Positions 1 to 37,277 of a stretch of 37,277 nt of DNA are shown in pieces. The position numbers and the translations under genes were made by a program. The notes below the pieces were generated by a model. That model did no database searches. It was not told where the DNA came from and saw only the letters and a list, made by a program, of their open reading frames with translations. Numbering within the stretch: position 1 is the first letter of the stretch; each line of letters begins with the position of its first letter. Source of the stretch: Paracoccaceae bacterium (lineage in GTDB: Bacteria; Pseudomonadota; Alphaproteobacteria; Rhodobacterales; Rhodobacteraceae); NCBI GenBank assembly GCA_024227755.1, contig JAAEUB010000461.1, forward strand, positions 1-37,277. The letters are read 5' to 3'.

Positions 1-74
1 CACCGGGGCGAGACGGCCCTGCGGGCCTAACCTCAAGCGGTTGCTTTAGCAGCCTGAATCCTCTCCGGCCCGGC

Positions 75-947
75 TTATCCGCGCCCGCGCTTTTCAAACC
101 GCGCCAACATGGCGGAAAAGTCTCGGCCCTGGCCGTCCTCGTCTTCGACAAAGGTCGCATAAAGCTCGGTTGCGCGCGCACCCATCGGGGTGTCGGCGTC
201 AACGGCCTTGGCGGCCTGTTGGGACAGGCGCAAATCCTTGAGCATAAGGTCGGCGGCAAAACCCGGTTGATAGCCTGTGTCTGCCGGGCTCATCGGGCCC
301 ACACCCGGAGCCGGGCAATATGCGTTCATTGACCAGCTGTAACCGGATGAGGTTGAAACCACATCGAACATTTTCTGCCGGTCAAGTCCAAGTTTGTCAG
401 CCAAAGCAAAGGCTTCGCAGGTTGCAATCATCGTTGCGCCAAGGATCATGTTGTTGCAGATCTTGGCCGATTGGCCGGCGCCGGAGGGCCCGCAATGCAC
501 CGCCTTTTGCCCCATCACGTCAAAAAGCGGACTGACTTTGGAAAAACCCACATCTGAGCCACCCGCCATGAAGGTAAGCGTCCCGCCTGTTGCGCCGCCA
601 ACCCCGCCGGAAACCGGGGCGTCCACCGCCATTAGCCGCGATGCTACCGCTTGATCGGCGACGGCACGCGCACTTTCGACATCCACCGTCGAGCAATCGC
701 AAAAAACTGCACCCTGAGACATTGCCGGAATGATCTCATCGGCGACTTTGCGCAGAATATCCCCGTTGGGCAGCATGGTGATGACCACATCCGCGCCACT
801 TGCCGCGGCCCCGGCACTGGCTGCGGCGTCAACACCGGCGGGGCAGGGGGCGGTTAGGTCAAAACCAGTGACAACATGGCCCGCTGCGGCCAGATTGGCA
901 GCCATCGGCCCGCCCATGTTTCCCAGTCCAATAAAGCCGATATTCAT
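75..947 (-). CDS. mmsB: 3-hydroxyisobutyrate dehydrogenase
   Basis: N-terminal Rossmann motif MNIGFIGLGNMGGPMAANL, DAPVSGGVGGA and GQSAKICNNMILG motifs of the beta-hydroxyacid dehydrogenase family; adjacent to other valine catabolism genes. Confidence 0.93.
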   Translation of the reverse strand: MNIGFIGLGNMGGPMAANLAAAGHVVTGFDLTAPCPAGVDAAASAGAAASGADVVITMLPNGDILRKVADEIIPAMSQGAVFCDCSTVDVESARAVADQAVASRLMAVDAPVSGGVGGATGGTLTFMAGGSDVGFSKVSPLFDVMGQKAVHCGPSGAGQSAKICNNMILGATMIATCEAFALADKLGLDRQKMFDVVSTSSGYSWSMNAYCPAPGVGPMSPADTGYQPGFAADLMLKDLRLSQQAAKAVDADTPMGARATELYATFVEDEDGQGRDFSAMLARFEKRGRG

Positions 948-1999
948 ATCGCAGCCTCCCAGTTAATCTCATTCTCACCCAAAGGGGCCAGCATGGCCCG
1001 GGTTTCGTCCTGTGTGACTTCGCCCAATTGGTGTTTCCAGCGCGGATTGCGGTCTTTGTCGATGATAGCGGCGCGGATGCCCTCAAGGAAATCACCCTTA
1101 TCAAGCGAACGCCATGTAAAGCGGTATTCTTGCGACAATGCCTCACGGATCCCGGAATTATTTGCACGCAAAGCTGTCAGCATTTCGACGCAGCAGGCCA
1201 TAGACAGGGGCGAATTGCGCTCGAACTCTGCAAGGGCCGCGTTTTCTTCGTCTGGCGCTGAGCGCAGGGCCTCGATAATGGCATTATGTGTGTCGAGGGC
1301 GAAATACTGGTCTATCCATTGGCGATGGCTTTTTAGGGGCGCGTCGGGTGCTACCTCGCTAGAGGCGAAAATGCGCACCAGATCGGCGTCACCAGAGGCG
1401 CAAAGCTGATCGATCAGGGCAGGCCAGCGCCCGTAGCTGACGAAATGATCGGCAAAACCGGCATAAATCGCGTCGCCCGCAACCATGCGGTGCCCGGTTG
1501 TGCCCAGATATTCGCCAACATTTCCCGGCGCGCGGGCAAGCAGAAGCGATCCGCCAACATCAGGGACCAGCCCAATGCCGCATTCGGGCATGGCTATCTT
1601 GCTGGTTTCACAAACAATGCGGTGCGAACCGTGGCAGGACACACCAACGCCGCCGCCCATGGTGAAACCCTGCATGAAGGCGATATAGGGCTTGGGATAT
1701 TCGGCGATCTTGTCGTTCAGCCGGTATTCATCGGCCCAGAACCGGCGGCCATAATCGAAATCTCCGGCCATTCCGGTGTCATACATTTCCTGAATGTCGC
1801 CACCAGCGCAAAAGGCCTTGTCGCCATTGGCATCAATGATCACCAGTTTGACGGCATCATCCTCGCGCCAAGTGTCCAGTGCGGCCTCAATCTCCAGACA
1901 CATCTGATATGACAATGCATTCAGTGCCTTTGGCCTATTCAGGGTGATACGCCCGGCAAAGCCTTGTTTTTGGATGACAATATCTGACATCAGTTCCAC
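944..1999 (-). CDS. Enoyl-CoA hydratase/isomerase family protein, likely 3-hydroxyisobutyryl-CoA hydrolase
   Basis: Crotonase fold motifs (ITLNRPKALNALS, FCAGGDIQEMY, GGGVGVSCHGSHRIVCE, MPECGIGLVPDVGGS) typical of HIBCH; 4-bp overlap with mmsB. Confidence 0.9.
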   Translation of the reverse strand: MELMSDIVIQKQGFAGRITLNRPKALNALSYQMCLEIEAALDTWREDDAVKLVIIDANGDKAFCAGGDIQEMYDTGMAGDFDYGRRFWADEYRLNDKIAEYPKPYIAFMQGFTMGGGVGVSCHGSHRIVCETSKIAMPECGIGLVPDVGGSLLLARAPGNVGEYLGTTGHRMVAGDAIYAGFADHFVSYGRWPALIDQLCASGDADLVRIFASSEVAPDAPLKSHRQWIDQYFALDTHNAIIEALRSAPDEENAALAEFERNSPLSMACCVEMLTALRANNSGIREALSQEYRFTWRSLDKGDFLEGIRAAIIDKDRNPRWKHQLGEVTQDETRAMLAPLGENEINWEAAI

Positions 2000-3145
2000 C
2001 TACCCCCTGTCCGCCAGCATTTGGCGCGAGATGATAAGGCGCATTATTTCGTTCGTTCCTTCAAGGATCTGATGCACGCGCAGGTCGCGCACGATTTTCT
2101 CGATCCCGTAATCCGCCAGATAACCGTAACCCCCATGCAATTGCAGACAGCCATTGGCGACATCAAAAGCAGCATCTGTGACGTAAAGCTTGGCCATAGC
2201 GCAGAATTTTGAGGCGTCATAAGCGCCAGTGTCCAGTTTCCACGCGGCCTGCCTCAGGAAAGTGCGGGCCGATTGCAGGGCGACCTCCATTTCCGCAAGG
2301 CGAAATTGCAGCGCCTGAAACTGATCAATTGTGCGGCCAAAGGCCTTGCGCTCGCCCATATAATTCAGGGTCAGGTCCAAAGCATTTTGCGCCCCACCCA
2401 AAGCCGAAGCGGCGATGTTCAAACGCCCGCCATCCAGCCCGGCCATCGCATAAGTGAAACCTTTGCCTGTCTCGCCAACGATATTTTCCGCAGAAATGTT
2501 GCAATTGTCCAAGTTGACCTGAGAGGTTGGTTGCGCTTTCCAGCCCATTTTCCGCTCAAGCGCGCCAAAAGACAGCCCCGGCGTTCCGTCCTCGACTATC
2601 ATTGCCGAAATTCCCTTGGGACCTTCCGCGCCGGTTCGCGCCATGATTAGATAAGCATCGGAATAGCCGCCGCCCGAAATGAACGCCTTGCTACCGGTAA
2701 GACGAAAACCCTGGTCAGTTTCCTCGGCCCTGGTGCGCAGGGCAGCAGCGTCCGAGCCTGACCCCGGTTCAGTCAGGCAATATGAAAAGACTTTGTCCAT
2801 GGAACACAGGTCTGGCAGCCACTTTTGCTTTTGTGCCTCGGTGCCAAATTTGTCGATCATGCCGCCGACCATGTTATGGATCGACAGGAATGAACCAACT
2901 GCAGGACATGACATAGCTAGGGCTTCGAAAACCAATGTCGCATCAAGGCGCGTCAGGCCCGAGCCGCCGTATTTTTCATCGACATACAGCCCGCCAAAAC
3001 CAAGCTGAGCAATTTCACGCCACAGATCTTTCGGGATGGTGCCTTCAGCCTCCCAGTTTTGTGCATATGGTGCGATATTGTCCTGCCCGAAGGCGAAAGC
3101 CATGTCGAAAATCGCCTGCTGCTCTTCTGATAGTGCAAAATCCAT
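2000..3145 (-). CDS. Acyl-CoA dehydrogenase (isobutyryl-CoA dehydrogenase-like)
   Basis: MDFALSEEQQAIFDMAFAFG, CLTEPGSGSDAAALRTRAE, QLHGGYGYLADYGIEKIVRDLRVHQILEGTNEIMR; directly upstream of the HIBCH gene. Confidence 0.93.
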   Translation of the reverse strand: MDFALSEEQQAIFDMAFAFGQDNIAPYAQNWEAEGTIPKDLWREIAQLGFGGLYVDEKYGGSGLTRLDATLVFEALAMSCPAVGSFLSIHNMVGGMIDKFGTEAQKQKWLPDLCSMDKVFSYCLTEPGSGSDAAALRTRAEETDQGFRLTGSKAFISGGGYSDAYLIMARTGAEGPKGISAMIVEDGTPGLSFGALERKMGWKAQPTSQVNLDNCNISAENIVGETGKGFTYAMAGLDGGRLNIAASALGGAQNALDLTLNYMGERKAFGRTIDQFQALQFRLAEMEVALQSARTFLRQAAWKLDTGAYDASKFCAMAKLYVTDAAFDVANGCLQLHGGYGYLADYGIEKIVRDLRVHQILEGTNEIMRLIISRQMLADRG

Positions 3146-3160
3146 GATGTCCCCGTAAGT

Positions 3161-3182
3161 TAACTGAACACTCGTTTAGTTA
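3161..3182. promoter_or_regulatory. Inverted repeat TAACTGAAC-ACTC-GTTTAGTTA, candidate TetR-type operator
   Basis: 8 of 9 arm positions symmetric; lies 16 bp upstream of the acyl-CoA dehydrogenase start. Confidence 0.55.
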
Positions 3183-3232
3183 TTATTTGTTGCAGGAGTT
3201 TTGCAAGCCGGACGCCCCGTCACAAGTGGCCT

Positions 3233-4366
3233 TCACAGATCGGCATGAAATTCCTCGATCAAGTGGCGCACAACTGCTTTGAGGGCATTTTCGCGGCTGT
3301 CCCCGGCCTGAATGCCGTCCTCAAACGCCCGTCGCTGGCGGTCTGCCGAAGTGCCGCTGACGACTATGGCGCGGGCGGCTTCGACCTCCTTGATGCAGCC
3401 CAAAACTTCTGCATCCTCGCGAACAAGATCAACCAATTCCTCTAAAAGATAAGCGAAATCAACCAGTTCCTTTTTGCCGAAATCAATCAGGCCGCCGCTT
3501 ACCCCGTAGCGTTGGGCGCGCCAGCGGTTTTCGGCGGTCAGGAAATTGTCGTAAATCCTCCAGCGCTGGTTCGCTGCTTTCAATCGCCATAAGCGCCGTG
3601 TGATCGACTGGATCAGGGCCGCAAGGCTTAGGGTCGTTTCCATCCGTGGCGAGACATCGCAAATCCGCGCCTCGATTGTGGGAAACTTGGCCGAGGGGCG
3701 TAAATCCCACCAGATTTTTGAGCTGTCCTCGATTATTCCAAGGTCGATGATCGCCTGAACCGAGCGTTCGTACTCAGCCCAACCAGAAAAGCGCGGCGGT
3801 AGTCCGGTGCGTGGCAGGTTGTCAAAAATCGTCAGGCGATAGGATGCCAGCCCGGTATCGTCACCCTGCCAATAGGGGCTTGATGCCGAAAGCGCCAGGA
3901 GGTGCGGCAGGAAATAGGTAAGCTGATTGATGATATCGATGCGACTTTCACGATCCGGAAGGCCCACATGCACATGCATGCCGCAAATCAGCATTCGCCG
4001 CACAACCCCACCCAGATCACGCTTGAGGTCATTGTAGCGTTCCTTATCGGTGTGGTGCTGTTTTTTCCAATCGGCAAAGGGATGGCACGAGGCAGCGATC
4101 GGCGCGAGGCCGTATTTGCCCGCATGTCTGGCGACGCTGGAGCGCAGGCGTTTAAGGTCCTCGCGCGCCTCGGAAATGCTTGCGCAGACCTTCGTGCCAA
4201 TTTCGATCTGGCATTGCAAAAACTCTGGGCTGACCTGGCCTTCAAGTTCGGCGGTGCAATCGCGCATCAAGGCGTCGGGTGCCTCGGCCAGTTCAAGGCT
4301 TTCGATATCCACCAGCAGGTATTCTTCTTCTATGCCGATGGTGAAGGGTGGTTCTGCGCTTGCCAT
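3233..4366 (-). CDS. Carboxylate-amine ligase, YbdK/GCS2 family
   Basis: [58 protein letters not shown] motifs; start moved from the ORF track start to MASAEPPF. Confidence 0.88.
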
Positions 4367-4533
4367 TTCTGTTCCCCAGTTTGTTATATTAACAAGTTTG
4401 CAGGGATTTTTCGCTACGGCAAGTGTTAAGCCGCCGATGCGGGGTTCTGCGGGCCACACTTATTGTGAGAATGCAGGGTTTTTGCTAGTCTGCCGCCACG
4501 GATACATTCTTATAAAAAAAAAGGAGCGTCGCC

Positions 4534-4857
4534 ATGCGCGGTATATTGAGAGCAGCTTTCGTGGCTTCCACGGTTGGTTTAACAGGCCTTGCAGTGCCGG
4601 CTCAGGCCCAGGAAGGGGCTTGGTCCCTGTGTGAAGGCCCCGGGTGGAATGCACAATTTGGCTATGACAGCATCCTGGCCACAGTCGCAGATATGGCCAA
4701 GTACGGGCAAGGAGACGGGGTTAGCTGCAGACCGATGGGTAATGATTTTGAAAATGCTCAAACCCATGTCTGCAACCTGTTTCTGAACCAAAACGGTAAA
4801 AAATGGGGAGTGTCCAAGGCTGGTACGGGTGAGTTGACCCCATTGAATTGTGGTTAA
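4534..4857 (+). CDS. Small secreted protein of unknown function with four cysteines in the mature part
   Basis: AAAAAAAAAGGAG ribosome-binding region upstream, signal peptide MRGILRAAFVASTVGLTGLAVPAQAQ, terminator downstream. Confidence 0.75.
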   Translation: MRGILRAAFVASTVGLTGLAVPAQAQEGAWSLCEGPGWNAQFGYDSILATVADMAKYGQGDGVSCRPMGNDFENAQTHVCNLFLNQNGKKWGVSKAGTGELTPLNCG

Positions 4858-4870
4858 GTTGACGAGGTAA

Positions 4871-4896
4871 GGGCGCGGATATACCGCGCCCTTTTT
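4871..4896 (+). terminator. Rho-independent terminator
   Basis: GGGCGCGG-ATATA-CCGCGCCC followed by TTTTT, just after the ORF ending at 4857. Confidence 0.88.
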
Positions 4897-4914
4897 GTCT
4901 TAAAGTATTGATGT

Positions 4915-6414
4915 CTAATCGATCGCCTTGAAGTGGAACTCGCCACCTTCCCTTATCCCTGACGGCCAGCGTGAGGTCACGGTCTTGGTGCGGGTGAAGA
5001 ATTTGAACGCATCGGGTCCGTGCTGGTTCAGGTCACCAAACGCCGATTTTTTCCAGCCACCAAAGGTGTGATAGGCCAGCGGCACCGGGATGGGTACGTT
5101 GATCCCAACCATGCCAACATTGATCCGGCTGGCGAAATCGCGCGCGGTGTCGCCGTCACGGGTGAATATGGCAACGCCGTTGCCGTATTCGTGGTCCATC
5201 GCCATGCCGATGGCTTCCTCGTAAGACTGAGCGCGCACGGTGGACAGGACCGGGCCGAAAATCTCGGTCTTGTAGATGTCCATGTCGGTGGTAACTTTAT
5301 CGAACAGGTGCGGACCGACAAAATAGCCATCCTCATAGCCCTGCAGTTTGAAGTCGCGGTTATCGACGACAAGATCGGCACCCTGATCGACACCTGAATT
5401 GATCAGACGCAGGATGTTTTCCTTGGCAGCCGCGGTCACAACAGGGCCGTAATCCACATCATTGCCGCCAGTATATGGGGCCACCCGCAGTTTTTCGATA
5501 CGTGGCACCAGTTTTTCGATCAGGCGGTCGGCGGTTTCGTCACCCACGGGTACAGCGACCGAGATCGCCATGCAGCGTTCGCCAGCAGCACCGAACCCGG
5601 CACCAACCAGCGCGTCTGCGGCTTGGTCCATGTCAGCGTCGGGCATTACGATCATGTGGTTCTTGGCACCACCAAAGCACTGAGCGCGCTTGTCGTTGGC
5701 GGTGGCGCGGCTGTAGATATAGCGCGCGATCGGGGTCGAGCCGACAAAGCCAACGGCCTGAATATCTTCGTTGTCCAAAAGGGCGTCGACGGCTTCCTTG
5801 TCGCCGTTAACCACTTGCAGGATACCCTCGGGCAGGCCGGCCTCAAGGAACAATTCCGCCAGCATCATCGGCACGGACGGGTCACGCTCGCTGGGCTTCA
5901 TGATCACGGCGTTGCCGCATGCCAGCGACGGGCCAACCTGCCACAGCGGGATCATCGCCGGGAAGTTGAACGGCGCGATTGCGGCGGTAACGCCAAGGGA
6001 TTGGCGCATGGAGTACATGTCGATGCCGGGGCCAGCTGCGTCGGTATACTCACCTTTCAGCATTTCGGCTGCACCAATGCAGTATTCGATGACCTCAAGG
6101 CCGCGCTGCACGTCGCCTTTGGCATCGGGCAGGGTTTTGCCGTGTTCGCGGCTAAGCGCCTCGGCCAGCTTGTCCATGTCGCGGTTCAGAAGATGTACCA
6201 TCGCCATCATCACACGCCCACGACGCTGCGGGTTCATCGCAGCCCATGCAGGTTGCGCCGCGGCGGCTTTGGCAATGGCGTCATCAACCTCGGCGGTTGA
6301 GGCAAGGGCAACCTTGCCCTGCACTTCGCCAGTGGCCGGGTTCATGATATCCGCAACACGCCCCGAGGCACCCGGTTGGTGCACGCCGTTCACATAATGA
6401 CCGATTTCATACAT
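4915..6414 (-). CDS. mmsA: CoA-acylating methylmalonate-semialdehyde dehydrogenase
   Basis: MYEIGHYVNGVHQPG start; FNFPAMIPLWQ, GFVGSTPIARYIY, GAAGERCMAISVAV (catalytic Cys), EIFGPVLS; the ORF track start at 6975 is over-extended. Confidence 0.93.
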   Translation of the reverse strand: MYEIGHYVNGVHQPGASGRVADIMNPATGEVQGKVALASTAEVDDAIAKAAAAQPAWAAMNPQRRGRVMMAMVHLLNRDMDKLAEALSREHGKTLPDAKGDVQRGLEVIEYCIGAAEMLKGEYTDAAGPGIDMYSMRQSLGVTAAIAPFNFPAMIPLWQVGPSLACGNAVIMKPSERDPSVPMMLAELFLEAGLPEGILQVVNGDKEAVDALLDNEDIQAVGFVGSTPIARYIYSRATANDKRAQCFGGAKNHMIVMPDADMDQAADALVGAGFGAAGERCMAISVAVPVGDETADRLIEKLVPRIEKLRVAPYTGGNDVDYGPVVTAAAKENILRLINSGVDQGADLVVDNRDFKLQGYEDGYFVGPHLFDKVTTDMDIYKTEIFGPVLSTVRAQSYEEAIGMAMDHEYGNGVAIFTRDGDTARDFASRINVGMVGINVPIPVPLAYHTFGGWKKSAFGDLNQHGPDAFKFFTRTKTVTSRWPSGIREGGEFHFKAID

Positions 6415-6514
6415 ATTTCTTCTCCTCATCAGGTTCCGGTGCAGGATAGACTTGCAATTTTGCCAAGAAAAGCCCCAGTATCTCAAAAAGGTTTTGCAAA
6501 AATAGGGGTACGAT

Positions 6515-7420
6515 GTGCCGGATTGGGACGATTTCAGAGTGTTTTTGGCGGTGGCGCGCGGCGAAAGCCTTTCGGCAGCCGGGCGGGTGCTTAAACGGGA
6601 CGCGGCCACGGTGGGGCGCCATATGGCGCGGCTTGAGGAAGCTGTGGGCCTGCCGCTTTTTACCAAGTCGCCGCAGGGATATGCCCTGACGGAAGCGGGC
6701 GCACGCCTTTTGGGACACGCCGAGCGCGCCGAACAAGCAGTGGCCGAGGGGGTGGATGCGCTTGCGGGCGAGGGCGGGCAATTGTCAGGGCAAGTGCGCA
6801 TCGGCGCCACTGATGGCTGCGCCTCATTCGTATTGCCGCAGGTCTGTGCTGCAATCACCGCGCGCCATCCCGGGCTGGAATTGCAGGTGGTCGCCTTGCC
6901 AAGGGTGATTAACCTTTCCAAACGCGAGGCGGATATGGCAATTTCCGTGTCGCCACCGCAAACCGGGCGTGTCACCGTACAAAAGATTACCGACTACCAC
7001 CTGCATTTTGCGGCCTCCAGGACATATCTGGAACGCCACGGCGAAATTCGTGACCTTGCGGCGCTCGCCGGGCACAGGCTTGTGGGATATATTCAGGACA
7101 TGATCAGCTATCCCGAGCTGGATTTTCTGACCGGGCTGGGGATAGAGCATGTGGCCTTAGCCTCAAACCTTGTGGCGGTTCAACTGGGATTTGTGCGCCA
7201 TGGCGGCGGGGTTGGGGTGACGCATGATTTCATCATGCCTTTCGCGCCGGAACTCAGGCAGGTTCTGACCGATGAGGTGTCACTTACCCGCTCGTTCTAT
7301 CTGGTGCGCCACGCGGCTGATACCAAGGTGGCAAGGTTAACGCGTGTGGCCGAGGAAGTGACTCGCGGGATTGCGCAGGAAGTGGCTCGGTTGGAAGGCC
7401 AAATACGACCCGACCCTTGA
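6515..7420 (+). CDS. LysR family transcriptional regulator
   Basis: N-terminal wHTH (DWDDFRVFLAVARGESLSAAGRVLKRDAATVGRHMARLEEAVGLPLF) and substrate-binding domain; GTG start; divergent from mmsA. Confidence 0.88.
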   Translation: MPDWDDFRVFLAVARGESLSAAGRVLKRDAATVGRHMARLEEAVGLPLFTKSPQGYALTEAGARLLGHAERAEQAVAEGVDALAGEGGQLSGQVRIGATDGCASFVLPQVCAAITARHPGLELQVVALPRVINLSKREADMAISVSPPQTGRVTVQKITDYHLHFAASRTYLERHGEIRDLAALAGHRLVGYIQDMISYPELDFLTGLGIEHVALASNLVAVQLGFVRHGGGVGVTHDFIMPFAPELRQVLTDEVSLTRSFYLVRHAADTKVARLTRVAEEVTRGIAQEVARLEGQIRPDP

Positions 7421-7477
7421 CAGAATGTCGCAGCTTGCGCGAGGCTGGTGGCAGATATTCCACCTATGGAGGGTCCC

Positions 7478-7912
7478 ATGCTAGTTCACCAGATACTCAA
7501 AATGAAAGCCAGTTCGGCAGTTCTTACAATCGCCCCCGGCGCATCCGTGGCCGACGCGGCTGGGATTTTGTCCTCGAAACGTATCGGAGCCCTGATCGTT
7601 TCTCAGGACGGGACCGTTCCGGTCGGCATTTTGTCTGAGCGCGATATTGTCCGCGAACTTGGGCGGCGCGGGCCTGCCTGTATGTCAGATAAGGTTGATG
7701 ACCTGATGACCGGCGATCTGGTCAGTTGCGAGGGCGATTGCACCACTGATGAGGTGCTGACGCGCATGACCGAAGGCCGTTTTCGCCATATGCCGGTGAT
7801 GGAAGCCGACAAAATGATCGGGCTGATTTCGATCGGTGACGTGGTCAAGGCGCGGCTGGAGGAACTGGCCAGCGAAAACGATGCATTGCAAGGTATGATT
7901 ATGGGCCACTAA
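7478..7912 (+). CDS. CBS domain protein
   Basis: Two CBS motifs (SSKRIGALIVSQDGTVPVGILSERDIVREL; RFRHMPVMEADKMIGLISIGDVVK); start chosen at MLVHQILKMK. Confidence 0.88.
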   Translation: MLVHQILKMKASSAVLTIAPGASVADAAGILSSKRIGALIVSQDGTVPVGILSERDIVRELGRRGPACMSDKVDDLMTGDLVSCEGDCTTDEVLTRMTEGRFRHMPVMEADKMIGLISIGDVVKARLEELASENDALQGMIMGH

Positions 7913-8002
7913 GGTCGGCAATGTTTTTGCCGCAGCGCAGAAAAACCTTGCAATAAGGGGCATAAAAATGCCAGCGTAACGCTCGAAATTGGAGGGCATT
8001 TT

Positions 8003-8494
8003 ATGCGCATCGGCCTGTATCCCGGCACTTTTGACCCGATTACTCTGGGTCACACCGATATCATCAAACGCGCCTGCGCGTTGGTTGACCGACTGGTGAT
8101 CGGCGTCGCGATCAACCGCGATAAGGGGCCGCTTTTTGATCTTGAAGAGCGCGTGGCGATGGTTGAAGCAGAATGCGCCGGGCTGGGTGATGAAACCGGG
8201 ACCGAGATTATTATCCATCCGTTTGAGAACCTTCTGATCGATTGTGCCCATGACGTGGGCGCGCAGATCATCGTTCGCGGGCTGCGTGCTGTCGCTGATT
8301 TTGAGTATGAATATCAGATGGTTGGCATGAATAGAGCAATGGATTCCTCGGTCGAGACCGTGTTTTTGATGGCCGAAGCACGCTATCAGTCCATCGCCTC
8401 AAAACTGGTCAAAGAAATTGCCCGGCTACGCGGGGATGTGTCGTGTTTCGTACCCGAGGCGGTTGAAGCCGCACTTTTGGAAAAACTGCGCTAA
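8003..8494 (+). CDS. coaD: Pantetheine-phosphate adenylyltransferase
   Basis: MRIGLYPGTFDPITLGHTDIIKRA, RGLRAVADFEYEYQMVGMNR, YQSIASKLVKEIARLRGDVS. Confidence 0.96.
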   Translation: MRIGLYPGTFDPITLGHTDIIKRACALVDRLVIGVAINRDKGPLFDLEERVAMVEAECAGLGDETGTEIIIHPFENLLIDCAHDVGAQIIVRGLRAVADFEYEYQMVGMNRAMDSSVETVFLMAEARYQSIASKLVKEIARLRGDVSCFVPEAVEAALLEKLR

Positions 8495-9375
8495 AGCGCC
8501 AGGACTGTCGGGCCCATTTGCAATGGTGTCGCCCCGGTGCCCAGTTTGAACCGTGCCAGACCCGGCGCGTTTTCAGTGTCAATCGCACCAAGATCGACCC
8601 GTGTCAGACCTTCTTTGGTAAAGTCCTGAAAGGCGTGCCACAAAAGCAGACGTGCGGCCGCAGTTGCGCGGCCTCGCTTGCTGCTATGGGCAATATGATA
8701 TGTGGCGGTGTTGCCGTGGCGCAAAAACAGGGCGCGGGCGGTGATTTGACCGGCCTCATAGGCCGTGAACAGACGCAAATCCTCGGGTGCCAACCTTTGC
8801 CATTCAAGGCTGAAGGCGGCGGGCAGGGCGCGGTAGGATTTTGCCCTTTGCTGTTGTGCGTCATCTGTAAGAACGTCGCGCAAAGCCTGTGGGCTGCATC
8901 TGTTATGGCACACCTCAAGATCGAAATTACCAGAGTTATTCAAAGCGTTACGCCACTTTGCATGCAGATCCCCGGGCGCGACAGGCAAGTCACACAGGGC
9001 AAGGGTTGCAGGGGTAAGCAACGCGATCAAACGTCGCGAAGCGACTTTTTGGGTCAGGGTCATCAACTGGATGCGCGGGCGCGATATCGGCAGGGTGCGG
9101 CGGATAAGGGCAAGGGCCGCTACCCGGTCGCACGCGCCCAGCCAAAGTGGACCACTTGAGGCCAGTGAGACGTTTAACATCCCCGCCAGACGGCGGCAGA
9201 TACACTGGCAAAGCGCAACGGGTTGGCCGTTTTCCCAGATCATCGCACGATGTACGATACCGCCAAGGGCCTGATGCACCGCACCATATGCCCAACGTTG
9301 CTGCATCTGTGCGCGGGCATTATCTGCCAAAGCCTGCCATTCGGCCCGAGATGTCTGATTCCAGAAAACTTCCAT
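8491..9375 (-). CDS. FemAB/GNAT-like acyltransferase domain protein
   Basis: Overall FemAB/GNAT pattern (QRWAYGAVHQALGG..., ARALFLRHGNTATYHIAHSS, RVDLGAIDTENAPGLARFKLGTGATP); 4-bp convergent overlap with coaD. Confidence 0.7.
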   Translation of the reverse strand: MEVFWNQTSRAEWQALADNARAQMQQRWAYGAVHQALGGIVHRAMIWENGQPVALCQCICRRLAGMLNVSLASSGPLWLGACDRVAALALIRRTLPISRPRIQLMTLTQKVASRRLIALLTPATLALCDLPVAPGDLHAKWRNALNNSGNFDLEVCHNRCSPQALRDVLTDDAQQQRAKSYRALPAAFSLEWQRLAPEDLRLFTAYEAGQITARALFLRHGNTATYHIAHSSKRGRATAAARLLLWHAFQDFTKEGLTRVDLGAIDTENAPGLARFKLGTGATPLQMGPTVLAL

Positions 9376-9431
9376 GTTCCTGTTAAGACATTAAAAACCT
9401 AATTCATGGTTAATGCCGTCAGGAGAATTTT

Positions 9432-9572
9432 GTGAAAAGACGATTTAATAGGGTTTCAGGCGTCAACGCCCCGCCGCCGCGGCCGGATTGGCGCGGGTTC
9501 GTGATTGTTGGTCTGCTTTTGAGCGTTCCGGCCGCACTGGTCGGTTTCAGCGTCGATTTTCTGATGCGCTAG
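9432..9572 (+). CDS. Small single-TM membrane protein (46 aa), hypothetical; not in the supplied ORF track
   Basis: GTG start with AGGAG at 9421-9425; translation VKRRFNRVSGVNAPPPRPDWRGFVIVGLLLSVPAALVGFSVDFLMR; stop overlaps the gap stop on the other strand. Confidence 0.6.
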   Translation: MKRRFNRVSGVNAPPPRPDWRGFVIVGLLLSVPAALVGFSVDFLMR

Positions 9573-10567
9573 AGGTACTTGGCAATCACAGCCGCAGTAT
9601 CCAGCATACGGCAGGTAAAACCCCATTCATTGTCATACCAGGTCAGGATACGCACCATATTGCCATCCAGCACCCGTGTCTGGTCGGTGGCAAAATTGGA
9701 TGAGCTTGGGTCGTGGTTGAAGTCGATTGAGACCAGTTTGCGGTCGGTGACATCCAGAACATTCTTCATCGGGCCATCGACGGCGGCGTGAATGGCGGCG
9801 TTAATCTCCTCGACCGTAGTGTCACGCGCGGCTTCAAATGTCAGATCCACGCATGAGACGTTCGGGATCGGAACCCGCACTGCCATACCGTCCAGTTTAC
9901 CGTCCAGTTCAGGCAGAACCAGCCCAAGGGCCGAGGTAGCCCCGGTTGTGGTGGGGATCATGTTCATCGCCCCTGCGCGGGTGCGGTAGAGGTCTTTGTT
10001 GTTGGCGTCCAGCATCGGTTGCGAGCCGGTATAGGCGTGAATCGTGGTCATGAAACCGCGTTTTATCCCGACGCAATCGTTCAGTACTTTGACCACCGGG
10101 GCAAGACAATTGGTGGTGCATGAGGCGTTCGAGATATGGCGGTCTTCAGGCCCGATCAGGTGATGATTGACCCCGTAAACGATGGTTTGATCCGCGCCCT
10201 TGGATGGGGCCGATACCAGCACCCGTTTGGCACCGTTTTCAAGATGCACCAATGCCTTGTCGCCTTTGAAAACACCGGTGCATTCAAAAACGATGTCAAT
10301 GTCGCCCCAGGGAAGGTCGGCAGGGTTGCGCAAGGTAGTCATGCGAATCGGACCTGTGCCCACATCCATGCTGTCACCCGTGCAGGTTACCTTGTTCATG
10401 AACTTGCCGTGCACCGAATCGAACTCAAACAAATGTGCGCTGGTCTCGACCGGGGTCAGGTCGTTGATCGCTACAATCTCAATATCGTCGCGGCCAAGCT
10501 CATGCACTGCCCTTAAAACCAGACGCCCAATGCGCCCAAACCCATTGATTGCAACCTTGATCGCCAT
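9569..10567 (-). CDS. gap: Glyceraldehyde-3-phosphate dehydrogenase, type I (copy 1)
   Basis: MAIKVAINGFGRIGRLVLRA, SNASCTTNCLAPVVKVL (catalytic Cys), WYDNEWGFTCRMLD; start corrected to MAIKV. Confidence 0.96.
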   Translation of the reverse strand: MAIKVAINGFGRIGRLVLRAVHELGRDDIEIVAINDLTPVETSAHLFEFDSVHGKFMNKVTCTGDSMDVGTGPIRMTTLRNPADLPWGDIDIVFECTGVFKGDKALVHLENGAKRVLVSAPSKGADQTIVYGVNHHLIGPEDRHISNASCTTNCLAPVVKVLNDCVGIKRGFMTTIHAYTGSQPMLDANNKDLYRTRAGAMNMIPTTTGATSALGLVLPELDGKLDGMAVRVPIPNVSCVDLTFEAARDTTVEEINAAIHAAVDGPMKNVLDVTDRKLVSIDFNHDPSSSNFATDQTRVLDGNMVRILTWYDNEWGFTCRMLDTAAVIAKYL

Positions 10568-10616
10568 GATGGACCTTTCTTGATGCCGAATATCCCATGC
10601 CCCTGAATCGGGTGCA

Positions 10617-10632
10617 ATGTTAACGCTAACAT
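10617..10632. promoter_or_regulatory. Near-perfect palindrome ATGTTAACGCTAACAT, candidate LacI-type (CceR-like) operator
   Basis: 14 of 16 positions symmetric; 50 bp upstream of gap copy 1; similar dyads upstream of gap copy 2. Confidence 0.55.
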
Positions 10633-10683
10633 GGGGATTTATGGCCAAAGGTCAAGGCCCCGCATTCAATTGTGTAGAGGCAG

Positions 10684-10827
10684 TTACCGCCAAAAGGCAA
10701 TATACTCGGAAAGTTGCATTAATTTCTGTCCGGCAATGACCGGCAAAGTGCCACCCAATGCAAAATAGTCCACAGCAAAGATGCAAACGATGATCAGCGC
10801 AAGGCCAAGGGCGATTTGATTGGTCAT
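10684..10827 (-). CDS. Small membrane protein (47 aa) between the two gap genes
   Basis: MTNQIALGLALIIVCIFAVDYFALGGTLPVIAGQKLMQLSEYIAFWR with AGGAAAGAG upstream; the longer ORF start at 10965 overlaps a terminator. Confidence 0.7.
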   Translation of the reverse strand: MTNQIALGLALIIVCIFAVDYFALGGTLPVIAGQKLMQLSEYIAFWR

Positions 10828-10940
10828 GCAACTCTCTTTCCTGGTCATTGCGAATACTGTCGCAAATTGGGTGGGGCAGGGGCAAGACAAAAGCGTTTCG
10901 CGGAAAAACAGGGCGCACCTTGATCTCGAAACACAATTCA

Positions 10941-10974
10941 GAAAAGGCCCTGGCATTTCTGCCAAGGCCTTTTT
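10941..10974. terminator. Bidirectional hairpin terminator downstream of gap copy 2
   Basis: AAAAGGCCCTGGCATTTCTGCCAAGGCCTTTTT: long stem with T-run on one strand and TTTT on the other. Confidence 0.8.
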
Positions 10975-10993
10975 CCACGCGGTTTGAAAGGTT

Positions 10994-11995
10994 TTAGCCC
11001 AGCCGCCCCATCAGGGTGGCAACATCGGCCATGCGGGTCGAAAATCCCCATTCGTTGTCATACCAGGTCAAAATACGCACCAACCGCGCGCCCATCACCT
11101 TGGTCTGGTCGGGGGCAAAGGCCGAGCTTTGTTCGGTATGATTAAAATCGATCGAGACCTTGGGTTCCGGTTCATAGCTTATCACATGGCCCATCGAACC
11201 CGCGGCGGCCTTGCGCATAATCTCGTTGATTTCTTCAACACTGGTGTCGCGGCTTGCTGTGAACGTCAGATCAACCGCCGACACATTAGGCGTCGGCACG
11301 CGCAGGGCGGTCCCGTCAAGCTTGCCCTCAAGTTCCGGCAGGACAAGGCCTATTGCGCGGGCGGCCCCTGTCGAGGTCGGGATCAATGACATGGCAGCGG
11401 CGCGGGCGCGGTAAAGGTCCTTGTGGCGGCGATCCAGTGTCGGCTGCCCGCCAGTATATGAGTGGATCGTGGTCATGACGCCATGTTCAATCCCAACATT
11501 GTCGTTCAGAACCTTGGCAACCGGCGCCAGCCCATTGGTGGTGCATGACCCGTTTGAAACCAGGCGGTCGCTGGCCTCAAGCGTATTGTCATTGACGCCC
11601 AGAACGATGGTCTTGTCGACATTGGTCGCCGGGGCCGAGAAAAGGATTTTCTTTGCACCCTGCTCAAGATGCACCTTTGCTTTTTCGCCGTCATTGAACT
11701 TGCCGGTGCATTCCAGCACGACGTCACAGCCGGACCAGTCCAACTCGCTCGGGTCATAGGTTGATGACACTTTGACCACACCATCGCCTGCATCCAGTGT
11801 GCCGTCACCGATAATCACTTCATTGGGAAAGCGGCCATGCACGCTGTCATACCGCAAAAGATGCGCTGCACTTTCGATTGGGCCGGTGGCGTTCAGTTTG
11901 ACCACCTGAATGTCGTCGCGCCCCGAGCCTGCGATCTGACTGAACGTGCTGCGTCCGATCCGGCCAAAGCCGTTGATACCTACTTTTACCGTCAT
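10994..11995 (-). CDS. gap: Glyceraldehyde-3-phosphate dehydrogenase, type I (copy 2)
   Basis: MTVKVGINGFGRIGRSTFSQ, SNGSCTTNGLAPVAKVL, WYDNEWGFSTRMAD; start corrected to MTVKV. Confidence 0.95.
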   Translation of the reverse strand: MTVKVGINGFGRIGRSTFSQIAGSGRDDIQVVKLNATGPIESAAHLLRYDSVHGRFPNEVIIGDGTLDAGDGVVKVSSTYDPSELDWSGCDVVLECTGKFNDGEKAKVHLEQGAKKILFSAPATNVDKTIVLGVNDNTLEASDRLVSNGSCTTNGLAPVAKVLNDNVGIEHGVMTTIHSYTGGQPTLDRRHKDLYRARAAAMSLIPTSTGAARAIGLVLPELEGKLDGTALRVPTPNVSAVDLTFTASRDTSVEEINEIMRKAAAGSMGHVISYEPEPKVSIDFNHTEQSSAFAPDQTKVMGARLVRILTWYDNEWGFSTRMADVATLMGRLG

Positions 11996-12113
11996 GGTAT
12001 TCCCCTGAGATGTTTGCGCCGCCCGCACTGGCAGTTTGGCGCGCGTTAGCGTTGCCTCACGTATAGGCAGGGTAGAATTTAGGGCCAATTAAATATTTGT
12101 TTATCTGGATACT

Positions 12114-12157
12114 TGTTAGCGAAAACATTGCCCGATCGGGGTGTGTTAGCGGTAACG
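12114..12157. promoter_or_regulatory. Two TGTTAGCG-type dyads (TGTTAGCGAAAACA, TGTTAGCGGTAACG), candidate LacI-type operators
   Basis: Two copies about 30 bp apart between divergent gap copy 2 and DUF808; resemble the palindrome at 10617-10632. Confidence 0.5.
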
Positions 12158-12232
12158 AGGGACGGAATGCCGCAGGGATATATGTGCGTGATGGGGATTT
12201 TCAGCGAAGTGTGACTGGGGTAGATTGCCCTT

Positions 12233-13195
12233 ATGAGTGGATTACTGGCCCTTTTGGATGATGTGGCGGCGATTGCCAAAGTGGCTGCGGCCTCGATTGA
12301 TGACGTGGTTGGGCAGGCAGCAAAGGCCGGTGCCAAGGCTGCGGGTGCGGTGATCGACGACACTGCGGTGACACCAAAATACGTGCATGGATTTGAGGCA
12401 TCTCGCGAATTGCCCATCGTTGGCCGGATTGCGTTGGGCAGTCTGCGTAACAAGCTGCTGATCTTGTTGCCGGTCGGGTTGGCCCTGTCGGCATTTGCGC
12501 CCTGGGCCATTGCCCCTCTGCTGGCGTTGGGCGGGATGTATCTTTGTTTTGAGGGGGCGGAAAAGGTCTGGCACTGGTTGGCTGGTGAAGGTGACCACGG
12601 CGAGGAAGCCGAGGCCTTCGACGATCCGGCGCATCTGGAGGAAGCCAAGATCGCCGGGGCCATCAAGACCGATTTCATCTTGTCTGCCGAGATCATGACC
12701 ATTGCCCTTGCGGCCATCCCCGAGGCCGGGTTCTGGAGCGAAGCTGCCACTTTGGCCATTGTAGGCATTGGCATCACGGTAATGGTATACGGCGGCGTGG
12801 CGCTGATTGTGAAAGCTGATGATCTGGGGCTTTTCATTGCACGGCGCGGGCGGTTTCGCCTGACCCGCAAATTGGGGCGGGGGATTGTCGGTGTCATGCC
12901 GGGGTTTCTGGCGGCGCTGATGATCGTTGGCACCGGTGCGATGCTGTGGGTCGGTGGCTCGATCGTATTGCACGGGTTGGCCGAGATGGGTTGGCAGGCA
13001 CCTGCGAAACTGGTGCATGACTGGGCGCATATGGCGGCGGAAATGGTCCCGGAAAGGGCGAAGGCAGCCTTAAACTGGAGTGCGGCTGCCGTTATGGATG
13101 GGGTATTTGGCTTGGCGCTGGGCCTGGTGCTGATCCCAATCGGTACGAGGCTTGTGGCACCTTTGTGGAAAGGCGTTATGAGGCGCCTTTCCTAA
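12233..13195 (+). CDS. DUF808 (YedI-like) inner membrane protein
   Basis: MSGLLALLDDVAAIAKVAAASIDDVVGQAAKAGAKAAGAVIDDTAVTPKYVHGF signature, multiple TM segments. Confidence 0.92.
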   Translation: MSGLLALLDDVAAIAKVAAASIDDVVGQAAKAGAKAAGAVIDDTAVTPKYVHGFEASRELPIVGRIALGSLRNKLLILLPVGLALSAFAPWAIAPLLALGGMYLCFEGAEKVWHWLAGEGDHGEEAEAFDDPAHLEEAKIAGAIKTDFILSAEIMTIALAAIPEAGFWSEAATLAIVGIGITVMVYGGVALIVKADDLGLFIARRGRFRLTRKLGRGIVGVMPGFLAALMIVGTGAMLWVGGSIVLHGLAEMGWQAPAKLVHDWAHMAAEMVPERAKAALNWSAAAVMDGVFGLALGLVLIPIGTRLVAPLWKGVMRRLS

Positions 13196-13212
13196 GGATT
13201 TTCAAAATCCTT
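13167..13212. repeat. Two consecutive hairpins at the end of the DUF808 gene
   Basis: GGAAAGGCG-TTATGAGG-CGCCTTTCC followed by AAGGATTTTCAAAATCCTT; first hairpin overlaps the coding end. Confidence 0.7.
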
Positions 13213-13242
13213 GCGGGTTTGACTGCGTCAAGACCCTGAAAA

Positions 13243-14667
13243 TCAGCGCCGTTCGTCAAAGCTTTTGGCAATAAAGCCCGGCATGTGATTGCCCATGCCC
13301 ACCACCTTGTTGCCACCGCCATCCCTGCGATCACGAGAGCGGCTGGGCTTTGGCTTTTGTGCCGCCGCCCGCGGTTTTTCCTGTGGCCGGTCTGATACCG
13401 GTTTCGGTTCTGACTTCTGGGCCGGTTTACGGCTTCGCGAGCGACTTTTTGCGGGCTTTGTGTCCGCGGCAGTTTCGCGGGTTTCAGGCTTTGGCTCAGG
13501 ATCTGATTTCGCGCTAGTGCCCAGCGGATTGTCCAGCCGGGGGATCTTGTTTTCAAGCAGCCTCTCGACCGCGTCGAGGTTCTTGGCATCGCGCGGCTCG
13601 CAGATCATGATTGCTTTGCCTTCACGACCGGCGCGACCGGTGCGCCCGATACGGTGAATGTAATCCTCGGCGTGACCTGGCACATCATAGTTCAGCACAT
13701 GGCTTACATTGGGAATATCAAGGCCGCGCGCAGCCACATCCGATGCGCAAAGGAAGCGAATATCGCCATCACGGAAACCCTTGAGTGTCGCCATACGCTG
13801 GCTTTGATCCAGATCGCCATGAATAGGCTCGGCATTATATCCGTATTTTTTCAGGGATTTAGCAACGATATCCACATCCGTCTTGCGGTTGCAGAAGATA
13901 ATGGCGTTGGTGCAACCCTCGCCCTCGCTGTCAATGATAGCGCGCAGAAGATTGCGTTTTTCGGTTGAAGCACGCTCGCGCCGCGAGGCGCGAAACTCAA
14001 CCAACCCCTGGGTGATTGTCTCGGACGCTGTGGCCTGACGGGCGACTTCAATGCGTGCGGGGTTTGACAGGAAGGTGTTGGTGATACGCTCGATCTCAGG
14101 TGCCATCGTGGCCGAAAAGAACAGCGTTTGGCGGGTAAAAGGCACCAGCCCGAATATGCGCTCAATATCGGGGATAAAGCCCATGTCGAGCATCCGGTCA
14201 GCTTCGTCCACCACCATGATCTGCACGCCGGTCAGCAAGAGCTTGCCGCGTTCAAAATGATCCAGAAGGCGGCCGGGCGTGGCGATCAGCACGTCAACGC
14301 CGCGATCTATCAGCTTGGTTTGCTCGCCAAAGCTGACGCCGCCAATCAGCAAAGCCTTGGTCAGCTTCACATATTTGGAATAATTATCGAAGTTTTCGGC
14401 CACCTGTGCCGCCAGTTCCCGCGTTGGGCACAAAACCAGCGAACGTGGCATCCGTGCACGGGCGCGGCCGCGTGCCAGCATGGTGATCATTGGCAGGGTA
14501 AAGCCTGCGGTTTTGCCGGTGCCGGTCTGGGCGATGCCAAGCACGTCGCGCCCTTCTAGAGCGGGCGGAATAGCGCCTTCCTGGATCGGTGTCGGGCTTT
14601 CATAGCCCGAGTCTTCCGCGGCTTTTAAAACGTTCGGGCTGAGATTCAGGTCAGTGAATTTGGTCAT
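13243..14667 (-). CDS. DEAD/DEAH-box ATP-dependent RNA helicase, RhlE-like
   Basis: GIAQTGTGKTAGFTLP, VDEADRMLDMGF, FFSATM, HRIGRTGRAG motifs, basic low-complexity C-terminal tail. Confidence 0.94.
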   Translation of the reverse strand: MTKFTDLNLSPNVLKAAEDSGYESPTPIQEGAIPPALEGRDVLGIAQTGTGKTAGFTLPMITMLARGRARARMPRSLVLCPTRELAAQVAENFDNYSKYVKLTKALLIGGVSFGEQTKLIDRGVDVLIATPGRLLDHFERGKLLLTGVQIMVVDEADRMLDMGFIPDIERIFGLVPFTRQTLFFSATMAPEIERITNTFLSNPARIEVARQATASETITQGLVEFRASRRERASTEKRNLLRAIIDSEGEGCTNAIIFCNRKTDVDIVAKSLKKYGYNAEPIHGDLDQSQRMATLKGFRDGDIRFLCASDVAARGLDIPNVSHVLNYDVPGHAEDYIHRIGRTGRAGREGKAIMICEPRDAKNLDAVERLLENKIPRLDNPLGTSAKSDPEPKPETRETAADTKPAKSRSRSRKPAQKSEPKPVSDRPQEKPRAAAQKPKPSRSRDRRDGGGNKVVGMGNHMPGFIAKSFDERR

Positions 14668-14865
14668 GTATGTCCGTTTTTTTACGGACGCTTCCGGCCC
14701 GTATCCTTTGCGGTGTACCGGCCCGGATGGCCAAGCCCCTTACGGGCGAAATGGAACACGCCCTGTCCCTAAAGAAAAGCAGCGCTGGGGTCAATCTGGC
14801 ATCCAGCATCTGTGACAAAGCGGCGGTTTTAATAGGTTTGTTGCTGTTTTGGCAACATTTTCCGA

Positions 14866-15714
14866 CTATGGCAGGCCGATTGTGTGCAAAAAGTCATCAA
14901 CTGCGCCCGTGTAGGCACCCGGTTTCCCCAGATCCTTGTTGATGGCGCTATGGGCTTTGTTGATGGACATGATCTGGCTTTGCCCGCCAATCTTGGCCAA
15001 TGCCGCTGCAAATTTTTCTGCTGCAGGGCAGGCATTGCCGCGCTGGGACGAACATACAAGCAGGAAAGGACCGTTTGTGCGCTTGAGGCGCGCGATGGGT
15101 GAAGTGGCGCGCCACAGGGCGGGGTCATCACCAAAGGCATTTCGGTAAAGGCGACCTGGGGACGAGGTCATGATCTCCTCCACATCGTATGCGGCGGTAT
15201 CGAGTGAAATTGTCGCGCGCCACGGTTTTGCACCATTTTCAGCGGCAAAATCCGGGTCCACCGCCAAAAGTGATACCAGATGCGCGCCCGCCGAGTGGCC
15301 CATCACCACCATCTGATTGCTATCGCCGCCATATTCGCCCGCATGTGCTTGGACATAAGCGATGGCGCGGGCAACGTCACGGGCTTGCTCCAGCGGATCG
15401 GCAAATGGCACCATGCGGTAATTGACCGAAATGAAAATATATCCCCTGGCGCCCCAATGGCGCTGCTTTTCCTTCCAACTGCCTTTGTTGCTTTTGTTGC
15501 CAATCGCCCAGCCCCCACCATGCACCATGACCATGATCGGAGCGCCCTGAGGATTGTCGGGCAGATAGACATCTAACGACTGACGAATTGCAGGTCCGTA
15601 TTTGACATTACGCAATACGTCAGGGGCTGCCAGAGCCAAAGACGGCGCCGAAATTGCGCAGGCCAGCGAGAGGCCAAATATGCGACGGGACATAGGGTGG
15701 GGATAACGCTGCAT
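14866..15714 (-). CDS. Alpha/beta hydrolase (esterase/lipase family), exported
   Basis: MSRRIFGLSLACAISAPSLALA signal, MVHGGGWAIGNKSNKGSW (HGGGW oxyanion), GHSAGAHL nucleophile elbow, HSAINKDLG. Confidence 0.86.
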   Translation of the reverse strand: MQRYPHPMSRRIFGLSLACAISAPSLALAAPDVLRNVKYGPAIRQSLDVYLPDNPQGAPIMVMVHGGGWAIGNKSNKGSWKEKQRHWGARGYIFISVNYRMVPFADPLEQARDVARAIAYVQAHAGEYGGDSNQMVVMGHSAGAHLVSLLAVDPDFAAENGAKPWRATISLDTAAYDVEEIMTSSPGRLYRNAFGDDPALWRATSPIARLKRTNGPFLLVCSSQRGNACPAAEKFAAALAKIGGQSQIMSINKAHSAINKDLGKPGAYTGAVDDFLHTIGLP

Positions 15715-15773
15715 ACCGACCTCCTCGCTGGACTGACTATTTACTAACGGGCCAGCGCCGAACTTCCGTCGTT

Positions 15774-17384
15774 TTAAACCATCATTTCCTTGGTCGCACT
15801 CAGCGTCAGATCGGGATAATCGCGCAAGGCGCGGTCGATATCCCATTGCAGGCGGGTGAGATAGACGATGTCGCCGTCATTGTCGTGGGCGATGTGCTGT
15901 TTGTTGGCGGCCACAAAGGTGTCGATCTTGTCTTTTGGCCCGGTAACCCAGCGCGCCGAGGTAAACTGCGACTGTTCAAAGCGTACCGGCAGGCCGTATT
16001 CAAGCTCGATCCGGCTGGCGAGGACTTCAAACTGCAACTGGCCGACAACGCCGACAATAAAGCCCGAACCGATATCTGGCTTGAACACTTTGGCCGCACC
16101 TTCCTCGGCAAATTGCATCAGCGCTTTTTCCAGGTGCTTTGACTTTAGCGGGTCGCCCGCGCGCACGTTTTGCAAAAGCTCTGGTGCAAAGGAAGGGATG
16201 CCGGTGACACGCAAGACCTCGCCTTCGGTCAGGGTGTCGCCAATGCGCAACTGGCCGTGGTTGGGGATGCCGATGATGTCGCCAGCCCATGCCTCTTCCG
16301 CCAATTCGCGGTCCGAGGCCAGAAACAATACCGGGTTCGAGATTGCCATCGGCTTTTTCATCCGCACATGGGTCAGTTTCATGCCGCGTTTAAAATGTCC
16401 CGAGGACAGGCGCAGGAACGCCACTCGGTCGCGGTGCTTGGGGTCCATATTGGCCTGCACCTTGAAGACAAAGCCGGCAACTTTCGCTTCATCTGGCGAG
16501 ATCTGGCGTGGTTCGGCGGTTTGTGGCTGGGGTTCGGGGCCGTAATTGGCGATGCCGTCCATCAGTTCGCGGACCCCGAACGAGTTTATCGCCGAGCCGA
16601 ACCAGATAGGGGTCATATGCCCTTCCAGAACCTCGGCCGGGTTCATCCGGGGCAATAATTCGCGCGCCATTTCAACCTCTTCACGCAGTTTTTCGGCCAG
16701 ATCGGCGGGCACGTATTCATCGAGCCTGGGGTCATCCAGCCCCTCAATGGCCACCGTTTCAGCGACTTTGTTGCGGTCGGCGCGGTCCATCAACTCCAGC
16801 CGGTCGTTCAGAAGGTCGTAACAGCCAATAAACTCGCGCCCTACGCCGATGGGCCATGAGGCCGGGGTGACGTGGATCGCCAGCATTTCCTGAATTTCGT
16901 CAATGATCTCAAATGTATCGCGGCTTTCACGGTCCATTTTGTTGCAAAATGTCAGGATTGGCAGGTCGCGCATTCGGCAGACTTCGAACAATTTCTGCGT
17001 CTGGCTTTCAACACCTTTGGCACCGTCGATCACCATTACCGCCGCATCAACGGCGGTCAGGGTGCGGTAAGTATCTTCGGAAAAGTCCGAGTGGCCGGGC
17101 GTGTCGACAAGATTATAGCGGTATTTGCCATAATCAAACGACATGGCGCTGGCCGAAACCGAAATGCCCCGGTCTTGCTCCATTTTCATGAAATCCGAGC
17201 GGGTGCGGCGTGCTTCGCCCTTGGCGCGCACCTGACCGGCCATCTGAATGGCACCACCATAAAGCAAAAACTTTTCGGTCAGCGTGGTCTTACCGGCATC
17301 CGGGTGACTGATAATGGCGAAGGTGCGCCGCCGGGCAATTTCGGGCGGCAGGGCAGGGCGGTTATTTTTTGGTTGGTCCAGCAT
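15774..17384 (-). CDS. prfC: Peptide chain release factor 3
   Basis: RRTFAIISHPDAGKTTLTEKFLLYGGAIQ, DTPGHSDFSEDTYRTLTAVD, FCNKMDRE, GVVGQLQFEVLASR. Confidence 0.96.
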   Translation of the reverse strand: MLDQPKNNRPALPPEIARRRTFAIISHPDAGKTTLTEKFLLYGGAIQMAGQVRAKGEARRTRSDFMKMEQDRGISVSASAMSFDYGKYRYNLVDTPGHSDFSEDTYRTLTAVDAAVMVIDGAKGVESQTQKLFEVCRMRDLPILTFCNKMDRESRDTFEIIDEIQEMLAIHVTPASWPIGVGREFIGCYDLLNDRLELMDRADRNKVAETVAIEGLDDPRLDEYVPADLAEKLREEVEMARELLPRMNPAEVLEGHMTPIWFGSAINSFGVRELMDGIANYGPEPQPQTAEPRQISPDEAKVAGFVFKVQANMDPKHRDRVAFLRLSSGHFKRGMKLTHVRMKKPMAISNPVLFLASDRELAEEAWAGDIIGIPNHGQLRIGDTLTEGEVLRVTGIPSFAPELLQNVRAGDPLKSKHLEKALMQFAEEGAAKVFKPDIGSGFIVGVVGQLQFEVLASRIELEYGLPVRFEQSQFTSARWVTGPKDKIDTFVAANKQHIAHDNDGDIVYLTRLQWDIDRALRDYPDLTLSATKEMMV

Positions 17385-17420
17385 GGGCGGGATATAGCGC
17401 TGCGTCAGCGCCCCTGCAAC

Positions 17421-18521
17421 TCACCCTGCCAACTTTCGTGAAATTCCGACGCTGTTTGCACGATTTTTGAATGTAGCCACAGTTTCGGCGGCCCGAGGTT
17501 CCCTTGGTCCTTCTGATGCGCGTTTCAAGAGTGCCACCGCGTCGCTTGACGCCAGATCAGTCGCCTTAAGCTCATGGCCCGCACGTACCGGCTTTGCCAC
17601 GCTTTTCAGGCGCTTTTGAATTTCCTCCGGCACGACTGATCTGGTGGTGGTGTCTATGAACAGGCTTTCCGAGGCGATGCCTTCGGCATAGATGATTTCG
17701 TGTTTGTCAAAGAGCAACTGGAAGTAATCGACAAATCCACCCTCGGCGCGCACCACAGAGGTATCGTTCACCAAATCGCGCGCTTTCACCAATACCTCGC
17801 TTTGCCCCGCCCCCATTTTGTCTGCCCGCTGATAGATGAACAAGCGGTGGTTTTGGCTGACGACCAGCTCGCCGGTATTGTTAAGCGCGCCGGGGGCGAT
17901 AACAATTGGCGCAAAAGCACCCGAGGCCCGCAAAGTCTGCTCGCCGATCCAGCGCAGTTTCTGAGGCCCGCTGTCCCTGGTTAGCACGCGGTCACCCGGT
18001 TGCAGGTGTTCCACCGGGACCTGGCGGCCATCGGCCATGGTTATTGCCGTGGAGCGGGTAAAGGACACGCAGGCGCTTTCGGCCAGTTTCGTGCGCGCCC
18101 CGTCCGGGTCGATGGTCACAAGCGTATATCCGGTTTTTGCCGCAAGCGGCGTCAGAGGGTGCAGATAGGTCTGCGCAATCATGCCTGTGTTGGGGTCGGT
18201 TTCAATCAAAACCAGCGCTTCTTCGGTCGTGCCATGCGGCCCCATGAAGGTGATCAGGCAATCAAGGTAAAGTGCGGCCCCCGGCTGCCCCAACCCGGAA
18301 CCCGCCGCGATAAAAAAATCACCGGTATCGTCACGCGTCGAAATTGCCAGGTGCTTATACTCGGCTTTTTTTGAAAGTTCATAGATGTCGTCATGAACAA
18401 GATCTCGGGCGGCTGAAATCGCCTCATTCAGATTGGCACCGTGGCTGACGCGCATCATCTCGGCCGGATAAACCAGAAATGTCTGGATCGGTAGTGGGGT
18501 CGTCAGTGTATGAAAGGTCAT
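17421..18521 (-). CDS. Hint (hedgehog/intein-type, Hint_2-like) domain protein
   Basis: SFTRSTAITMADGRQVPVEHLQPGDRVLTRDSGPQKLRWIG ... LVVSQNHRLFIYQ. Confidence 0.82.
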   Translation of the reverse strand: MTFHTLTTPLPIQTFLVYPAEMMRVSHGANLNEAISAARDLVHDDIYELSKKAEYKHLAISTRDDTGDFFIAAGSGLGQPGAALYLDCLITFMGPHGTTEEALVLIETDPNTGMIAQTYLHPLTPLAAKTGYTLVTIDPDGARTKLAESACVSFTRSTAITMADGRQVPVEHLQPGDRVLTRDSGPQKLRWIGEQTLRASGAFAPIVIAPGALNNTGELVVSQNHRLFIYQRADKMGAGQSEVLVKARDLVNDTSVVRAEGGFVDYFQLLFDKHEIIYAEGIASESLFIDTTTRSVVPEEIQKRLKSVAKPVRAGHELKATDLASSDAVALLKRASEGPREPRAAETVATFKNRANSVGISRKLAG

Positions 18522-18885
18522 TGGCGGCTCACTGATATTTGCGAAATGGCTATGAGATTCCCAATTGCAGCATCACACAGAAAGCCTGAGCGCAATCTTC
18601 AAGCACATACCCCACCACCAGTTCCCAGAGTAAGTGTTGCATCCATTTCTGGTCAACAATTGCTTGAGACAAGTCGCGGGTTTTGTGGAGGAAAAACGGA
18701 TAACTGTTTCCAGATCGCGCAAGGTTTTGGGGAAGCTGAAGTATTGTTTACCAACCCAAAATACCGCGCGATTGGCATAGTTAACAAATCCACGCGCGAA
18801 TCAATTCCGGTTTTGGCCCCGAATTTGGTTTTATCCCCTGACGGAATGGGTAATCTGCGCCGAGGCAACATAGGGGAGACGCATC

Positions 18886-19668
18886 ATGGATTTCGGCATC
18901 AAGGGCAAGAAGGCACTGGTTTGTGCGTCGTCAAAAGGGTTGGGCTATGGCTGCGCCGCTGCATTGGCAGGCGAAGGGGTGGATCTGGTGATTAACGCGC
19001 GCTCATCTGGTCCCCTGGAAGAAGCTGCTGAAACACTACGCGCGGCGCATGGGGTGAATGTGGTGGCAGTTGCGGCTGATATCACCACTGATACCGGGCG
19101 CGCGCAGGTGCTGGATGCAACAGGCGGCACGGTCGATATTCTGGTCACCAATGCCGGTGGCCCGCCGCCGGGCATGTGGACGGATTGGGACCGTGATGAT
19201 TTCATCGCTGCCATAGATGCCAACATGCTGACGCCGGTTGCATTGATGCAGGCATTGGTGCCGGGGATGATGGAACGTGGCTGGGGACGGGTGGTCAACA
19301 TCACCTCGCAATCGGTGAAAGCGCCGATTGCGGTTCTGGGCCTGTCAAATACCGCGCGCACGGGGCTGACTGGTTTTGTCGCCGGCACCTCGCGGCAGGT
19401 GGCCGGGGCGGGGGTGACAATTAACAATCTGCTTCCGGGCATTCATGCCACCGATCGTGCCGTGGCACTGGATGGTGGTGTGGTCGCCGCCAAAGGTATC
19501 ACCATCGAAGAGGCCCGCGCCGAGCGAGCCGCGACCATCCCCGCCGGGCGTTATGGTCAGCCGGAGGAGTTTGGCGCCGCCTGCGCGTTCCTGTGCTCAT
19601 CACATGCGGGCTTTATCATCGGGCAGAATATACTGCTGGATGGCGGTGGCGTGAACGCGACGTTTTAG
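18886..19668 (+). CDS. SDR family oxidoreductase
   Basis: MDFGIKGKKALVCASSKGLGYGCAAALAGEG, VTNAGGPPPG, GQNILLDGGGV. Confidence 0.9.
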   Translation: MDFGIKGKKALVCASSKGLGYGCAAALAGEGVDLVINARSSGPLEEAAETLRAAHGVNVVAVAADITTDTGRAQVLDATGGTVDILVTNAGGPPPGMWTDWDRDDFIAAIDANMLTPVALMQALVPGMMERGWGRVVNITSQSVKAPIAVLGLSNTARTGLTGFVAGTSRQVAGAGVTINNLLPGIHATDRAVALDGGVVAAKGITIEEARAERAATIPAGRYGQPEEFGAACAFLCSSHAGFIIGQNILLDGGGVNATF

Positions 19669-20000
19669 ACGTTTGGTGCTTTCGCGTCTGTCTGGCTGCG
19701 GGTGCAGACCTCGGGATGGGCGCCGCAGCAATCGTTCAGCAAGTATCCGATGACCGCCCCCAGGCGGGGGTGATCTGCGCGGTAAAACACCTGTCGCGAG
19801 CATTTTTTCGAGGCGATCAGCCCGGCTTGCTCTAATGCTGAAAGATGAAATGACAAAGCCGAGGCGGAAATGCCCAGATATGTGGCTATGTCGCCTGCCG
19901 CCAGCCCTTCGTTACCGCGGGGCACCAACAGGCGCACAATCTCCAGCCGGGTGGCGTTTGCCATCGCTGAAAGGGCCGAAAGGGCTTGTTGCTGGTCCAT
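19665..20000 (-). CDS. ArsR family metalloregulator
   Basis: wHTH (MANATRLEIVRLLVPRGNEGLAAGDIATYLGISASALSFHLSALEQAGLI) and C-terminal NDCCGAHPEVC cysteine motif. Confidence 0.9.
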   Translation of the reverse strand: MDQQQALSALSAMANATRLEIVRLLVPRGNEGLAAGDIATYLGISASALSFHLSALEQAGLIASKKCSRQVFYRADHPRLGAVIGYLLNDCCGAHPEVCTRSQTDAKAPNV

Positions 20001-20002
20001 AT

Positions 20003-20026
20003 TTCAATTACTCATGAAGTGTTGAA
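20003..20026. promoter_or_regulatory. Dyad TTCAA-N4-TCATGA-N4-TTGAA, candidate ArsR operator
   Basis: Symmetric outer arms and centre; in the 87-bp region between divergent arsR and the ABC exporter gene. Confidence 0.5.
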
Positions 20027-20087
20027 CTATCCCTGCATACCGCATCCCCCGAGATCGGGCAAGTGGTACAATCCGGCGAGGAACAAA

Positions 20088-21905
20088 ATGGCGCGCGCGA
20101 CGATCACAACCACCAAGGCCCCAACCAGCGGATGGCGCACCATTAAGCGTGTCGCCCCATATCTGTGGCCAGCCGAACATCCCTGGGTGAAAAACCGCGT
20201 GGTTCTGGCAATGGCGATGTTGCTTTTGTCCAAGTTGGTTTCGGTCGGGACGCCGTTCCTTTACAAGGCGGCAGTGGACGCTTTGTCAGGCGACGCGCTG
20301 GACGCTGCCTGGATGCTGGGGCTTGGTGCGGTTGGGCTGACGGTTGCCTATGGCGGCGCACGTCTGATGACCAATGGATTTCAGCAATTGCGTGACGCGG
20401 TATTTGCCCGGGTTGGCCAGCGTGCCCTCAGGCAATTGGCGCTGGAAACCTTCACCCATATTCACCGGCTTTCGATGCGATATCACATCACCCGCAAAAC
20501 CGGTGGGCTAAGCCGGATAATCGAGCGTGGGGTCAAGGGCGTCGAGTTTCTTTTGCGTTTCATGCTGTTTTCCATTGGCCCGCTGGTGTTGGAACTTTTG
20601 ATGATCGCCACGGTGCTGTTTTTCGTCTTTGACGTCTGGTATCTGGCCGCCGTGGTGGTGACCATCGCGCTTTATGTCTGGTTCACTTTCAAGGTCACCG
20701 AGTGGCGCGTGAAGATCCGCAAACAGATGAACGATCAGGATACCGACGCTAATCAAAAGGCCATCGACAGCCTTTTGAATTTTGAAACCGTCAAGTATTT
20801 CGGTGCCGAACGGCGCGAGGCCATTCGCTATGACAGTGCAATGGCGGGATATGAGACGGCAGCGCTTAAAACCTCGTATTCATTAGCCTTTCTCAATTTC
20901 GGCCAAGCGCTGTTGATTACATCCGGGCTGGTTGTGGTGATGGTGATGGCAGCCATTGGTGTGCAAAACGGCGACCTTACGGTTGGCGATTTCGTCATGG
21001 TCAACGCCTATATGGTGCAGATCACCATGCCTCTGAACTTCCTTGGGTCGGTCTACCGCGAAATCCGTCAGGCGCTTGTCGATATGGGCGAGATGTTTGA
21101 CCTGTTGGAGCAACCGGCCGAGGTTGAGGATAAGCCGGATGCGCCCGAGATTAAGGTCACGGGTGGCGAGGTGGTGCTGGAGGATGTGTTTTTTGGCTAT
21201 GACGCGGCGCGCCCGATCCTAAAAGGTGTGTCTTTGTCGGTCGGCGCGGGTAAAACCATGGCCATCGTTGGCCCGTCGGGGTCTGGTAAATCCACCATCG
21301 GGCGGCTTTTGTTCCGGTTTTACGACGTCAATGGCGGTGCCCTTCGGATAGACGGGCAGGATCTGCGTGATGTGACCCAGGAAAGCCTGCATAACAGCAT
21401 CGGTGTGGTACCGCAGGACACGGTTTTGTTTAACGATACGATTTATTACAACATCGCCTATGGTCGGCCTGAGGCCAGCCGCAGCGAGATCGAAGAGGCC
21501 GCAAAGGCCGCCAAAATCCACGACTTCATTGTCAGCCTGCCGGACGGGTACGAGACCACGGTGGGTGAACGCGGGTTGAAATTGTCAGGCGGCGAAAAGC
21601 AACGGGTTGGCATTGCCCGAACGCTGCTTAAAAACCCGCCGATCCTGCTTTTGGACGAGGCGACATCGGCGCTGGATAGCGAGACCGAGCGCGATATACA
21701 GGTAAGCCTGAAGGCGATGGGCAAGGGGCGATCTGTGATTACTATTGCCCACCGTCTGTCGACAATTGCCGACGCGGACGAGATCGTGGTGCTGGAAAAC
21801 GGTGTTATTACCGAACAGGGACGCCATGACGATCTGCTGGCACTGGGCGGGCGCTATAATTCCATGTGGACACGTCAGGCGGCAGAGGAACAAGAGGCGG
21901 CGTAG
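20088..21905 (+). CDS. Atm1/ABCB7-type ABC exporter (fused TMD-NBD)
   Basis: YHITRKTGGLSRIIERGVKG, NFETVKYFGAERRE, VGPSGSGKSTIGRLLFRFYD, LSGGEKQRVGIARTLLKNPPILLLDEATSALD; start corrected to MARATITT. Confidence 0.93.
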   Translation: MARATITTTKAPTSGWRTIKRVAPYLWPAEHPWVKNRVVLAMAMLLLSKLVSVGTPFLYKAAVDALSGDALDAAWMLGLGAVGLTVAYGGARLMTNGFQQLRDAVFARVGQRALRQLALETFTHIHRLSMRYHITRKTGGLSRIIERGVKGVEFLLRFMLFSIGPLVLELLMIATVLFFVFDVWYLAAVVVTIALYVWFTFKVTEWRVKIRKQMNDQDTDANQKAIDSLLNFETVKYFGAERREAIRYDSAMAGYETAALKTSYSLAFLNFGQALLITSGLVVVMVMAAIGVQNGDLTVGDFVMVNAYMVQITMPLNFLGSVYREIRQALVDMGEMFDLLEQPAEVEDKPDAPEIKVTGGEVVLEDVFFGYDAARPILKGVSLSVGAGKTMAIVGPSGSGKSTIGRLLFRFYDVNGGALRIDGQDLRDVTQESLHNSIGVVPQDTVLFNDTIYYNIAYGRPEASRSEIEEAAKAAKIHDFIVSLPDGYETTVGERGLKLSGGEKQRVGIARTLLKNPPILLLDEATSALDSETERDIQVSLKAMGKGRSVITIAHRLSTIADADEIVVLENGVITEQGRHDDLLALGGRYNSMWTRQAAEEQEAA

Positions 21906-21950
21906 CTTAAGCGTTCCGCCTTTTGCTGAGACAGAGGGTTCAGGCAAAGC

Positions 21951-21980
21951 ACCCGCACCATTGATCGGTGCGGGTCTGTT
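21951..21980 (+). terminator. Putative terminator of the ABC exporter gene
   Basis: ACCCGCACC-ATTGATC-GGTGCGGGT then CTGTTTG; weak T-tract. Confidence 0.6.
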
Positions 21981-22058
21981 TGGGTATCTGCGTCTCAGGA
22001 AAAAAGGCTTAGTGCGCCGTCCTGAAAATCTGAATCACTTCAGAAGCTGGGAACGGGG

Positions 22059-22105
22059 GAAAGCGGTTTCGAAACCGCTTTCTCAAGGCGTTTCGAAACG
22101 CCTTG
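22059..22105. repeat. Two adjacent perfect palindromes with a shared GTTTCGAAAC core
   Basis: GAAAGCGGTTTCGAAACCGCTTTC (22059-22082) and CAAGGCGTTTCGAAACGCCTTG (22084-22105), 1 nt apart, in a convergent intergenic region. Confidence 0.9.
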
Positions 22106-22209
22106 TCCCGGTTCAGATTAAAAGGACGCGGCTCTAAAGAAACTGAGCGCCTTTGGCGCGCTTTCTTATCTCGTCGGCGGCCTTCTCCTCATGCCGCGCG
22201 GCCTAGATG

Positions 22210-25200
22210 TTACTCGGCAGCTTTCAGCGGGTTACCCTCGTCTGAAGGTGATACCGGCCCGTCCGATTCATATGCGTCCGACAGGGGGTCTGGCGTCGGT
22301 TTTGACGCCGTGTCTGCCGGTGCATCCGACGCGGTGTCACTGCTTGTGTCGGTTGCGTGTGTCGTATCATCCGCGATTGTGGTGGCCGATATGACTTTTT
22401 GCAGATCTGCCAGTGCTGGTCCGACCTCGCCTTCATCCTCTATCGGGGCTGCGTCTTCCTCTTCTTCAAAGGTCTCGGCGAAGTCCCAGACAATTTCGGA
22501 CACTTTATGGCGTCGTGCGGCGCGACCGAGGGCGATATCGCGCGCCGTGCGCCCCTTGAGACCGGTGGAAAGTGCTGTCAGTCCACGCAGGGATTTGTAA
22601 GCCCCGGCTGAAACCCAGACCCTGAGTGCCAGCATTGAAGGAGTGAAGACAAGTGTCAGCACTGTAGCGATGCCAAGCCCGAACACCACCGCAGTGGCCA
22701 GTTGTTTCCACCAAAGCGCGGTTGGGGCGTCGATCGAATAGCCGCCGTTGAAAAAGTCGAGTGACAGGCCGAACATCATCGGTGCAAGCCCGGCCATTGT
22801 GGTGATCGTGGTCAACAGCACCGGGCGGATTCGGGCCTCGGCGGTGCGGGTGATCGCTTCAAGGCGCGGCATGTAGCGTGAATAGTCCTGATAGGTATCA
22901 ATTAGTACGATGTTGTTATTGACCACAATCCCGGCCAGGGCCACCACCCCGGTTCCGGTCATGATGATCGAAAATGGCTGTGCCATTACCAGCATTCCCA
23001 CCAGAACACCGGTGGTGGACAGGATTACCGCCAGCAACACCAGTACCGAGTTATAAAGCGAGTTGAACTGTGCCAGCAGGATGATGAACATAAGGAAAAG
23101 TGCGCCGATGAAGGCCTGGCCAAGGAAGGCCATGCTTTCGTTCTGTTCCTCCTGATCACCGGTCCATTCATGTTCGATACCATCGGCAAAGGGGCCGGTA
23201 TCGAGCCATTTGGTCAAAAAGGTGATGCGTTCGTCCGGGGTGACTGGCGTGCTTATGTAATCCGAGCTGTATTCGCCCTGTGTCAGCTCTTCGGCCTCGG
23301 CTTTGGTGACCACCTGGATTTCTCCGCTGGAGGTATGTTCAAGGCGTACAAGGTCAGGCGCTACTGCGGCTTTGACATCAAAATAGCGCATCTGATCGAC
23401 CCGGTTGATCTGCGCCAGGGTTGGCACCGGTTTGCGGGTGACGAAGTTTGACAGTGGCACAAGCCCGGCCGGGGTGCGCAGTTTCAGCGTATCGAGGGTG
23501 GACAGCACCCGGTCTTCTACGGGCAGGCGCACGCGGATTTCGATCTCTTCGTCCGAGGTATCGACCCGCATTGTATCAAGCAGCAGGCCGGTGGTTACCA
23601 GCTGCACCATGCCGCCGACTGTGGCCACATCGGTGCCGTAGCGTCCGGCTTTTTCCACGTCGACCTGAAGCTCCCAGTCGATACCGGGCAGGGGGCGGGT
23701 GTCTTCGACGTCGGCCAGACCTGCCGTTGTCTCAAAACGCCCGGCGGCGATGGTGGCGGCAGACAAAAGGTCATCCCAGTTCTGGCCCTTGAGGCGCAGA
23801 TGCACGGGCTTGGCCGAGGCCGGGCCGCGCGCCAAGTTAAGCACCTCAAAGCGCACACCGGGCAGAGTGGAAAGCCGCTCTTCCAGACGTACCATGACCA
23901 CGTCGCCGTCAAATTCAGGGTCAACAATTGTACGCGTGAAGGGGATGAAACCTAAAAGCTTGATCTCTTCGCTGATATGCGGGCGGTCGTCCCATGCGAC
24001 CATTTCGATCTGCACCTGGCCGATCGTGTCGCGCGGACCCGAAGCACCGCCGGTGTTTTGGTTCAGACCGCCAGCACCGGAAAAAGCGAATGTGCTTTCT
24101 ATGCCCTGAGTGGCAATAGCCACCGCTTCGACCTCGGCCACCAACGCGTCTTTTTCTTCCAGCGAAAGGTTGCCGCGGGCGCGTACATAGATGATCGCCT
24201 GCTCAGGTTCGGTTTCGGCAAAAAACTCGGTGCCGTGGTTGTTGGCAACAAAGGTTACAAAAATGAAACCGACAAAGCCCAAAACCGCGGCGATGGCGAC
24301 AATCGGCATCACCGGATTGCCTGAAATCAGGTGGATTACCCAACCAAAGGGCGACCGGCGATAGCCCGCCGTGACACGTTTTTTGCGGATTTTGATGCGT
24401 GCTGCACCCAAGGTGATGGTAAGCAGTGAGGTCGCAACCACAAACAATACCGCCCCCGGCAAGATCGCCAAGCCGCCATCAAAAGGGTTTTGTACGCCCA
24501 GCACTGAAAACACGTATTCCGGGTTCAAAAGCTGCATACCGGACATGAAGACCAGATAGGCTGCAGGCAGCACCAGGACGGCGCGGACCAGCCAGGGCAG
24601 GGGGCGCAGGGCGTCTGAGATACGCTGGAATAGGACGCTGATACGGCCCGAAAGGCCGCCCATTACCGGCAGATAAATCAGCGCCACAAGCAGGCTGGCG
24701 GTCAGCACATAGATCATGGTTTTAGGAAGCATCCCCATGAACTCACCGGGGATACCGGGCCAAAACAGCATTGGCAGGAAGGCGCAAAGCGTAGTCGCGG
24801 TCGAACTGACGATGGGCCAGAACATGCGTTGGGCGGCAGCCACATATGCCTTCATCGGGCCCATGCCATCGCGTATGCGTTTGTCGGCGTATTCAACCAC
24901 CACGATGGCACCGTCGACCAGCATACCGACCGCCAGTATCAGGCCAAACATTACGATGTTTGAGATGGTCACGCCCAAAGCGCCAAACAGGGCGAAGGTC
25001 AGCAGGAACGAGGTCGGAATGGCGAACCCGACCAGCAGCGCCGAGCGGATACCAAGGCTGGCCAGGACAACGATCATCACCAGCGCGATGGCGGTTATTA
25101 CCGAGCCTTCAAGCTGGCGCACCATGCTGCCGACGACGAAGGATTGATCGTTTGATGTGCCGACCTTCACGGCTTGTCTGAGCTCGGCCGGCCATGACAG

Positions 25201-26118
25201 GCGTTCCTCCTCAACCGCCGCGCGGATCAGGGCGGCTGTGTCGATCAGGTTAAAGCCTTTACGTTTGGAGACCTGTAAGGCCAGCGTGGTTTCACCGTTA
25301 AAACGGGCCGAGCCGGTGCGGTCCTGAAAGGTCAGGCGGATGGTCGCCAGATCGCCCAGCGTAACCACGCTGTCGCCATTGACCTTGACTGGCAGGTTGT
25401 AGACGTCGGTAACTTCGTCAAAGGACGATGGGATTTTAACCGATATTGCCCCGGTCGGCGTGGTCACTTCCCCGGCTGCGATCAGTTGATTGTTGTTGCG
25501 CACCACATTGATCAACTCGCCTGCTGTGACGTTGTACGCCTCAAGCCTGAGCGGATCGATCACCACTTCCAGCATTTCCTCGCGGTAACCCGTCAGCGAG
25601 GCATCAAGTACCGCGTCGATGCCTTCCAACCTGTCCTGCATCTTCTGCGCCAGACGGATTAGCGTCCGTTCGGGCACATTGCCCGAAAGATTTACCACGA
25701 TGATGGGAAATTCCGAGAAGTTGATCTCGGTCACCTGATATTTGTCGGCCCCGTCCGGTAAGTCACCCTCGACCCCGTTCATGGCGTCGCGCACATCGGC
25801 AATGACGCTGGTTTTGTCCCAATTGAAGTCAAACTCAAGCAGCAAGCCAGCATAGTTTTCCGATGCCGTGCCTGACATTTCTTTCAGGCCTTCAACATCG
25901 GCCATCGCCGTTTCCATCGGCTTGAGCAATATGCGTTCGGCGTCAGCGGCGGATATTCCCGGAAACGGCACCGACACAAACAGCATCGGTATTTCGATAT
26001 CCGGCTCGCCTTCCTTTGGCAGGCTGACATAGGCAACCGCCCCTGCCAGAACTGACAGGATAATAAAGGCCATGACCATGCGCGCCCGAGAGGCGGCGAT
26101 TTCGACAATGCGGATCAT
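22210..26118 (-). CDS. RND efflux transporter permease (AcrB/AcrD/AcrF-like)
   Basis: MIRIVEIAASRARMVMAFIILSVLAGAVAYVSLPKEGEPDIEIP, LILAVGMLVDGAIVVVEYAD, VVALAGIVVNNNIVLIDTYQ; 1302 aa with acidic C-terminal extension. Confidence 0.94.
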   Translation of the reverse strand: MIRIVEIAASRARMVMAFIILSVLAGAVAYVSLPKEGEPDIEIPMLFVSVPFPGISAADAERILLKPMETAMADVEGLKEMSGTASENYAGLLLEFDFNWDKTSVIADVRDAMNGVEGDLPDGADKYQVTEINFSEFPIIVVNLSGNVPERTLIRLAQKMQDRLEGIDAVLDASLTGYREEMLEVVIDPLRLEAYNVTAGELINVVRNNNQLIAAGEVTTPTGAISVKIPSSFDEVTDVYNLPVKVNGDSVVTLGDLATIRLTFQDRTGSARFNGETTLALQVSKRKGFNLIDTAALIRAAVEEERLSWPAELRQAVKVGTSNDQSFVVGSMVRQLEGSVITAIALVMIVVLASLGIRSALLVGFAIPTSFLLTFALFGALGVTISNIVMFGLILAVGMLVDGAIVVVEYADKRIRDGMGPMKAYVAAAQRMFWPIVSSTATTLCAFLPMLFWPGIPGEFMGMLPKTMIYVLTASLLVALIYLPVMGGLSGRISVLFQRISDALRPLPWLVRAVLVLPAAYLVFMSGMQLLNPEYVFSVLGVQNPFDGGLAILPGAVLFVVATSLLTITLGAARIKIRKKRVTAGYRRSPFGWVIHLISGNPVMPIVAIAAVLGFVGFIFVTFVANNHGTEFFAETEPEQAIIYVRARGNLSLEEKDALVAEVEAVAIATQGIESTFAFSGAGGLNQNTGGASGPRDTIGQVQIEMVAWDDRPHISEEIKLLGFIPFTRTIVDPEFDGDVVMVRLEERLSTLPGVRFEVLNLARGPASAKPVHLRLKGQNWDDLLSAATIAAGRFETTAGLADVEDTRPLPGIDWELQVDVEKAGRYGTDVATVGGMVQLVTTGLLLDTMRVDTSDEEIEIRVRLPVEDRVLSTLDTLKLRTPAGLVPLSNFVTRKPVPTLAQINRVDQMRYFDVKAAVAPDLVRLEHTSSGEIQVVTKAEAEELTQGEYSSDYISTPVTPDERITFLTKWLDTGPFADGIEHEWTGDQEEQNESMAFLGQAFIGALFLMFIILLAQFNSLYNSVLVLLAVILSTTGVLVGMLVMAQPFSIIMTGTGVVALAGIVVNNNIVLIDTYQDYSRYMPRLEAITRTAEARIRPVLLTTITTMAGLAPMMFGLSLDFFNGGYSIDAPTALWWKQLATAVVFGLGIATVLTLVFTPSMLALRVWVSAGAYKSLRGLTALSTGLKGRTARDIALGRAARRHKVSEIVWDFAETFEEEEDAAPIEDEGEVGPALADLQKVISATTIADDTTHATDTSSDTASDAPADTASKPTPDPLSDAYESDGPVSPSDEGNPLKAAE

Positions 26119-27968
26119 GCTTCAGGCTCGCGGTAAGTTACATCAAGTGCAACCCCGTCGGTAACATATTCCTGACCTGTAACTATTACCTCGGCATTTT
26201 CGGGCAGGCCTGAAACCCATACGCCCTCTAACGCATCACGGATCAGGTCAACCGGCATGAAAAGCGCTCTGCTTGCGCTGTCGACGACACGCACGCCCAG
26301 ATTGCCTTCGTCATCCAGTGTCAGCGACGATTGCGGCAGCAAATGCGCCTGACGCCCGTCTGAAGCGATCAGGATCTCGACCGTCAGACCGTCGCTGACT
26401 GACTTGTCTGTGTTATCGACCTCGATCTCGACCCGAAAGGTGCGCGTTAGCGGGTCTGAGACACGCGACACGAAGGTCACCAGCCCGACCAGATCGCGCC
26501 CGTTGTTCAGGCGTCCACCGGCCATGACACCATTTTGCACCTTGTCGATGTCGATTTCGGGTACAAAACCCACCAGCTTAATCGGGTCGATCTGAACGAT
26601 GGTGGCGCAAAGCCCGCCAGGTTGCAGCAGGCTACCAATTTCCGCGGTGTCGGTTTCCAAAAGCCCTGCGAATGGCGCACGGATTTCCAAACGGGTGATT
26701 TCAAGCCGGGCGGCAGCGACACTGGCCTCGGCTGATTGCATACCTGCCTTGGCGTTCTCGACCAGCGAGCGGGCTGACTGTACACCGGCAGAAGCGCCTT
26801 CAACCTGACTATTTGCCGATTGCACGCCCGCTAGGGCTGCTTCGATCTGGCTTCTGGCCGATTGCACCCCGGCAACGGCGCCTTCGACCTGGCTTTTGGC
26901 CGATTGAATTCCGGCTTTTGCACCCTCAACCTGACTTATAGCCGATTGCACCCCGGCCTTCGCGCCTTCGATCTGGCTTTTCGCCGATTGCACCCCAGCC
27001 AGTGCACCGTCAATCTGGCTTTTCGCCGATTGCACCCCGGCGCGGGCACTTTCGAGCTGTGAGAGGGCATTTTTAAGCCCTGCACGTGCAGAAACCAACG
27101 TTGCCAGCGCATTGGCCACGCGGGTTTCCGAGGCAAAGCCGCCTTCGCCCAGTTTCACGGCAGCGTTATAGTTGATTTCGGCTTCGCTAATACGCGCCTC
27201 GGCCTCGGCCACCCCAGCTTCTGAGGCGGCGGGCCGTGTCTTGGCTTCGGCGAGCGATGCCTCGGCGGCGGTGACGCGGCTTAGGGCTTCGGCCAAGGCC
27301 GCTTCCATTGCCGGTACCCGACTTTTTGCTTCTTCCAGCGCCGCTTCGGCGGCTGGTACCCGGCTTTTTGCTTCCACTAACGCCGCTTCGGTTGCCGGCA
27401 CCCGGCTGAGTGCTTCGGCCAGGGCGGCCTCGGTCGCTGGTACCTGGCTTTTTGCCTGGGCAAGGGACGCGTTCATCGCGGGCACCCGGCTTTGCGCTTC
27501 TGCCAGCTTGGCTTCGGCTTCGGGAATGCGTGTCTTGGCCTCGGCCAAGCGCGCCAATGCCTCGGCCAGACTGGCCTCGCGGGTGCCAGGATCAAGCTGG
27601 CAAAGAAGATCTCCGTGCGCCACCTTGGTTCCCTTACGCAGGGGATCTGACATTACCTTACCCGAGGTTTCGGCCTTCATCACGACCTGCCGCGAAGCTT
27701 CCGTCCGCCCGCGCAAAAGAACTGCGCTGTCAATATTGCGTGCCGTGCTTTTCAGAGCGATCACCGACACTAGGGTGGTGTCATCGCTCGCTGCGGCATC
27801 CGCCGTGGCGTCTGTTTGCGGGGCGGTATCACCTTGTGCGCCATCACTTTCCCCATCCACCTGCGCGACACCGCCACGGGCAAAATCGAACGCCCGTTCA
27901 CGTTCAAAAATCAAAATGTAAAGACTGGTGATCACCAGTATTGCACTCAGAATTGAGACTACCCGCAT
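26115..27968 (-). CDS. RND/HlyD-family periplasmic adaptor (membrane fusion protein) with expanded repeat hairpin
   Basis: N-terminal anchor, VVMKAETSGKV...KVAHGDLLCQLD lipoyl half, LEIRAPFAGLLETDTAEIGSLLQPGG second half; ATGA overlap with the permease start. Confidence 0.92.
   Translation of the reverse strand: MRVVSILSAILVITSLYILIFERERAFDFARGGVAQVDGESDGAQGDTAPQTDATADAAASDDTTLVSVIALKSTARNIDSAVLLRGRTEASRQVVMKAETSGKVMSDPLRKGTKVAHGDLLCQLDPGTREASLAEALARLAEAKTRIPEAEAKLAEAQSRVPAMNASLAQAKSQVPATEAALAEALSRVPATEAALVEAKSRVPAAEAALEEAKSRVPAMEAALAEALSRVTAAEASLAEAKTRPAASEAGVAEAEARISEAEINYNAAVKLGEGGFASETRVANALATLVSARAGLKNALSQLESARAGVQSAKSQIDGALAGVQSAKSQIEGAKAGVQSAISQVEGAKAGIQSAKSQVEGAVAGVQSARSQIEAALAGVQSANSQVEGASAGVQSARSLVENAKAGMQSAEASVAAARLEITRLEIRAPFAGLLETDTAEIGSLLQPGGLCATIVQIDPIKLVGFVPEIDIDKVQNGVMAGGRLNNGRDLVGLVTFVSRVSDPLTRTFRVEIEVDNTDKSVSDGLTVEILIASDGRQAHLLPQSSLTLDDEGNLGVRVVDSASRALFMPVDLIRDALEGVWVSGLPENAEVIVTGQEYVTDGVALDVTYREPEA
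26712..27089 (-). repeat. Nine tandem 14-codon repeats, consensus AxAGVQSAKSQVEG (descending arm)
   Basis: Residues 294-419 of the adaptor; period 42 bp. Confidence 0.93.
27186..27563 (-). repeat. Nine tandem 14-codon repeats, consensus AxEAALAEAKSRVP (ascending arm)
   Basis: Residues 136-261 of the adaptor; prolines at residues 149, 163, 177, 191, 205 and 219. Confidence 0.93.
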
Positions 27969-28212
27969 TGTTTGGTCCTGATATTAATTGTCTTTTGTGT
28001 ATTCTTTCCTGGCAATCGATTTAGGTTCTGAAACCGGGTTTAACAAGGTAATTCAGCGTGAACGGCGTCTCGTGCGGCGGCTTTTCCGGTAAAATCCAGA
28101 AAAACCCGCCAGATTATGATATGGGAGTCAACTGGCGTGTATTGGCATTCCTGTTTGTTTCGGGCAAAAGAAAGCGCAAGAGACAGGTAAATCACGGGCG
28201 GAGGCAAAGCGG

Positions 28213-28854
28213 GTGAGTAATCCGGAACATTTTATTGACGAAGTAACAGAAGAATTACGCCGTGACCGCCTGTTTGCGCTGATGCGCAAATATGGCTGGA
28301 TAGCGATTTTGGCTGTTTTGCTGATCGTCGGCGGTGCCGCCTATAATGAATGGCGCAAGGCCGGGGAGCGCGCGAAAGCCGAAGCACTGGGCGACGCGAT
28401 GACAGCAGCACTCCAGCAAAGTGACCCGGCTGCGCGCGCCGCCGGGCTGGCAGCGATTGAAGCTGAGGGTGACGCGCGTGCCATGGTCGCCTTTATGGCA
28501 GCCTTAGGTGGGGCCGAGGGGGTCGACGAGGCCACACTTGCCGGTTTACGTGAACTGGCCGAGGACAGTGACCTGGCGCGCATTTACCGCGATCTGGCGG
28601 TGTTAAAACTTATTTCCGTCAGCGAAATGGAACCCGCAGAGCGGGTGACGCTTTTGACACCTTTAACCACAGCCGGGGCGCCATACCGGGCGCTGGCCGA
28701 AGAGCAAATGGCGCTGGCTGAGGTCGAAAGCGGGGAAGTTGAGGCGGCAATAACACGCCTGCAGGCACTTTTGCAGGACGATGACGCGTCACAGGTCTTG
28801 CGCGCGCGGGCGCTTCAGTTGATTGTAGCATTAGGGGCGACGCCCGAAACGTGA
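28213..28854 (+). CDS. YfgM-like tetratricopeptide membrane protein
   Basis: GTG start after GGAGG; N-terminal TM (YGWIAILAVLLIVGGAAYNEWRKAGERAKAEALG); upstream of bamB-like and der genes. Confidence 0.82.
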   Translation: MSNPEHFIDEVTEELRRDRLFALMRKYGWIAILAVLLIVGGAAYNEWRKAGERAKAEALGDAMTAALQQSDPAARAAGLAAIEAEGDARAMVAFMAALGGAEGVDEATLAGLRELAEDSDLARIYRDLAVLKLISVSEMEPAERVTLLTPLTTAGAPYRALAEEQMALAEVESGEVEAAITRLQALLQDDDASQVLRARALQLIVALGATPET

Positions 28855-28896
28855 TTTAATAATCCGGGCCAGAACGTCCGGCAGAGCAGTTGATAT

Positions 28897-30237
28897 ATGG
28901 GGGCAATAGCCGTGAAACTAAGCAAATATGCGGCCGGTATAATCGTGCTGGGGCTGTTCACGGCCTGTAGCGCACCAGAGGTAATCCTGACCGGTGAAAG
29001 GTTCGGGTTGCGCGATGAAGTGCCGGATGGACCTGCGGATGGGGCAAACGCGGTTTCAACCGCAAACCGTTCGGTTCCGATCAGCTTGCCCGCGCCTACC
29101 AATCACGCTGCCTGGACCCATCGGGCCGGAGAGCCTGATCACGCGATTCGCCAGCCGATTTTTTCAATTAGTCCGACATTGATCTGGACCGCAAAAACCG
29201 GCCAGGGAAATGACCGCAAGCACAGGATAACTGCCGATCCGGTAGTGGCAGACGGGCGCATATTCACTCTCGACAGCCGCGCCAAGGTCACGGCGTTCTC
29301 TACCCAGGGATCAACGTTGTGGAGCGCGGATCTTACCCCGGATAACGAACGTTCCGATGATGCGTCCGGTGGCGGTCTGGCAGTTGCCGGTGGCAGGCTT
29401 TTTGTCAGCTCGGGATTTGGTACCGTCAGCGCGCTTGAGGTAAATTCGGGCGCGGTGATCTGGACCCAAAAGATTGACGCACCGGTCAGTGGCGCGCCAA
29501 CCGTGGTTGACGGTGTGGTTTATATCGCCTCAAAGGACAGCCGCGCTTTTGCCATTGACGCAACTAACGGCCGGATCAAATGGCAATTGGCCGGGACGCC
29601 GGATGTCTCCAGTGTCGTCGGCACATCAAGCCCGGCGCTTGCGGGCGGTCTTATCTTGTTTCCGTTCCCGTCAGGTGAACTGGTCGCGGTCAAACGTCAG
29701 GACGGCGCCCGCGCCTGGGGCGCTTTGGTGACCGGTCAGCGGCGCGGGCGCGGATATTCCTCGATTACCGATATCACCGGCGAACCGGTGGTCGCGAATG
29801 GTGTGGTCTACGCCGGTAACCCGGTTGGGCGTACCATAGCGATGAACCTTGAGGGTTCGCGGATCTGGACAGCCAGCGATGGCGCAACCGGCCCGGTCTG
29901 GGTTGACGGCGGCTCGGTCTTCTTGATCTCGGATGAGGCCAAGCTGGTCAGGCTCGATGCCTCAACAGGTTCGCGGATCTGGGCTATCGATCTGCCGTAT
30001 TTCACCAAAGAAAAAGCCCGCCGCCGCAAAGCGATTTACGCAAACTTCGGCCCGGTGATGGCCAGTGGCAACCTATGGGTCGCCTCGTCTGATGGCGTCA
30101 TGCGCGCCTTTAACCCGGTTGACGGTTCTATGGTTGCAAGCGTTGATATCCCCGGCGGCGCGGCCTCGCGTCCGGTCATTGTAAACGGTGTGGCCTATCT
30201 GGTGAACACCAAGGGTCAATTACTGGCGCTGCACTAA
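28897..30237 (+). CDS. BamB-like PQQ-repeat beta-propeller lipoprotein
   Basis: Lipobox region LGLFTACS; repeated propeller blades (GRIFTLDSRAKVTAFSTQGSTLWSADL, GTVSALEVNSGAVIWTQKID); located before der. Confidence 0.85.
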   Translation: MGAIAVKLSKYAAGIIVLGLFTACSAPEVILTGERFGLRDEVPDGPADGANAVSTANRSVPISLPAPTNHAAWTHRAGEPDHAIRQPIFSISPTLIWTAKTGQGNDRKHRITADPVVADGRIFTLDSRAKVTAFSTQGSTLWSADLTPDNERSDDASGGGLAVAGGRLFVSSGFGTVSALEVNSGAVIWTQKIDAPVSGAPTVVDGVVYIASKDSRAFAIDATNGRIKWQLAGTPDVSSVVGTSSPALAGGLILFPFPSGELVAVKRQDGARAWGALVTGQRRGRGYSSITDITGEPVVANGVVYAGNPVGRTIAMNLEGSRIWTASDGATGPVWVDGGSVFLISDEAKLVRLDASTGSRIWAIDLPYFTKEKARRRKAIYANFGPVMASGNLWVASSDGVMRAFNPVDGSMVASVDIPGGAASRPVIVNGVAYLVNTKGQLLALH

Positions 30238-30376
30238 TATCAAGGCCGGCAGGAAACGAGTTTTGACAGCGATTCATAACAGCGTTGCCTACGGGTCACG
30301 GCCAACGCACCTGCATCTTGCCCCGCCCCGGCAACAGGTGTAAGCGGGGTCTTCCGTTTAAGCAGGAGCCTGAGGC

Positions 30377-31867
30377 ATGAGCTTCACCCTCGCCATTGTT
30401 GGCCGCCCCAATGTGGGCAAATCAACCTTGTTCAACCGCCTGGTTGGCAAGCGTCTGGCACTGGTCGATGACCAACCCGGCGTCACCCGCGACCTGCGCG
30501 AGGGGGATGCGCGTCTGGGCGATCTGCGCTTTACCGTGATCGACACGGCAGGGCTGGAGGAAGCAACCGACGAAAGCCTGGAAGGCCGCATGCGCCGCCT
30601 GACCGAACGCGCCGTCGAAATGGCCGATGCCTGCCTGTTTTTGATTGACGCCCGTGCCGGCGTTCTGCCTGCGGATGAAATTTTCGCCGACATTTTGCGC
30701 AAGAAGAACGCCCATGTGATCCTTGGTGCCAACAAGGTCGAAGGGCGCGCGGCCGATGCCGGCCTTATCGAGGCATATTCGCTGGGCCTTGGTGACCCGA
30801 TCGCGCTGTCGGCTGAACACGGCGAGGGTATGGGCGAGCTTTTGGCGGTTCTGACCCCGATTGCGGACGCGCATGCGGCACGGGCGGCGGCGGATGCGCC
30901 CGAGGTTGACGTCAGCGTCGAAGATGGCGACGCGCCGCGTGTGCCGACCCGGACCAAGCCGCTTCAGGTTGCCGTGGTTGGCCGTCCGAATGCCGGGAAA
31001 TCCACCCTGATCAATGCCCTTATCGGCGAAGAACGCCTGCTGACCGGGCCTGAGGCCGGAATTACCCGTGACGCCATATCGCTTGGTTTTGACTGGGCGG
31101 GGTCTGACGGGGCCGGGGTGCCCACCCGGATATTTGATACTGCTGGCATGCGTAAGAAGGCCAAGGTGCAGCAAAAGCTCGAAAAGCTTTCGGTCGCAGA
31201 CGGGCTGAGGGCAGTCAAGTTTGCCGAGGTGGTCGTGGTTTTGCTGGACGCGGCAATCCCGTTTGAGCAACAGGATTTACGCATTGCAGACCTGGCTGAA
31301 CGCGAAGGGCGCGCGGTGGTCGTTGCGGTCAACAAATGGGACGCCGAGCCGGAAAAACAAGCCAAGCTCAAAGATTTGCGCGAGGCCTTTGAACGCCTGT
31401 TGCCGCAACTTCGCGGCGCCCCTCTGGTGACGATCTCGGCCAAGACCGGGCGTGGTCTGGATCGTTTGCAGCGGGCCGTGATGAAAGCGCACGAGGTCTG
31501 GAACCGCCGCGTTCCAACTGCGCGCCTGAATGAATGGCTGGCTGACATGATCTCGGCCCATCCGCCCCCCGCGCCGGGCGGTAAACGCATCAAACTGCGT
31601 TATATGACTCAGGCCAAAACCCGCCCGCCCGGCTTCATCGTCATGTGCAGCCACCCCGACAAACTGCCTGCCAGCTATAGCCGCTATCTGGTAAACGGGC
31701 TCAGGCAGGATTTTGATATGCCGGGCACGCCGATCCGCCTGACCATGCGCAGCCAGAGCGATAAGAACCCCTATAAAAACCGCAAAAAATCCGGACCATC
31801 AAAGCTGCGCAAACACCTTGGCGCGGCAAAAGGCGGGGGCGCGACAAAAGGCAGAGGCGAGGACTAA
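30377..31867 (+). CDS. der: Ribosome biogenesis GTPase Der (EngA)
   Basis: Two GTPase domains: [18 protein letters not shown] and [20 protein letters not shown]-like C-terminus. Confidence 0.97.
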
Positions 31868-31873
31868 GCTCGG

Positions 31874-31912
31874 TTTTTTCCTCATCTTGGCGAAAATACT
31901 CCCACCGGAGGT
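31874..31912. repeat. Candidate dispersed intergenic motif (TTTTTTCCTCATCTTGGCGAAAATACTCCCACCGGAGG)
   Basis: Non-coding segment after der; resembles from memory a motif recurring at gene 3' ends in Rhodobacteraceae; not verified. Confidence 0.4.
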
Positions 31913-32003
31913 AAGAAATTCCGAGCGCAGCGAGGCCACGCCCAACCTGAGGAGTGCCCCTGCACGGGGCGACGAAGGGCGGGAGAACCCCGTTTCACAA
32001 AAC

Positions 32004-33164
32004 TCAGTTCAGATAGGTTGCCGGATCGACGCTCAGCGTTCCTTCGCGCACCTGAAAATGCAGGAAGGCCGGGTCGCCCTCGCGCACCTCGGCGACTTTT
32101 TGCCCACGGGTCACCCGATCACCCTTCTTGACGCTGATATCGGTGATATTTGCATAGACTGTCAGCACATTGTTCGGATGGCGAATGACCAGGATTGGTA
32201 CCTGTTCGGTGTCGCGGGTGATGGCGGCAACGGTGCCAGCGGCGGCGGCCTTGACGGCAGTTCCCGCGCTGGCAGATATGTCGATACCGTCGGTTGTGCC
32301 GCGCTTGAAGGCGCGGGTGATCCGGCCCTCGACCGGCAACATCATAGCCGCAGCAGAAGCCGCGGTCGCGGCTGCGCCAAGGTCAGGCGAAACCGGCACA
32401 TTCGTACCCTGACCCGGTGTGGTCGTTTCGCTGGGCAAGGCGGTGGACGCTGAAGGCGGGGTCGGTGTTGCCGTACCCTGACCGGGCACCGATGTTGCAG
32501 GTGGCTCGGGTTGCTGGGGTGCTGCCACCGGGATCAGTAAATACTGCCCTTCGCGCACCGTCAGCGACGATCCCAGCCCGTTCCAGTCGGCAAGTGAGCG
32601 CACCGAAACATTATAGGCGCGCGCGATTGAATAGGCGGTTTCGCCGCGCTCAACCTGATGTCGCGTTGGTTCTTCGCCGGTCTGCCCGGATGGTTGCGTT
32701 GTCGTCGCCCGGACCGTGCCGGCGTTGCTGTCGGCCCGGTCAATGGCGTCACCGGCTAAGGTGGTGATATCAATGGAATCTTTGCCGGGAGCGATGGGTC
32801 CTGACGGCGGTTCCGAGACCCGGCGGGGCAGGGCGACAAGTTCATCTTTGCGCAAGGGGGCGTCCACCGGCAGGCCGTTAAACCGTGCCAGTTCCTCAAC
32901 TGGCAGACCAATGCGCGCCGCCAGTTTGGTGACAGTGTCGCCGCGTCGTGCAAGTGCCACCTGATAGGCCGGATAAGATATGATGCCACGGGTATCCGGT
33001 TCGGGCCGCTCGGCGCTGACGCGTTCGGTGACCGCCTGGGTCGTGGTAAACCCATCGGCAAGATGGCGCAAATCAAAATCAATCCCACCCTCGCATGCTG
33101 CAAGTGTGGTCAGCGCGGTCAGCAACAGCGCACCGCGCATCTTAAGTTTGGTTGGAATTGGCAT
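32004..33164 (-). CDS. LysM + M23/LytM-domain lipoprotein, NlpD-like
   Basis: Lipobox LAAC, two LysM segments (ALARRGDTVTKLAARIGLPVEELARFNGL; HQVERGETAYSIARAYNVSVRSLADWNGL), C-terminal LytM domain. Confidence 0.88.
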   Translation of the reverse strand: MPIPTKLKMRGALLLTALTTLAACEGGIDFDLRHLADGFTTTQAVTERVSAERPEPDTRGIISYPAYQVALARRGDTVTKLAARIGLPVEELARFNGLPVDAPLRKDELVALPRRVSEPPSGPIAPGKDSIDITTLAGDAIDRADSNAGTVRATTTQPSGQTGEEPTRHQVERGETAYSIARAYNVSVRSLADWNGLGSSLTVREGQYLLIPVAAPQQPEPPATSVPGQGTATPTPPSASTALPSETTTPGQGTNVPVSPDLGAAATAASAAAMMLPVEGRITRAFKRGTTDGIDISASAGTAVKAAAAGTVAAITRDTEQVPILVIRHPNNVLTVYANITDISVKKGDRVTRGQKVAEVREGDPAFLHFQVREGTLSVDPATYLN

Positions 33165-33257
33165 TCTCTCGTCCTCAATAACATTGCCCGTTTGCCGGGC
33201 AGCTTTTTATTTGCTGTACTTCGCCGTGCCGTGGAAAAATGGCCCGCGCGCCTGTAT

Positions 33258-33914
33258 TTACTCCTGCCCAAGGCCCTCTATGAGGGGCACGAAACGTACC
33301 GGCAGCAACTCTTCGTATTCAAACCCGTCTTCGCCGCGCGTGACCTTTATCAGGCTCTGTACATGGTCGGACTGACCCACCGGCAAAACCATGATACCGC
33401 CAATTGCCAGCTGCGCCAAGAGGGGCCCGGGCGGGTCCTCGGCAGCGGCAGTGACAATGATGCGATCAAACGGTGCCTGATCAGGCAATCCGCGGGATCC
33501 ATCGGCGGTGATGGCGGTAATATTGTTTAGGTCAAGGTCTTCAAATATGCGCCGCGCCTCGACCACCAGCCGCTTGTGGCGATCAATCGTATAAACCCGG
33601 CGCGCCAGCCGCGAAAGAATTGCCGCCTGATAGCCGGACCCGGTGCCGACCTCCAGCACCTTGGCGCGCGGCGGCACGTCAAGTGCCTGCGTCATCAAAC
33701 CCACCACCGAAGGCTGGCTGATCGTCTGACCACAGGCGATGGGCAGCGGCATGTCCTCATAGGCGCGCCCGGCAAAGAGGCCGCGCAAGAACACCCCGCG
33801 ATCAATCTTCTCCATTGCGTTTAAGACCCGGGCATTGGTTACCCCGCGCTTGCGCAGGGCGAACAGGAACTGCATTTTGCGCTCAGCTTCGCTGCCCACA
33901 TCGGAACCTGTCAT
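33258..33914 (-). CDS. pcm: Protein-L-isoaspartate O-methyltransferase
   Basis: [46 protein letters not shown]; follows surE. Confidence 0.95.
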
Positions 33915-34699
33915 GTGTCGAAATCCAGCCTGAGGTTTTCCACCACGTCATGCGCTGTCAGATCAGCGCGCATCGGTGTTATCGAGACAAAACCTTCAAG
34001 ATTGGCCGCAACATCCGACCCCGGCTCGGTTGCAACATCCTGCGGCCCGCCTGTAATCCACAGATACTTGCGCCCCGAGGGCGATGTATAGGGATGTGTT
34101 CCAAAGAATGTATCCTTGCGGTAACCCTGCGTCGTGATCTTTTGCCCACGCACATCGCGCCCCCTGATAGGCGGAAAGTTGACATTGTAGAACAGACGGT
34201 AATCGGCACCGTTTTCCCACGGCGCGCGCTCAAGAAGGGCGCGGATCGTTGCTGCTCCGTGTTGGGCTGCGGCTTCAAATGGGTCGGGGATGTCCTTGTT
34301 TTTTGGGCCAAGAAACTGCGACAGGGCGATTGCCGGCAGACCTTGAAGGGCGGCTTCAAGTGCCGCGCCGATTGTGCCCGAATAAAGCGCGTTCTCAGCG
34401 GCATTATTGCCCCTGTTAACACCAGACAGCACCAGATCGGGCCTTGCTGGCATAATATCACCAATGGCCGCCAGGACGCAGTCAGCGGGTGCGCCTTCGA
34501 CGGCAAAGCGAAAAGCATCAAACTTGGTTATCATCATCGGCTTGGTATAGGATATGCAATGAGCGACGCCGGACTGCTCAAAGGCCGGTGCCACCGTCCA
34601 GACCTCGCCATTTTTTCCGGCAATACCTTGGGCAATGCTGTGCAGCGCCGCCAGACCGGGCGCGTTTATGCCGTCGTCATTAGTAATGAGAATGCGCAT
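33911..34699 (-). CDS. surE: 5'/3'-nucleotidase SurE
   Basis: [50 protein letters not shown]. Confidence 0.96.
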
Positions 34700-34870
34700 G
34701 ATAGGCCCTTTTAGCTGCTTTATCTCTCAATAGGCGAGCTTGGCCAGTGCGGCAAGGTCGCGCAAGCTCTGCCATGACCAGATTTGGTAAAAGTCTGGCT
34801 GACATCACCTTGTAAATGGCCATCACAGCCCCTATGTTAATGATGTTCACATTAGAGACAGGAGGAACAA

Positions 34871-35185
34871 ATGGCAAAACAAGCCGCTGAACCGCAAGTC
34901 CTGGAAGAACCGGGTACGGGTACGGAAGATGAAGATCAAAACATCTGGATGCGTGGATTATTCATGATCATTCTGGCAATCCTTTTCGGATTAGGCGAGA
35001 CGGTCTTGGCAATAGGCGCGGTTATTCAGTTCATCTGGATGCTGGTCAAAGGCGAAAAGAACCAGCCGATCGCTGATTTCGGCGAAGAGATGGCGGATTG
35101 GCTGGCCCGGGTGGCACGCTTTCAAACCGGGTCGACGGAAGAAAAACCATTTCCATTTACCAAATGGGGACCGGAAGAAGCTTAG
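34871..35185 (+). CDS. DUF4389-type membrane protein
   Basis: ACAGGAGGAACAAATGG ribosome-binding site; WMRGLFMIILAILFGLGETVLAIGAVIQFIWMLVKGEKNQPIADFGEEMADWLARVARFQTG. Confidence 0.82.
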   Translation: MAKQAAEPQVLEEPGTGTEDEDQNIWMRGLFMIILAILFGLGETVLAIGAVIQFIWMLVKGEKNQPIADFGEEMADWLARVARFQTGSTEEKPFPFTKWGPEEA

Positions 35186-35340
35186 CTTATCAGAACCTGT
35201 ATTCTTCCAGCTGAAAGTATACTGGGCGCGCGCATCGCACCATAGGCGCGCCCAAGCCATCGGGTGACGCCCCAGTCCTGGCCTAAACGCCCTCGCGATG
35301 CGGAAACCCGGATGGCTAGCTGGCGCAAAAATCAGGCGGT

Positions 35341-36513
35341 TTAATCCAGCCGTGCGCGCAGCACCCGTAGCATGTTTTCCCCCATGACCTTGCGAATTTG
35401 CGCCTCGCTCACGCCCTGCGCCAGAAGCTCGTGCGTCAGGGCGGCAAGTTCGCTTGTGTCAAAGGCCGTGGTCACTGACCCGTCAAAATCCGACCCCAGC
35501 GACACCGCGTCTTCGCCCACGGCGGCAATCGCCGCCTTGATCATGCGCGCGACCCCTGCCGGGCTGTCGTCGCAAGTCACCTCGGCCCAGTAGCCCGCGC
35601 CGATAATCCCGCCAGTGGCGGCAATTTCACGCATCAATTCGTCAGGCAGGTTGCGTTTCACTTCGCAGTGCGAATGCAGCCCGGTATGGCTGAGAACAAC
35701 AGGGATATCGACCCGCGCCAACACGTCCTTGACCACCCGTTGAGACGAATGTGCCACGTCAAGGATCATGCCACGACTGGCAACCTCGCTGACCACCAGC
35801 CGGCCAAAATCGGTCAGGCCGCTATTTCCCTCACCGTGCAGCGATCCGCCAAGCTCGTTATCAAAGAAATGCTGCAACCCTATCAGGCGATAGCCCGCAT
35901 CCCACAGCCTATCAAGATTTGCGATATCGCCCTCTAAGGGATGCGCCCCTTCGGTGCCAAGTATGCCGCCAACAAGGTTTTGACCATCTGCGCGTGCCTC
36001 CAACACAGCTTCAAGATCGGCACGGGTGCGGATGACGCGCAACATATCAGGACGTGCCGCTTCAAATCCGTGCAGCTTTTCGGCCTGATAAACGGCGCGC
36101 TCAAATATCGACTGCCAAGTCTTCATAGGCCAGAGCTGACCAAATGCCAGCAAGGTGATATTATCGCGGGCATCGGCTGAGTTGCGTTCATAATTCAGAC
36201 CAGCCGGTGACTTGGTAACGGCGGTAAAGACCTGAATGGCAACATTGCCTTCTTGCAGCCGCGGCAGGTCAACCTGACCATATTCACCGCGCTGGGTCAG
36301 ATCGCGGTTCCACAGCAGGCTATCAGCGTGCCAGTCACCTATGATCAGGCTGTCATGCAGGGTCTGCGCCATATGACCGACCGGATAAGTCTCATGCGTC
36401 TTGACCGCATTGCGACCCTTTTCGACGAATGCAGGTGCAAATATCCAGAAGGCAGCCAGCCCCAACACAGCTAACACAATCACAAGACCCAAAAGCCGTT
36501 TGATCCAACGCAT
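35341..36513 (-). CDS. Membrane dipeptidase (peptidase M19)
   Basis: IIGDWHADSLLWNR, GTEGAHPLEGD, LIGLQHFFDNELGGSLHGEGNSGLTDFGR, LSHTGLHSHC, SLGSDFDGSVT; start corrected to MRWIKRLL. Confidence 0.92.
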   Translation of the reverse strand: MRWIKRLLGLVIVLAVLGLAAFWIFAPAFVEKGRNAVKTHETYPVGHMAQTLHDSLIIGDWHADSLLWNRDLTQRGEYGQVDLPRLQEGNVAIQVFTAVTKSPAGLNYERNSADARDNITLLAFGQLWPMKTWQSIFERAVYQAEKLHGFEAARPDMLRVIRTRADLEAVLEARADGQNLVGGILGTEGAHPLEGDIANLDRLWDAGYRLIGLQHFFDNELGGSLHGEGNSGLTDFGRLVVSEVASRGMILDVAHSSQRVVKDVLARVDIPVVLSHTGLHSHCEVKRNLPDELMREIAATGGIIGAGYWAEVTCDDSPAGVARMIKAAIAAVGEDAVSLGSDFDGSVTTAFDTSELAALTHELLAQGVSEAQIRKVMGENMLRVLRARLD

Positions 36514-36644
36514 CACTGAAACCTCCTGTTTTGCAGCAGTAAAAGGTATATCACAGGCTTTGACCAGCCTAATTGCCACCCGCCCCGGTTGTGATGTGTC
36601 AAACTGCGCGCTAGGCTTGGGATGATATCAACGGAGGGTGTGAC

Positions 36645-36914
36645 ATGGCCGGAGGATGGGCCCGCGACGGCGCGGTGGAAGAACAGATTGAGGCGTCTAT
36701 TTCGGACGAGCTTGCCCGGATGAAAGCCCGCAGCAAACCTGTAGGCGAAGCCCTGACCCACTGCGCCGAATGCGAAGAACCCATCCCCGAGGCGCGGCGA
36801 CAGGCCCTTCCCGGCGTGAAACTGTGCATCGACTGCATGCAGGAAAGGGATGCCACGTTCAAACCAAGACCGGGGATCAACCGCCGGGGGTCGAAGGACA
36901 GTCAGTTGCGGTAA
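36645..36914 (+). CDS. DksA/TraR-family C4 zinc-finger protein
   Basis: HCAECEEPIPEARRQALPGVKLCIDCMQERD four-cysteine motif. Confidence 0.88.
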   Translation: MAGGWARDGAVEEQIEASISDELARMKARSKPVGEALTHCAECEEPIPEARRQALPGVKLCIDCMQERDATFKPRPGINRRGSKDSQLR

Positions 36915-37277
36915 TCAGTTGCGGCTCAAGGTCAGCTTCGAGCCCACACCAGACCCGTCCCGAGTTTGCCGCGAGCGCTCGCAGAGAGCCTTTCGCGGCG
37001 GCGCGGCGTAAATCCACGCTTCATTGCAGCAAAATAAGCGGTCATTCGCGCGCCCCGCAGCTAAACCGGGTGTCGAACGACGGCAGTGCGGAATACTCTG
37101 CCGTTCGCCACTAGGCAGAAACGTGGCAAAACCCTCACCTTTTTGCAGAGGGCAGCTTCAGAATAGTGGACAAATTTGCGCCAAGAAACTTTTTGTCATT
37201 CATCAAACCCGAGTCTAGCATTTCGGGCTCAATACGTTGCATCCCTTTCAAAGAAGATTCGTACAAACTGGTTATCA

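Follow-up and report, generated by a model that had tools for sequence, protein, structure and literature searches.

REP, BIME and REPIN elements associated with RAYT transposases are short palindromes dispersed outside genes in tens of copies, often in pairs and away from promoters, and the palindrome arrays described here resemble them in all of these respects. Unlike those elements, the arrays carry no GTAG tag, occur mostly in genomes without a RAYT gene, have perfect symmetric stems, and hold two to five different palindromes per unit, with hairpin words that differ between genera. The CGTC-tagged REPs of Alphaproteobacteria are, according to the available text of PMC3733652, likewise palindromic repeats without a dedicated transposase, but the arrays lack the CGTC tag, and multi-palindrome arrays are not among the features described in that text. 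The arrays resemble MITEs to the extent that six copies in the genome studied here have terminal inverted repeats, with YTAR-like flanks, whereas no parent element was found for the arrays, those of other genomes lack long terminal repeats, and their palindromic interior outlasts the ends. Mitochondrial double-hairpin elements and hairpin repeats (PMC5910586, PMC2800124) also consist of adjacent hairpins in small dispersed intergenic elements; these are organellar and the arrays bacterial, and the likeness is one of form only, with no homology implied. We found no description of this array family in the open-access papers searched or in Rfam. The most suitable place for the arrays is as a new type within the REP/BIME-like palindromic repeats, outside the GTAG and CGTC superfamilies.

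The window, meaning the whole stretch of 37,277 nt that was analysed (contig JAAEUB010000461.1 of assembly GCA_024227755.1), holds one such element between an ABC exporter gene (20088-21905, plus strand) and an RND efflux permease gene (22210-26118, minus strand). The two genes are convergent and end at 21905 and 22210, respectively; both were named by their best NCBIfam matches, which lie below the curated cut-offs. A preliminary description had reported two perfect palindromes between convergent genes; the palindromes are exactly as it stated, and the gene arrangement is confirmed. The locus is laid out as follows.

21951 to 21983, plus strand: hairpin with a 9-bp stem, a 7-nt loop and a T-rich tail (CTGTTTGG), the probable terminator of the ABC exporter gene.
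22009 to 22012, plus strand: TTAG outside the left end, read from the sequence, a possible YTAR-type target and candidate target duplication.
22013 to 22133 (about 121 bp), no strand: whole element, terminal inverted repeats around two palindromes, with ends taken from aligned copies.
22013 to 22034, plus strand: left terminal inverted repeat, TGCGCCGTCCTGAAAATCTGAA, pairing imperfectly with 22112 to 22133.
22051 to 22058, plus strand: left arm of the inner closing stem, GAACGGGG, pairing with 22107 to 22114 and covarying among this genome's copies.
22059 to 22082, no strand: palindrome A, GAAAGCGGTTTCGAAACCGCTTTC, perfect, with stem pairs that covary among copies.
22084 to 22105, no strand: palindrome B, CAAGGCGTTTCGAAACGCCTTG, perfect, with stem pairs that covary among copies.
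22107 to 22114, plus strand: right arm of the inner closing stem, CCCGGTTC, pairing with 22051 to 22058 and covarying among this genome's copies.
22112 to 22133, minus strand: right terminal inverted repeat, reading AGCCGCGTCCTTTTAATCTGAA on that strand, with end-sequence matches in the genome.
22134 to 22137, plus strand: CTAA outside the right end, read from the sequence.
22137 to 22159, minus strand: hairpin with a T-rich tail, the probable terminator of the RND gene, also present in congener L041.

The closing pairs belong to an imperfect terminal inverted repeat of greater length, in which 22013-22034 matches the reverse complement of 22112-22133. Apart from palindromes A and B, centred at 22070 and 22094, the 37-kb window has no palindrome of 20 bp or longer; first-order Markov windows contain a mean of 0.13 such palindromes each, and none of 30 such windows has more than one. 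Folded as RNA, positions 22040-22125 reach -37.7 kcal/mol (z = -4.5), a value equalled by none of 200 shuffles, and the single-stranded DNA fold of 22020-22140, which includes pairing of the flanks, gives z = -5.7. An Rfam 15 search returned no known structured RNA at the gathering score. Both hairpins with T-rich tails stand between a stop codon and the element, which places the element between two apparent terminators. At this locus, where each gene has its own apparent terminator ahead of the element, the copy may be simply tolerated. Elsewhere in the window, the RND periplasmic adaptor gene (26115-27968, minus strand) contains six copies of a 42-bp direct repeat (26731-27059), corresponding to a 14-residue repeat, and two similar adjacent genes (9569-10567 and 10994-11995) look like paralogous glyceraldehyde-3-phosphate dehydrogenases, judging from a WYDNEW motif read from their repeated sequence.

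The element is dispersed, as the preliminary description suspected when it suggested a REP/BIME-like unit. BLASTN of its own 539-contig draft genome with a 106-bp query yields 94 aligned pieces, which fall at about 40 places, and four further copies align across most of the 22013-22133 element at 87-92%. Six places match the end sequence within 3 mismatches, and all are copies of this element; in the remaining copies the palindromes are kept and the ends are unrecognisable or weak. No parent transposon with the same ends was found, the end sequence occurring in its own draft genome only at these elements. Among the aligned copies, one (L005) has CTAG at both sides and the others have YTAR-like flanks only. 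A degenerate half-site pattern finds 125 sites per strand in this genome, versus 38 for the reversed control pattern, and when read, these sites resolve into arrays in which as many as four palindromes, differing in their arms, follow one another.

The wider family comprises arrays of two to five tandem, perfect 20-bp palindromes, the centres of which lie 22-25 bp apart in nearly all cases and the core of which is TTCGAA in most and sometimes TTGCAA. In a sample of 92 arrays from 11 genomes, all nine outer pairs are intact in 219 of the 251 palindromes and one mismatch occurs in 26; mismatches number 2-7 per stem position, as against 25 at the central pair, where the hairpin loop falls. Each palindrome could form a hairpin with an 8- to 9-bp stem and a loop of about 4 nt. 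The same palindrome is never found twice within one of the 92 arrays, where random dealing of words within genomes expects 17.7 cases (minimum 8 in 500); common ancestry of the arrays in a single one whose words all differed would account for part of this non-repetition. Flanks across the 92 arrays are G-rich on the left and C-rich on the right; long terminal repeats were seen at the recognisable copies of this genome and not in the flanks of arrays from other genomes. A four-palindrome array (L192, 2945-3058) folds far below its shuffles (z -7.0), and its best predicted RNA fold pairs the first palindrome with the fourth around two inner hairpins; as modelled, independent hairpins are not the sole possible fold of a four-palindrome array. 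Genome G284 has three two-palindrome arrays in a row, 100-200 bp apart (L160 2752-3190, L161 2896-3148), and in L160 the DNA between the successive arrays is also partly repeated.

The distribution of the arrays is patchy and lineage-specific. A strict two-core pattern matches 15 of 299 Rhodobacteraceae genomes (Roseobacteraceae in the NCBI scheme), of which four have a single match and eight have seven or more matches on one strand; with the reversed control, three genomes give single matches, and the strict pattern has no match in about 380 sampled Alphaproteobacteria outside Rhodobacteraceae. Genome G298 has 63 strand-wise matches (about 33 arrays) versus none in the only congener compared. 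The genome of the window has dozens of copies; among its four congeners, the element occurs at a few places in two genomes and is missing from the other two. In genome G291, arrays immediately follow that genome's version of the ABC exporter gene. The preliminary description had looked both to further copies and to conservation in relatives: the copies exist, but no array was seen at this site in the relatives examined. Congener G004/L041 shares the convergent gene pair and the minus-strand terminator hairpin but not the array, an empty site, and no array stands at this site in the other Aliiroseovarius loci with a readable downstream region (L042, L044-L048). A phage or plasmid origin was rejected, the window array having no match in phages or plasmids. 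The strict pattern also matches 66 viral contigs, most of them through a different AAGCCCCTTCGAAG direct repeat or as single chance matches, and one viral contig (L261) carries an array like those of G298. In many viral contigs (among L216-L281) the different repeat has its AAGCCCCTTCGAAG cores in direct repetition, often beside a short repeat of the GGAACA/GGAGCA type.

Arrays lie at the 3' ends of genes. Gene contexts were taken from a home-made gene finder with GC3-based training, which agrees with the RefSeq-annotated plasmid p-SCP4 of Ponticoccus alexandrii, where two annotated genes converge on an array of two palindromes. In ten other genomes, the 53 array-bearing gaps comprise 26 convergent, 26 co-directional and 1 divergent, compared with 13, 85 and 42, respectively, among 140 other gaps of at least 40 nt; convergent gaps are enriched (p = 7e-9) and divergent gaps depleted (p = 4e-6). 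In the genome of the window, 19 of 30 array gaps are convergent versus 5 of 46 other gaps (p = 2e-6), and none is divergent, which bears out the suspected preference for convergent genes. The median distance from stop codon to array edge is 20 nt in the other genomes and 48 nt in this one, and in several convergent pairs, including L151, L155 and L172, the array fills the whole gap between the stops. Placement behind stop codons alone also fits insertion tolerance.

From sequence comparison, we consider it about an even call that the arrays are REP/BIME-like repeats that were once mobile independently of RAYTs and have been kept at the 3' ends of genes, where the hairpin clusters may shield or delimit mRNA 3' ends. 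The units would have spread as non-autonomous elements by a transposase, and copies would survive where they are least harmful, behind stop codons. Since a palindrome has an identical sequence on each strand, transcripts arriving from either side would end in a hairpin cluster, which probably blocks 3'-to-5' decay or helps fix Rho-made 3' ends, and the array would separate convergent transcription. By analogy with REPs within 15 nt of a stop codon, which are reported to stall ribosomes (as cited in the available text of PMC12306157), ribosome stalling is another possible effect.

The preliminary description proposed that structure is maintained while arm sequences change, and the copies agree with this. 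Since the detection of the 92 arrays demands near-perfect pairing, covariation was tested on 28 copies picked by BLAST similarity alone (one further BLAST-chosen copy, with an indel, was omitted). In these, 98.4% of stem cells pair, and two-sided changes occur in 8 of 18 stem pairs, versus 0.9 (sd 0.8) in shuffled data and 0-2 in slid registers. Because pairing is kept and changes are two-sided, it is the hairpin, and not one sequence, that is conserved. A junction closed by the flanks had also been suggested. It is clear in this genome's copies, where the closing stem covaries in its own register, but over the 92 arrays the flanks pair with their own partner no better than with shuffled partners, beyond the G-left/C-right bias, and a universal closing junction was rejected.

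Perfect pairing is no proof of selection, because template switching can produce it, including two-sided changes; according to the available text of PMC8794818, this process can create and maintain hairpins. The arrays could then be selfish or neutral MITE-like repeats, tolerated between genes, whose palindromes owe their perfect state to template-switch (quasipalindrome) repair instead of selection. The terminal inverted repeats of this genome's copies, with their YTAR-like flanks, fit such an origin, as do the lineage-specific bursts of copies, the empty site in the congener and the position of the window element outside both terminators. We nevertheless regard it as rather unlikely, since arrays often fill the whole space between convergent stops, and since words that are constant within a genome, set against near-random spacers and flanks, are impossible for template switching within one palindrome.

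This contrast is seen in genomes G298 and G026. The spacer between the first two palindromes, with an inner identity of 0.34 and 0.33, is close to random, as are the flanks (identity 0.28-0.29 beyond 12 nt), yet the second palindrome is 0.96 and 0.92 identical among arrays; because the choice of these arrays relied on their first palindrome and on palindromicity, the contrast between words and spacers is somewhat biased. Constant words with near-random spacers are accounted for neither by decay after copying nor by repair within a palindrome, and simple copy-and-decay with selection on pairing alone fails to explain the contrast in these two genomes. It is conceivable, if doubtful, that the arrays form a distinct bacterial element class, in which lineage-specific palindrome sets would be written or copied as words with non-templated spacers and recognised by a factor that differs between lineages. 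Constant words and near-random spacers are seen at L199-L206 and L297-L312 in G298, and at L191-L198 and L314-L325 in G026.

A DNA-level element bound by a nucleoid protein, gyrase or partition factor would make use of the repeated TTCGAA cores, and their presence in most palindromes, the regular spacing and the constancy of words within a genome could be read in this way. We think this improbable, as the arms vary widely between and within arrays while pairing is kept, the 22-25 bp spacing sets palindromes on different helical faces, and placement depends strongly on gene orientation. The position behind stop codons and between convergent genes would also suit bidirectional intrinsic transcription terminators, in line with the transcript-end structure that had been considered at the outset. 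We give this very little credence: it is largely refuted by the missing U-tract, since on either strand the 8 nt that follow the last hairpin contain 1.3 T on average, with at least 5 T at only 3 of 184 array edges, and conventional terminators stand beside some arrays. Spread of a classical REP/BIME or REPIN by a RAYT transposase, which the short, dispersed, often paired extragenic palindromes recall and which the preliminary description had raised, is scarcely credible, because the RAYT gene (Y1_Tnp, PF01797) is absent from this 90%-complete genome and from 9 of the 11 array-bearing genomes, GTAG and GGAG occur at the hairpin foot at 1 and 1 of the 184 edges, and the stems are perfect and symmetric. 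CGTC, sought as an unpaired tag beside the stem, occurs within 12 nt in any position at 10 of the 184 edges, with no clear excess, and both the RAYT association and the GTAG and CGTC tags were rejected on these gene and tag searches.

If this reading of the arrays as once-mobile repeats, independent of RAYTs and kept behind genes, is right, they would represent a REP-like class that spreads without RAYTs. The dozens of multi-hairpin units behind stop codons would then be natural experiments, with array-rich and array-free species in one genus. It would become testable what mobilises palindromic repeats that lack RAYTs, and whether a hairpin cluster lying between convergent genes has an effect on mRNA ends or is just tolerated in that position.
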